From assembly GCA_020744425.1 (NCBI GenBank), contig JAGMUV010000028.1, positions 434,001 to 498,000 of the forward strand: DNA of 64,000 bases. The letters run 5' to 3'. Origin of the DNA: Dactylonectria macrodidyma (Eukaryota; Ascomycota; Sordariomycetes; Hypocreales; Nectriaceae). Below, one piece after another: positions 1 to 64,000 of the stretch. Every line of letters begins with the position of its first letter. Within the stretch, counting starts at the first letter, position 1. The position numbers and the translations under genes are program-made. Below the pieces are notes generated by a model. That model made no database searches, had not been told where the DNA came from, and worked only from the letters and a program-made list of their open reading frames with translations.

Positions 1-1121
1 TGTTCCAGTCTGTAAATGCCTTCTCTAGCAACCTTACATGCAATAATAAAGCGTTGCTTTTGAATTGGCTCCGTGGTGTTGAAGGAAGCGAAGTCCCGCG
101 TTTCTATATGAAAATATGACTTCAGAGGCGAGAAAAGACTAATATCTAGGGGCTGTGAGATGTGTGATGAATGTGTCGGTAGGTAAATAAGCTGGACCCT
201 ATTCAACCATGCTGAATACATGATCTTAATAGTTACATAAGACTTGTGACTGTTGAGGATCAGGATCCGCTATAAAGACCGGTCCCGGGGCCAGGTTTCC
301 TCAAGGAAAACCTTAAGAAGCCACTTTTAGAAGACCCTAGTATTAGACCAGCCGGAAGGGGTGCATTCATTAGCCCATTTGGGGATATCTTCGTTAGGAA
401 ACCACTGTCCTTGCAAGTTGAAGCCTGTAAACACCACGCAGGGTGTCAGTCTGTTATCGCCGGCACCCACACACTCGATGATAGAGACCCAGGTACGAGA
501 ATCGCTAGCTGAGACAGATGACTAGCTTATAAGAGAGGTGCCGACCACTCGCCCGGCGTTCGTAGCACCTTCCGCGATGCCGTGCTCGTCAACGTTATAG
601 ATCCGGGTGTGACTAACGCTCTTAGTCTTGATCATGTGATCAACCCGGTCAATGTGGTCCTTCAGAGCCTCTTTCGTAGTTGCCCGGGTTCTCGTAGCTT
701 CAATCTCTCTAGAGGGCTTCGTTTTTATGGCCTCGTGGCGTTCAATGAACCGGGGGACCCAGTTGTGGCCGATGGGCTCGTCATCGCCGGCACAGCTAAT
801 CATGGGCTGTGCGAAGGCACGGATTTGGCCGTGACTAGGGGCCCGGCCGGCTGCCTCTTCTGGGAGGATCCATTCAAGTAATTCAGCCTCTTGATCCCTT
901 AATAGTCTTTGGGCCGGTTCCTTAGCTTCATGAATATCTACAGAGCTGGCAATCCGGCCCTGCAGAGTCGTACGGCGGAGACCGTGGTCTCTTGCGGCAT
1001 TTACAACTGTGCCATGTTGGGTTTGCAGCATTGCAGATCTGAAGAGATATTCACGATCCTTATCCGTCGTAGATAGTATGTCCAAAAACTTAGTCAATTT
1101 GGGCTTCAAATGGCTGTGCAA
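1..1121 (-). pseudogene. Fot1/pogo-type (Tc1-mariner) transposase relic, cut by the window edge
   Basis: The minus strand reads as a pogo-family transposase. It has an N-terminal helix-turn-helix part (NAARDHGLRRTTLQGRI), a CENP-B-like part with GHNWVPRFIERH, and then the DDE core beginning IYNVDEHG. The frame continues past a TAG at 522-524 through FTGFNLQGQW and SSHISQPLDISLF to the left edge, with further TAA/TAG stops and no obvious indel. The second catalytic Asp site reads LILNSHKS, so Asp appears changed to Asn, which a G-to-A transition would do. Stops and the lost Asp fit RIP-type decay. A shorter related copy lies at 26,815-27,070. The element is dead. The family call is from motifs; the missing C-terminus is outside the window. 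Confidence 0.85.
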
Positions 1122-1302
1122 TAGCCGAGTTACAAGGGGGGGTGTGAGGCATGTAGGACGGGGCGGGGGTGACGGTGTTGTGGGTCCCCACTCTCTGCTA
1201 TTATTTAAAACAATGACCTTTGTAACAGCAGAGGTTTGCCCTTAGAATTGAGCGACGTAAACATTAGGCAAGTGAGGCTTTCTGGAGAACCCAGATGAGG
1301 AG

Positions 1303-1486
1303 TTATTGAAAGCTAGCCGCGGCAGGATGCATAGTAATATTGTGTTATGATTGATCTGACTAGCTAGAAAAAGGGGAGACGCCGCGGTCGGCTTTGTGAT
1401 CAGCGATGTCGGCTGTTGCCTTACAAATTAGGTGTAAATCGGGACGGTGGATAAACCCGGTCTGTGCGGTCAGATCCACACTAACA
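1303..1486 (+). repeat. Dispersed repeat, inverted partner of 51,680-51,860
   Basis: About 180 bp here matches the reverse complement of 51,680-51,860 with only scattered substitutions, mostly transitions. Shared landmarks are TGATTGATCTGACTAGCTAG and GGGACGGTGGATAAACCCGG. Similarity stops abruptly on both sides. It is probably a fragment of one transposon family; I cannot name the family. Confidence 0.8.
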
Positions 1487-1617
1487 GGAGTGTATTTTTG
1501 CGGCATAAAGCCGGTTGCAGTGACAATCCTGGTCCCAGGCAGCCCGGTAGTTGAGAACGAGTTATCAACACCAAGATGCTAATTGAGCCAATTCTCAATA
1601 TTCAGGTAATTTCCGTG

Positions 1618-1690
1618 GTAGGCGCTTGCTTCGGCAAGTGCCGTTGCAAAGCCGTATGAGTGACAGCTTGCTGACCAAATCGTGCATATG
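1618..1690 (+). repeat. Short dispersed repeat, copy at 35,052-35,131
   Basis: Starts AATTTCCGTGGTAGGCGC and runs to GCTTGCTGACCAAATCGTG. It matches 35,052-35,131 in the same orientation with a few substitutions. It abuts the Helitron end on its right here, but the second copy has no adjacent Helitron, so it is a separate repeat. Confidence 0.7.
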
Positions 1691-1717
1691 GAAAGTTCCG
1701 TGCACCCAGCTCATACT

Positions 1718-3125
1718 TAAAATACTACGTCACCCCATGCACATTGGAGCGGCGATAGGGTGCATGGGGTAGCCTTAGCTGAAGGCTGTGTGTCCGCGGG
1801 CCGGGAAGCTATTACTACTACTGCATTATCTACGTACTGATCTACTGCTATGGCCATTCTTAGTATTATATGACATGTACGGATTCTGTATGAGCACCTA
1901 TCGTTTCTAAAGCTCCTGATCCCTCATCTTTATCTTTATGCTATCCAGGGGAGACCCGTAGACTAGGTGATTACGATTAAATAGTGCATCTAATATCAGA
2001 CCTTCGAGCGTTTTTATATAAAAGATAGCCACGTAGCTTAAACCAGTCTGAAAGTCCTAGCAAGACAGATCTGTAACTATTATGTCTTTAGTAATGCTTT
2101 ATGACTTATGCACGGTAATTGCATAGTATATAATCAGGGGGAACTGAGTGCGAGTATAGAGAGTGGCTCCGATAAGGAAGTCCCTTTCTACTAAGAGAAT
2201 TAGCACAATCTTCCTGCTATTAGCAGTAGTCAGGAATACCAGTCCGCTATATTTGTCAAACTCCATTACAATAACACAGGGAGGGTCTTAAATGGGGTCA
2301 GTCCCAGGTGCCCAGCCGATATCGTAAACTGTGCTATGAGCGCCATTACAAAGGCCAACTGGCTGCCAAAGGTTAGACATTAGCATCAGACGGGAGCTAA
2401 TGCATATGGGGATCTGCTTCATAAGGTTGCCTGCCTTATCATTAGGCGCAGTAGTCGCACCGGGGCCGACATTCTTAGCCATGACCTAGATAACTGGCTG
2501 GCTAAGGCGGTCGAGGTAATAGTAGTTATATTCGTTCACCCTATCTTTAGTAGTGTATACTCGTAAGGCGTTAATAAATCTTATGACCTCTTGATCGTCT
2601 AGTTTTACCTGTACGCAGCTAGAAAAGAGCCTCCAGGACTCTATAGATAGTTAAAGTAGCCGCAATTCCCTAAGAGCTAAGCAGAATGCCTCCTGATCGT
2701 CGCCACACTGCCGCTAGACAACTTTCAAGAAGACCGATTTATCGAATCGCCTATATGCATTTCTGCCCTTAATCTCTACTCCTTAAACCTCTTTATTATA
2801 ATAAAGCGGCTTCTGCATTATAGGGGGAAGCTGAAAGAAGTTACTAACTAATAGGATGTTCAGGCTGCTAAAGAACTCTTCGTTCTTATTTGGGAACGCC
2901 TCTTGGAAACGGTCATCGATCTAAGATAGCTAACGCAGTCCTGGCATGCTCTTCTCATCAGTGATCAGATACTTAATATCCTTAAACTTCTTCTAGAGCT
3001 GGGCTTATTAATAGCTAAGAGAGGCTTAAAGTCCTTATTAATTGGCAGGTGTAACAGGGAATGCAAGGTAGTGCCCAAAATCTGATTTCCTATAACGCCT
3101 ATAAGCGCAGCATGCTAAACAGGTG
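1718..3125 (-). pseudogene. Helitron Rep/helicase remnant (PIF1-like helicase C-terminal half), copy A
   Basis: The minus strand carries PIF1-family helicase segments in order. They are a GTTLHSLLHLPINKDFKPL block (about 3,000-3,110), a DEKSM block, a NFFQLPPIMQKPLYY block (about 2,790-2,850), LMLMSNLWQPVGLCNGA (about 2,335-2,400), and the C-terminal part up to about 1,900. Many in-frame stops and frame breaks make it non-functional. The order is that of fungal Helitron helicases; the Rep and Walker A parts are missing at the high-coordinate side. That side is joined at about 3,125 to an ABC-transporter fragment on the same strand. Compared with copy B (36,712-37,665) this copy is richer in A and T at transition differences, for example in the ATAACTGGCTGG stretch near 2,490. 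Confidence 0.85.
1733..1769 (-). repeat. Helitron 3'-terminal hairpin, copy A
   Basis: A perfect 9-bp stem (CCCCATGCA at 1,733-1,741 and TGCATGGGG at 1,761-1,769) lies about 15 bp inside the end of Helitron homology at 1,718. In copy B the stem is CCCCTTGCA/TGCAAGGGG, so the one changed pair is compensated on both arms. A subterminal 3' hairpin is a defining Helitron feature. The end itself (TAGTATTTTA on the minus strand) is not the canonical CTRR. Confidence 0.8.
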
Positions 3126-3814
3126 GTAGAGCAGCCAGCACCGGGAGGGCCGAGGACGACGAGCATCTCGCCCTTGTGCGCTACACCATCAAAGCCGCGC
3201 AGGATGTCAATGCGCTGGCGACTGCTACCAATGAGTCGCGAAAAGACGCTGCCGGCAGAGAGCCAGACGTTGGCGACATCGCTCTGATAATCGCTGGCCT
3301 CGCCGAAACCATAGACGTTCAAGTTCTGGAAGCAGACACCAGCAGCTCGAAAAGCGTGGCCGTCCTGCTGAACGAGCTCAACAACAGCCTTTGCCCATTC
3401 ACGTCCACTGAAGTTGGGCGAGTTGGGGTTAAGCGGCGAGTCCTCGCCGGCTTGGAAAGGGTTCTGAGGATGAGGGTGCGCGGCGGATGCGTGCGAGTAT
3501 GAGCGAGCGAGGGTCTGGACAATCGAGGTTCGTCGCTCCATCTCGGAATCGTCATCGTCGTTCTTGCCCAGCGTCTCGGCGGGCGAGGACGAGGGCTTCT
3601 CGTTGATAATCTCTTCGGTGCCGGTGTCGGTCACGGAAGCCTGCTTGGGCGTCTCATCAACCGAAAGGCCATTGTTAGCGGAGCCAGCCTCAGGAACACC
3701 CTGCCTCGCAGCCGTGGCGTCGTTGTTGGCGTTGATCCCGAAGGCGGTCGACACGATGGGCGAGAGCAGTTGGCGAACGGCCGCGTATTTTGAGGGATCT
3801 CGCAATTGAGTCAC
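3038..3814 (-). pseudogene. 5' fragment of a PDR/ABCG-type ABC transporter fused to Helitron sequence
   Basis: About 229 residues of ABC sequence are followed by Helitron sequence. The ABC part has the N-terminal domain typical of fungal pleiotropic drug resistance transporters (NFSGREWAKAVVEL, FQNLNVYGFGEA, then ILRGFDGVAHKGEMLVVLG) and ends just after Walker A, GPPGAGCSTT. The two nucleotide-binding and membrane domains that should follow (about 1,400 residues in the family) are absent. From about 3,125 the DNA is Helitron helicase, and the frame stops at 3,038. No in-frame ATG is visible: the open frame begins at a GTG and continues a little upstream. The start may lie in a lost exon. It is either a gene cut by a Helitron or a captured fragment. 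No transport function is possible. Confidence 0.85.
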
Positions 3815-6110
3815 AGGGAAAGGTGGGTAAGCCCCAGGCGACTTTGAAGAAGCTATTCTGTTACCCAGAGATGTAGAATAAACTGGGTGCAGTGGCTTTA
3901 GGTGTGTGTTTGAGTGAATTGGTTGTCAGTCCAAGATGAGATTCAAGACAAACCAACACACGCGAAAAGAGGAAAGGGTATTAAAGAAATAATAAGGATT
4001 GACAAGGAAGAAACGGCCTGACGACAGGGAGAGAAGAAGGAAGAGTCCCGTGAGAAAGGGGATCGGGTGAGAGGCGTCCAAGAAAATGAAGGAGGGAGGC
4101 CGAGATGTAAAATATGAATGAGCTTTCGCCTCAGCTCGTCATTCAGCAGCAGATGGAGACAAACTCGCGTGGGCCGGCTTCACACTCACGCCAATACCGA
4201 AAGCGATGGAGCATCGGTGGGGCGCTCGGCCGGAATTCTAGTGCCAATTTAGGCGCAAGCGGGTGCGGCTGTAGCGGGCTTTGTAGGGATCGTTTGGGCC
4301 TCTCAGAGCTTGTAATGGACCGAGTAAGCTTCTGTTGCTTAGGGTCCGAACCTGAGTCCGAGTCTGATGGGTGCGTAGGGGGCGGCCGACTTGGGAGGGG
4401 AGTTGTAGGAATGGGGAACTTTGAGAAGAAGGTGGACGTCGGTGGACATTTATATTGGATTTGATAACCCAACTGCGAGCTTTGAGGATGGAGATGGATA
4501 GGATTCGGAAAAAATTATTCTGCAAACATCCCCAAAGACAAAAATAAACGTCAATCAGCCCTAATATCATCCGCAAAGTCATCCTCGTAAAGTTCACTAT
4601 GAGTCCTCAGCAAAGCCTTCTTTGCGACGTTACATGTAGCGACATTTTCTGTTTCTGTTGCTTGGACGTCTTGATACTCCGCAATCTCCCGTTCTTCGTC
4701 GGTTGGCTCTCCGCCTGCGCCTTGCTGACTATCCACCGTCTGTCAGTCGTCTTCCGCAAGTTCTCACCAGCTCAACGCAACGTCCCGGGGTTTACGCCGC
4801 GACGGACTCCGGTAGAGATTGACACTCGGAGCCTTTTTCTTTCTGAGCATTCTATCAAGACCCCGACCCGACAAGGGACGGATGACGACAAAGCAACGCG
4901 GAGCCCAGGGAGATGCCTCCGGGTGGACACGGTGGGGCTTTCTTTGAGTGCTGAGTGCTGAGTTGTTTAGGTCTAAGCGGATAACGGGCAGCCATAACAA
5001 CCCGACAAATGCAGCCTCTAAGCGAGAAGATGCATCAAGCCCATGGAATTGGAGGCTCCACCCCACCCGCCGGAACTCCGCAAAGGCATGGTACCCCTGG
5101 ATACAGGCAAGCTATCACAGTGCAACGTGGGGTTGTTAACCATGTGTGCAAAAAGAAGAGTTGTTTTTCTTGTTGTTTGCGCAATTGTCGCTCCCAGAAA
5201 AATTCACATGCCAATTGAAACCCGTCATGGCGAGTGATGATGGTGGCTCACATCAGCCATCCCATCAGCCATCAACCGGGACCTTTAATAGCACCTCGTC
5301 ACACCGACGGCACCACGCTTTACTGTGTAGATGCTGACTCATAGAAACTCGTGACGGATCAATCTGGATTCATGGCTAATTTTGGACCGTGCGGTGCTGT
5401 TATTTTTCCCTAATACCTACGGAGTAGTTAGATTTGATTTTCGTATGTGGTACTACCGGTATATCCTCGTATTTGCCGACAGTCAACCAGGCCTTCGTTA
5501 CACCCCTAAGCTCCGAATCTTGACTTTGCGGCTGAAAATGCTTCCCTGGCTGACTCCAACCTTTTCCACCCAGTACGCAGTCTGCAGTGTCACCTGTTAC
5601 TCCAATGAATCTTGCACACATTCGCTATCCTGACATGTGGAAGTACGCGTATTATAGAGAACGGGCTCTGGGCCGATGTGAGCCGCAGAATGTATCAGCT
5701 TTGTCCTCGTATTTGCCGACAGTCAATTACCCCTTCGTTAAAGTGCCATTGAACTTTATCTTTCCGTACAAGATCAAGGTTTGGCATGTGAAAGAGAGAA
5801 GCGGGACTTATGTAATACGCGGCTGCGAGACGTTTCGAGCTGTGAATTTCTTACTTGTTCCCCTAACAAATACTTTGTTACTCCCAATTGGCAACTTTCA
5901 CGCATCGGGTGTTGGACAAGGGCACCAGTCGCGGGCTTCCCCAAGTTCGTTGATCGCAGCCCGCAATTCCCCTGGTTCGTTGCTTCTCGTACTCAGCTAG
6001 TCAAATGTCATCTCACGCCACGATATAGACGATGAGATACTAAGGTACGCTCCTAAATATGTGAAGTTGGCTGGTGTTGAGCCCGAAGACGGGCGCTGAG
6101 GGCTCGGTTG
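3815..6110. other. Non-coding stretch upstream of the ABC fragment
   Basis: I see no supportable gene. The part up to about 4,470 reads as a pyrimidine-rich leader or promoter on the minus strand, with a TATA-like CCAATATAAATG near 4,448-4,459, and probably belonged to the ABC gene. Two 38-bp near-identical direct repeats occur at 5,466-5,503 and 5,706-5,743. Open frames at 4,143-4,736 lack family signatures. Confidence 0.5.
5466..5743 (+). repeat. Pair of short direct repeats 240 bp apart
   Basis: The sequence TCCTCGTATTTGCCGACAGT, followed by CAA and CCTTCGTTA after a few changed bases, occurs at 5,466-5,503 and again at 5,706-5,743. The intervening sequence is unrelated by eye. The nature of the repeat is unknown. 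Confidence 0.75.
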
Positions 6111-6149
6111 TATGTGTCACTGGGAATTTCCGTGCCAGGAGCCTACATT

Positions 6150-6670
6150 CAAAATGTACCGACTACGAGATGAAGGGTTAAAACTCGCGTAGGAGACCGT
6201 AAAACTCTGGGGTTGTAACTGACCGTATCGCAACACCTGGGTCTTTGCCGATGTACTGTCCTGCCGAGGCCGAGTGGTGGAAGCTCGGGTACCACTTTGG
6301 CGATTAGCCAAAGTTGTTCCTCCGACAGACGAGGGTGGTGACATTCGTCATTGAAGTAATCATAATCCCCTAAAAGATTCCATGCCATGCGCAGTGCATC
6401 TAGCGCAGTTCCAATATCATTGTAGTCGGGTCATCAGGAGATCCTCTGGGACTTCATGAGTAATCTTCAGGGCGTCCGGGGCATTGTCGCAGTAGAACTC
6501 GAACCGCACTTGGCGCGTCGCCAGGTTTCTCACGATAGTGCAGGCAGTAGAGACTATGATTTCCTTGTCCTCGAATGAATTGAATCCGACGTCTTCGGAT
6601 CTCTGGTTTTGAATGTGAGTCCTCACCTCCGCAATTGCCGTTCTCAGGGTTTCATCGAAAACTAGAGGTG
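6150..6670 (-). pseudogene. Possible degraded gene of unknown family
   Basis: Two minus-strand open stretches look protein-like and would join with one frameshift near 6,418-6,425. The first contains AIAEVRTHIQNQRSEDVGF and VRFEFYCDNAPDALKI. The second contains ALDALRMAWNLLGDYDYFND and SEEQLWLIAKVVPELPPLG. Neither begins with an ATG. I do not recognise the family. A chance open stretch remains possible. Confidence 0.3.
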
Positions 6671-6736
6671 CATTTCAAAAGGCAAGCTGCCAATCACAAT
6701 GGCCAAGCCACCAAAACTTACTGCTTCACCAAAACC

Positions 6737-6762
6737 TTTTTTTTTTTTTTTTTTTTTTGGTT
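6737..6762. repeat. Poly(T) tract of 26 bases
   Basis: An uninterrupted run of 26 T. On the minus strand this is a poly(A) run and could be the tail of a retroposed sequence, but no retroelement coding sequence is visible next to it. Confidence 0.9.
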
Positions 6763-6769
6763 TAAAATG

Positions 6770-8100
6770 AAAATCTCCTTAACCAGCTTCATTCTTGACA
6801 GTTGTCCCTGACTTCGTTCCTCAAGGCTCTTTTGGGCAAGCCGCCTGCGGTTTGCGTCTCCTGTTAGATTAAAGGTCTGTCTAAGTATAGGGAGTCACGT
6901 GATTCTAATCTCAACCACGTCGGCCTGGTTAAACATGCTGTTTTCTACTAACTAGAGAGAGTTTTTATAAAATATAATTCCTAAATAGCAAGATCTGTAG
7001 GACACACTTCAGGTGCAGTGAACCTTGGGGGAGGACGCGTGTTGGTTCGGCAGTCGAGTTCTCTCATTCAACCAGCTACTGTGCTCCTATCTATCCCAGT
7101 CCACGTTTCACTGGGCAGAAGACCTGCGAAACTGCAAAGAAGTCGGTCGAAAAGCCTGCGTTATTGGATCGGTGTACGACTTGAGTGGTGATATTAGCCG
7201 TATAGGCTGCACCTGCACTTGAATGAGTTACGATTACTTCTATTGTTCTTAGATGGCTGATAGGAGAAGCTGCTCAGCGCGGCAGTGAATACGAGAATCG
7301 ACAATGCGAGGAGGCAGTGCCAGGAGTCATCACATTCATGGCGTACCTGGTGACAGCTGAATTTATTTTCATCCGTCGTCGGCTACGTCTACTTGATAAC
7401 CTATCCGCACCGTTGCGTTACGGCGTGAAAACGGTCATGTAATTACTGGGCCATTGATAGAATCCCCACTGGCATCTAGGCAGTTGCTTCCCTTACGCCT
7501 CCTAATGAGTCAGAAGATAGTGGCAGCCCTCTGCGCCGAGCTGAATGGTTTCCGCAACACGTGCTTGACTTGGGCTGCTGCAAGCTTCCCGACAGCTGAC
7601 TCCAATGCCATCACTGCCCAAAGCGCCACCGAATTAGCAAAGCCACATCTGACTCAGTAGGTGCCATCGATATGGTTTCACAATTGCGCCGGAGTCACCC
7701 CCCTCTATTGCTTTCGATCTTGATTTGCCGTTACTAATTTAAGAAGTAAAAAACGCTAAACTGCGCTTTTGGATCTAAAATCTCCCTTCTCCGAAACTAT
7801 AAATCTGGAAGCACGAAGTTTCAGTGGCTGTGTCATACTCCAAGGCCAAATCCACCGTTCGGTGTGGGAGAGGTTGACATGAATGAAGTCCTCATCAGCA
7901 AATCAACGTCCACAACTTGGCACAAGGCCATGACAGTGGGACTGAATGGCGCTATTCGCGTGATCTCGAGCTGCTATGGTAAGAATCACAGCCTGAATTG
8001 AAACTTTAATATTGAGAGAATGTGCTCGACTTTCGAGGTTCTGAGTACCGCCTCCGTTCAAATTCCTCTCCTTTCCTTCAATTTCCTAGCTATCAGCTGA
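6770..8100. other. Intergenic region upstream of the glucan synthase gene
   Basis: No gene or transposon signature recognised. The right-hand part, from about 7,900, is the likely promoter region of the glucan synthase gene. Confidence 0.5.
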
Positions 8101-8102
8101 TG

Positions 8103-8110
8103 TATTTAAA
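8103..8110 (+). promoter_or_regulatory. TATA-like element of the glucan synthase gene
   Basis: TATTTAAA lies about 355 bp before the ATG, followed by a pyrimidine-rich leader (8,150-8,410, many CTTC and TTTTC runs) typical of highly expressed fungal genes. The transcription start is inferred, not seen. Confidence 0.4.
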
Positions 8111-8464
8111 AGACCTTCTTTTCCGGTTCAACTAGTTAGCAATCAAGAGCTTCTTTGACTTCAATTTCCCCTCCAAGCGTGTGGCCCCCTACTCTCCATC
8201 TCCCCTTTCGATCTTGCTTCCCAGACCTCCGACCCCTTCACGACGGTCACTTGCTGACTGCTGATGCGCGCTTGACTTGGCCTTCGTTCGTTTTTTTTTT
8301 CCTGGTCGCTCCGAGTCAAGCCACAAAGATATTTTTCTTCCCCTTTCATCCGCTTTTTCACAGCAGCGTTACTTCTTGATCGTGAGCCTTTTTCTTATTT
8401 TTATTTCCTTATCTATATTGTGTATTGGCTAATCCGCCTGGCCGGGGCGCGCGGCAGCTTCACC

Positions 8465-11400
8465 ATGGCCGCGGTGAAGCTTCTTTTCAGCTTCCTTCTC
8501 GTGACCTTGGTCCAAGGTCTACATTATGACCCGTCGGAAATAGTTTACAATCTGAACACAAACCAGGAAGCAACAAACCCGTTGGAGTACTCTGGTGCCC
8601 GGAAAAACCATGATTACTGGCCGTCACCCGACAACTGGCGAATGCCGTTCTACACACTCTTCCTGGATAGATATGCAAATGGTGACCCGTCAAACGACGA
8701 CATCAATGGCACGGTGTACGAGCAGGATATAACGAGCAACCAGCTCCGGCACGGAGGTGATCTCCAAGGCCTGGTTGACAGTCTTGACTACATCCAGGGA
8801 ATGGGAGTAAAGGTTTGTTCCGCGCCTTCTATGCCGATTCTTTAAGACATTTGAAGAGAGGCCCAAGTTGACTTGGAGAAACATAGGCAATTTACATTGC
8901 TGGTTCCCCATTCATTAACTTTCCTTGGGGTGCCGACTCTTACTCTGTAAGAGTTTTTTTTCCAACCTAAAATAGGGGGAAGGATCACTGTAGACGTAGG
9001 CGATTCGGTCTGATGCTAAGAGCGAGATAGCCTCTGGATTTGACTGTGCTCGACCACCACTTTGGCACTATTACGGATTGGCAGAACATGGTCGATGAGG
9101 TCCATAGTCGGGGGATGTACATCATTTTGGACCACACTTTCTCGACGTAAGTAGCTCCCACACCAAGAAATGACATTCTCCCTAAAAAGAGGGTTGGGAG
9201 CATGCATCTGACAGAAATACTAGTATGGGTGACCTCCTCGCCTTTAAAGGTTTCCAGAACGTTACTGCGACGTTCTCCACGAAAGAGCACCAAGTTCTTT
9301 ACAAGACGCAGCGCCAGTACCTGGATTTCGCCCCATCAAACGATTACAATCAGACCTGCGACTATCCCCGATTCTACCTCGATACTGGTTACCCCGCCGG
9401 AACCAATGTGACGGACCAGCTGGTTGGCTGCTTCAATAGTGACTTCGACCAGTATGGTGACATCGAAGCTTTCGGTGTTCACCCCGACTGGCAGCGATCA
9501 CTGGCGAAGTTCGCCAGTGTCCAGGATCGTCTAAGAGAATGGGTCCCTTCTGTGCGGGAGAGACTAGAGAGATTCTCGTGCATCACAATCCAGCAGCTCG
9601 ATATTGACGGTTTCCGTTTCGACAAGGCCACACAGATCACCGTCGACGCGCTGGGCAACCATTCTGCTGCGGTCCGCGAGTGCGCCTCCCAGCTGGGGAA
9701 GAAGAACTTCTTCCTTCCGGGCGAAATTACAGGTGGTAACAACTACGGATCTATTTACCTCGGCAGAGGACGAACCGCCGACAAATACCTTGATGACGTT
9801 GCCACGGCCATGAACTTGACAACAACCAAGAAGGACAATCTCGCGAACTCGACCATTCGCGACTTGGGACAGAATGCCCTCGATGCCGCTGCTTTCCACT
9901 ACTCGGTCTACCGCTTCCTGACCCGATTCTTGGGCATGAGCGGTAACCTGGAGGCCGGTTTCGATCTGCCGCTGAACTGGGTTGATATGTGGAGCCAGAT
10001 GGTTCTCACCAATGACCTGGTCAACCCGAACACCGGCAAGTTCGATCCGCGCCACATGCACGGAACCAGCAACCAGGATGTGTTCCGATGGCCGTCTATC
10101 GCGCAGGGTGTCGAGCGATTGCTCATGGGCTTCTTCATCACCACGCTGCACATGCCGGGCCTGCCGCTTCTGCTCTACGGCGAGGAGCAGGCATTTTACA
10201 TCCTGGACAGCACAGCCGATAACTACATCTTCGGCCGTCAGGCCTTCACCGCATCGCAAGGATGGAGGATGCATGGCTGCCACGCTGGAAACAGCACTCA
10301 GTACGCCAACTGGCCGATCGAAGCCGCCCGGCACGGATGCACAGACGAGACGGCTGCCTATGACCACAAAGACCCATCGCATCCGGTCCGCAACATTCTG
10401 AAGTCCATGTACGCCATGCGCGAGAACTTCGACACTTTCAGTGAGGCCTGGCTGCTGCAGCCCATCGGAAATCAGACCTTCCACACCATCCTGAACGGCA
10501 GCAACACGACCGGGACCGAGTTCGGTATCTGGTCGGTCGCTCGTGCCTTCCAGCCGACCGTCCAGGGCAAGTTCGCCTCCTCGCCCGTCTGGCTGGTTTA
10601 TCACAACCAGAACGCCTCGACCACATACAGGTTCGACTGTGAGGATGAGGACAAGGCCTTCTACGCGCCGTTCGACCAGAAATCGACCGTCAAGAACCTC
10701 TTCTACCCCTGGGATACAATCACCCTCGGCACTTCCACAAAGAGCTGGGGCTTTTCTGGCTCCTCTAAGAACAGCGGATGCATCTCCAAGATCACCATGG
10801 CACCTTTTGAATTCCGCGCCTATGTGGCCAAGAGCGACTGGAAAGGCCCGCCTCCCATGATCACCAAGTTCACGCCCGGACACGACGTGCCTCTGCTCTC
10901 TAGCTCCGTCAACGGAGAAGTGGACATCACCTTTGAGTTCTCTGAAGTGATGGACTGTGACGGTCTCGACGAGGCCATATCCGTCACCTCGGTGACGGAG
11001 AACGGCAAAAACGCCACGGTCACTGGAGCCAAGTGCAAGACCCTGGCCTCGGATACACCGGTGGCCTCGTATATCGGGTCCATTCCCTCCAAGTTCCGCT
11101 ATTCCGCGACTCTCACAAACGTCGATGATGGCGTGCACCGAATCACCATCAAAAACGCGAGCACCAAGGCCGGCGACGATGTCATGAACTCGGTCGACCA
11201 CTTCCTGCTCCGTGTCGGCGCCGCCAACAACCCGATTGTGTTCCCCACTTCAGCCAATTACTCAAACACGTTGGTGATCAATGACAGTGGTAAGCTGTTT
11301 GTCAACCACTCCGCCCAAGGTGCCAATCAATGGCGCTACTCTACCAACTGGGGCTCGACCTGGAGCAATTGGACCGCCTACACCGGCGGCAAGCAAGAAA

Positions 11401-14400
11401 TTACCAAACTTCCGTGGTCCGGTACCAGGTTGCAGTCGTGGAGTGGTGATCACGTCATGGTTCAGTACTGGTCGCAGCTGCTCAGCAGCAGCTCCTTCAT
11501 GCAGGCCGGCGACGGCTCCGGTCAGTTTGAGCGTCGCTTCCCACATCTTTTCGCAGAGGGCACATTCAACAAGTTCGGCTTTGACGCGGGCCTTGCCAAC
11601 CACATGTCTCAGATCTCCGACGGTGTCTGGCAGATGCATCTGATGGACGAGTGGCCAACCCAGTTCCAGCTGAACGTATGGGGCATGAATCCCGACGGCA
11701 AGCCGGACGCCTCGTGGGTGTACGGTGACGTCGATTTCGATGGCGTTCTCGACCGAATGCCGCCCTCTTCGCTGGCCTTGAACGTGCTCAATGCCACCGA
11801 CCCACCGCCTCTGCCCTACCTCAGCTACCAGCTCTTGTTCAACGATGCGACCCTCGCGTTTACCAAGCAGCCGCAGGGCAACATGTGGATCCAGATTATC
11901 ATTTTCATTCTGCTTGCCGTGCTCCCCGTCGTTGGCGGCATAACGGCTGTGTGGATCTTCATGGGTTCGTTCTACAAGGTCAAGGTCAACAAGGTTGGTT
12001 TCAAGAAGGGCGGGCTGAATCCTTTCGGCAGGCTCGCCAACCGCCTGAGCTCCGTATCTTTTGAGGACTTCCGCCACAAGGACGAGGAGGGCATGGAACT
12101 CGGAGCTGTTCCCTCAAAGCGCAGAAAGGTCATCATCGCCACCATTGAGTACAACATCGACGACTGGAACATCAAGATCAAGATCGGTGGTCTGGGTGTC
12201 ATGGCTCAGCTGATGGGCAAGGCACTGCAGCACCAGGATCTGATTTGGGTCGTTCCGTGCGTCAGTGGTGTCGAGTACCCCATCGACCAGCGCGCTGAGC
12301 CGATGTACGTCCCCAGCATGGGCAAGGAGTACGAGATCGAGGTGCAGTATCACCAGGTCCAGAACATCACCTACGTGCTGCTCGACGCCCCGATTTTCCG
12401 CCAGCAGACCAAGTCCAATCCCTACCCGCCCCGTATGGACGACATCGACTCGGCCATCTACTACTCTGCCTGGAACTACTGTATCGCCGAGGCCATCCGC
12501 CGCTTCAACCCCGATCTGTACCACATCAACGACTACCACGGCGCCGCCGCACCGCTCCATCTCCTTCCTGAGCGCACCATTCCCTGCGCCCTGTCCCTGC
12601 ACAACGCTGAATTCCAGGGTCTGTGGCCCATGCGCACCCCCGAGGGGTCCAGGGAGGTCTGCGAGTTGTTCAACCTGGATCCCGAGATCGTGAAGGAGTA
12701 CGTTCAGTTCGGCTCCGTCTTCAACCTCCTGCACGCCGGTGCCAGCTATCTGCGTGTGCACCAGAAGGGTTTCGGTGCTGTCGGTGTGTCCAAGAAATAC
12801 GGCGATCGCTCGTACGCCCGTTACCCCATCTTCTGGGGTCTCTCCAAGGTTGGCCAGCTCCCCAACCCCGACCCCAGCGATACGGCAGAGTGGAGCCGCG
12901 ACGAGGAGGTCAAGGAGAAGGACGTTGCCGTCGACATGGAGACTGAGTCCAAGCGTGGCGAAATTCGCAAGCAGGCTCAGGAATGGGCTGGTCTCGAAAT
13001 CAACCCGAACGCGGAACTCTTCGTATTCGTCGGTCGTTGGTCGCTCCAGAAGGGTGTGGATCTTATCGCTGATATCTTCCCGTCCATTCTAGAGAAGCAC
13101 AAGGATGTCCAGCTTATCTGCGTCGGTCCCGTCATCGATCTGTACGGCAAGTTCGCTGCCCTGAAGCTGGCGAAGCTCATGGAGAAGTACCCCAAGCGCG
13201 TCTACTCGAAGCCCGAATTCACCACTCTCCTGCCGTACATCTTCAGCGGCGCCGAGTTTGCCTTGATTCCGTCCCGTGATGAGCCGTTCGGCCTCGTCGC
13301 CGTTGAGTTCGGTCGTAAGGGTGCGCTCGGTGTCGGTGCCCGTGTGGGTGGTCTTGGTCAAATGCCTGGTTTCTGGTACACGATCGAGTCTACGGCGCCA
13401 CAACATCTGTTGCACCAATTCCGCGAGGCCATCACTCGCGCGTTAGAGAGCAAGACCAAGATAAGGCAGAAGATGCGCGCATGGTCCGCCAAGCAACGAT
13501 TCCCGGTCGCCCAGTGGGTCGAGGATCTCGACAAGCTCCAGTCCGAGGCCATCCGCATCCACAACCGCGAGGCCAAGAAGCGGAGGCGCATCACCAGCGG
13601 CTCCCTGCTTCCCGTGCCGTCCAACGTGGACCTCCACGCTCCCGGTGGTAACAGGCCGTACTTCGATGATTCTGATATTGAAACTCCCCTCCACTTGACC
13701 CGCCAATCGCGTGCCCCTAGCCCCTCGGTGCCCAATATCGTCGAGACGGACTACGACGTCGGGGCAAGCCGCCTTTCTGTCTCGAACCCCTTCGCCGACC
13801 GAGCTCACTCGACCGCCACTCCCGGCACACCGCCAGCTGGTGCGACTACCGATGGCGCCGACGAGCCGGTCCCGCCCAACCCCATGTTCCTCAACCAGTC
13901 CGCTAGCTCGTCCGTCTCGTCCGTCTCGTCGCTGGCCACCATCACCAATGAGCCCGGCTCCCGTCTCAGTGTTGATACCCCCGCCATGCGCATGTTGTCG
14001 CCAGATGAATCCGAGACGCGCCCGAGGGCATTTGGTCTTCACAGCCCGCAGGCCGGCCCTGGCGCCTCGTTGATCTACCAGCACCGCGACCAGCGGACAT
14101 CGTCTCTTCTGTCTGTCGTGAACGTCATTGGTGAGAGACGCGACTTCAAGCTTCAAATCTTGGATCCCTTCTTCACCGACGCGACTGGCGAGTACTACAA
14201 GGCTTTCGAGCAGAAGCTGGCGGGTCTGACGGCCAAGAACTCGGATACCGAACTTTGCATCGAAGACTACCTCAAGGAAAGCGAGAAGGAGTGGTTCAAA
14301 CACTTCCACGACGCCAAGCTCGGCCGCTCCCGGTCCCCGTCGCGCACGAGATCCCCCGCACCTAGCATCAGCGGCGAGACCCTGGCTCCATCCGACGACG

Positions 14401-15858
14401 ACGACATGGAACACGGCGAGGGGCAGAACGGACCGAGCCGCGACGACGAGTTCTTGCTGGGTGCCGGCTACAAGCCGCCCAAAGGGCTCATGAAGTGGCT
14501 CAGCATCCGCGTCGGCGACTGGCCCATATACAGTTTCATCCTCGCCATCGGTCAGATCATGGCCAGCAACAGCTACCAGATCGTGCTGCTGGCTGGAGAG
14601 GCCAGTCAGACGGCCGCACAGCTGTACATCGTCGCCGGCACCTACGGAGTCACCAGCATCATGTGGTGGTTGATGTTCCGTCGTCTCTCGGCAGTCTACA
14701 CCCTCAGCTTGCCATGGTTCTTCTACGGCCTTGCGTTTGTGTTGCTCGGCGTTACGCCATTTATGCCTGAGAATGTTCGCGGCCCCGTCCGGGACACGGC
14801 GACCGCATTGTATGCGGCCGGCGCATCGAGTGGTTCGATCTTCTTTGCGATGAACTTCGGTGATGAAGGTAATAAGGCCTCCCGCCCTTTTCATTTCCTT
14901 GAATGCTTGAGATCGCTAACAGGTTGCTTCAGCTGGCGCTCCAATCTCGGTATGGATCTTCCGTGCGGCCATCATCCAGGGTATCCAGCAGGTGTACGTT
15001 GTTGGACTGTGGCACTGGGGTAGCCTGATCTCGAACAAAACCGGCCTCGCCAACGGCATGTTCATCAACAACACGGGTCCCAAGACCCTCGTGATCACCG
15101 TTCCCATCGCAGTGATTCTCTGGCTCCTCGGTATCGTCTCCTTCGTCGGCCTGCCCGACTACTACCGCCAGTCCCCCGACAAGATCCCCTCGTTCTACAT
15201 GTCACTGCTCCGCAGGCACATCGTCCCTTGGTTCCTGTTCTCGGTCGTTGTGCAGAGCTACTGGCTCTCGGCGCCGTACGGTCGCAATTGGCAGTTCCTG
15301 TTCTGCGCCAAGGCCGTCCCAGGCTGGGCCGTGCTGCTGCTGACGTTGGGCTTCTTCGTCATCCTGTGGCTCATCGGCCTCTGGATCTTCAGCAAGTTCT
15401 CGAAGACGCACCCGTGGATCGTGCCTCTGTTCGCCATTGGCCTGGGTGTCCCACGCTGGGCCCAGATGTTGTGGGGCATCTCGGGTATCGGCCTGTACCT
15501 CCCGTGGGTCGGCGGCGCCGTCACCTCCGCCATCATCTCGCGCTGTCTCTGGCTCTGGCTCGGCCTGCTGGACACCATCCAGGGCGTCGGCCTGGGCATG
15601 GTCCTCCTCCTGACCCTGACGAGACAACACGTGGCGGCCGCACTGATTGGAGCCCAGATCCTCGGCTCCGGCTTCACCATCCTGGCCAGGGCGACCGCCC
15701 CGGACAAGATCGGACCCGGGCCTGTCTTCCCCGACTTCAGCGAGGGCATCATGCCCGGCATCGCGCAGCCGTGGTTCTGGGTAGCCCTCGGCCTGCAGCT
15801 CATCCTGCCTATCGGCTTCTTTAAGTTCTTCCGGAAGGAGCAGGTCGCGAAGCCGTAA
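8465..15858 (+). CDS. ags1: Cell-wall alpha-1,3-glucan synthase
   Basis: Five exons: 8,465-8,812, 8,887-8,946, 9,031-9,146, 9,224-14,868 and 14,933-15,858. Together they give 2,364 aa, close to the usual 2,400. The enzyme makes wall alpha-1,3-glucan at the plasma membrane. A signal peptide (MAAVKLLFSFLLVTLVQG) precedes an extracellular GH13 amylase-like domain with DIDGFRFDK (residues about 301-309, nucleophile Asp), PGEITGG (acid Glu) and SNQDVFRW. A membrane segment near residue 1,065 is followed by the cytoplasmic GT5 synthase domain with KIGGLGVMAQ (about 1,159) and the E-x7-E motif EPFGLVAVE (about 1,527). A serine-rich linker leads to a C-terminal multi-span domain from about 1,935. Splice sites were chosen by continuity with the family; all introns are GT-AG, 64-84 bp. 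The frame is intact. Assignment to ags1 is by family, since paralogues exist in many fungi. Confidence 0.96.
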
Positions 15859-17631
15859 AAGTAGATCCAAGGAGCGAGATACAGGCTCCAGGGTTGAAAG
15901 CCACTCCACTCAATCCACGTACTCGTGGATTCCACTGCCCACTCCACTGCCAAAATTCTAGTGGATTGGCCTAATCCACCGAATCCACCAGACGATCTCG
16001 TAGAGTTGGATGGGTGGATTGGGTGGGTTGGAAGTGGAGCAGTCAGGGGCGCCCATGTATTTTGGCAGAAGGACCCTAACAGTGACTGATGCGCCCCACC
16101 GCCGCAGCAATCATTCTACCCTATATCGAAAACATCATGAAGCTCCTAGGCAGTGCAATTTTAAAATACGTAAATTAAAGGAGGCACTATTCGAATATTC
16201 TGGCTATTGTTGTTGCTGCGAGCAAGTCACAACGGAATGAGACGCATGTCGCGGTACGGGACATCGCGTTCCTATCAAGCCGGCCCTAGCAACCGATTGA
16301 CTGAAGGAATGAGGTTACCCAGGGAACCGTTGAGAATGCACACACTGTATTTAAGGGAGAGAACCCTCCTGCTTCCTCTAGCTGTCCCGTACGCTGTTCA
16401 ACAACCTTGTACTCGATCCTGCCTTTGTCCCCGTTAGTGACATGATGACAGCGTGACCCTGCAAAAATTGTCATTCGAATAATATAAATCTCGACTTATG
16501 CACTTAAGAATTGCTCATAGAATCCTACATCGTCATAACGGCATTTAATTATTCATACATAATTTAGTTACAAAACTGTATTTCGAGTACCTTAACTATC
16601 CACGTTTTGGATTCATGGTTCGAAATTTATATCATTTAATAGACTTTTACGAGGCGATTTAAAAAACGCATTCAGAGCCTTCATTAACGTATCTTAATAC
16701 TACGCAAATAATTACGAGTTACATTTACTACATTAATACGTACCAGAGAGGGACTTATCTAAGTCAGCCCCTTTTATAACACTCACGACTTGCCTCCCCA
16801 CGTAAATTAGCCTAAGTAGGAAGTACCCAAAACATTTGCAAGACGCGGAAATAATATAACACCTCGCCGCATATAGACGCGTTGTTTGCGCTCCCTCGAC
16901 AACCAGCTGAGCTTTGACTGCCACCATGCTATCGACATGATCAAGACATCTTTTTACCATGACCTCACCTGATTCTTGCGTCGATGTTTCCCACAGCGGT
17001 TTCGGGTCGGCTCCCGAATCGACGCCCTATCTGACGCACTATCCTCCCCGTTTAACTTCAACCCCCTCTCTCGACATCCACGACCCGTTCCGCAAGCGAT
17101 AACCAGTACGAATGTACGCTCTGGAGGCATTTCTCGGGCTGGGCATTCTCTAAGCGAGCTAGGGAAACGCGTTATTAGGCCTGGCAGTTTGGTTATGATA
17201 TCCAAGAGGAAGGCGACCGCAGATGGATTTGCCAAGCGTGCATTCGTAAGAATGCCCTACACCCACGTCATTTCGAAGCTGATGGCATTCACAACGCGTA
17301 CAATCATCTGTTCAATGACCATGAGATTCGCGCTCTGCCTAGCAGGACTAAAGGAACTGCTAAGAGGAAGGCGAATTCTAAGAGCGGGAAGCCTACGGGG
17401 CAACAGACTCTCGTGGAATCCATGAAACTTGATCTACACGACCCCCGGGAACAAGCAATTGCGAATGGCTTTATCAAGCGCTTCGACAAGGAACACTTCC
17501 GGAGGCTTCTGGTCAACTGGATCGTGGCCAAGAATCACGCTTTTTCTATTGCTGAAGAAGCAGAACTCCAAGCTATCTTCGATTACTTGAACCCGTCAGT
17601 TTCAGCACGTAAAGCCAATATTACCCACACA

Positions 17632-17781
17632 CAGAGTCGCAATCCACTCCACTCCACGCACACCTTCAGTGGATTTAGGATCACTTAGTAAACCGTGCAC
17701 GCATGCACGTCCCCCTTTGCGCCACGTGCCACCTCTAAATCCACTCCACGGAGGTCTCTAGTGGAGTGGATTGCAACTCTG
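17632..17781. mobile_element. 150-bp hAT-derived MITE nested in the transposase
   Basis: The ends CAGAGTCGCAATCCACTCCA (from 17,632) and the reverse complement of the right end (CAGAGTTGCAATCCACTCCA, to 17,781) form a 22-bp inverted repeat with one mismatch. This resembles the host hAT element's own ends. The flanking octamers CCCACACA (17,624-17,631) and CCCATGTA (17,782-17,789) differ only by three transitions and fit a decayed 8-bp target duplication. Deleting the MITE plus one octamer puts the transposase frames on either side back in register, which supports the boundaries. Confidence 0.85.
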
Positions 17782-19063
17782 CCCATGTAACGGTTCGAGA
17801 AAAGATCGTCGTCGCGTTCGAACAACACAAGCACAAGGTGATTGAGGTCTTGTGCAAGGCGCCCGGCCTTATCCACATCTCTTTTGACGGCTGGCGGTCC
17901 AGAAACTGACACGCCTTATATGGTATCCGTTGCTTCTTTAGGGACGAAAACAACAAGCCTTATGAGATTACGCTTGAGCTCCCCGAAGTCAGCGCCAGGC
18001 ATACAGGGCCTAATATCGCCGCCGAAATCCTTGACGTAATTAAATCGTATCAGATCTAAGATAAGATTGGCTATTTTACGTTTGATAACGCGAAACATAA
18101 TGATACTACTATGGAGATTATTGGTAGAGAGCTCAGCTTCGTAGGCTCCCGCAGGCGAGGGCGCTGTTTTGGGCATACCTTGAACCTCCGCTAAAGCCAT
18201 TCTATTTAGCCACGATGCTGATGCTTTTTAGCGGCGGATATTAGGGGCAGAGCTTGTTACTGAAGCAGAACACTTGATTTGGCGCAAGAAGGGACCAGCA
18301 GGCAAATTGCATAATCTCGTAGTGGCTATCCACAGATCGGACTTGTTAACAAACATGCTATGTAGCATCCAATAAGAAGCCTTTACTAAGTCATCTGACC
18401 CTAAACTTAATGCTAGAAAGCCATTAGATATTATTTTAAATAACGATACCATATAGCTATCACAATTATATATAATACGACAAGCTCTACTGCTTCGCGA
18501 CTAAATCGAGCAACTAATTACCTACTATTAAATCAAGTTCAAACAGCGAAACAAGACAAAAGGGGGAGTCCTAAGAAGTCAATTACGTTGCCCTTTATTT
18601 GCTAGCTAGAGAACCAGCTTGAACGCTTCAAAGATATCGCTAAGGACTTCCCTAATCCTGAACACTTCAGAATCAACATCAATTTAGGCTGGCAGAAGCT
18701 AAATGAGTACTACGAGATATTAAGCGAGACGCCCATCTACTATGCTGGCCTGGCGCTCCATCCCGCATACCGGTGGAAATGGTTTGAACGCAACTGGAAT
18801 GACCACCCTGAGTGGATTGACGAGGCGAAAAAATTGTTCACGATGTGTGGCGTTTTGAGTATCGGGAGGCCACTTTGCCTAGAGAGAGCCTATCAGCCGC
18901 TAAGCCAGTTCCTAAGCAGAAGTGTTGCATTGGATAGGAAGGGTGCATTGTGATGAGAATAGAAGCTCTTGATTTCTATCTAACTGAGGGCTCGCGGCAG
19001 ACCTATTTGTAGGTTGCTCTCATAGCTATGATAAGGTTCTCGTTAGACCGGATCCCAAGGGAT

Positions 19064-19140
19064 CCGGGTCTTCGAGACCGGCTTGTTAGGAAGCCGGGTC
19101 TTCGAGACCGGTTTGCTAGAGATCCGAGCCTTTGAGACTC
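19064..19140. repeat. 30-bp-period palindromic repeat, three units
   Basis: CCGGGTCTTCGAGACCGG, a near-palindrome, occurs at 19,064-19,081 and 19,094-19,111, with a third decayed unit at 19,124-19,140. The same core, GGGTCTTCGAGACCC, occurs alone at 30,789-30,803. It interrupts the hAT transposase between its catalytic part and dimerisation domain. Confidence 0.8.
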
Positions 19141-19922
19141 ATCTTCAATCTCAACAGTTGATAGATGTGACAAGAAGACTTCAGACAATCCATTCCAGGA
19201 ATACCTTTAACGAAACCGCTACATAGCGCCAGAAGCAGGTCACGATGGCCTCACGCCAGGCGAGGACGAATACCTCCATTGGGTTACGCACTGCGAAAGT
19301 GGCGATGGCTTAATTGACGATCCTCTCGCTTACTGGCGCGAAAAGCGATTTAAGTATCCAAACTTATCGCGAATGGCGCTTGATTTTCTCACAATACAAC
19401 CCATGTCTGCAGAGTGTGAGCGTCTCTTCTCAGTAGCAGGTCTGATGGTAAACCTTCTGCGCTACCAACTTGAAGCCTAGATTATCGGGATGTGCCAGGT
19501 ATTTCGTTCATGGCTGAGGGCGGGTATTATTCACGATTTGGATCCCGTCTTTATCTCGGTACACGAAGAAAAAGTCAATGTCGAATTGGCTCAGATGTCA
19601 GATCAGCAGCTTGAAGGGTGGGCAACACAGTAGCTAACTCAGGTAGCGAGCGCTCAAGACGAGATGGAAGCCAGTTAGAGATAGGCCCACTTAGAGTTTC
19701 TGGAAGTTGACACTGGGCGCTTAGGTGGGTAGAGGCTTCGAGAATAGCTTTACCATCGTGAATAGAGGCACTTGCCAATCCACCCAATCCACCCCAATCC
19801 ACACTATCCACGATGGCTTCCAGTGGATCCACTATACTGAGATATTCAGTGGATTATGATCTACCCACTCCACTCCAGCAGCCAGCAGCCAGTGGATTGA
19901 GTGGAGTGGCTTTCAACCCTGG

Positions 19923-20860
19923 GTGGCGGTCCCCTGTACTCATTTCCACTGGCTACGCACATTGAATCTAACATCGGCAACATTCACTTTTGGAGATAGA
20001 CTCTACGAGAACTTTACTGTGAGTCTTGACTTCAATGATATACTTGAGTTTCTTACAAACATTCCCACAAATGCCGACGACGAAGGCCTCCCCGCATTGA
20101 ACACCACCCTCCTGGACATTCAATATCTTCTTCGTGTGCCAATCTCAGCAGAACAGGCTGTGATAGGTACTAGGCCGACTGACCGGCTGACCGTGCCCCA
20201 AATAGAATAAATGGCCACCATGCGCCCAGGGAGATAAGTAACTACAAATCGACCTCAGCAAGAGTACGTATCGTTTTCTGCCGGTTATAAAATCAACAAC
20301 ACTCGCATTGTGGCGACGCAGTCACGCATCCCTGCGAGCTCGGCGTGTGCTGCGTCTGAGGCAACGGTGAGGTGTGCTGCGAAAGCTGGTGAAGCGTGAC
20401 AGCGGGAGGGGGAGACGGGTAAGATCCTGTCGTCGAGTTTATATCATTGGTCGAGTACTGCGACGCGTCCATGCTGCTCGGGGCTTGCTCGCTGGCGACG
20501 AGCCTGGGGAACGATAGCGTAGGGAAATAAAGGAAATGCGTTCCCGATTTGGGTTGCGCGGATCAGACGATAGAGTTCACCAAAAGCCGAGCGCGACTGG
20601 GGATGGATCGGGGGGTGCGGAACGAGGAAAACAATCGAGTCCCGGGATCCTCATATGGTTTAACAGCTTTGTTCGCCGCGTCGAGAAACGCCCACGCCAG
20701 GGCGGTGAACTCGGTCAAGCAGAAGATGTAATCTTGTCAACTAAGTTTTAGATTCGCTAAGAAAAGCTATTTTTGCACGTATGAAAGGTCCCAAATCTTG
20801 TATTTCCAGTAATTACAGGTGGCCCAGATCTGGTCTCAGTAAAAGTGTTACATCTATCTA
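19923..20860. other. Region right of the hAT element; possible truncated ORF
   Basis: A plus-strand frame is open from the hAT boundary to a stop at 20,208-20,210. It contains TSATFTFGDRLYENFTVSL and LPALNTTLLDIQYLLRVP but no initial ATG. It could be the end of a gene cut by the hAT insertion, or original 3' flank of the glucan synthase gene that is open by chance. I do not recognise a family. Nothing is seen from 20,211 to 20,860. Confidence 0.3.
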
Positions 20861-21115
20861 TCCCCTAGACCGTGGTAAGGCAACACTTGACCCATAGTCC
20901 CCATAGAGGCCCGGGAGATCAACGGTACGCTGGTTGACTTCAAAAAGCTAGGTGGCTATAGAATAGGATATGTACTATGATGTAGATCCCTAACAGTCGC
21001 AACTTCTAGCATCATATAAAATAGGTGGGATTGCATGTACCTTGTTATATTCTCTTTTTATTTGGTTTGAATCCCTGTCACTAGCGTAAGTGTTGCCTTA
21101 CCACGGTCTAAGGGA
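20861..21115. mobile_element. 255-bp Tc1/mariner-type MITE with TA target duplication
   Basis: The left end TCCCCTAGACCGTGGTAAGG (from 20,861) and the reverse complement of the right end (TCCCTTAGACCGTGGTAAGG, to 21,115) match over about 28 bp with one transition. Both sides are flanked by TA (20,859-20,860 and 21,116-21,117). There is no coding capacity. TA duplication and size fit a non-autonomous Tc1/mariner or pogo element. Confidence 0.9.
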
Positions 21116-21310
21116 TAGCAGTTATTGCTATCTATAGCAGTTGCCGCTGGAAGACGGAGTCGTCGTCAGGATACGAGTTATTTGCTTTTCCTAGTTCAGC
21201 TATTTCAGCTGTGATGCTATTTACATCATGATGATCCGTAAGCCGATTCTGACACCTTAGGTCTAAGGCATCAGCTAACTTATCACTATTCCTCCTGTAA
21301 CTACGGTCCT

Positions 21311-21385
21311 TACGGCCCTCAGTTAGCTAGAAATCAAGAGCTTCCATTCATATCTCAATGCACTCTATCTATCAGATGCAACAAA
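21311..21385 (+). repeat. Dispersed repeat shared with 49,253-49,325
   Basis: The core TAGCTAGAAATCAAGAGC followed by an ATTCA..TCTCAATGCAC segment matches 49,253-49,325 in the same orientation, and both are preceded by GGCCCT. It could be the end of an LTR family; I could not define its limits. Confidence 0.6.
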
Positions 21386-21916
21386 AAGCCCAGCTTCCGA
21401 AGGCTAGAAACAAATGTTTCTGACTACAGCCATGGCCGTCCTTCGATATGTGATTCGAGATCTTGACGTGGATGTGGAATTTTATTTTCACATGCAGATC
21501 TTGACCTTGAACACCTTCCCAGGTGGGTATGACGAAATGTCTCACGAGCGAGAAAACAACCTTCGAACATGCAGTAGCTGGGCTAACCTTAAAACGATAG
21601 ACTGAGCAGACCCATTTCCGTTGGCTGAGGTAAAAAGCGAGTTCAAGCCGAGGAGCCTGTCAATCAGCCTGATTGGTGACGATGTCAATCTGAGTGGCGT
21701 CTCTAGTTGCATATCAGCTCGAGACTTGCCACCCCCTCTTCCTCGGCCTCCTGCGCTGAGGCCAAGTCATTATATTGGATAACTGTCCTGCCGTATTTCT
21801 TCATATTCCTCCCAGAATCATCACTCGACCTCTGCCACTGCCAGCTGGAACTGTGGGCTTACCCTGAACGCATCTCAAAGCCCTAACGAACGATCCATCA
21901 TACCTGCGCTCACAGA

Positions 21917-24226
21917 ATGAAAAGTTCTCCCCAGGCGCCCTCTAAAGATGGAAAGCCATGGCTGACCTATGAGCGTATTTCGGCAGAGAATGACTCATTG
22001 CCGGACTCGGCAGTGGACTTCAGGGATGCCGAAACAAACAACCACGAAACATTCGGGGAGAATCACGCAGCCCGAAGTCATTCCCCAAAGTTCCATCGAT
22101 TTTTGTTTAACCAAGAAGGCTCTCACGATCAGAAAAGGTCGCACCAAAGTCCCTTCTGGTGGACTTCCGAGATACTCTCTCTGCTTGGTGGAATACTGTG
22201 CTTGTTAGGTCTTCTTGACCAACCCAACACCTCTCGTTGCTTGCACTGACATCTAACCTAGTTATTGTGATTGTTCTTTGGCGTGCGGATGGTAATCCTC
22301 CGCCCCAATGGCATCTCCGCATCACCCTGAACACTCTCGTCGCCTTCTTGGCCTCCTTAACGAAAGTTGCCTTCATCGTGCCCATTATCGAAGGCCTAGG
22401 CCAGCTGAAGTGGATGTGGTTCTTAGGCAACCCACGACCGCTTATTGACTTCCAGCTTTTCGATGAAGCAGCCAGGGGTGGATTCGGGGCGCTAAAGTTG
22501 CTTCTTCGGTTCAAAGGGTAAGCCCAATGATGTGCACGAAGGACACTAGTGGCCAGGTATCGGAGAACAGACTAACAAGTCAGAAGCTTCCTGGCTTGCC
22601 TTGGAGCAGTGATCATGTTGAGCGGCCTGTTCACCTCGACACTTACGCAGCAGGTAATCAGCTACCCAATCATTCCAGCGGAGTCTCGAACTGCCAATGA
22701 TACCGCGACTGTAGATCGCGCGACGAGTTTCTCTGCCTACGACGGCAAAAAAATCGCCCTCCGTATGACGCCAGAAAAGTCCTCGACGATATTTTGAGTA
22801 TGGAACTTCTAACTGGGTTCTGCAGGACCGTATGATACGCTTCGTGAACAGCAGGCGCTGTTTCATGGAGCCTTTTCCGTTCCTACCGAGACTGCTCCAC
22901 AGGTAGCCCCGGTATGTTCTTCTGGCGAGTGCGACTGGCCCCTATACGGATCGTTGGCAGTATGTGGGGACGTGGTCAATCTGACGGCGCAGGGCAACGA
23001 GGCTTTACTCGCAAGTCTAAGAAATGCCACTTCTAAGCGCCTGACCTCCCTATATAACTCCACTATTGGCGCCGTGGATAATTTCGGGTATGATTTCGTC
23101 AACTTCGTTCCAGTTTTCTTCCCTATCGTCGTTAGCCCTTTGCTCACCCCAAGCGGGGCTTTTAACGAGTCGATCAACGGCTTGGTAATAAGCGATAGTT
23201 ACATCGCATATTCCAACGAGTTGATGAACAATTCCGCAATATTCGATTTATCTAAACTCCAATATCTCGAAATCGCTTTTTGGTGGTGCACGAAGACCTT
23301 TTCGACCAAGGTCAAAGCTGGTAATCACATAACCACCGACGAGGCAACACGCTCCCGCCTCAAGAAAGCGACTCACACCCTCAATACAGCTTGGTCTACA
23401 TCTTTCTATCCATGCTACACGGCGGGAACCTGCAACAAGACCTTCGGACCACTCGAGGCCGAACTAGAGGCTCCGCCCTTAGTTCCTTCGACTGAGAGCT
23501 TCACTGTTCATCTATGGACGGCGTTAATGGGATCTGCCTTGCTGGCGTTTACCATGTCCGACGCGGTGCTCATGGATCAAACCCGCGGCGTCATTGCATC
23601 TAATGGAGGCGGAATTGCCAGGGCCTTCGCATTATCGATCCTTGGAGACTTCTTGAGCACATCCACGCCGCCGCCTGCCACCCAGCTCGAGAACGTTCGG
23701 AACGTCGCGAAGAACATGGCACGGACGATGGCCAACAAGTACGTACCAGGAGATTGCCGTTTATTCCAATGAAAAGTAAACTAAAATAGAGATGCGTTGT
23801 AGTGTTCGTGAGGGAGCCACTAGGTTTTCCAAAGGAAACGCCACGGCCGTGGTCACCGGCACAGTATTTACACCCCAGGCGTACGTACGGATCCACTGGG
23901 GATGGATGGCAATGCTTGCTACCCAGCTTTTGTTAACAGCCCTGTTCTTGGCGGTAACTATCCTCACGACGCATTCTGCACATCTCCAGGTTATGAAAAG
24001 CTCATCACTGGCCACCGTCTGCGGGTTAGACGAAGCTTCGCGGAAGCACCTGGGAGGCATCAGTGACTTTGAGACGCTAAATAAGAGGGCAAAGTGCCTG
24101 AAGATCAGCCTGGAACGAGGAGGCTCCGGTATACCCCTTTGGCTAGGTATAAAGAAGACGAGGCCGGAGAATTGGCAGCCGCCTCCTGCTTGGAGACCTG
24201 AGCGGGAGGACGAGGAGCTCCGGTAA
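21917..24226 (+). CDS. DUF3176 family membrane protein
   Basis: Five exons: 21,917-22,208, 22,262-22,517, 22,584-22,762, 22,826-23,738 and 23,803-24,226, giving 687 aa. The four introns are 53-66 bp, all GT-AG, several with CTAAC-like branch sites. After a polar N-terminus comes a membrane helix (WWTSEILSLLGGILCLL) and the DUF3176 signature: WHLRITLNTLVAFLAS, LGQLKWMWFL and FDEAARGGFGALKLLL. A second helix precedes a long external part with paired Cys (CSSGECDWPLYGSLAVCGD) and N-glycosylation sites. A last helix (WMAMLATQLLLTALFLAVTI) leads to a cytoplasmic tail. The family is common in filamentous ascomycetes and has no known function. The frame is intact. Confidence 0.9.
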
Positions 24227-24423
24227 TCTGACAACAGTATCTTGCCTAAAGCTACTAATGGGCGCCAAATTAACGATAGTTTTGCCTATCCGGCAGCCTG
24301 GATCGACTAAGGCGAGGATCCGGAGGACTAGCACATATTGAACTCACTCCGAATCCGTCACATGTGCCTCAGTGCGTGCCACTCTGCCGTTCTACGGAAG
24401 TCCATAGGGGGCACAGTTCCAAA

Positions 24424-24597
24424 TGTCACGAGCTTTTGTCGTGTGTGGCACCTGATTGGGTGTGTGTATGTTCTTGATTGTGTCAAGTCCCCGCTCTGAG
24501 TCCCTGTACACCCTTTATGCTAAAATAGCTAGAAGGATATTGCTATAGCAGGCACACGCCATGTACACGCCCTGCTACCCAAATACACATCGTGACA
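24424..24597. mobile_element. Solo LTR (174 bp) with perfect 5-bp target duplication
   Basis: The termini are TGTCACG (24,424-24,430) and CGTGACA (24,591-24,597), a perfect inverted 7-mer with TG..CA ends. Flanks are CCAAA at 24,419-24,423 and CCAAA at 24,598-24,602. A second, mutated copy lies at 50,854-51,028. No internal retrotransposon domain lies beside it, so it is a solo LTR left by recombination. Confidence 0.95.
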
Positions 24598-25090
24598 CCA
24601 AAACCCAATTTGTGGTGTTTTTGGGTAGGGGCACACCCACCGTACGGCCCCGTTTGAAGCATTATCGCTCCTTCGAATCGCTTAGTCATCCCAGATCAAC
24701 ATGCATTCAGTCACTTGCACGCTGCCTTTTGGTCACGTCCGCACACCTAATTCTCTTCACAACAGGCTACGAGCCTCTCTTTCTTTTCTTCTTCCTTCTT
24801 CCTTTTCAATTTGAAGGTGAGAATAGCTTCCTTTTACATCAAATAATGCCGCCGCAATGCGCTTTGCGTAGGCATTCAATCTGCCACGATATCGTATAGT
24901 TACGCGCTATATTTTGATATGCATTTTGCCCATATTGGCAGACCCACCCACACCTACGATTTTCCGCAGTACGTACTGACGTAGGCTAACCGTTACCCCT
25001 AAGCCTTCCAGACCCGATACATCCACATACGCGCCCGTACGTAAGCAGACTCGACACACTTCGGCTTCATACGATTACGGATTGCCCATT

Positions 25091-25399
25091 ATGGCCGGCG
25101 CTCGTAAGAAGGGTGATAAGGACAAGGAGGCGGAGAAGGAGAGAGCGAGACTTAAAAAGGAAACGGGCAAGCAGGACAAACTGCTTCATAAGGTTACTAT
25201 CGACCTCTTATATGAGGGTTTTAAAGAGGAAAAATTCAGCAAGCTGCTTAAGGAAGTGCTGGAGATTGACACTTGTACTTTCACGTATAAGGGCGAATAG
25301 CCTACTGAGAACTCGGATCTTACCGTTTGGGCTCTGATGAATGCTCTGAAGGGTAGTAGTAAGGAGGGCTTTGCTGCTATTGACTCCACCAAGGTTTAT
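25091..25399 (+). pseudogene. Small Lys-rich ORF with an in-frame stop, unknown
   Basis: An ATG at 25,091 opens a charged 69-residue frame (AGARKKGDKDKEAEKERARL, then LLYEGFKEEKFSKLLKEVLE). It ends at a TAG at 25,298-25,300 and continues open in the same frame (ALMNALKGSSKEGFAAIDS) to about 25,399. The single TAG may be a nonsense mutation of a longer protein. The N-terminal part could form a coiled coil. No family is recognised. It lies among transposon relics and may be transposon-borne. Confidence 0.35.
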
Positions 25400-25574
25400 A
25401 CCTGTAGATCAGCATACTACCATGCAGTACCCACCTGCCGTACGTACCCACCTCCCGTACAGCCAAAAAAAATGTTCCCCATACAAAATGCAATTTTTTA
25501 ACCTCATAGGGAAAATTCACCAAAAATAGTAAAAATAAATTGATTCTAGATTTCAGATGAGAATAGATTGTATT

Positions 25575-26330
25575 TTAATATTTTCTTGGTCTTTTAACTT
25601 CACGGCCACTGCGGGTACGTACGACAGGTAACTCTTCGGCCTCCGAATTTGAACTTTCATCCTCCTGCATCCCTCCCACCTCGATCACATCCTTAACAGC
25701 CCCTGTCTCTTCATTTGCTTGGATTGGCTCAGGAATAGTTTCGCCAGTCACTAGAGCCTTAGCTAATGTTATGAACTTCTTATTGGGATTGGGTATCGCC
25801 TTCCTCTTCTTGCCTCTACTTAACCGGCCGACTTCCTCCTCCAGACTGGTGATTCTTGCGCTTAGGGAGGCTATCTTTGACTCCTGGGCTTCAAACCCTT
25901 TCGATATCATAGAATACCGTCTTCTAGTAGAAGGGGTCTTGTTCTTTCCCAGATCTCTGATATGACGGCTGGTCTTTGGCGTATTATCAGAGTCGCGTTG
26001 TGTGTCACTGAGGCCCTCTGATGCAGGCGTCGTTTCCTTCTTGTCTGGTTGAATCTCTGGATGTATAAAGGCTTTCCGTCGTGAAATTGGCCAATTTCCA
26101 GTCACTCTCTAACCCGAGAGTATGTTTTTCTTAGTCATACCCACTTCCCTGGCTTTAGCATAAGCCTTAATGAAGCTGACCTTATCCACTGGTGCAGAAT
26201 CAGTCAGGCTTAATAAATTTTAGAGTTCTTTATAATATATAACCTTAGAAGCATTGAAAACGCCATTATCTAGCGGCTGTAGGCCATAGGAGCAATGAGA
26301 TAGCAGGTAATAATTGTCAGATATGTCAGA
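25575..26330 (-). pseudogene. Pogo/Tigger-type transposase C-terminal relic
   Basis: The minus strand reads, from about 26,310 down, YYLLSHCSYGLQPLDNGVFN (the last catalytic Asp region of pogo DDE transposases). It continues with DSAPVDKVSFIKAYAKARE, then NILSG, a TAG, RVTGNWPISRRKAFIHPEIQ, then a charged tail with a coiled-coil stretch (SKIASLSARITSLEEEVGRL), and stops at 25,575. The 'SG-stop-RVTGNWP' break probably represents a Trp codon changed to TAG, in keeping with RIP. The N-terminal and first catalytic parts are missing or unreadable beyond 26,330. The tail alone is open for 176 codons. Confidence 0.8.
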
Positions 26331-26340
26331 GGCGAAAGTT

Positions 26341-26365
26341 GCCACCTATTGCCACCTATTGCCAC
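26341..26365. repeat. Tandem GCCACCTATT repeat
   Basis: Two full units and a partial third unit of GCCACCTATT inside the region upstream of the transposase relic. Confidence 0.8.
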
Positions 26366-26705
26366 GAGGCTTAGCAATCAGCTTCTAGCTGATTCTATAC
26401 AGAAGAGAAAGAGTATATAAAGCTTGCCCTGAAACCTCAAGGCATAGGCGGCAAGGACAGAATACACAAATTTTACATCCTAATATTTGACACTAGTGAT
26501 GGTAACTGATTATAAGAGGTCTTTCAGCCTTGCTAAGTTAATATTGGCGTTATAGAGACTTTCGATAAGTGTGGAAATATTAGAGAGGCTGCAGTGCCTT
26601 AAGAACTAGATCAGGCATAGTACTGCGAAGCTTAGCGCTACTGCACTTAGGACAGATGGGTTACACTGGGATATTGAGAGTAGTATGGAAAGCACAGATG
26701 TTGGG

Positions 26706-26773
26706 ATTTGAAATATTTGATTAAATATTCTAAATACCAAATCTGGCTTTGCGGGCCATCAAATATTTCAAAT
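26706..26773. repeat. 16-bp perfect inverted repeat
   Basis: ATTTGAAATATTTGAT (26,706-26,721) and ATCAAATATTTCAAAT (26,758-26,773) form a 16-bp stem around a 36-nt spacer. It could be the end of a small transposon or a replication or transcription hairpin; no function is assignable. Confidence 0.75.
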
Positions 26774-26814
26774 ATGACTCTGGATTTGATTTGTTTGATT
26801 TGAGGGCAGCGCTG

Positions 26815-27070
26815 CCTGTAGAGTCGTACGGCGGAGGCCGTGGTCTCTTGCGGCATTTGCGACTGTGTCATGTTGGGCTTGCCGCGTTGCAGATCTGAAG
26901 AGATATTCACGATCCTCATCCATCGTAGATAGTATGTCTAAAAAGATTGGTCGATTTGGGCTTCAAATAGCTATGCAATAGCTGAGTTACAAGGGAGGGT
27001 TGTGATGCATGTAGGACGGAGCGGGGGTGACAGTGATGTGGGGTGACGGTGTTATAGGTCCCCACTCTAA
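26815..27070 (-). pseudogene. 5' fragment of the Fot1/pogo-type transposase seen at 1-1,121
   Basis: About 250 bp matches 955-1,195 in the same orientation, covering the transposase N-terminus and upstream leader (shared blocks TCTTGCGGCATTT, AGATCTGAAGAGATATTCAC and GTCCCCACTCT). Most differences are transitions. This copy also has a small insertion (a repeated GGGGTGACGGTG). It stops abruptly at 26,815 next to the inverted repeat. Confidence 0.85.
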
Positions 27071-27463
27071 CTCATAATGCCACAATAAAACTCCATCAGA
27101 TCCTCACGGTATTACTTCATTCATGCTGTTAGGTCTGAGACAGTGTCAAGTCACATGTCTTCTGTCACAGACAACGGCAGGAGCCGAAACTGTGGCGCCC
27201 TCGAAACTTTCACACACATAGCACATATGCCATCGGTCAATAACAGCCTACCTAAAAGGCAGTCACGTCATCTTGACGTACTTCAAATCATGCTGGGCTA
27301 TTGGTTGAATCTTTCCCGCTGGTGCTCGGAGGTTGTGCGCATACCACAGCGCCAACCACCCGCATCTTCGGAATCCGGCATAGACAGGCTGATAGTGTTT
27401 TGTTGGTGGGAGAGACGGGGAGTATATAGTCCAAGTGTCCGACTGAAAGTAAAGGAGCGCATT

Positions 27464-27489
27464 CCCCCCCCCCCCCCCCCCCCCCCCCC
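27464..27489. repeat. Poly(C) tract of 26 bases just before the aldehyde dehydrogenase ATG
   Basis: An uninterrupted run of 26 C, 34 bp upstream of the start codon and so within the leader or core promoter. Its length is likely to vary between strains, and it could be mis-sized in assembly. Confidence 0.9.
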
Positions 27490-27523
27490 ACGAACTTAAT
27501 ATCGGATTCGCTTCTCTCCTCTC

Positions 27524-29274
27524 ATGATTCCCTCAGTGATTGACGGCTCTAAGACCGCCGAAAGTCCAACCTTGGACTTTACAGGCGGCTTTGTTCAAAT
27601 GATTGGCGGCAAACCCTCCACAACAAAGGAAACCCGACACACTGTCAATCCTGCCAATTTGCAGCCAAAGGAAGAGGTTCCCGTTGCGACCCAGGATGAC
27701 CTTAATCGTGCTGTTGATGCGGCCCAGAAGGCTTTCAGAACTTGGTCAAAGGTCTCATATGAAGACCGCCGCGGCGCTGTTCTTGCTTTTGCGGACGCCG
27801 TGGAGCAAGTCAAGACGGACTTCAGAGACCTCCTTGTATCCGAGCAGGGGAAGCCTGCAAGTCTCCCCGTCCTTTTGACCTAATCTTACTAAGTCTCGCT
27901 ATTCAGATCTCTCAAGCCGATGTGGAAACTGATGCTACTATCGCATGGATTCGGGGGCTAGCGCATATCGAGCTTCCGGAAGATGTAATCGAAGACGACG
28001 ACAAGCGGACCGTCATCACACGCTACGTCCCGATTGGTGTCGTTGGTGCTATTATTCCGTGGAATTTCCCATTTCTGTTAGCTGCCAGCAAGATCACCCC
28101 GGCATTGCTGACGGGGAATGTGGTCATCATTAAACCTTCGTCGGTATCCCCAAACTCTGAATGCTGGTATAACGTACTTATTGAGCGGCAGTCCATTTAC
28201 TCCCTATTGCGGACTCAAACTCGTCGAGTTGGCCCAGTGGTTCTTCCCGCCGGGAGTCGTGCAGTCGTTGAGCGGAGATGACAGACTTGGCCCGTGGTTG
28301 ACAAGTCACCCAGGCATCAACAAGATCAGCTTCACAGGATCTTCGACAACGGGCAAGCTAGTTCTTCAGAGCGCGGCAAAAACTCTGAAGCGAGTTACCC
28401 TTGAGCTGTTCGTTCTAAGAAGCTCTGTTTGCACTATTCAGTTATACTAACTGTGCCTAGGGGTGGCAATGACCCTGCTATTATCTTTCCTGATGTTGAC
28501 GTGGATAAGGTTGCAGAGAAAGTCGCCCTCTATGCCTTCCTTAACTCGGGCCAGGTACGATGAGGCCCTCAGGTGCTGAATACCCCATGCAAGACTTCTG
28601 ACTCACATCTGTCGACGCTAGATCTGCATTGCCTTGAAACGCATCTATGTCCATGAGTCTATTTACGAACTGTTCAGAGATGCTATAGTCAAGCACGTTA
28701 AAACCTATACTCTAGGGGATGGATCGCAAGAAGGGATCAGCCATGGACCCCTGCAGAATTCTATGCAGTACGAAAAAGTAAAGACATTTTTCGAAGACAT
28801 CGAAAAACAGGGGTGGAAGGTTGCTACAGGCGGCAAGATTGATCCCTCTCCGGGATACTTCATCACTCCAACGGTCATTGACAGGCCACCGGAGAATTCC
28901 CGCATTGTCGTTGAGGAGCCGTTTGGTAGGGAACTTTTTAATTGTTCGCTGGAGCGTAGCTAACGATCAAATCACCAGGTCCAATTGTCCCCCTTCTGTC
29001 CTGGAAGGATGAAGAAGACGTCATTGCTCGAGCCAACGATTCTCCGATGGGACTGGGTGCTTCTGTATGGTGTAACGACCTCAAGAAGGCGGAAAAGGTC
29101 GCGAGGGAGATCCAGGCTGGAAGCGTGTGGATTAATACTCACTTCGATCTTTCTCCCATAGCACCTTTCGGCGGGCACAAGGAGAGTGGCGTAGGAGTCG
29201 AATGGGGCGCCAATGGTTTGAAGGAATTATGCAATGTGCAAACTCTCTTTCTTAACAAACATGTTGTTGCTTGA
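27524..29274 (+). CDS. NAD(P)-dependent aldehyde dehydrogenase
   Basis: Six exons: 27,524-27,856, 27,907-28,139, 28,192-28,407, 28,461-28,554, 28,622-28,925 and 28,979-29,274. Together they give 491 aa, a normal ALDH length, oxidising aldehydes to acids in the cytosol. Motifs seen: IIPWNFPF (cofactor site), FTGSSTTGK (nucleotide loop), LELGGNDP (general base Glu), NSGQICIALKR (catalytic Cys) and EEPFGPIVPL. Intron 1 has a GC donor (GCAAGT); intron 2 uses a weak donor (GTCGGT) inferred from the protein match; the others are GT-AG. Introns are 50-67 bp. The substrate cannot be told from sequence. It stands alone, with transposon debris on both sides. Confidence 0.93.
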
Positions 29275-30072
29275 GGTTTGGGAGGATAGGATGAACTACA
29301 AATTGGATACAGGCTCCAGTCCCATTGGAAGCTATTTGGTCTGTTTCAGGTTGAGTTCTGTTTTAAAGCTCAGTTTGGTAGTGTTGCTTCTTATCGTGCA
29401 TTTCTCTTGGGATTTAGTCTCCTATTTTAAAGTTCTTCGTGTATGTGTTTACCTGGTGGGTCGAGCTGCCAAGCCACCGCGACATCTCTCCACTGGAGAG
29501 GTGGTGACAAAACCGTATCTTTGTCGGTGCTGTATCCCTCTCGCACAACTTCGCAACGCCATGAATATGTCAATCTAAGGACAAATATAATAAAAGCTAA
29601 ATAGTTTAAAAGCTATGTAGTTAGCAAAATGATTTTATCAATTTGAGCTATTTTAGCTGAGTGAATGTGGTGTTATGGCTACCTTAATGCAATCAGTGCC
29701 CCAAGCGCCGCGATGCTGGAACAGCGACTTTGACCCCGGCCACAATGAGGGTGCCCTCATCCAGTGTTGCTAATAATATAAACAATACGTATATTGGCAA
29801 TATGGAACCCTCGCAATACTATTGTATTATTAAGTGGTGCGTGTTGTATTACGCAATATGACACTGACCCATATTGTATTATATTGCCAAGAACCCAATA
29901 ACGTACATAAATAAGCGAGTCAGAAATACAAGCGAGTCAGAAAAAATCCCACACTATTAAAATAAAAACTTCAATAAAAACACAATAATAACTTAAATCA
30001 ATTAAAACTAATCGCTATCCTCTTCTTCAGAAGTCTTAATTATAACTTAATAGGTCCTTACATTATGACCGG
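29275..30072. other. AT-rich gene-free stretch
   Basis: No gene seen. From 29,580 the base composition turns strongly AT-rich with repeated ATATTG/CAATAT motifs (29,760-29,890), probably a heavily mutated repeat. Confidence 0.5.
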
Positions 30073-30409
30073 TGTGTCGGGGCTGAGGGCCCCGGGGCCC
30101 GGGACCCGGACAGTCACGTTACCTGTAGCTAGCTATAAGAGGCAGCAGATTTCCCAGACTTAGATAGAAAAACAATGCTTCTTCCTCTTTTTACTTGATT
30201 TTTCCTGATTTTCCTAGCCTTGATTTTCCTATTCTATTTTACTTGATCAACTGATATCCTTCTTCCTTTTGCAGCTAGCTGCTTAGCTGATGATTTTATC
30301 TGCATTTTTGGCTATTTATTTCCTAGGCCTTATCTTGCCGTCCTTCGCTCTCCTTTCGGGTCCAGCTCGTCGTCACTTCGGGTGGTTGTTTGTCCCCCTG
30401 CCCAACACA
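30073..30409. mobile_element. Solo LTR-like element (337 bp) with CCGG target duplication
   Basis: The termini TGTGTCGGG (30,073-30,081) and CCCAACACA (30,401-30,409) are inverted repeats with one transition and have TG..CA ends. CCGG occurs directly on both sides (30,069-30,072 and 30,410-30,413). The interior has no coding sequence. A 4-bp duplication is within the range for LTR elements, so solo LTR is the best reading. Confidence 0.75.
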
Positions 30410-30413
30410 CCGG

Positions 30414-32300
30414 CCTTTCTACAATTTCTACAGCGCCTTTCCCTCAGCATCGCCAACCTCCCTTGATTACTACTTTTCAACAGTTCAGCCACTACTTACG
30501 CATTAATATCTCTCTAATCCATTTCATCCCTTCCCTTATCTAGAGTCATTTTCCCTCCTTTACATAGGCGGGTTCTTTTTACTCTGCACTGCTTACTAAG
30601 AGTCTCATTTGCTTATCAAAGGATCTAGACCTTAGACTTTAATAAGGCATTCTAATGCATTATTGCCTTCGTTCCCTTTGAAAGTGACTTAAGCGCCTTA
30701 AGAATTAATACTAAAGAGCTACTCTAATATCATCTTATTCATCTTTTGAAGTATTTAGACTAAGAGCTAGCCTTAAGCATAGTCTTTAGGGTCTTCGAGA
30801 CCCAAGGGTCAGGGAGGCTGATCTCCTCCTCAACCGGTGTTAGAGTCCGTAGCTGCACATCAAGCTTTGATATGACATTTTCTAGGTTTAAAGGAACAAA
30901 TCCGGCCTTTTAAAAACCTCCCTTAATATTACTCCTTATTATAGTAGCTTTATAAGAAAAAAAAACAGTTTGTGTCACAATTGGCGTCTTGTCATATTTA
31001 CATGGAGGAAGTGCTGTGCGATGCCTTTGGTTACTTAATAGGCGTCGTTGCTACTGGAAGTTGCCGTTGCTGGAAGTTGCCGTTACTGGAGCCAGACAAG
31101 GGGGTTCACATGGATGTGTTTGCCACACAGACGCCGGCTTTACTAGGAAGCCTCCCACTTAGCGTGCTGAGGCTGAGTGATGACTGACGAGGCGTAAGGC
31201 GGCACTGCTCACAACTCTAAAAGGACCAATTGGAAGCCAGGAAATGCTTCATTACGGCAATTGCCGTTGTGTGGAAAACGCCCAACAATGCCCTCCTTGG
31301 TCGACGACGGTAACGTCGCAATGAGCAAGCGTCGGCCAAGACGCTAATTTCACGTCATGAAATCATCAATTGATCGCGCCACGTAACTTCTGGCTCTTTG
31401 CTCGGTTCTCTTCTCTGGGCAGCGATATGCGGTGCTAAGTGCGCAATGTACCACGTACAGACAGGGCAAACTTCAGGGAGGAGGATATAGAGGGTGCGAG
31501 AACTGCAAAGAAGTGGCCCAAGGGCTACGGCGCATAATTGACAGGAGAAAAAGGATGCCACTTAAGGCATCAACGTGTATCAGGACTGTTTGCTGAGCTG
31601 GTCACTTCTGCCGCCCAGCAAGCAGATGATTCATAATATGGCAATGCTGGCAGCATTGCAATATTGCTTCATGAATGTGTTTTTATACTATCAATGATCA
31701 CTACGATAAGGCTGATGTTTGATGAACCTGCCCTAGGATTGGGTGAAGTGTTGGACCGAGCCGGAAGATGAGTTGAGCAAATTGTGGCTGGGTTGAATGT
31801 ATAGGAGCTAACCATCAAGCTTCGAGATTCGCTTATGTTTAAGAACCTAGCGTGGAAGGCTGGACAGGGGCGTTTTCAGCTCCTATAAATCAGCCACGAC
31901 GAAAAAGATACGAATATTAATATCAAATAAAAGGCTAAGATCTGAATATAAGTTGATAGGCCATGGAACAGTACAATGACGATGTTCACATCATACTTCT
32001 GAAGTAAATGGTTCACTCTTTGTGTGGAAGGTAGTTACCTCTTCAGAATAAGGGGAATAAAGGAATGTAAAATGCACATAAACTGAATCGTGAATATTAA
32101 TTGCTAGATATTTATTAGATACCTTCACATCCCCCTTAGAAGTAAGTAAAAGCCTATTGATTATCTCCCGGATAAAATTAAAGAAAATAGCTACTAATTT
32201 CAGTCAAATCAATCTACAATAGACCACCTTGCTAAGGAATGTACGGTTAGGGTCATTTTACAATTTCAAATATCAAGTGCTGAGATTCATTGAAGTATCC
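30414..32300. other. Gene-free stretch with small repeats
   Basis: No gene recognised. It contains the lone palindrome GGGTCTTCGAGACCC (30,789-30,803) and a tandem of GGAAGTTGCCGTTGCT-like units (31,047-31,089). AT-rich patches lie at 30,640-30,990 and 31,900-32,220. Confidence 0.5.
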
Positions 32301-32302
32301 GA

Positions 32303-32913
32303 TCACGCGGCCAGCAACAACGCGGCGACGCCTCCGATAGCAGCTGAGGCACCGACTTCCGTGTTTTTCCCAGCGCCAGCGGTGACGACAGAGGCCAGAG
32401 AGGTGGTGATGACAGAGGCCAGAGAGGTGGTGACGGTGGCAGAAGACTTGGGAGCCTGCGGACTGATGGTCGACGTGCTGGGTCCTTGGGTAGACACTGG
32501 CAGCGGAACAGTGGGCAGGGTTGCTGTAGCGCCACATTGTTCTAGAGAGATTCCATTTTTGCAGCAACCAGGACCGGATTCCGTGGTAGCGCAGTACCAG
32601 CCCTTGTCGCAGGAAACTATAAATCTAGGTTAGCTGCTTCAAACCATAGGACACTTCCCCTAGGTTGGGCAGGCTTACATCCGCCCGAGCAGCAAACATG
32701 AATGTTCGGATTATAGCACCAGGGTTCCATAGCGCACGTACGCCATTCGGGACCGCAAGCTGTCTCGCAGGTTGTTCCCTCGCCACATTCACCCTGGCGC
32801 TCCTCAAGTCCGCCCAGGCCTCTACCTACCAGAAACACCGCTGATTGTCCGGCCATCTGAGCAACGGAGGTGGAGGCTAGCCCGACACGGACGAGAGTGG
32901 AAAAAAGCTTCAT
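32303..32913 (-). CDS. Small secreted Cys-rich protein, probably GPI-anchored
   Basis: Two exons on the minus strand (32,679-32,913 and 32,303-32,616; 62-bp GT-AG intron) give 182 aa. The ATG at 32,913 begins a signal peptide (MKLFSTLVRVGLASTSVAQ). The Cys-rich body has about 15 Cys, for example CGEGTTCETACGPEWRTC, CYNPNIHVCCSGGFSC and GPGCCKNGISLEQCG. A Ser/Thr-rich stretch (STSTISPQAPKSSATVTTS) follows, and the C-terminus is hydrophobic (GASAAIGGVAALLLAA), as expected for a GPI signal. It is likely a cell-wall or surface protein of filamentous ascomycetes. The Cys pattern does not let me name a domain. It is isolated from other genes. Confidence 0.8.
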
Positions 32914-33760
32914 CTTGGAGACGAAAGAATTCAAATAGGATGAGTCTTATGGGACTGAAACAGCCACGACTCTGAAAATCTGTGCAGCTTTCCATCTAGG
33001 TACTTATAGTCCTTGATCTCGGCATACCTTAGCCTTCTTCGAGTTTCACACCATTATTCTAGATAGGCTGACACCCGTTTAATAAATCCCTAAGTCCCGA
33101 GAACCAACCGATCAGCACCATCATGAACCGGAAAATCAACCTTACTGACAAAGCAACTTCAGTGACGTGTTTGTGACCCTCACAAAGCATACTTTTTAAA
33201 TGAGGGGGGGGTAACTATGTGATAGCTCTGCGTTTGCATATTACATACTGGCATTGATAACCTGTAACGAGCGCCGCTGTTATTGAAAGTTTGGCACTTC
33301 CTGGTTCTTTTGAAGCTTTGCTTTGCATGCACGGGGACTCGTATTGATTTGGGTGAGCGGAGTTCAGCTGAGCAGCAAATCCTTCCATATGCTATCACAT
33401 GCTATTTCTACCATTGTAGCATGTCTCCTTTTGTAGATATTTCTAATACCTGTTATTTGGAGGCGAAGCTGACTAACTTACTAAGAGCGCCTCTTAGTTA
33501 GCTTATGGCAGTGAAGCGGGGTTACTTGGATTGGTCCGTGGGTTCAACACCAAGGGAGCTATATCAGGGAAGGTCTCGTGGTCAGATTCAACATCAATGG
33601 GCATCATCAGAGAAGACTGCAGGAAGGAACGAGACCTCCCAGTCTGTCAGACCGGTCAGGTCTTTATTTCCTTTGGCGCCTTAGTTTTCCTAGCCACGCA
33701 GTTATTTGAAGTTGCCCTCTGTCTCTTCCCTTGACCTAAGACCGCGAGCCCGATCTGCTG
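32914..33760. other. Gene-free stretch
   Basis: The part next to 32,913 should hold the promoter of the Cys-rich gene. No other gene or repeat is recognised. Confidence 0.4.
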
Positions 33761-33963
33761 TGTCCAACCCATTCAGACAGCCCCTTAGATCCTAGGTTGC
33801 AACCGACCTTCTGATGCCTTGCCAACGCCGCACCTAGGATCCAGACAGACCAACTGTCTCATTAGATGCTTCCCTCTGCTACAGCTAGCTTTGAGTTCTG
33901 TCTACAAGATAGGTGGTCGAGCTGAAAGCTGCTGCAGCCGGCCTTGAAGGGGCCGGTTGGACA
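33761..33963. mobile_element. Possible LTR-like element (203 bp) without target duplication
   Basis: TGTCCAACC (33,761-33,769) and GGTTGGACA (33,955-33,963) are perfect inverted 9-mers with TG..CA ends. The flanks TGCTG and GACCT do not match, so it may be one LTR of a truncated element or chance. Confidence 0.4.
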
Positions 33964-34329
33964 GACCTCAAACAGATTGCTGTTGTGTGGGACGGCTAGC
34001 AATTTGGGTGTTGTTTTCTTCCTTTGTCCCTTTGGGCCTTTTCAGCAGCTTACACTGTTATAAAATTGTCACGTGCCTCTAGGCCTGACAGAGGATTCCA
34101 GCGAGGGCCGGGCTAGCCACTGGCGAGCCACTGGCGAAAGTGAATATATAGCGAGGCCTGCCTCTAGAATAGGGAGGGCCAGCGATCGGACTGTATTTAT
34201 TATGGCTCCTACTTTCTAGGTTACTGCTATTGAGATGCTATTGAGCTGCGTCCTTCACCCTCCTCAGGAGGCTTTTTACAAAAATCTTAAAAAGCATAAC
34301 TAGTGAAAATAAGATTATTTTAAATAACT

Positions 34330-34421
34330 TGTTGGGTTATATACTGGATAATTCCAAGCTGTAATAATAAGCTGGGTACCCTAAACTTTTGCCCAAAATG
34401 GCGCAGCTGGTGAATCCAACA
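34330..34421. mobile_element. 92-bp TG..CA mini-element, copy 1, with 5-bp target duplication
   Basis: The sequence starts TGTTGGGTTATATACTGG and ends GGTGAATCCAACA; its termini TGTTGG and CCAACA are inverted. Flanks are TAACT (34,325-34,329) and TAACT (34,422-34,426). A second copy lies inverted at 44,260-44,351. It looks like the solo LTR of a tiny (TRIM/SMART-like) retroelement. Confidence 0.88.
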
Positions 34422-34426
34422 TAACT

Positions 34427-35051
34427 TTATAAAGAATTTTTATAGAAATCCAGGAAAATAAATAATTATTATAATTGAATTAATAAATCTATCTTTTAAA
34501 TTATAGCTATTTTAGGCATAGTTTAAATTTTTAAGAGCTTTTTAAAAAATCGCATTTGAAGGTGTAAAACTGCTTTAGTACACTCACTTGGTTTGTACTC
34601 GCTTATCACATATGTTATAAGAATGAATTTATGGAACTGAGAAAGGAAAATACTTAGCTTTCTAAAGACTTCATAAAACTTATAACTCTTAAATAACATT
34701 CTTATATCAACTAATAATAAGTCAAGTAAGCTAATTTTTATTTGACTCCTAAGTAAGTAGCGGGGTTGCATTTTGATATTAAAAAGATACAATGAAGACG
34801 CATTATTAAAGTGTCTAGCAAATCCAAGCTACCCTCGCAGAAATCGAGATCATTGATATAAAGAATCTTATATCACATGTGTGGCTTTTGCAAGCGAGCC
34901 TCAGACGCGGCTGAGCTGCAGGTGCAAAGCATCATCATAGCATGATGAGAAGGACCATCAGCTGAGAGCCAATACCTCTATTCCTCAACGAAGCAAACTC
35001 TACCCCACTCCGGTGCCACTAGCTGGCAGCACACAGTTAGTGCTAAGTGAC
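34427..35051. other. AT-rich gene-free stretch
   Basis: Very AT-rich from 34,427 to about 34,800, including a minus-strand open stretch (34,523-34,792) of low-complexity composition that I do not consider a gene. Nothing else is recognised. Confidence 0.5.
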
Positions 35052-35131
35052 AATTTCCGTGGTAGGCGCTCGCTTCGGGAAGTGCCGATGCAACGCCGTA
35101 TAAGTGACAGCTTGCTGACCAAATCGTGTAT
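35052..35131 (+). repeat. Short dispersed repeat, copy of 1,618-1,690
   Basis: Starts AATTTCCGTGGTAGGCGCTC and ends near ACCAAATCGTG, matching 1,618-1,690 with a few substitutions. Confidence 0.7.
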
Positions 35132-35570
35132 AAGGAATGCGAAACCCATGCACTCTAGCCCAGCCGGATGCAGTTTTGTGCACACTGTGTGAGACCCAAC
35201 GCCTCCAGCCAGGTCTGGAGCCTCGCGATACGCTTTCTCACTCAGCCGGCGTCTGTTTCTTTAGCCTGGTAAGATTAGGTTGCCGCCTCGGAAGTATGAC
35301 CTGAGCGATGGGACTAGGTTGATCGGCCCCAAGGAGGATTTGTCAAAAGGAGGAGGGTGCTTCCCTTCTCCTCGTCCGTCTACTGCTTCTCTTTTGGTCT
35401 GTTTTGCAACATGTGTCTAAGTGATTCTATCTCTGCGAATTGCTTTACTTGGAGAGGGTTCCTCGTTGTCACTTACACGCATCTAATGAACCAGCCATCA
35501 TCAAGGCCGCTTTTGCGCCTCAAGAGTCACCACCAAGCGGTGCCCAGCCTTCCTCTCACTCACCATCAAA

Positions 35571-36584
35571 ATGTTAGCACCAACATCATCCACCTCAACT
35601 TCCAGGAAGAACTATATAATCTCCACCTTCCCCTATAACCCCCTCCAAACCTCTGACTTCAACCCCCCCTCCTCCTGCAGTGGCATCTACCGCTTCACCG
35701 GCGGGTCCTACACCATCAACGCCATCCTTACCATTGGCAACGACCCACCATGCCTCCCCAAGAATTTCAGCGCTGCCAGCACCGCCTTCTACTCCCCCGG
35801 CACCGCCTGTCCGACGGACTACACGGCCCTACCCCAGTGCAGCCGCAGCGACGGCGTGCGCACCATTACCACCGTGACCTGCTGCCCCGTCCGCGGCGAC
35901 ATGACGTTGGCCTGCATCGAGGACACGCTCGTTCCTTAAGATCGATGGGCGTTGCAGTTCTGCACCTGGATGGCAGGCCCCGAGACTGTCGTGGATGTGA
36001 CGGTGTCAGAGTCCGCTGGCGCGTCTCCGACGACGACAGGTCTGACCATCCAGGGCTACGAGGGCGTAAATGCGTATGGCATTCGGTATGTGTACCAGTC
36101 GAGCGATCTCGAACAGGGGGGCACGACAGGGTCGACCTCCACCGGCGAAGCAGCGGGCCAGACCAGCGGTGCGGCCGACGAGTCAATGACGGTGAGCAAG
36201 GGGCTCTCAACGGGCGGCACGATTGCCGTGGCGGTCGTGGTTCCGGTGGTGGCAATCGCGGCGCTGGTGGGTTTGTTATTCTGTTGGAGGCGGCGCAAGC
36301 GTCGCAACGCCAGCGTGCAGCCTGACGCTGCAAAGTCAAGCGCATATGATGGGAGCACGAAGGCGACGGCGAATCCGCTGGAGTTGGCTGGCGCTGGCGA
36401 TGCGCAGGGCGGGTATAATCTGGATTACTACCAGAGCCCCAGGGTGCTGGTCGACCAGAACCAGCCCCAGGGTAGACACATGCAGTTTCAAACGCTTGAT
36501 CGCCCGGCTGAGCTGCCAGTGAGCATTGAGCTGACGGAGTTGCCAGCTAAGGATGTGAGCAGGATAGAGGGTGAGATAGGGTAA
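35571..36584 (+). pseudogene. Single-pass membrane protein gene with one in-frame TAA
   Basis: A good ATG context (ATCAAAATG) opens a frame of 338 codons with one internal stop, TAA at 35,937-35,939; both halves are in the same frame. The ectodomain has a tract YSPGTACPTDY and paired Cys (TVTCCPVRGD, QFCTWMAG). A Ser/Thr-rich stretch, a membrane helix (GGTIAVAVVVPVVAIAALVG) and the basic stop-transfer CWRRRKRR follow, then a cytoplasmic tail. The layout matches its neighbour at 38,527-39,644, so the two are probably diverged paralogues. The TAA is either a nonsense mutation or hidden by a cryptic intron ending at CAG 35,957. Such proteins may be surface sensors; that is inference. Confidence 0.65.
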
Positions 36585-36711
36585 AATGAAGTAACAGACA
36601 GATTCAGCTGAGACTTATTGTCAAACACGCCGCTACGGCAAAAGGGAATGATCACTCCTTTTGCCGGCAGCGCAATTATGGTCCATATCTCCGTCTGACA
36701 CTTATATACAG

Positions 36712-37665
36712 TAAAATACTACGCCACCCCTTGCACTTTAGAGCGGTGGTGCAAGGGGTACAATCAGCCGAAGGCTAAGAGTCCGCGGGCCAAGCAATTA
36801 TCTACAACCATTACATTATTTACGCACTGAAGCAATATTGTAACATTTGTTCTTATCGCGAGCAGAATCACCTAGAATTATGCAGAACCGTGGTCTGTCT
36901 TATAGGGATTCCGTGTAAGAATCTGTTATCTCCGAAGCTCCTAATCCCTTATCTTCATCTTCATGCCATCTGGGGGAGACGCGTAAATCAGGTGATTGCG
37001 ATCAAATAGGGTATCTAATATCAAGCCCTCAAGCGATTTCACACAAGAAACAGCTACGTAGCTTAACCCAGTCTGGAAATCCCGGCAGGAGAGATCAGTA
37101 ATGATCATATCTTCTATAATGCTTTATGAATTATGAACAGTAATAGCGTAGTATACGATCAGGGGGAACTGGGTGCGAGTGCAGAGAGTGATTCTGATGA
37201 GGAAGTCCCTCTCTACGGGGAGAATTAGGACAATCTTCTTGCTATTAGGGGTGGTTAGGAACACCGGTCTGCTGTACTTGTCAAACTCTATTATGATAAC
37301 GTAGGGAGGGTCCTGGATGGGTTCAGCCCCGGGTGCCTAGCCGATGTTATAAACTGTACCGCGAGCGCCATTGCAGAGGCCAACGGGCTGCCAAAGGCTA
37401 GATGTCAGCATCAGACGGGCGCCAATGCATATAGGGATCTGCTTCGCAAGGTTGCCCGCCTTGTCGTCAGGGGCAGTAGCCGCGCTAGGGCTGACGTTCT
37501 TAGCCGTAACCTGGATGACCGGCCGGCTGAGGCGGTCGAGGTGATAGTAGTTATATTCGTTCACCCTATCTTTAGTAGCGTATACTCGCAAAGCGTTGAC
37601 AAATCTCGCGACCTCCCGATCGTCTAGCTTTGCCTGTACGCGGCTGGAAAGGAGCTTCCAGGACT
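36712..37665 (-). pseudogene. Helitron helicase C-terminal remnant, copy B
   Basis: The minus strand gives AKLDDREVARFVNALRVYA, RLMLTSSLWQPVGLCNGA and GTVYNIG, then the helicase C-terminus down to about 36,960 with few stops. It aligns with copy A (1,718-2,645) along its whole length and ends at the same point (TAAAATACTAC at 36,712). The subterminal hairpin is at 36,727-36,758. This copy is less mutated than copy A. At about 37,665 it joins the tail of an unrelated host gene fragment in one continuous reading frame. Confidence 0.87.
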
Positions 37666-38480
37666 TCTGGTACAAGGGACGAATGACATTTAGGCTGTCC
37701 AGGATCACCTTGTTTGCAATTACGCGGCATAGGCGTTGATAGTTCCGTGCCCACATCAACCACTTTGGATCAAGACTCTCACCAGCGCTTCCAGATCCCA
37801 GTTGGTCCGACTGAAGTGAGGGGAGGCTGGTATTCCATGACACTAGCCGTTGATTAATAACAGAAGCCTTGGCTATAAGGTCCATTGGTTCCCGGCTCTT
37901 TGGCTCTGTCTGTAGAGATTCACGAGGTCTACTAGCATCGTGAAGAGCTCTATTGCTGCTATCCCATGTGTAGGTTCGGGCATGACGCAGCATTGCACTA
38001 ACTGAAAAAGAACATTGGGAACGGTTTCGTTACTGATCAAGCAAGCTAAGACCTTCAAATATGAATAGAGATTAGATACAGTCTTATGAACGATGGAGTC
38101 GCCCACTTACTGCCGTATAGCAAAACTTCAAAAGGCCGCCTACTTGGGTACAGGCCCCTCCTGTGGCGACAGACAAAGATCTAAGAAGTGCAGTGGCCCC
38201 ATGTATGTGCGGTAGCCAAAGGTAGGCACCAGAAGGCGCATCACAAGCCATCATCTAAAGGTCCAGTCCAGTGAGCGTCTGTCTTGCTAGTGTATGAGAC
38301 GAGACGAGATGTAGAAGTACCTCAAACATGGCCAAAGTGAAATACGCAGCAACCGTGGGCTCATTGACGGACCTTTGGGGATCAAGAATGTCCCGTGCTC
38401 CACGTTCGCAGGAATCGGTCTTTGTGTGTGCACTTATGACCATATCCTTGCCATCACATCCTTCTGTCTCGCCCAAAACG
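37666..38480 (-). pseudogene. Host gene fragment fused to Helitron copy B (possibly fungal transcription factor C-terminal region)
   Basis: Next to the Helitron helicase the minus strand carries PMDLIAKASVINQRLVSWN, KWLMWARNYQRLCRVIANK and VILDSLNVIRPLYQ. It then enters helicase sequence at KSWKLLSSRVQ without a break. Higher up, in another frame, are THGIAAIELFTMLVDLVNLY and TVAAYFTLAMFEVLLHLVSS. The helical, Trp- and Leu-rich style resembles the C-terminal regions of fungal Zn-cluster transcription factors. That is a guess: no zinc cluster is present. At least one frameshift (near 37,900) shows it is not an intact gene. Confidence 0.5.
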
Positions 38481-38526
38481 CATATGCTGCTGAGTTTTCC
38501 AAAGAAAAAAAAACGCTTGAAGTGCC

Positions 38527-39644
38527 TTATACCTTGGGTGGTGGGGGTTGGGCGACAGACGAGTCCAGCTCTGCAGGCCTTGTTGGAAGCTCATATCGCG
38601 CCCAAGTCCCATCACTGAAACCCTCCATCTCCGCTCTTACATTCGCTTGGCCTTGATCTTGATTCGGAGCTTGGCAGCTAGTTCTTCCACCCCGTCTCCT
38701 CCCAAAAATGTACAATGCTGCGGCTAAAAGTGTGACGCTCGAAATTGCTGCGATGACAATTCCTGCTATCGCCCCACCGGACAATGAGGCCGGTGAAGTA
38801 TCCGCTGTCGCTGACTGAGACTCACCAGTAACGGTAGTGGCCGAGGTTGTCTCTGAGGTTGTCTCTGAGGTTGTCTGCGAGGCGTCTGGACCCGTCCGGA
38901 CTTGAATCGGATATGCGATAACGCACGGACCGGTGGTGGTATTGGCAGGCCACAGGTAGGAGGTGATGGACGTCTGCTCAAACACACCTCTCATCACTGT
39001 GATATCCGCAGGCGTCGTAAGCCAACTGAAGCAAGCACCGAAGACCATTCCTGGCGTTGTGACGGGACAATCATAGTCTAATATAGTCAGAATATCCTAC
39101 AACTGCCATTTCTGGACTGTCGTGTCTTACTAGTCGGGCAACAGAATCTTATTGTTTCATTTGGCGCAGAGCTCAAAGCCGTTGGCGACGGCGGCGGGTT
39201 GCAGGACCTATATCCACCTGGGCAGATCCCAGGTGAGTAATAGCTTGTCATCCAAGCAAAATCCTCTGTGTAAAAGTTTCCGCTCGGGCAGCAGGTCTCG
39301 AGTGCACACCCTTGCGTTACGAATGAAATTCCCCAGCCTAATCCGAATGTCTGGAAATTATAGTAGTTGGATATGCACTCATCAGGAAATGTCGCTTGAG
39401 TAATCAAAGGTCCCAAGTTTTTCGAGGTCGTGATCTCCGGGACAGGGAAGGAATCGTTGTAGCCACATCTCAGAAAACCACGTTTAAGTATATCGGGCGG
39501 CTGGTTGAGTGACGTGGGAATCGAAGTGATGTCCCTATTTTCTAGGGTTGCAGACTGATCACTGACTGTCGAGACTGGGCCGTCCCAGCTAATGCCAGAG
39601 ACCGTCTGTGAGCAGAGAAAAGTAACCAGTGGAAAGAGCCTCAT
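38527..39644 (-). CDS. Single-pass membrane protein with Cys-rich ectodomain
   Basis: Two minus-strand exons (39,131-39,644 and 38,527-39,077; 53-bp GT-AG intron) give 354 aa. I chose the ATG at 39,644 because it starts a signal peptide (MRLFPLVTFLCSQTVSG); an ATG 51 bp upstream is in frame too. The ectodomain has FLRCGYNDSFPVPEI, GCALETCCPSGNFYTEDF, YYSPGICPGGYRSC and CCPTNYDCP. A Thr/Ser-rich stem (TTSETTSETTSATTV), one membrane helix (GGAIAGIVIAAISSVTLLAA) and a GRRRGGR stop-transfer lead to a proline-rich tail. It is probably a paralogue of the gene at 35,571. No family name is assignable; the architecture recalls fungal wall-stress sensors. Confidence 0.8.
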
Positions 39645-40988
39645 TTCGAACCCTAAAAACGTCAATGGTTGAAAGAAGTGAGAAACTATGTGCATGAGCT
39701 TGTTAAGAAGGGCCAGACTTCTGGTAGAGCAAGAGATTTCTCCTACCAGAAGATTGAAGTGTTTGACGACTCGTCTGTTGAATTAGGTGGCATGGATCAT
39801 GCATCCTGGGGTAAATGACGAAAATGAGGATTGAAGAATGATCGCCTAATCCGGTGGCCCGAGGTGGTTTCAAGCAAATCAGCGGACCAGGTGGATATGG
39901 CAATTCACAGCGGATTACCTTTACAACGCTTCTACTCTCCTGGGAAAGGAATCAGCTCTTAAGGTCACTTCAGAAACTGCTGGGCTGTGTTTGTGTTCTC
40001 TGGGAAGAGTGCTTATTTGACGTAGTTGCACTCAGGGCTGAAATTAAGTTTGTAGAAATCCGGCCACCAGGGTGGTGTACGGCAAGCTCCAGCAAATCAT
40101 GGTCAAGGTGGTGAACGATCATCATAATCCACTGCCACGGAGCCTTACACTAATAGTTCATTGGTTGGGAACATCCGTACATATAAGCCTCTAGAATTCA
40201 CCACAGTGTCTTTAGCCCACCTCCAAGCTGAATGAGGTAAGTAAGATTACATATGCTTGCAGTTACGCCCTCTCAACCCTGCGGTCTGCTAGCTTCCTTT
40301 GCATGATTGGCCAGAGATAAGCAGCTGACCATGGCGCATTGTCTTTGGAACTACTCCGTAATAGGGCGGACCAAATTGTCCCGAGTGGGGCTCTTACTCA
40401 GGCGTGCTACGGAACAGGATGCTGTCAATGCTGAATCACAGGTCCCAGAGTGGTAACCTGACATGCAAGTCAGCGACAAGTGTCTGCCGCTGTTACTACG
40501 GGGAAAAGGCAATATATGTATTAGAACGATGTTGTAGACTATTGAAGAAGGAAAAGCAGTGAAACTGAGCGCAGGCAAGACCGTGAACGGCCGACGCAGC
40601 CAATTTAAGTGTACTGCGAACCACTAGAAGTGTGTTCACACTAGTCCCAAAAAGTCTCGAGCAGGGGTGGCGCTCAGCAAGTTTCCGTCCTTGCCATGTA
40701 CCCCGCCAGGCCACGTCTCACCAATCCATTTACCACTGCTCCTACTGCTAACCAGAATATCGGGTGTCAAAATGCTCGTCGGAATCCAGCGCAACGATAG
40801 GTTTCCCTCAAACTCACAGCTAGAAAATGGTTCTACGGTTTCGTCTGTTTGAGGCGTTACTGCTTTGGAGAATCCCCAACTCGCAGAGTAAGACTCGACA
40901 AATTATATGAAAGAGGAAAAACTTTGCCTGGATAAATCCTACAAAGTCTTGTATGGCGTTAAAGCTCACCAGATCCCGTCAAAGGGCG
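39645..40988. other. Gene-free stretch between two minus-strand genes
   Basis: I see no gene, transposon or clear repeat. Confidence 0.5.
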
Positions 40989-42488
40989 TTACAATTTCAT
41001 CCCTCCCGCAATCGTGTCTATGACCATCTCTCTGAACGCGGCGGACAACACAGCCCTATTCTCTTCATCATCAACAACCCCAAAGTCACCCCTCAAGCAT
41101 CTTTCAACCGACATTGCATATGCGTCTCCCATCCTACTCGGTAGGCCCGCCCTGGCCGTTTCGACCAAAGCCTGTTTTATCATGTCTGGAGGCAGCAGGC
41201 GCCCCTTGAATGCAGCCTTGTCCATTTGTTTTTTGAAAATGCAATTGACGGTTTCCGACATTCCTATCTCCAGCAATACGACCCCGAGTGCATAGATGTC
41301 GTGTTCCACTTTGAACGGGGTTTCAGGATACCCTTGGTGGACAGGGTGTCGGTAGTAGTTGGGCTCGACTTCAGTGTCAGCTGCTAAGTCAGTCCCTCCG
41401 GTAATGGGACGCGAAAAGCCCCAGCTGGTGATATATGGCACAAAGCGCGGATTCATTGAGGAGGATGACGGTCCCGCGGGAGGGAAGATGATAATCCCAC
41501 GACTCCAAATATTTTTGTGGACCCAGCCAGAACCATGAATGTTGAGAAGAGTGAGGCATAGGGCGTGAGCCAGAAAGAATCGGTTTCCTAGAGAAGGCTT
41601 GGTTGGAGCTTGTTGGGCCTGCGGATCAACATTGTTGATCCAGTCGTGAAGGGTCATGATCCTAGACCTCGTTTGCGAAGGCCTTAGTCGAGGAAGCTGA
41701 TAAATGAATATGGTTTGATGCTGCTCTGGTTGATCGATGTATCCTAGGCACCGTAGCGTGTAAATGGCAAGCTGGTTAGGTAAGGCCGCCAGGTCGTCAT
41801 CTCGTACATCAGTGAAGGAAGTTGTGTGAAGGAGCCAGGCCAGATTCCTGATAGGCTCTTTCAACTTGTCCAGCTCCGGCAATCTGAAATGGGCCGCTCG
41901 TACAAGCTCTCTGCTGTACGAGCGATATTCAAGCATTACTTCCTCGACATGGCACCAGTCGTCCTCATATTTCGCCAACCTCATGTCTGAGCCATGTACT
42001 AACTCAGAAACCGCGACAATGTAACCAGAAAGTCCACTCGCTATATTCAGCCAGTGTTGTCAACATCCTCTCCTTATGTAACAGTGCCCAGTCAACAGTC
42101 CTTTTGGGATCCTTCACTTTGAGCTTGACGCACTCACTGAAGGAGATCAATTCCCGGCTCTCATCCGAGGATGACTTATTCTCAGCGTCCAACAGTCCGT
42201 GCTTCGCAGCCAGCATGCCATACTCGATTAGCGTCTTCCGAAGTGCCATGAGAATGATATGGACATCGCGTTTTAGGTTGACATGGAGGTAATTATTATG
42301 CATAATGGCCTCTTTTTCGAAGAACATGTCTTTGAAGGAGCCCAGGAAAGGAATTCATGTTCTAGTTTGTCTTGGATCTCGCGCTTAGTGGAGTCGTATG
42401 CATTGATATCCGCGATGACTCCTCGAATAAATATCGTAATGTTGTAGATTTCCGTCATCACAGTTACGGTTGTGCCGAAGATATCCAT
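40989..42488 (-). pseudogene. HeLo-like/pseudokinase gene broken by frameshifts
   Basis: The ATG at 42,488 starts an N-terminal helical region (MDIFGTTVTVMTEIYNITIF) resembling HeLo-like domains of fungal incompatibility proteins. The frame then shifts near 42,345 (from LEHEF to FLGSFKDMFFEKE) and again near 42,010 (from SEWTFWL to VSELVHGSDMRLAK). The last 331 codons form a kinase-like domain with HGSGWVHKN in place of HRD and TSWGFSRP in place of DFG. These are followed by EPNYYRHPVHQG and DIYALGVVLLEIGMSE. Missing catalytic Asp residues mean a pseudokinase even if intact. No intron signals explain the shifts. Fungal HeLo-kinase proteins are linked to regulated cell death; a role here is inference. 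Confidence 0.7.
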
Positions 42489-43100
42489 GATAGCAAAACT
42501 CGCTGTGGACAAAGATCGAATACCTAAACACCAGAAGATTGAGAAGGTTGAATTGATATCCTCCCAAAGGTGGCGGGACTCGGAAATATATGGAATACCA
42601 AGACAGTGGGGCGACAATATCCGAACAGGGTGACGCAACATGGGAACCCACAGTGTGTTAGATCGGCACATGCGTACGGTTTAGGTACTCCAGGAAAGGC
42701 GGGGGTCTAGCTACAACGATAAAAACTGCGGGCAGGATTGGGCAGAAACAACACACAACGAGCACAAGAATAACTAATTATCTCCGTCATACAAGCTTTG
42801 TGACTAACCGACGACAAACTTAAGACAGGATACGGTCCATCTAATAAAGCAGTCACACAAACCTCTGAACCCTAAGGCAAGCTGAAATAACAATATGCAG
42901 AAGGGCCTATTTTCCTCTCAGACTGTTGGAGATCACAAGTGTGAGGCGACCAAGTCGGTGGCAAAGTGTGGAAGAAGGAGGAACATTCTACAAGAGATCG
43001 TGCCTGTATATAAACAGTGGTTCACCTACTGCACTTTTAGCATGAATTAAGCAATCTGAATCTTCTCATTTCAACACACCATGCCAACCCAGGCGGCATC
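42489..43100 (+). promoter_or_regulatory. Intergenic region with TATA box for the SnoaL-like ORF
   Basis: CTGTATATAAACAG at about 43,004-43,017 is a good TATA element 85-95 bp before the ATG at 43,101. An out-of-frame ATG at 43,081 gives a 6-codon upstream ORF. Nothing else is seen. Confidence 0.45.
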
Positions 43101-43412
43101 ATGAAGGGGCACCATGAACATGTGGCCGCATGGTACGCACATACTACGTGGTGCGAGTCCATTCAGATTCAGTCGCACGTGGTCACATCCAGAGGGAATC
43201 CTATCCGGTTCAATTTGTCCAATAAGTATCTCTTCAGGGGCATTAGAACGGAGTTAACAATAGACTCCGAGATTCGGATCCATGTCGACAAAGATGGCAA
43301 AGTCGAGAGGCTGGAAGATCGCTGGGTCACGGTTACGAACGAGGGGGGACGACCAGCTCAAAGCCTCCAGGGACAGGGCGCTTGGGGTATACTTGGGCTT
43401 GGATACGCATGA
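43101..43412 (+). CDS. Small SnoaL/NTF2-like protein fragment
   Basis: A 103-codon plus-strand ORF contains GIRTELTIDSEIRIHVDKDG and KVERLEDRWV, a pattern common in fungal SnoaL-like proteins. In those, a beta-strand pair is followed by 'DG-K-hxDRW'. The family's N-terminal helix and its usual C-terminal Trp/Arg-rich segment are not seen. The ORF may therefore be one exon of a larger gene or a truncated copy. The TATA box upstream suggests it is transcribed. Function is unknown. Confidence 0.4.
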   Translation: MKGHHEHVAAWYAHTTWCESIQIQSHVVTSRGNPIRFNLSNKYLFRGIRTELTIDSEIRIHVDKDGKVERLEDRWVTVTNEGGRPAQSLQGQGAWGILGLGYA

Positions 43413-43752
43413 GTGAGTGGTACTGGCGGGCTGTCTGTACTAGCACTTACTGGTGGGCTTCCTGGGTAAGTCAATCCTGGCTTCATCCCTCTTACAAAGG
43501 GGCTCCAACTTCAGTTCATTACTAATACGGAGGCAGCCATTGAGGCGGGCGACTGGATTCCTGGCTATTGAATGCACTAGAGCCGTGAAGGATGTTGAAG
43601 ATTGGGAGTTTGAACCAAAGAGCGAGCATAAAAAGAATGTCTAATGGGAACGAGAAGACTGTATGATCATGAATTTCAAGTCAAGCCGACAAGATATTCA
43701 GTTTCGTGGAAGAATCTTATGCTCTGAGGGATTGCGGGGAATTGTTACATAT

Positions 43753-43870
43753 GCTACGACGGGCCGCTGCGAGGCAACGCTCGAGAGCCATATCCATTCA
43801 GTTCACCCGGTGACCTTCTCGCCCGATATCCAGCGTCTCGCATCGGCGTCAGTAGACTCCGACATCAAAG
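43753..43870 (+). pseudogene. Scar of one WD40 repeat from an NWD-type NLR gene
   Basis: The plus strand reads TTGRCEATLESHIHSVHPVT followed by FSPDIQRLASASVDSDIK. This is one 42-residue WD40 unit almost in phase with those of the NLR at 53,436-57,155. The DNA keeps blocks identical to that gene (CTTCTCGCCCGAT, CAGCGTCTCGCATCGGCGTC). No other WD repeat or NACHT sequence lies beside it, so it is a leftover of another NLR copy or a gene-conversion patch. Confidence 0.85.
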
Positions 43871-44120
43871 ATCTCGCCCCGCCTGAATTTGCTTGTTTGC
43901 TTCCACCAGGTGATCAAAGGGCAACTCCAACTGGATTTTGGGCTCGGATGCTTGTGATACCGATCCTTTATTCACAACTTCTCGAGTGCAATTCAACCGT
44001 GACGCAAAGGCGCAACCGAATGGATCCCTACTTTATCTCCTGGGCCAACACCTTTTCCGATCCCCTCACCAGTTCTGGCGATCCGTTCCCACGCATAGGC
44101 ACAACAGTCAGCATTATCTT

Positions 44121-44150
44121 TCCGATTTGTTCCGATTTGTTCCGATTTGG
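44121..44150. repeat. TCCGATTTGT tandem, three units
   Basis: Three perfect or near-perfect 10-bp units in a row. Confidence 0.9.
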
Positions 44151-44259
44151 CCATTCATCATGGACTACGCGGGCATACCCTGTAGCTTTCGGCGGCGCCT
44201 TCCTTATTTCTTAACATCCGTCGCGTTATAGGGCTTCTCGCCCGCCTTGTTTTACTTCC

Positions 44260-44351
44260 TGTTGGATTCACCAGCTGCGCCATTTTGGGCAAAAGTTTAG
44301 GGTACCCCGCTTATTATTACAGCTTGGAATTATCCAGTATATAACCCAACA
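44260..44351. mobile_element. 92-bp TG..CA mini-element, copy 2, with 5-bp target duplication
   Basis: This is the inverted copy of 34,330-34,421 and is nearly identical. It is flanked by CTTCC at 44,255-44,259 and CTTCC at 44,352-44,356. Two copies with different perfect 5-bp duplications show that these are independent insertions with exact 92-bp boundaries. Confidence 0.9.
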
Positions 44352-44478
44352 CTTCCCATAAGGATTCATACGCACTCTAGACATTGCTAGCATCATCTAA
44401 AGAAATATCTGCCGGGACGGTCGAAAGCGGCTTAAACCGGAAAGTTGAACTTAGGTTCTTTCTGGTACCTCTCATCTC

Positions 44479-45177
44479 TCAAGTCGCAGGGCGCCAGTAT
44501 TTATCTCCCGACAGAACTTTTACTAACTCCTCCGCCGTCAAATGATCTGCCGTTGTTTCCATCCTATGCACCCATACACACCTTCCCTCTCTAAAAATCC
44601 ACTCACCACCATTCTGCCAAAAGTCCCCACCTTTGAAGGCACCATATCCGCTCTTAACCATTTGTTTCACGCTTCTTATGATAAGACTGAGTAAGGACTG
44701 TTTCACATATGACGGTCTTCTGGAGATAGTCAAGGATTTTTTCATCTGGAGCCTTTCATATATGCGGCCAGTAGGATCCGTGAATATTGGGAGCTCGCAG
44801 GATGTTTCTGCAGCATAAGGGAGGATACGGGACGGGTCGCCGCAACCGACGATGATGAGTCTAGACGGCCCAATGGCCAGAGTAGAGAGGATTGTCGGTG
44901 TAAGATATAGCGCTATGGAACGGATATAATCTTGATCACAGGAGCAGAAGAAGTGGCGAACTAGATTATTGACTGTTAATCGCGCTTCTCAAACATCGAG
45001 GACTCTCGTAAAGGACTTACTGAATATCACGACAACGTTGAGAACACCATCTCTTGCAGCGACTAGTTTACCAAATGGACTAGATTTGCCGTCGAAAGAG
45101 AGTACGGGAAAGTTATAAATGTCAGAGATAACCTCTTCATCGGGAATAGGAGATGTAGGAATGCACGGATTTGGCAT
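44479..45177 (-). CDS. Peroxiredoxin-like (AhpC/TSA, PRXL2-type) protein
   Basis: Two minus-strand exons (45,021-45,177 and 44,479-44,960; 60-bp intron) give 212 aa. The thioredoxin-fold signs are FGKLVAARDGVLNVVVIF, then RHFFCSCDQDYIRS with the active-site Cys pair, PSRLIIVGCGDPSRI, CELPIFTDPTGRIYERL, and the C-terminal GGDFWQNGGEWIF and REGRCVWVHRMETTADH. These match the fungal 'alkyl hydroperoxide reductase/TSA' family related to PRXL2/AAED1. It is likely a thiol redox protein of unknown substrate. The Cys motif is C-S-C rather than the usual CxxC, so activity is uncertain. The frame is intact. Confidence 0.82.
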
Positions 45178-45823
45178 AATGAGGACAAAAAAGAATCAAC
45201 CATTAAAGATGCCGAAAGTTGTTAGCAAGGGCTGGGCATAATCGAATTAAAATAGTCGGCTGATTAAAAACGCCACTAAGCAATGCAATGAGGGGGTTAT
45301 GACGGCATGTCAATATTGTGCATGTGATAAAAGTAACCCTTCCGTCAGATGATGCAACTGTCAGGAGATCGGACACACAACCCTCTAAAAAGCACAAATC
45401 GCCACAAGCATCCCTTCATATCTGTTAGCTAGATTTTGGATTAGCCAGCAGGGATACCCTTGGTCGATCTTAGACCAAACCGGAGGGTCCGGAAAATTGC
45501 CTCCGTAGTCGAGAACGCATTCCAGTGGGGTAAAGCTTTTTTAGTTGCATGATGGTAGTGTGGGCGATCGGCCTGGAGTAGCAGCTAGGACTTAATCCTA
45601 TGGTAAGTTTTAATCTCCATCTCCCAGCCCGTTATTTTCCTGGCTGCCTTGGAGGGTGCTACTACGTTTTCTTTCTCGTAGATCCGACAATACCAGTTAA
45701 CATCATAGAAGCCATCCCAATACCGCCTAACGCAACATTCACAGCCCTCGAGGCGGTTCTCTTGGGACCATTCGTACGGGTCTATTTCACTGCGTCGTAC
45801 AAACCGCTGTCCGACATTTGATA
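45178..45823. other. Intergenic region between divergent genes
   Basis: It separates the peroxiredoxin-like gene (minus) from the DUF7704 gene (plus). A 73-codon open stretch at 45,600-45,821 has no family signature and I do not call it. Confidence 0.5.
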
Positions 45824-46285
45824 ATGACGAGCGAGCCAGTCCTCAATTTCCCCTTCGCCTACCGCGCGGTGTTCCTCTACTTCGAACCTGTTGGAGCCCT
45901 CGTCGGCGCCCTGTTGCTTCACTTTCGCCCCGCGAGCTTCCTTAACGCGATGGCCCCGGCCGCCAAATACGCGCCGGATAACCAGATTATCTACGACCAA
46001 CTTGCTGCGACATATATCCTGTTTGCGTTCAATGAAGCCATTATATTGCGCATTACGAATGACCTGCGGGTGTGGAGAGGGATCCTGATCGGTATCTTGG
46101 TGTGCGATGCTATACATATATATGGGAGTTGGGCAACTTTGGGCGGAACTGTGTTCTGGAATCCCCGTACCTGGAGGCTCGAAGATTGGGTGAACCTTGT
46201 GAGTCTTTGGGGGCAGGCGGCCCTCCGGCTTGCTTTCGTGGCAGGGGTCGGCCTCAAACAGTCTGCGGCTACGAAGAATGAGTGA
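45824..46285 (+). CDS. DUF7704 family membrane protein
   Basis: A single exon of 153 aa starts at the ATG at 45,824. Four hydrophobic helices can be seen: AYRAVFLYFEPVGALVGALL, YDQLAATYILFAFNEAIIL, GILIGILVCDAIHIYGSW and SLWGQAALRLAFVAGVGL. The FEP near the first helix, LRVWRGIL and NPRTWRLEDWVN are typical of this fungal family, known only as small four-helix membrane proteins of unknown function. The frame is intact and ends at TGA. Confidence 0.8.
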   Translation: MTSEPVLNFPFAYRAVFLYFEPVGALVGALLLHFRPASFLNAMAPAAKYAPDNQIIYDQLAATYILFAFNEAIILRITNDLRVWRGILIGILVCDAIHIYGSWATLGGTVFWNPRTWRLEDWVNLVSLWGQAALRLAFVAGVGLKQSAATKNE

Positions 46286-47343
46286 TTGGATGTGCGGCTC
46301 GACCGGTGAGGATTTCTCTCGCTCTGGCGGATGCAAGCCTGTCAGTTGCCTTCCCTCATTCATGGACCGTCCACCGAACCGCGCTCAGGCGCGAGAATAC
46401 GGCTACATGATATTGTTCTTAGTTCTCGCCCACAACGACGCCACGTCCTCACGACGGTAATTAATCAACAACAACAACAACAACAACACAACGACGCCAT
46501 GCGGCTTCAACCTATCGCGATTATATTGTCATTTCCGCGATGCAACGCGGAAGGCGGCTGAGCATTCCGCGGGGCCCGGAGATGGAAGAGCAGAATCAAT
46601 ATCTTTCGAGCTGTTTTGAGGAGTTGTCCACCGAGATCTTCTATCCCATAACCCAGCGTTCTGCGGCGCACTGACTGCAACTGTGTGCTAATACAGAAGT
46701 ATGTTTCTGATGAGGCACGTCGATCCGTTGACGGAATGATGGGCTCTTCGTTGGAGTGTCGCGTTCGATGATCACCATCTCAGGACTCATCCCAGGCGTC
46801 AATTGCAGAATCAATCACTGCACACTATCCTGACGTTTCGGCCTCTGCTCAACCACAATCCTGGTTCCCCTTGGAGTGTTGAGCATGCCTCGGGTCGGAA
46901 ACCCATGCCGCACATGCCTCCGAGCATTGGACCAACTCTTTCACCTAGTCCATTGTGATGAGAGACTCGTGGCGGTACTGGGCATTCTCAAGGTTTCGCA
47001 AAATCAATCTCGCCGGAGTTGTGTGGTCGATGTCCAGTTCTGTGGCGGGAACCGCTCCTTTGGCGCCACCTCGGGTTTTGTGAGAAACCTGACATGTGAT
47101 TTTAGCAGAACCTAGTAATAAATCCTAAGCTAGAGCTATCCACCCATGACGACTGGCTCACCTACAAAAGTTTGATCATTAGCTTTTCCTCAAACTTACA
47201 CTCAGATTTGAGACACCCTTTCATATTTTGCCACCCTTGATAGCGAGGAAGTATTAAATCCTCTATCTCGATTTCACTATTCGTCTTTTTGAGATCCCTA
47301 GGTTATTAAACACAGATTGCGTCGAAAACGCTCCTCACCAACT
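46286..47343. other. Gene-free stretch with a CAA microsatellite
   Basis: A (CAA)8 run is at 46,466-46,489. The part near 47,200-47,343 should be the old promoter of the truncated SDR gene. Nothing else is recognised. Confidence 0.5.
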
Positions 47344-47416
47344 ATGGAGCATCTCGAAATTTCGAAACTGTTCTCAGTGAAGGGGTTAGTAGCTGTTATT
47401 ACCGGAGGTGGAAGTG
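47344..47416 (+). pseudogene. First exon of a short-chain dehydrogenase/reductase, truncated
   Basis: The ATG at 47,344 encodes MEHLEISKLFSVKGLVAVIT and GGGSG, the start of the SDR Rossmann fold with its TGGGSG nucleotide motif. It ends at a perfect splice donor (G|GTAAGT, 47,417) exactly where SDR genes often have their first intron. No acceptor followed by SDR sequence exists downstream; instead a 20-bp palindrome and transposon-like relics begin within 120 bp. So the gene lost everything after exon 1. Confidence 0.7.
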
Positions 47417-47529
47417 GTAAGTCTGGGAATTCTGTTTATCCGCAGATTGTGTGGAGACTTGGGCAGCGTGTGTGAGGGAAGAGCACCGCAGGTAAATATG
47501 AGAGGTCAGTCTCTTCAAGATAGCTAGAA

Positions 47530-47549
47530 AAGTGTCTAATTAGACACTT
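47530..47549. repeat. 20-bp perfect palindrome
   Basis: AAGTGTCTAATTAGACACTT is its own reverse complement. It lies about 110 bp after the SDR exon and may mark the junction of the foreign sequence. Confidence 0.9.
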
Positions 47550-48066
47550 CATCAAGTTGGGTCGCCGCTGCGGATTGTGGCAAGGCTCAAAAGATGAAGG
47601 TTGCAGCGGCAGATCCGGGCTTGGGCAGGAAACCAAGGACGCTGCCGGTCGGGCTCGTAGGAAAAGGGCAATTTCGGCAGATTTGGAAGGGAATAGACAA
47701 TGGGAAGGAAATCTGCGATAAAATTGATAGTCATACAGTCTATAAAACCAAAGCCCGACCGCATCTAGCAGCTGAGAGGTCTCGTCCCTCTACGGCTGTT
47801 GAAGCTGATGATCCTCTCAAAAATCCCCTGAAATTCCTTGAGATGTCGAGAGTTGAATCTCTAGTCCCCACAACCCTATCAAACCGCTGTCCATCCCCCT
47901 TTGCATCAGCATTTTTATATATTAGCACCTTAACTGTTATAATATTCATTAGTTACTACTAGAGCCTCCGTATTGACTTAATCAGATAGCTACTAGCTTA
48001 ACTGGACTACAATCAAGCACTCAGAGAGAGCAAAGTGCATTCGAGGCAGGGGCAGCGCCGGCGCTG

Positions 48067-48458
48067 AGATATGATAACCCGCAGGTAATCTATCAGAGAT
48101 ATGTTACTGCTAGAGATGATTGGTATAAGGCGCAGCCTCGTAGTAGCCTCAAAACTAACCAGCAGTATCAGAAAGCCCTAGGTCTGCCTCTGCGGTACGA
48201 TAAAGCAAGCTACTAGTGGTGTCTTGACTGGAAGCAGATGGGTAAGCGCTGTACGACGCTAACTAGGTCTAGAGATTGGACTAAAGAGGAGATGATAACC
48301 TACCTAGATTGGCGCAAGACAGAAGATGACCGGGTCGAGGCTTAGATAGCTGGGGAGGTGGAAAGCAACCTCTTGTCTAGTAGAAGAGGTATGCGTGAGA
48401 TCTAGGAGGCGGCCGCGGCAGATAGTGAGGCGCAGCGGGCTTTCTATTCAGGTAGATA
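48067..48458 (+). pseudogene. Transposon-associated ORF relic with in-frame stops only
   Basis: One plus-strand frame reads through 130 codons: RYDNPQVIYQRYVTARDDWY, KAQPRSSLKTNQQYQKALGL, PLRYDKASY, a stop, WCLDWKQMGKRC, DWTKEEMITYLDWRKTEDD, a stop, and ESNLLSSRRGMREI. Breaks are TAG codons with no indels, the RIP pattern. I recall similar repetitive ORFs in ascomycete genomes, but I cannot name the element class with certainty. Confidence 0.6.
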
Positions 48459-48894
48459 ACTGAGAATTCATCGCCGTTCTGGATCATAGGGTTCGAACGT
48501 TGCTTAAGAAGTGCAGTTGTGGTGTTAGAGCCTAATTGAGGGCTGACATAACCGCACGCCTACGCGTGCAGGAGTGGAGGCGCGCCTAGGCGTGTGCCTA
48601 TGGGGCCCCGATAGCCGATGTAGGCTTACTGTTGGTGGCTATAGCGCACATTAATCCATGCAATCTGTATGGAGCTCCTATTTTGCAGATTTCAACACTT
48701 ACATCATCCGCACGGGTCCCTTGAAATTTTATACGCACGGGTACCCGTGCGCCTATTGGGTCCTTACCATGTCGCGATCCTTAAATACGCGTTACAGCTA
48801 TTATGATTGGCTGACAGAAAATCAACGCTCTGGTAGGAGGAAGTTGGAACAGGCTCTTCCTGCTTGATCAGAGTTGGAAATCGATCGTACAGAT

Positions 48895-49010
48895 CGATTC
48901 CGAGCCCTGATCGATCGATTTATATCGATCGTTACCTTCAATCGATCGATATCGATCGATCACTAATTGAAATCGATCGATTGACGTCGATCGGCGATCA
49001 AATCGATTAA
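48895..49010. repeat. CGATCG-rich palindromic island
   Basis: About 115 bp holds seven CGATCG hexamers and several ATCGAT motifs, often overlapping as ATCGATCGAT, spaced irregularly. The surroundings lack this motif. It could fold into many alternative hairpins. Confidence 0.85.
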
Positions 49011-50329
49011 TGCTGGTCTTCGTTGTTACTATCTACGGTGATCCTACCTAGTAATTGAAGAACTTGCCTCTAATTATCTCCTTTAAGGAGACTAAAAGGA
49101 CGAGTCGGCTGTCACAACTATCATCAGACTCTAGGATCATGTTTGCCTTTTCGTGCCCTCATGACAGGCCACAGGCTCGAGCCCCTGAAGGCTCGGATCC
49201 CTGACTTAGGTCACGAGACCGTCTTTTCCTTCATGCATATAAGGGCTGATTTAGGCCCTTCAAATAGCTAGAAATCAAGAGCATCTATTCACATCACAAT
49301 GCACCCTTCCTATCCGATGCAACATACTATAAGCATTTTTAAGAGGCTCGTTGTTATCCACATACTTAGAGCGGTGGCGTGGGTTTAGCTTATGCCTAAG
49401 CCTTCTAAGAAATGTGCGGGAACCCATTTTGGGCGGTATGGAGCTCGAAGAATGCTTCAAGAACCCTGGAAAGGGGTAGCAGCTTGGCGCGCTGAACAAA
49501 CAACTGACGTGGCTCGTAGCTAAGAGCTCCGCGAATCAGCGGAACATCTGACTCGGTTGCGCGCGTGAACCCTGATCAGGATTACTGATCAGCCTCCTGG
49601 ATTTATATATATATTATTTGATATATTATTCTGTCTTGTGGCCTTGCTACTGAAGGCAGGTATGGATACTATCGATATGAAAAATCTCTTATTGTTGTTG
49701 GTGTGGTCTGTTCTCAGAAGCCAGCTATAGCATTAAACCATCATAGTATCTGCAGCTCAAGGTGATGCATGTGAGGGTCATCTACGTGGAGTGGCGATTT
49801 AAGGCTGCCGAGGTTATGGGGGAACGTTTAGAAGGCTGTCACTTGCATCCTACGTCTGGCATTTATTCTAAGCTTCTGTTTACAGAAGAGGCTATGCCGG
49901 CAACAAGCCACAGCGTCCGCTCCGTCATTTTCCGGCGGTCTGCTGACGAGTTCCGAAGCGTATAGCTACATTCTGTCCCATGGGTGAACGAGTTTAGCAC
50001 TTCTAATGCTTCTAACTTGTTGAGCGCTAAATATGCAAGAGTAGCCTACGTCGATATTGAGGAGGAATACTTGCGAGACGCAAACTCGCCATACCAGAGG
50101 ATAGGCGGTAGTAAAGTAGATAAAGCATTAGGAGACTCGAAGAACAAGCCATGCCGTCTCAAACACATAGTCTTTCCCCGATGTAACGCGGCAAGGTGGG
50201 TGCCTCAATGGCCACTTTTTGATGGCTTGGAAATGAACGAATCAGATGTACGCTCTGTATTTCGGTGATGTGGTTCGAGCAGCCAACCAACTAACCACAA
50301 CAAGACGCGGATGCCTAAGTAAAGGTCAG
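49011..50329. other. Repeat-rich stretch without genes
   Basis: It includes the repeat at 49,253-49,325 shared with 21,311-21,385. No coding sequence is supported. Confidence 0.5.
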
Positions 50330-50853
50330 CTTCTCGCCACCATTGGCGTCCAGTGTCAACCATCGCATCTGCGACATGTCACCGCAAACCAGCGTCTTCT
50401 GGGTACACGCGAGTTCGAAGCCACGGTTTGAAGAGGCATACCGGTCCATTGCGGACAATTCACGGCTACCTAGGCGAAACGATCCTAGCGTCGACGTGCT
50501 CCGTCTAGTTCGCGACTGGCTGTAGAGAGAGGAAGCTGGCCTGTGGTTAATGGTCTTGGACAATGTTGACGACGTTAACCTCTTCTACCCCAGCTCCAGC
50601 GCCGGAAGAGATGGGGCAGTATGCTATCTAGCGCATGAGAACCCTGCTGTACTGAGGGTGCAGCGGCTACTCGCAGTCTTCCTACTGAAACGCCGCAATG
50701 GAATCATCCTCGTCACACACGTAGCATGGACGCCGCTAAGAAGCTAATAGGTAGTCATAAGGCTGTCTACGGGATCTTTGCTATGGATGACGCCTAAGCC
50801 CTTCAGCTTATCTGTAACAAGCTGGAGGGAGACTTTGACGAGAATGCCGCTAC
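50330..50853 (+). pseudogene. NB-ARC domain fragment of an NLR gene
   Basis: The plus strand reads VNHRICDMSPQTSVFWVHAS and KPRFEEAYRSIADNSRLPRR, then VLRLVRDWL and a TAG. After that come LMVLDNVDDVNLFY (Walker B), LLAVFLLKRRNGIILVT and AKKLIGSHKAVYGIFAMDDA, a TAA, and LQLICNKLEGDFDENAA. This order is that of fungal NB-ARC/TPR proteins. The P-loop and everything after the NB-ARC core are missing: the left end is replaced by other DNA, and the right end runs straight into an LTR at 50,854. Stops at TAG and TAA without indels fit RIP. Confidence 0.85.
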
Positions 50854-51028
50854 TGTTACGAGCTCTTAATGTGTGAGGCATCTGATTGGGTGTGTGTATG
50901 TTCTTGCTTGTGTTAAATCCCCGCTCTGAGTCCCTGTACATCCTTTATGCTAAAGTAGCTAGAAGGATATTGCTATAGTAGTTACACGTCATATAAACGC
51001 CTAGCTACTTAAAATACATATCGTAATA
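50854..51028. mobile_element. Mutated copy of the LTR at 24,424-24,597
   Basis: It aligns end to end with 24,424-24,597. The termini read TGTTACG and CGTAATA instead of TGTCACG and CGTGACA: CpA to TpA on one strand or the other, the preferred RIP change. Most other differences are C to T or G to A in this copy. No target duplication is found (GCTAC against CACTC). Confidence 0.9.
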
Positions 51029-51537
51029 CACTCCCTTAGCTAAGGCTATTACTAAGGACTTAGCTACTCTATAACTTGTCTTTTGAGTTTCTGCCTTCTT
51101 TAATATCTGAGTCTTGCTTCCTTATTAGGGCTATTGCCTTCCTTCTAGCAGCATATTTTTATAATCTAGTCTCTTATAGCTTCTATTCGCTATTTTAAAG
51201 CAATCTAGTTGTCACGGGCCAGATGAGATCAACTCAAGAGGTAATGCCACTGTATTGCGAGAATACTACGATGAAGAGGAAAGAGAAAGCGGGCAGGCGC
51301 GTAGACGCGTACAAGCGTTGATAGTCCCTGTAGCCTGCCCCGTGCGTCCTAGTTACGTATCGACCCCACCCTGGGTCCAGCACTCCAGACGCTCCCGTCG
51401 CAGTCAGTTTGTAATTTTATGCTTATTTACACTTCCTTCTAGTATCTAGAGCAGCATTTCCTGCTGCTTGCCTTGCTCGTAGTCCTACTGCTGCTAGATG
51501 CTAGCTGCTAGGCCTGCTGCCTTCTGCTATTATCAGC

Positions 51538-51540
<3 letters not shown>
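51029..51540. other. Gene-free stretch
   Basis: T-rich sequence and a TTGTCACGGGCC motif near 51,210 that resembles an LTR start; no matching end was found. Confidence 0.4.

Positions 51541-51582
<42 letters not shown>
51541..51582. repeat. (CTG)14 trinucleotide repeat
   Basis: Fourteen perfect CTG units. On the minus strand the repeat encodes polyGln within a short open stretch that overlaps the dispersed repeat at 51,680-51,860; I do not regard that stretch as a gene. Confidence 0.95.
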
Positions 51583-51583
<1 letters not shown>

Positions 51584-51679
51584 AAGCTGCTAGGTGTGAG
51601 CATTGCTGCAGCAGCTGTTAAGGCAGCTGCGGGGTCGATGGGGAAATAGAAGCGCTTCGACGGCTGAGTAAAGAAGGTT

Positions 51680-51860
51680 GTTAGTGTGGATCCGACCGTA
51701 CAGACCGGGTTTATCCACCGTCCCGATTTACACCTAATTTGTAAGGCAACGGCTGACATCGCTGATCACAAAGCCGACTGCGGCGTCTCCCCTTTTCTAG
51801 CTAGTCAGATCAATCATAACACAATATTCCTATGCATCCGGCCGCGGCTGGCTTTCAATA
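51680..51860 (-). repeat. Inverted partner of the repeat at 1,303-1,486
   Basis: The reverse complement matches 1,303-1,486 almost throughout. Similarity ends at GTTAGTG on the left and CTTTCAAT on the right. Confidence 0.8.
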
Positions 51861-52337
51861 GGATCATTACGATTCATTAGTCCGTATTAGATGGTACTCG
51901 CGCTCATATTTAGTATAGTGGCCCATCGAGCTCACAATCTCTTCCCGATCACGGATTACGGTCATCCCTTTTTTCTCGCTCATCCACCACACCAACATGT
52001 CAGATGCGCGACGTGCTGAGTTCCCAACCAGCGGGGACCAGCCAGGGTCGCCGCATCGTGGTGTTGGACGCGACAGCGCGGATGGCGGGGCCGTGTTTGC
52101 GACACCAAACGCGCCCCGTGCCGATCGCGTTCCCACGGGCTCACTCCACCCTGTGTGCGTCGCGTCAACACTATCCTCGAGGCAGTCAGCTAACAGCAGC
52201 GGAGACGTCCACTCGAATGCTGACACGGGATATACATTGCATAGTACTGGTCACGCTTCTATACCCTGGACCTGACTGTAGCGGGAGAGTTCTAGCTCTA
52301 TCATCGACCAGGGACGAAATAAGATCAGGAGATGGCC
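51861..52337. other. Gene-free stretch between repeat and HET-S-like pseudogene
   Basis: GC-richer than the sequence to its left, with overlapping open stretches on both strands but no recognisable family. It is probably the 3' flank of the HET-S-like gene. Confidence 0.4.
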
Positions 52338-53210
52338 TTAATCGAAGATGCCCCGCCCACCGTACTAATTCCCTATGTATACCGCGGACGTACCCTTCGC
52401 CTCGACGGAATCCGCTAGGTTCGCGGTCCGATCCGCGATACCCGTGCTACGAGCCAAGGCTGTCTCGCTCCACTCGTTCCCGACCCGCACCCTCGCCATC
52501 TCTTCACCCTTGATGTCCTTTACATAGTTTCTCCCCGTAATTCCCTCAATCTTCTCCGTAACGGCCTCGGACAAGACACTATCGGTACCGGCAGCAGCGT
52601 CCTACAGAGCCATCAAGCTCGGCTCGTCGTCCACCCCTTCAATTTCTAGCTCTACGAGCTTACGACGCGTGCTCCCTACGGGAAATAGCTTCTCTAGATC
52701 ATCCACAAATCCCGTAATCTGCTCTACTAGCTTGTCGAAGTTCTTGCCGTCATACAGCGCCTATGCCGCCTTCTTCAGCAGGCCCGTTCGCTTCTGTCTC
52801 TAGCGAGCGATAACCCCCAGTCGGCCGTGTAGTCCCCGAACCACTGGCTACATGTCCTTATCTTCAAAGCGCATCAAATCATCTTGCCTCGTATCGATCT
52901 CATACCGCTTCGATGACTTCTATACGGCCTGAAAGAGCAGTTCGATCTCTTCCAGTATCCCTTAGACCTGTCGAGAATCTCTATCATCAGGCGCGTCGGT
53001 GGCGAAGCGTGGGTCGTCGTTGATCGTGACTGCCTCGCCCCATCTACCCAATCGGATCTTAGCGATGTCGAGCTTCAGTTAGCAGCGTTCGAAGTCTCGG
53101 CCGAAATGGCGACTCAATTGGATGTACTTGAAGCAGTCGACATAATTGTTGAATAAGGCCCCGACGCCCAAAGCGCCGGCTACGGTGCTAAAAACTTCGG
53201 CCATGCTCAT
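52338..53210 (-). pseudogene. HET-S-like HeLo/prion-domain protein, disabled by eight in-frame stops
   Basis: From the ATG at 53,210 one minus-strand frame runs 290 codons to TAA 52,338-52,340, close to the size of Podospora HET-S. It has no indel. It begins MSMAEVFSTVAGALG with LFNNYVDCFKYIQLSRHFGR, typical of the HeLo domain, and has the later HeLo blocks RWGEAVTINDDPRF and FEDKDM. The end carries two HET-s-related amyloid motifs: EEMARVRVGNEW, and TSAVYIGN followed by YGG after a stop. Eight internal stops, all TAA or TAG, lie at codons 44, 83, 97, 121, 137, 150, 203 and 282. Each could come from a single C-to-T or G-to-A change. In the known system HeLo makes a membrane-active cell-death effector when templated by its NLR partner. 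Here no full product can be made, unless stops are read through. It is divergent from that partner gene. Confidence 0.93.
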
Positions 53211-53435
53211 CGTGAGGTGAATCGATGCCGGTTTTTCTTGTTTCCGAGAGGAGCTTTTTAATGCAGGCTGCGCCACGTGAGGAGTTGGTACAGTTGACGA
53301 AGAAGGCATCTTAGTGGTTCACCTAAGCGCCGTCCGCAGCCAACGCCGAGCCTGCTCAGCTCGGGCGCGAATGCTAAGCCTGATCCTAAACAACCTCAAC
53401 ATAGCGACGAGCAACCACGATACGCGGCAGGAATA
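53211..53435. promoter_or_regulatory. Shared 225-bp divergent promoter of the HET-S-like/NLR pair
   Basis: This short region separates the two start codons. It is GC-rich, with no clear TATA box on either side. The minus-strand frame also stays open upstream of 53,210 to 53,309, so the effector's start could lie further inside it; the homology-based start at 53,210 is preferred. Confidence 0.6.
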
Positions 53436-56400
53436 ATGAATTCCATCGGGCATGCCGCCGTTGAGGGCAACAGCAAACTCCAGGTGGGGAATACCTACAT
53501 CAACAACTACAACGAACCGAACCGCAATCGATGCATTGCCGACCTACGACTGACCGACCCCCGCCACGACAAGACGCGCATCGAGCAGACAAAGGGTGGT
53601 CTTCTCAAGGACTCGTACTGCTGGATCCTCGACAACGACGATTTCCAGCAATGGCGCAACGACGAACAGAGCCGACTGCTCTGGATCAAGGGCGATCCCG
53701 GAAAGGGCAAGACCATGTTGCTCTGCGGCATCATAGACGAGCTGAAGAAGCAGACCGCGAACCTTGTCTCCTACTTCTTCTGCCAGGGCACCGACTCGCG
53801 CATCAACAACGCAACAGCCGTGCTGCGCGGCCTCATCTACCTCCTTACAGACCAGCAGCCATCGCTCATCCCGCACGTACAGAAAAAGTACGACCAGGCG
53901 GGTAAAGGCCTCTTCGAAGACGTGAATGCCTGGTGGGCATTGTCTGAGGTCTTTGCAAACATTCTGCAAGATCCGAACTTGAAGAGCACCTTCTTGATCA
54001 TCGACGGGCTCGACGAATGCGTAACGGATCTGCCGCATCTTCTCAACTTGATTGTCGAGAAGTCATCTGAGTCTCCTCGTGTCAAGTGGATCGTCTCCAG
54101 TCGCAACTGGCTGAACATCGAGGAGCAGCTGGAAATAGCAGGACAGAAAGTAAGGCTGTGTCTCGAGCTAAACGAAAAGTCCATTTCCGCTGCTGTCAGC
54201 ATATACATCAGGCACAAGGTGGATCAATTAGCGCAGCTGAAGAAGTACGACCGCAACACACGGGACGCTGTTCAGCACCACTTATCCTCAAATGCAAATG
54301 ACACATTCCTTTGGGTAGCCTTGGTCTGCCAAGAGCTCGCGGATCCTAAGGTCCGGAAACGGCATACGCTCGCCAAGTTAAAGTCCTTCCCACAAGGACT
54401 TGATTCTCTCTACAATCGAATGATGGAACAGGTCAGTGATTTGGATGACGCAGACCTTTGCAAGCAGGTCCTAGCTATTGCTTCGGTCGTATACCGCCCT
54501 GTCTCCTTGAAGGAGTTGACGTTTCTTGCTGGGTCGCTCGGGGACTTCGACGACGACCTCGGCACCTGGGAAGAAATCATCGGATCCTGCGGCTCTCTCT
54601 TGACTCTTCGAGAGGGAGTCGTTTACTTTGTACATCAATCGGCGAAGGATTTCCTGCTCAACGAGGCATCCAATCAAATCCTGTCTTCTGGCATCGCGCA
54701 CCAGCACCGCGTCGTCTTCTCGAGATCCCTTCAGATTATGTCTGAGACCCTGCGACAAGATATATACGACTTACACCATCCCGGCATCTCTATCCACCAC
54801 ATCCGGCAGCCTGAACCAGACCCATTAGCCCCGGCACGGTACTCATGCATCTACTGGGTTGACCACCTAAACGATGCCGTCTCACACAGGACTTCGACGC
54901 CCATCAACGACCTCCATAACAACGGCACAGTCTACAAATTCCTCAGCAAGAAGTACCTCTACTGGCTTGAGGCACTGAGTCTTCTCCGAGGCATGCCTGA
55001 AGGAGTGGTTGCGATGATGAGGCTGGAGAGATTACTCGTAGGCGAATTGACTTAATTCATATAGTACTGATGCGCTAATTAGTATCTCTATTAGGAAGAG
55101 TCCAATAAGTCCCGCTTATTCGACCTCATTCGAGATGCACGTCGCTTCATCCTATCCCACGGGTGGGCGATAGGGAACGCGCCTCTTCAGGCGTATGCGT
55201 CAGCGCTTGTCTTTAGTCCTAGGCGAAGCATAACGAGAAAGCTATTTCAAGGGGAAGAGCCAAATTGGATAGTAACTAAACCGGGTATGGCAGAGGATTG
55301 GGATGCGTGCCAGGCGACGCTCGAGGGCCATGGCGGTTCGGTTTTCTCGGTGGCCTTCTCGCCCGGTGGCCAGCGTCTCGCATCGGCGTCACGGGACCGC
55401 ACCGTCAAGCTCTGGGATGCTACGACGGGCCACTGCCAGGCGACGCTCGAGGGCCATAGCGATTGGGTTATGTCGGTAGCCTTCTCGCCCGATGGCCAGC
55501 GTCTCGTATCAGCGTCAGTCAACGATACCATCAAGCTCTGGGATGCTACGACAGGCCACTGCCAGGCAACGCTCGAGGGCCACAGCGATTCGGTTTGCTC
55601 GGTGGCCTTCTCGCCCGATGGCCAGCGTCTCATATCGGCATCACATGACGGCACTATTAAGCTCTGGGATGCTACGACGGGCCACTGCCAGGCGACGCTC
55701 AAGGGCCATAGCGGTTCGGTTTGCTTAGTAGTCTTCTCGCCTAATGGCCAGTGTCTCGCATCAGCGTCAGTCGATGACACCGTCAAGCTCTGGGATGCTA
55801 TAACGGGCCACTGCCAGGCGACGCTCAAGGGCCACAGCAATTCGGTTATATCAGTAGCCTTCTCGCCCGATGGCCAGCGTCTCGCATCAGCGTCAGTCGA
55901 CGATACCATCAAGCTCTGGGATGCTACGACAGGCCACTGCCAGGCAACGCTCGAGGGCCACAGCGATTGCGTTATGTCAGTAGCCTTCTCACCCGATAGC
56001 CAGCGTCTCGCATCAGCGTCAAACAATGGCACCGTCAAGCTCTGGGATGCCACGACGGGCCACTGCCAGGCGACGCTCGAGGGCCACAGCGATTCGGTTT
56101 GCTCGGTGGCCTTCTCGCCTGATGGCCAGCGTCTCGCATCGGCGTCAATCGACGGCACCGTCAAGCTCTGGGATGCCTCGACGGGCCACTGCCAGGCGAC
56201 GTTCGAGGGCCACAGCGATTCGGTTCACTCAGTGGCCTTCTCGCCTAGTGGTCAGCGTCTCGCATCGGCATCAATCGACGGCACCGTCAAGCTCTGGGAT
56301 GCTACAACGGGCCACTGCCAGGCAACGCTTAAGGGCTATAGCAATTCGGTTATGTCAGTAGCCTTCTCGCCCGATGGCCAGCGTCTCGCATCGGCGTCAA

Positions 56401-57155
56401 TCGACGGCACCGTCAAGCTCTGGGATGCTACGACGGGCCACTGCCAGGCGACGCTTAAGGGCCACGGCGATTCGGTTTCCTCAGTAGCCTTCTCGCCCGA
56501 TAGCCAGCGTCTCGCATCAGCATCAAACGACGGCACCGTCAAGCTCTGGGATGCCTCGACGGGCTACTGCCAGGCGACGCTCGGGGGCTATGGCGATTGG
56601 GTTATGTCAGTAGCCTTCTCGCCCGATGGCCAGCATCTCGCATCGGTGTCACGCGACGGCACTGTTAAGCTCTGGGATGCCTCGACGGGCCACTGCCAGG
56701 AGACGCTCGAGGGCCACAGCGATTGGGTTATGTCAGTAGCCTTCTCGCCCGATGGCCAGCGTCTCGCATCGGCGTCAATCGACGGCACCGTCAAGCTCTG
56801 GGATGCCTCGACGGGCCACTGCCAGGCGACGTTCGAGGGCCATAGGGTCTTCAATATTATCCGTTTCGATCAGACAGGCGCTCGTCTTCTTACGGATGCT
56901 GGCACTTTCGACCTGAGCGTGCCCTCGCCCTCGCCATCCGATGCACTGCCATCCGGTCCTCCGCATCACCCGCGTCAAGGCTATGGCATCAGCGCCGATG
57001 GCGTTTGGATCACGTATCAAGGTCTGAACCTGCTCTGGCTCCCGTCAGAGTATCGTCCACATAGGACAGCAATCGCGGCATCGACTGTCGCTCTCGGCTG
57101 CAGGTCGGGACGGGTCTTACTATTCCGGTTCACGGGGGACTCTCCTCCTCATTAG
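53436..57155 (+). CDS. NACHT-WD40 NLR receptor with N-terminal HRAM amyloid motif (NWD2-type)
   Basis: Two exons (53,436-55,037 and 55,095-57,155) give 1,220 aa. The 57-bp phase-0 intron has GTAGGC, CTAAT and TTAG signals; without it five stops would fall within 16 codons. Residues 10-25 read EGNSKLQVGNTYINNY, an HRAM motif (R0) of the same type as the two in the divergent HET-S-like gene. The NACHT domain has Walker A GDPGKGKT (86-93) and Walker B LIIDGLDE (187-194). A winged-helix region follows (VVYRPVSLKELTFLAG). Residues 605-1,108 are twelve 42-residue WD40 repeats, then a half-repeat and a C-terminal tail. In Podospora, NWD2 senses a ligand with its repeats and templates HET-S folding through R0. 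Here the receptor is intact but its effector is not. Confidence 0.95.
55305..56816 (+). repeat. Twelve tandem 126-bp WD40 repeat units
   Basis: Twelve exact-length 126-bp units encode HCQATLEGHSDSVxSVAFSP-type repeats. Most positions are invariant. Variation concentrates at a few residues: after GH (S/G, D/G/N), at the residue before the first V (W, S or C), at the residue after it (F, M, C, I, H or S), and at the two or three residues after SAS (RDR, VND, HDG, VDD, NNG, IDG, NDG, RDG). This is the pattern of HNWD-type repeats under concerted evolution with diversifying ligand-contact positions. Confidence 0.97.
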
Positions 57156-57865
57156 GGCGCTACACTAACCTGTCAGTCGGTATATTGATCTATCGGCCAA
57201 TCCTCTGTTCTATATGTTTTATTTGTCTCTTTCTTTTGGAGGGTCGTAGGGGTCGGCCTGTATTACATTACTATCTTTGTTACGTCAAGATGGTTCGACA
57301 ATCTTGTATGACGTCAGACCTCCTTTAGTATTATATCCTCGGCGAATCCCGGGCGGAATAAATTTCATTCATTCATTCAAGTGCATCTTCACACCTCTAC
57401 CGTATTGACAAATAATAGGGCGCAGTGAGCATGAGGGCATAGTAGTATAGGGCTGAGTTGCATTCTGGGAGTTGAAGAGTATTAATAGTCTACACTTAGC
57501 TCGAAGGGTATATTCATGCCTGCTTTCCGGTCATGTAACATCCCACCCTTCGTTCCCTCCGGAGACCACTACCGGATAGATAACTCGGCTCGTCACATGA
57601 TCTTCTACACCTCGTGGTGTAATATAGACTCGAGTTGTCTGCGAGAGTGGTGGGTTTAACCTAAGCTACGGTTCTGAACGGCTGGCGACTGACGATTGCT
57701 AAGAAACCCCAATGTTTCTGTCCAAAGCCTAAGTCTATCACAAACCAGGCAATCATCTACGAGCCAAGACACTGAGTTCGTAAAGCTCAAATCTTCGATA
57801 GACCCTCCGCATTCCGTCAATCCTCCTACTCATCCTTGGGTTGCCTGCGACATAATGTACTAGTG
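57156..57865. other. 3' flank of the NLR gene
   Basis: It contains a short ATTC tandem (57,365-57,378) after AATAAATTT, a plausible poly(A) signal region or the end of an old element. No gene is seen. Confidence 0.4.
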
Positions 57866-58870
57866 TTACTTCACCCCGTTTTCTGAGCGGTCTAACTTGC
57901 GCGCTATCTGAATGTCTGATAACGTGCCGATATTCTTCAGTCGCCTAAGATCCTCCTCCTCCTTCGTCCACTTGCAGCGTTGTGTGCTTTTGTGTTGTGT
58001 GCTTTTAGGGCTTCCTGTGCCGAGCTCACTAGTGCTGGCGCTATCGCTGTCGATATCGTCGCGACTATCGTCGCCGCTATTATCGCTGGCAAGCATCTCA
58101 GCGCCATCGCTGCTTGCTATATTGCTCTGAACGCTTCCCTCTGACGATATATTCTGAGGATCTTGACCGGGCCCTAGCTGACCTAGCAGGCTTGAGACTA
58201 TCCGCTGAATCTTGAGCAAGCCTAGTCGCACTGAGTCTGCCTGCCCCGTGGGCATGAGCATGAGTTCAGGCCACTGGCTTAAAGGATATCCGGGCTGAAA
58301 TGGCTGACTAATAGCCGCCGTCACCTGGCTCGGTTAATCAGTGTCCGGTTGATGCCAGGAGTTAGGGTCGGGGTAAGGTGGTCGGACTCGAGTCGTGGTG
58401 AGGAGTCCGTATTTAAGTCTGATGATCTTAATCGCTTTACTAGGCCGTTACTATCCTATAATGACCGCTTTGGTGAGGAGGGCTTGGTATCTGGCTGTGG
58501 GAGGGCCTCGTCTGAGTGAATCCCCGCGGCGCTTTTATGCCCAGTAGTGCTATGGTCGTCCCCTTCCTTACATAACAGCCGGGCTTGGGTTGCTGTAGAT
58601 ATAAAGCCGAATTTCTTAGCACTCTGATTAAGGATTTCGTTATTTAGCTTAGGTGCTGAAGCCCCTTGAGCGTAAGTATTACCGGATGTTGGGGCTGATA
58701 GGTCGTGGCTTTGATAAAGATCACCCCTATTTAGTATAGCTTTAGGTGTTGTATTAGATATGGTGAAGCTGGCCGTATTGCTAATAGAACTTAGTCTGTT
58801 GTCTTCGATGCTAATGGCGGGGTCTGGAAGGAGATTTTAGCTTCTACTATGGATTTATAATGCAAAGAGT
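57866..58870 (-). pseudogene. Decayed gene with Myb/SANT-like C-terminus
   Basis: The minus strand is open from 58,324 to 57,866 (152 codons) and ends with a Myb-like helix pair: RCKWTKEEEDLRRLKNIGTL and SDIQIARKLDRSENGVK. It is preceded by an acidic Ser/Asp-rich linker (DNSGDDSRDDIDSDSAST). Upstream, protein-like sequence (KSIVEAKISFQTPP, RKGTTIALLGIKAPRG) continues to about 58,870 but is broken by several TAG and TAA codons. No initial ATG is identified. Such terminal Myb segments occur in repeated fungal ORFs; this is probably a RIP-damaged member. Confidence 0.5.
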
Positions 58871-60879
58871 TCTTACCTTGGCCTCTTTAAACGAAGACAT
58901 CTGTCTGATAACTGAGTGAACATGCTGAAGCTGGTGTATAAGCGCTTGACACGTCTGTGGCAGGAAAACAGAGACTTAAGCATTCCTCTTTAGAGAGAAA
59001 ACTTGTAATAAGGTCTTGAATGATATCGCTCTTATTAATATGGCTGCAATTGTTATTATTAGCTGAGCGCTGAGGCGTGTTGCGCCTAAGACGGTCCGTA
59101 TTAGGAGAACCGGATGCTGACTGCTCTGTCTACTTATAGGGTTTGATGTGTTGTTTGCGATTAGTTCGTCGCTTTTGGTGAAAAGGATTATATGGCTTGA
59201 TTTTCAGGGATATTATATTAGACAATAGGCAAGGGGCTTAATGAATAGATAATAAGGTGCTGGGCTGCGCTCGTAAGAAAGTTTAATGATATTAATAGTC
59301 TGATTTATGAATTTGCTGGGTAGATCCTTTATTTATACTATTAAGCCGAGTGTCTCTACTGCGTCACGTAATAAATAGCCTGTAGGGCGAATGAGATCAG
59401 TGTGGCTTAAGGCATATAATGACGCCGGGTTGTAATAGGATGTAGAATCCGTCAGACGTGATGAACTGTATGATTAGCGTTCTTGCCTTGCTTGTTGCTG
59501 GTTAGTGGTTCGGAGACTATGCTTAGTAAGGGTTCTGCGATGCCCTGCCCCCTTCTCCTCGTAATCTTGCATGACATGAGGTCAGTTATGATCAGGAGGC
59601 TGTCTTGAACCTATCTTTATTAGCGATGCTGGCCGGAAGTGAATCCATCTGAGCGCTCATGTAGCGTAATAGCCAGAAAACAGGCCGTATCCCCTCGCGG
59701 CCACTTTCCGAGCAGGCAGAGATGGCGCTAACAAAGACTCGAGTTGCTAAGTTGAGTAAAATATCCTTGGGTCGTCAATATCCTTCTGATATGCTGATGT
59801 GCCTAGCACACCTTCATGTCCCCGATATGGGAATTCCCGCAGGTCTGAATCGCCCCGTGGTTGCGACCTGACCGAGACACGTCGTCTCGGGTGTCTTATC
59901 CAAGGCAGGCTCGATAGGAATTCAGGGGGATTGGACCAAAAGCTCTATCGTGAGCCAACAGTGTGCGGAAAGGGCCGGGACACTTCTTCTATAATAGGAA
60001 ACTTGTGCATTACTAATATATACACTTCTGTCCTGGCGGGGCAGATCAGGAGGCCCTCGGCGGCGCCATGGAGCTGAGCTGGGATGGTTGTGCCTCTAAT
60101 ATGCTTGTTGACATGGTCACTTGACTAATGCAAATCCTTGACCGCTCCATGCTTCCCATCGAGTCCGTCGCAGTCCCTTAGGCCTCCCTGGCTCGGCCTT
60201 TCTTCGGGCCGTCTATACACACCTCCTATCATCCGTCCCACTGCATGGTTTGAAACAGTGATGCTGTTGGATGAGATAAGTGCGCTAAGCAACGGTCAGC
60301 TAACGTCATTCATCAACATCTTGTTGACAGGACCCTTTCAAATTACTTGAATAGTTAATTTGAGCGATCTCCAGCGGGAGCAAAGGAGGCGAGGTCGGTG
60401 GAAGGGGGTGCTTGGGGTGGCCCATGTGAGGCAGCTAATGCGTAATGCTACTAGAACATTATGTGGGAAAATCCTATTGTAAGCTGTATGGCATTGGATG
60501 AGGCAAAACAGCCAGAGAAATGCAAGAGAAAATTTCTCATGATTGTTGGAAGGCAGAGGCAGAGAACGAGAACTAAGAGAAGTGAGGAGAGATGTCGTTG
60601 CGGAGATGACACGTGACACGTGAGAAAAAGAGAGATGGTTGGGGAGGGACTTGAGAGGTACATGGCGCGAAATGGTGGGCGCTTAGCCGCTTTATCCCTT
60701 TGAGTGCCGTAAGGGCACTCTTGCACTAGTGACAGGGATCTTGACCAAACAAAATGCCGCAAATCAAAGGTACCTGTGCCTCCACCTATTTTATATGGTG
60801 ATAGAAGTCCCAGCAATTTCCCTTGTTACAAAGAGCTACATCACACTGCTCACACCGCCAACGTGATCTCGGTATGCGC
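58871..60879. other. Long gene-free stretch
   Basis: Nothing recognisable as a gene, RNA or delimited transposon. AT-rich patches between 58,900 and 59,450 may be older decayed repeats. Confidence 0.5.
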
Positions 60880-61243
60880 CAAGCTGTGTGGTTTCATCGC
60901 TGCCCTGATAATATCCCCATCGCGAAACAGCGATACATTGAGCAGACCGTCCGAGTGTTCGAGGTGTTGGAGACCACCTCAAGGATCAGGAATACCTAGT
61001 TAGGAACAAATGGTGAGACTAGACCAGATCATCTATACAGCCTTGTTCTAATAGTATTGCAGCACGTACGCCGATCTGTCCTCTATTCCCTGGAACAAGG
61101 TCGCCCTCTTTGCCCCATTCTTCAAGGACATTTTGTGGGATAAGTACCGAATTGAGGAGAAAACCCCCAACTTTCTGTCATGGCATCAGCGATTGAGCTC
61201 TCCACCCGCTGTCCAAAAGGCGTATGGCGAGTCTCAAGGATAA
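60880..61243 (+). pseudogene. Glutathione S-transferase C-terminal fragment
   Basis: Plus-strand pieces give WFHRCPDNIPIAKQRYIEQT and VRVFEVLE, then after a one-base shift near 60,973 DHLKDQEYLVRNK. A 50-bp GT-AG intron (61,013-61,062) follows, then TYADLSSIPWNKVALFAPFF and WHQRLSSPPAVQKAYG to a TAA at 61,241. These are the alpha-helical C-terminal domain of Ure2/GTT-like fungal GSTs. The thioredoxin-like N-terminal domain that binds glutathione is missing, so the gene is truncated and frameshifted. Confidence 0.8.
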
Positions 61244-61648
61244 CTGGGAGGAATGTTCATACATGCTGGTTATAGAAAGAACGGTATGATACAATGCAAG
61301 TTAACTCGCGACCCACGCTGTTTTTTAAGTTAAAGGCCTTGTATTTCAGAGTCGAAGTAAGGAACTGGTTCGAAAATATGCCACTTCGATGATCTAGAAT
61401 TCCCGTAAAGCTATCCAGATCGGAACCAAGATAATTTAACTACTATAGCATACAGATAAACTTGAAACAATTTGCTATGGCAGAATTGCATGAACCTCTT
61501 ACAGCAACCTTAATTCCTCCTGCGCAATGAGTGTTTCTACATGGATTGCACTTCGAGGCTAAAGCTGTACTCCAACCCAGAGCCGTGTTGGCAGTATTGG
61601 CAGATAAGATTTCTTAAGGCCTGTTGATCATTGCTCGCTGCTGGAAAC

Positions 61649-63424
61649 TCAGTATTTGGCCTCAGCGGCCACCTTGGCTGCTTCACCCTGTTGCTCGGCC
61701 TCGGTACGATACTTGCTGAAATGCCTCGCAGGTACCTTCTTTGTAAACATCTCGTCAAGCTCCTCGTAAGATCGATGCTTGGTTTCTGGCTGGAACCACC
61801 AAATGACCGCAATAGAAGGGAAACACAATCCACCAAAAATGAAACCAAGCTTACCTCCGAGGTTTGCCTTGTCGGGGTTGAATAGGTATGGAAGGACAAA
61901 GCTCCACATGACGGAGATGGAATTCGCCACAGCAAGACCAATCGCAATGGTCTTGACACGTAGACGAGAGGTTGCAATCTCGGTTAGACAGGTGTAAGCG
62001 GTGGCACCGATGGTGACATTGTAGAGGAAGCAGTATATGAGGATCATGGCGACAGCTCCTTTGAGTTCCGCGGTCGAGCCACCAACAGCCAGTCCGCCCA
62101 TAACCCACAGAATGACTGTCAAGCCGATAGTACCATACAGCGTCAAGTCGCGGCGGCCAACTTTATCGATCAGGTACCAGGAGATGACGTTGCCGACCAT
62201 GGACAGGACTTGCTGGATAATCTGCAGCTTGAAAGACATATCCGTGCTGTAACCAGCCAATTGCGCGTAGTAGGTCGAGTACGAGGCAGCAAAGACAATT
62301 CCGGTAAACTGCTGGATGACCAAAGGCGCAATCGAAACCAGGGTGCGACGGAGGTTAGACTTGCGGAAGCATTCGAGGTAGGTTACACCTTCCGTCTCGC
62401 TTCGAATCTCATCCAGCGTTATCTTGATGGTTGTCAAGCGTCTGACGTCTTCGCCCGTCTCTGAGCTATAACCAAGGCGGCGGAGGCTATCCAGCGCCCG
62501 GTCGTCGCGTCCCTTGCTGATGAGCCACCAAGGCGATCTCGAATAAGGTCAGCATGCGCTCCGTTTCGGCCAAGGTGTTCACTTACTCTGGCACGAAGAA
62601 AACGAAGGCGGCTGAGATAGCGGCAAAGCCATACTGAGAGCAGAATACGGAACGGTATGCCCATCTGTTGCCGACATGGCCCTCACTGTTGACGATCAAA
62701 GCCACAGTGAAGGGGCCAACGGTGTATGACAGGGCGATGAGACAGGTCACCAGACCGCGAAGAGCAAGAGGTACAATCTGCCGATAGTAAGTGAGTTTCA
62801 CGTCAAGCCATACTTGCAAGGCTCATCCACAACATAGGGTATCCTGACCTCGCCAACATATGTGCCCGAAACGGCCTGTAGTGTACCAACGGCAAAGCCA
62901 TTGAGGAACTTGCCACCGAAAAACTGCTCATTTGTAGTGGCCACAAACTCGACCGTGATCGCGGCGAAGGAGATGACGAGGGCAATGACCATGGTGTTTC
63001 GTCGACCGATCCAATCTGCGACTTGACCGGATGCCAGCGCTCCAATGACCTGTCTATTCTGGAGTTAGTGCTTGCTTGGCTTTGAGTAAACCACCCTGAT
63101 GTTGACTCACGATGCGACGGGTGCACCACTGAAAGCAGCCTGCCATTTAGCCGAGAGGACGTAGTCACCGTCGAAAAAGGAACCAAAGTCCTTTCGAAAT
63201 TGTGGGATGCTGATAACAATACCCGAGGCCTGGTTCTCGTAGCTGACTAGGAGGACAGTCCAAACGGCATAGAGACACCAAAGAAAGGCTCGAGGATTGC
63301 GTCTGATTGCTCGCCACTTGGTGGCTTCGCGATCTTCCTGGTCCGTCAAGCGGGCGTCTTGCTGATTGACTGTGTCCTCGACGTGGGCTGGCTGCGCAGC
63401 CTTTTCCGCCTCTAGAGATGGCAT
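61649..63424 (-). CDS. MFS sugar transporter (maltose/alpha-glucoside permease-like)
   Basis: Four minus-strand exons (63,111-63,424, 62,849-63,053, 62,587-62,777 and 61,649-62,537) give 532 aa, normal for sugar porters. Introns are 57, 71 and 49 bp. Motifs in order: the first-loop signature GQVADWIGRR, PLALRGL after helix 4, PESPWWLISKGR after helix 6, IQQFTGIVFAASYSTYYAQL in helix 7, DKVGRR in the helix 8-9 loop and PETKHRSYEELDEMF after helix 12. The YSTYYAQLAG stretch resembles fungal alpha-glucoside permeases; the actual sugar is not certain. The N-terminus (first 45 residues) is charged and cytoplasmic. The frame is intact. No sugar-metabolism partner gene lies beside it in the window. 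Confidence 0.93.
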
Positions 63425-63804
63425 TGTTGCGCGTCTGAGGTAGTGAACAAAGATGATGGAAGCAAGTGATAGATCAAGCTAATTCTGGGCTGTATGGTTG
63501 GCATTAGAAGGGTGATTGATGTTGACGTTTTTATAACGTGGTCATTTATAGCACTCGCCTATTTCTCCACACTCCTCCGCAAATCTTGCCTGCTCGCATG
63601 GGCACCCTTGGGGTAATTAGACTCTAGGCCGAAAGAGGCAGTTTGTGCCTCCGGCTTACAATTTTGGCTACCCCCCTGCCTTGTTCTTCGGCGCCACCGG
63701 GTGACCCTTTCAAAGGTCACTACGATTCATGCGCAAGGACCGATAGAGACCTTCTGTAGCAAGTCTAACCCTCTATTCCAGGCGGATGGTCACAAGCCTA
63801 TTTG
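63425..63804. promoter_or_regulatory. Upstream region of the sugar transporter gene
   Basis: It lies between the transporter ATG and the stop codon of the next minus-strand gene, so it should contain the transporter promoter. No distinct element was identified. Confidence 0.4.
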
Positions 63805-64000
63805 CTAAATAAGGGAGTCCCTCACACTTTCCAAAGCCTGCTTGAAGTCGCGGACCTTGCCTTCAACACCCAGTTCCTGAAGAGTAATGACTCGTCCAGG
63901 CTCCAACTGATTCCAATCGGGAAACTCTTCGCTCCACCGCAACTGAGCAGCAATCTCAAGGCCAGCAGCACCCCAGATTTTCTCAATTGTCTTGTCTGAC
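63805..64000 (-). CDS. C-terminal end of an unidentified protein, cut by the window edge
   Basis: The minus strand is open from the right edge to a TAG at 63,805-63,807. It reads EKIWGAAGLEIAAQLRWSEE, FPDWNQLEPGRVITLQELGV and RDFKQALESVRDSLI. Composition and helical patterning look like a real protein end. The ITLQELGVE stretch weakly recalls the end of NmrA-like reductases, but that is not enough to name it. Confidence 0.55.
   Translation of the reverse strand, partial: SDKTIEKIWGAAGLEIAAQLRWSEEFPDWNQLEPGRVITLQELGVEGKVRDFKQALESVRDSLI

What the first reader, a model, noticed from the sequence alone, without database searches (positions are those of the whole stretch)
52338..57155. HET-S/NWD2-type prion-signalling locus with an intact NLR and a dead effector
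The sequence shows a divergent pair. The 291-codon minus frame has a HeLo domain and two HRAM-like motifs (EEMARVRVGNEW; TSAVYIGN). The 1,220-aa plus-strand NLR has a matching N-terminal motif (GNSKLQVGNTY) before NACHT and WD40. Established knowledge: in Podospora anserina NWD2 activates HET-S by amyloid templating. Here the effector has eight in-frame stops and the NLR has none. An orphan sensor could be neutral, could signal to another HRAM effector elsewhere, or could be a natural loss-of-incompatibility allele.
Basis: partly seen in the sequence, partly recalled or inferred. Interest (0 to 1): 0.95.

Follow-up and report, generated by a model that had tools for sequence, protein, structure and literature searches.

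The report
Fungal death sensor, broken neighbouring executioner
A fungal immune sensor gene has stayed intact while the cell-killing gene beside it was destroyed by a repeat-targeting mutation process, and the sensor's amyloid switch fits an intact executioner gene elsewhere in the genome better than it fits its dead neighbour.

Summary
The minus frame 53210-52338 is a full HET-S-type effector (HeLo E 1e-49, HET-s prion domain 1e-27) with eight internal stops, all TAG or TAA. The divergent NLR (1220 aa, one 57-bp intron) is intact and begins with one HRAM motif. The genome is almost certainly Dactylonectria macrodidyma. The stops belong to a CpA-biased C:G>T:A excess, as in repeat-induced point mutation (RIP). 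A 93%-identical copy of the pair lies on another contig; its NLR is intact too, and its effector is broken by a different lesion, a 5-bp deletion that unplugs HeLo from the amyloid switch. A sister species carries an unbroken orthologue. The NLR is not an orphan genome-wide: an intact, solitary HET-S gene (contig C6) exists. Among 173 HET-S effectors compared, its second repeat is the best match to the NLR motif; the dead neighbour's type ranks 148th. Best reading: RIP-type decay killed the linked executioner, the sensor was kept, and it probably signals to the unlinked one. Lesions and motif ranks are shown; selection on the sensor and trans signalling are inferred. A new variant of the known HET-S/NWD2 kind.

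The parts
52338..53210 (-). Broken HET-S-type effector gene (HeLo + HET-s prion domain), eight internal stops; by comparison with D. estremocensis P0227 the start is probably the second Met (53204)
52605..53186 (-). HeLo domain (PF14479), residues 9-202 of the frame
   Evidence: E 1.1e-49; genome scan
52359..52553 (-). HET-s_218-289 prion-forming domain (PF11558), residues 220-284
52473..52535 (-). HRAM repeat r1 (residues 226-246 of the frame)
   Evidence: same numbers as the 226-246/262-282 repeats of HET-S given in PMC4344463 (passage)
52365..52427 (-). HRAM repeat r2 (residues 262-282), last position hit by a stop
53211..53435 (.). 225-bp region between the divergent effector and NLR start codons
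53436..55037 (+). NLR exon 1 (534 codons): HRAM r0, NACHT
53436..53498 (+). HRAM r0 motif, NLR residues 1-21
   Evidence: (pooled profile hit residues 1-20)
53673..54209 (+). NACHT domain (PF05729), residues 80-258
   Evidence: E 5.9e-18
55038..55094 (+). Predicted 57-bp GT..AG intron; splice sites also present in copy B
55095..57155 (+). NLR exon 2 (686 codons): WD40 region
55311..56822 (+). 12 WD40 units of 126 bp; most variable unit positions, A and B pooled: 28, 12, 30, then 10 and 9 tied
51916..57885 (.). Duplicated segment; copy B at C32 (L011 684-6615, reverse), 92.9% identical over an alignment of 5975 positions
57501..57885 (.). Right flank with a strong CpA-biased C:G>T:A excess in this copy
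   Evidence: 21 of 196 C/G sites, OR 11.5, p 1e-6

Best explanation
This is a decayed HET-S/NWD2-type locus. Shown: the linked HeLo/HRAM executioner carries eight stops in a CpA-biased C:G>T:A excess, the signature of repeat-induced point mutation; the NLR beside it is open, and the duplicate pair on another contig shows the same picture with a different lesion. Inferred: the NLR was kept by selection because it works in trans. [quoted passage not shown] the C6 HeLo domain then inserts in the membrane and kills the cell. A poor fit between r0 and the linked effector would have relaxed selection on that effector and allowed its double loss. Inside this statement I would give RIP-type death of the effector about 0.85, selection to keep the NLR about 0.65, and trans signalling to C6 about 0.4.
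For: Effector identity. Against copy B, A has T/A for C/G at 42 effector sites; 23 of the 42 are CpA/TpG (OR 6.6, p 4e-8); each of the 8 internal stops differs from B by one transition. Expected stops 2.0 at random C/G sites (P 3e-4), 4.3 once the CpA bias is allowed for. Transitions to transversions 52:4 in the effector, 20:16 in NLR exon 1. The same signature lies on the other side of the NLR (57501-57885, OR 11.5). CA/TA 0.96 in effector A, 2.17 in effector B. Two DNA-methylase loci in the genome (not shown to be RID). NLR A and NLR B both open through the same splice sites, 534+686 codons, same r0; exon 1 dN/dS 0.40. WD40 units of A carry 101 low-GC changes against B's consensus and no stop, 7.5 expected. 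The most variable WD40 positions (28, 12, 30, 10; 9 ties with 10) fit the four positively selected codons of Podospora NWD genes at a constant offset of 3. C6 is intact, 289 aa, HeLo 2e-49 and PF11558 8e-21; NLR A finds no NLR in the 9.9 kb around it (no hit of NLR size or E below 0.4 outside the motif). r0 of NLR A: C6 r2 ranks 1 of 173 (score 56), the neighbour's type 148 (24); on distinct r2 sequences 1 and 140 of 162. tblastn of NLR exon 1 against 11 effector loci of this genome: C6 r2 E 0.002, C1 r2 0.63, a non-HRAM stretch of C21:326 at 9.5, no hit inside the other 8 effectors at E<=50, own neighbour included. Shuffling r2 outside the anchor positions gives P 1.5e-4 for C6, 0.18 for the neighbour's type. 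Unbroken orthologue at 90% in D. estremocensis.
Against: RIP should hit all of a duplicated segment; NLR exon 1, 98% identical between copies, shows little of it (1.7% of C/G sites, no CpA bias), so selection, gene conversion or another order of events must be added. The WD40 no-stop result weakens in other versions: P 0.017 and no CpA bias with a consensus drawn mostly from A's own units, P 0.036 when identical changes in several units are counted once, 0.068 when changes also seen in B are dropped. dN/dS 0.40 is only moderate purifying selection, and the NLR tail (101 codons) has 8 non-synonymous against 1 synonymous differences. In A alone WD40 positions 10 and 30 rank only 7th and 8th. r0-r2 similarity is an imperfect guide: adjacent effectors rank 3 (C31), 34 (C1), 43 (F. 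falciforme) and 48 (C21C) of 173, 23 for the broken C21Cb NLR, and C6 also ranks 1 and 2 for two Fusarium oxysporum NLR motifs. The genome's HRAM1-like motifs may cross-seed freely. No expression, population or biochemical data.
Confidence: 0.5

Rival explanations
1. Neutral orphan: the effector died recently, the NLR has no partner in use and simply has not had time to decay.
For: NLR A and B differ by only 2.2% in exon 1 and dN/dS is 0.40, not near zero. In Podospora the partner of a changed effector is lost too (PMC3321046 passage).
Against: Two NLR copies are open beside two differently broken effectors. No stop among 101 WD40 low-GC changes, 7.5 expected (P 0.036 or 0.068 on distinct events). 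An HRAM executioner is present.
Confidence: 0.25
2. Polymorphic incompatibility locus: other strains carry an intact linked effector, so this strain has a loss allele that escapes cell death on fusion while the NLR is kept for heterokaryons.
For: The effector is intact in D. estremocensis and in Fusarium species. Podospora has the mirror case, effector allele changed and NLR broken (PMC3321046, PMC4344463 passages).
Against: One genome only; the same gene is broken in a second place by a different lesion, which points to dispensability rather than to an allele.
Confidence: 0.15
3. NLR A signals to a damaged executioner: the C31 effector (open from HeLo position 18 on) or a HeLo-only protein such as copy B's 375-codon open frame.
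For: Both frames are open. C31 keeps r1 and r2 in frame.
Against: Copy B has both repeats out of the HeLo frame, so it should not be templated. C31's N-terminus, which carries the membrane-inserting helix (recalled), does not match the HeLo model; r0 of A scores 38 with its r2 against 56 with C6, and tblastn finds no hit in it.
Confidence: 0.08
4. No RIP: ordinary AT-biased mutation in a gene released from selection.
For: The loss of C/G in A is seen, weaker, in the near flanks (19 of 465 sites, OR 2.6, p 0.049).
Against: CpA bias OR 6.6 and 11.5 in two blocks, 52:4 transitions to transversions, and a rate twice that of the near flanks, p 0.008.
Confidence: 0.12

Closest known systems
Podospora anserina het-S / nwd2 (HET-S HeLo-PFD effector with NWD2 NACHT-WD40 NLR)
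   Same: HeLo plus two 21-residue repeats at the same residue numbers; divergent adjacent NLR with a single r0, NACHT and WD40 (PMC4344463 passages).
   Different: Here the effector is dead and the NLR intact; in wild het-s strains it is nwd2 that is broken, by a transposon scar (PMC3321046, PMC4344463 passages). Here the locus is duplicated and an unlinked intact HET-S exists.
Fusarium falciforme FALCPG4_014828 / FALCPG4_014829
   Same: Effector 85% identical to the window's frame; NLR with the next locus tag on a contig of the same length, 70% identical over NLR residues 1-534.
   Different: Effector unbroken, and its NLR has a different r0 type.
RIP-killed NWDp pseudogenes of Podospora (NWDp1, NWDp2)
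   Same: Nonsense decay of a fungal recognition gene by C:G>T:A at CpA (PMC1805685 passages).
   Different: There the NLR itself (NACHT part) is hit and its WD repeats are spared; here the effector is hit and the NACHT part is spared.
Non-adjacent or branched amyloid signalling proposed from genome surveys
   Same: NLR and effector sharing a motif but unlinked (PMC9815663 section 27; PMC7889193 passages).
   Different: Those are co-occurrence counts and predictions; here one NLR, one dead linked partner and one best-matching unlinked partner are named.

Membership tests
HET-S-type effector (HeLo-HRAM) | N-terminal HeLo domain | tested here: met
   PF14479 E 1.1e-49 with X at stops
HET-S-type effector (HeLo-HRAM) | C-terminal prion domain with two 21-residue repeats (N at 3, hydrophobic 5/8/10/16/18, G at 19) | tested here: met
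   PF11558 E 1.1e-27; r1 226-246, r2 262-282. Position 10 of r1 is G, and position 15 of r2 is A where R/K is usual
HET-S-type effector (HeLo-HRAM) | Uninterrupted reading frame | tested here: not met
   Eight internal stops: a pseudogene of the family
NWD2-type NLR | NACHT plus WD40 | tested here: met
   PF05729 5.9e-18, PF00400 12 stretches
NWD2-type NLR | Single HRAM r0 at the extreme N-terminus | tested here: met
   Pooled profile of 277 repeats hits residues 1-20 at 8.5 bits, best of 300 shuffles 2.3; r2-only profile does not beat shuffles; PF11558 does not list it
NWD2-type NLR | r0 resembles the r1/r2 of the adjacent effector (general trend in PMC4518210, Results read) | tested here: not met
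   Neighbour-type r2 ranks 148 of 173; 5 of 20 identities; no tblastn hit at E<=50
NWD2-type NLR | Adjacent, divergently transcribed effector | tested here: met
   225 bp between the two ATGs
HET-S/NWD2 system | Amyloid templating of the effector by r0 and cell death | not testable with these tools
   Needs a seeding assay
RIP | C:G>T:A preferentially at CpA in repeated sequence over 80% identical | tested here: met
   23 of 42 changes at CpA/TpG, OR 6.6; locus duplicated at 93%
RIP | Mutation along the whole repeat | tested here: not met
   NLR exon 1 spared: 15 of 864 C/G sites, OR 1.5
RIP | RID-type DNA methyltransferase | tested here: inconclusive
   PF00145 matches at two loci; not assigned to RID or DIM-2

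The most novel reading that the evidence does not exclude
Partner switching in an amyloid death pathway: NLR copies whose r0 motif does not fit their linked executioner are wired to a single unlinked HET-S (C6), which acts as a shared hub for several sensors, and the linked executioners, now useless, were lost repeatedly by different lesions while the sensors went on diversifying.
Probability: 0.25. Interest if true: 0.85.

Novelty: new variant of a known kind. Interest (0 to 1): 0.56.

Why it matters
Amyloid NLR pathways are usually drawn as closed pairs inherited together. This locus offers a natural experiment in which the linked executioner is gone (twice, by different lesions) and the sensor is kept, with an intact unlinked executioner left in the same genome. 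It turns the question whether HRAM pathways can be rewired into hub networks into a seeding assay with named partners, and it is the mirror image of the Podospora het-s case, where the sensor gene decayed.

Tried and rejected
A-to-I editing of the stops (stop to Trp, known in related fungi; recalled): two of the eight stops are TAA, which one edit cannot open, and relatives have Gln or Trp at these codons, so editing would not explain the pattern.

Alternative splicing round the stops: the deposited protein EDB81DRAFT_873261 (P0284, 226 aa) is such a model. By its sequence it belongs to copy C (C21:722 kb), where the frame has stops and a frameshift; I take it as an annotation artefact.

A changed genetic code: rejected, since normal Gln codons remain in the frame (6 CAR against 8 internal TAR).

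Switch of r0 shown by the NLR tree: the NBD tree is unrooted and does not place A/B/C26 clearly with either r0 type, so I cannot say whether r0 changed or the NLR arrived with it.

Other HeLo genes as partners: 7 further HeLo frames, of the 56 genome hits, were read at their C-termini; none resembles r0 of A (best score 15). The other HeLo hits not named in this report were not read.

Sensor-to-executioner count: of nine r0-bearing NLRs read over their whole length, both exon frames are open in 6 (A, B, C21C, C1, C31, C35) and broken in 3 (C26, C20, C21Cb); splicing was worked out only for A and B. Of seven loci with a long HeLo match followed by PF11558 (A, B, C, C1, C6, C15, C31), one (C6) is open from Met to stop with both domains whole. 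I fetched C21C, C1 and C35 because their frames looked open, so I give no significance. Six further r0-like N-termini (C52, C18, C10, C21c, C77, C12) were read only as short pieces; C52 and C18 hits carry one stop each. One search scored 81 of 285 candidates, so the NLR list is a lower bound.
Full report
What is there. The minus frame 53210-52338 reads as a complete HET-S-type effector: HeLo (PF14479, E 1.1e-49) followed by the HET-s prion domain (PF11558, E 1.1e-27), with X at each stop. It has eight internal stops, six TAG and two TAA, no TGA, and a terminal TAA. The repeats lie at residues 226-246 and 262-282, the numbers given for HET-S in PMC4344463 (passage). 225 bp away on the plus strand starts an NLR of 1220 aa in two exons with a predicted 57-bp GT..AG intron, with NACHT and WD40. 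Its residues 1-20 match a pooled profile of 277 r1 and r2 repeats (the two named D. macrodidyma proteins left out) at 8.5 bits; the best of 300 shuffled NLRs reached 2.3. An r1-only profile also separates it (5.3 against 1.1); an r2-only profile does not (1.9 against 3.5). Pfam's two-repeat model does not list this N-terminus at E<=1.

Where it is. The window is G000:C21:434001-498000 of a 77.3-Mb assembly in 77 contigs. C21 is 947,865 bp long, the same length as the contig of the deposited Dactylonectria macrodidyma protein EDB81DRAFT_873261, and the C6 HET-S is 100% identical to a D. macrodidyma protein (that record's contig is 1,626,943 bp, C6 here 1,620,000). I take the genome as D. macrodidyma (Nectriaceae).

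The locus is duplicated. An alignment of 5975 positions at 92.9% joins window 51916-57885 to contig C32 (copy B, L011). Copy B's NLR is open through the same splice sites (534+686 codons) with the same r0. Its effector has an open HeLo domain but a 5-bp deletion in r1 that puts both repeats out of frame; the frame is open for 375 codons stop to stop. A third effector copy (C, C21:722 kb, 89%) has five stops in the HeLo match and a frameshift inside r2. The lesions of A and B differ, which suggests that both were broken after the duplication. A sister species keeps the gene whole: D. estremocensis P0227, 288 aa, 90% identical with X counted as mismatch; the best Fusarium oxysporum and F. falciforme hits are at 84-87%.

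How the effector died. Compared with copy B over 868 aligned sites of the effector frame, A has T/A for C/G at 42 sites, B for A at 10, and there are 4 transversions; NLR exon 1 has 15, 5 and 16 in 1602. 23 of the 42 lie at CpA/TpG (94 of 501 C/G sites; OR 6.6, p 4e-8). Each of the eight stops differs from copy B by one transition; 2.0 stops are expected at random C/G sites (P 3e-4) and 4.3 given the CpA bias. With copy C as a third sequence, 33 of 40 changes unique to A are C>T or G>A. Silent divergence between A and B is 0.19 in the effector and 0.043 in NLR exon 1. The same signature appears to the right of the NLR at 57501-57885 (21 of 196 C/G sites, OR 11.5, p 1e-6), more weakly in the near flanks and WD40 (OR 2.6, p 0.049; OR 1.7, p 0.024), and not in exon 1 (15 of 864, OR 1.5, p 0.55). 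This is what RIP does (C:G to T:A, preferring CpA, in repeats; PMC1805685 passages). Against a simple RIP story, exon 1 at 98% identity should have been hit as well.

Why the NLR matters. Both NLR copies are open. Exon 1 dN/dS is 0.40; the last 101 codons have 8 non-synonymous and 1 synonymous differences. Relative to copy B's consensus unit, the 12 WD40 units of A carry 101 low-GC changes and no stop, where the number of exposed Gln and Trp codons predicts 7.5 (P 1.2e-4). Weaker versions: P 0.017 with a consensus drawn mostly from A's own units (in which only two B units were captured), 0.036 counting each distinct change once, 0.068 dropping those also seen in B. Pooled over A and B, the most variable unit positions are 28, 12 and 30, then 10 and 9 tied (in A alone 12, 28, 5, 38, with 10 and 30 seventh and eighth). 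Positions 10, 12, 28 and 30 are, with an offset of three, codons 7, 9, 25 and 27, the four under strong positive selection in the Podospora NWD family (PMC1805685 passage). The chance of four positions falling on that spacing at any offset is 2e-4 to 4e-4, before allowing for the tie. The sensor face looks like a diversifying recognition surface.

Partners in the genome. The genome has 56 HeLo matches and 27 PF11558 matches at E<=1, 13 above the cut-off. Of seven loci with a long HeLo match followed by PF11558 (A, B, C, C1, C6, C15, C31), one, C6, is open from Met to stop with both domains whole (289 aa); C31 is open from HeLo position 18 on. C24, C32:288 kb and C21:698 kb are fragments. C6 has no NLR in the 9.9 kb read: tblastn of NLR A gives only the motif itself (E 0.002) and scraps at E 0.4 or worse. 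Its orthologue in D. estremocensis is whole (85%). Effector C has NLRs on both sides: a split one with in-frame stops upstream (C21Cb) and an open, convergent one downstream (C21C).

Motif matching. The r0 of NLR A was scored against r2 of 173 effectors: 169 from two protein searches plus four from this genome. C6 ranks first (BLOSUM62 score 56, 10 of 20 identities); the neighbour's type, taken from copy B because A's own r2 holds a stop, ranks 148th (24, 5 of 20); over the 162 distinct r2 sequences the ranks are 1 and 140. Calibration with adjacent effectors: C31 ranks 3, C21Cb 23, C1 34, F. falciforme 43, C21C 48. Shuffling non-anchor positions of the C6 r2 gives P 1.5e-4; of the neighbour's r2, P 0.18. 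A test without any motif definition agrees: tblastn of NLR exon 1 against 11 effector loci of this genome hits the C6 r2 with residues 2-21 (E 0.002), C1 at 0.63, a non-HRAM stretch of C21:326 at 9.5, and nothing in the other eight at E<=50, the window's own neighbour included. Two F. oxysporum NLRs with a similar r0 (P0114, P0183) also rank C6 first and second, so this is an r0 type, not a private match. In F. falciforme the orthologue of the dead effector has an NLR with the next locus tag and another r0 type. The NBD tree does not settle whether r0 was exchanged in this lineage.

Reading. NWD2-type logic: ligand binding at WD40, NACHT oligomerisation, r0 folding, templating of an effector prion domain, HeLo pore formation (worked out in Podospora; PMC4344463 passages; PMC4518210 abstract, Results and one Discussion section). 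Here the linked effector is gone and the best-fitting intact effector is unlinked. The authors of PMC3321046 argued that loss of either partner leaves the other without selection (passage), and nwd2 is a pseudogene in het-s strains (PMC4344463 passage); the present locus is the mirror case with the sensor kept. Unlinked amyloid signalling has been suspected from surveys, most often for HRAM/NLR12 motifs, with 5.7 NLR-side motifs to 1 effector-side in some genomes (PMC9815663 section 27), and branched pathways have been predicted (PMC7889193 passage). The listings showed me no paper on this locus; I did not open most of the papers listed.

Limits. One genome, no expression, no strains, no experiments. 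The 5-bp deletion in copy B could be an assembly error. Short motifs give weak statistics. I hold RIP-type death as very likely, selection on the NLR as likely, and trans signalling as the leading but unproven idea.

Noticed in passing
L015 (G000:C34:4006300-4016200) and L047: An open HeLo gene (297-aa frame) ends in ...NTVTFSGDNNSGFQLGVN..., and an NLR about 3.9 kb away begins with ...NAVNFTGGGNAGFQLGIN...: a second, apparently intact effector/NLR pair with a different, perhaps PP-like (recalled), amyloid motif.
   Followed up: partly
L012 (G000:C21:326615-327229, minus): Another open HeLo gene with a similar non-HRAM C-terminus (...NVTFSGHSNSGLQPEINTGTV...), on the same contig as the window.
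   Followed up: no
L013 (G000:C21:722 kb): The deposited gene model EDB81DRAFT_873261 appears to splice out the stops of effector copy C, so a pseudogene is listed as a protein.
   Followed up: partly
L011 (G000:C32:187346-188 kb): Copy B encodes a well-kept HeLo domain (4 changes of its own in 238 residues against 12 plus stops in A) whose frame runs on out of the HRAM frame: a HeLo domain detached from its switch.
   Followed up: partly
L033 (G000:C26:627500-634500): A third NLR copy, 97% identical with the same r0, cut off after about one WD40 unit and with a frame break.
   Followed up: no
window 51535-51582: A (CTG)n tract (CAG on the minus strand) left of the locus.
   Followed up: no
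window 9225-15023: A 1932-aa open frame with starch-synthase-type glycosyltransferase domains, perhaps an alpha-glucan synthase (recalled), in a GC-rich island.
   Followed up: no
window 57501-57885: Dense CpA-type C:G>T:A differences from copy B just right of the NLR; I did not identify a gene there.
   Followed up: partly
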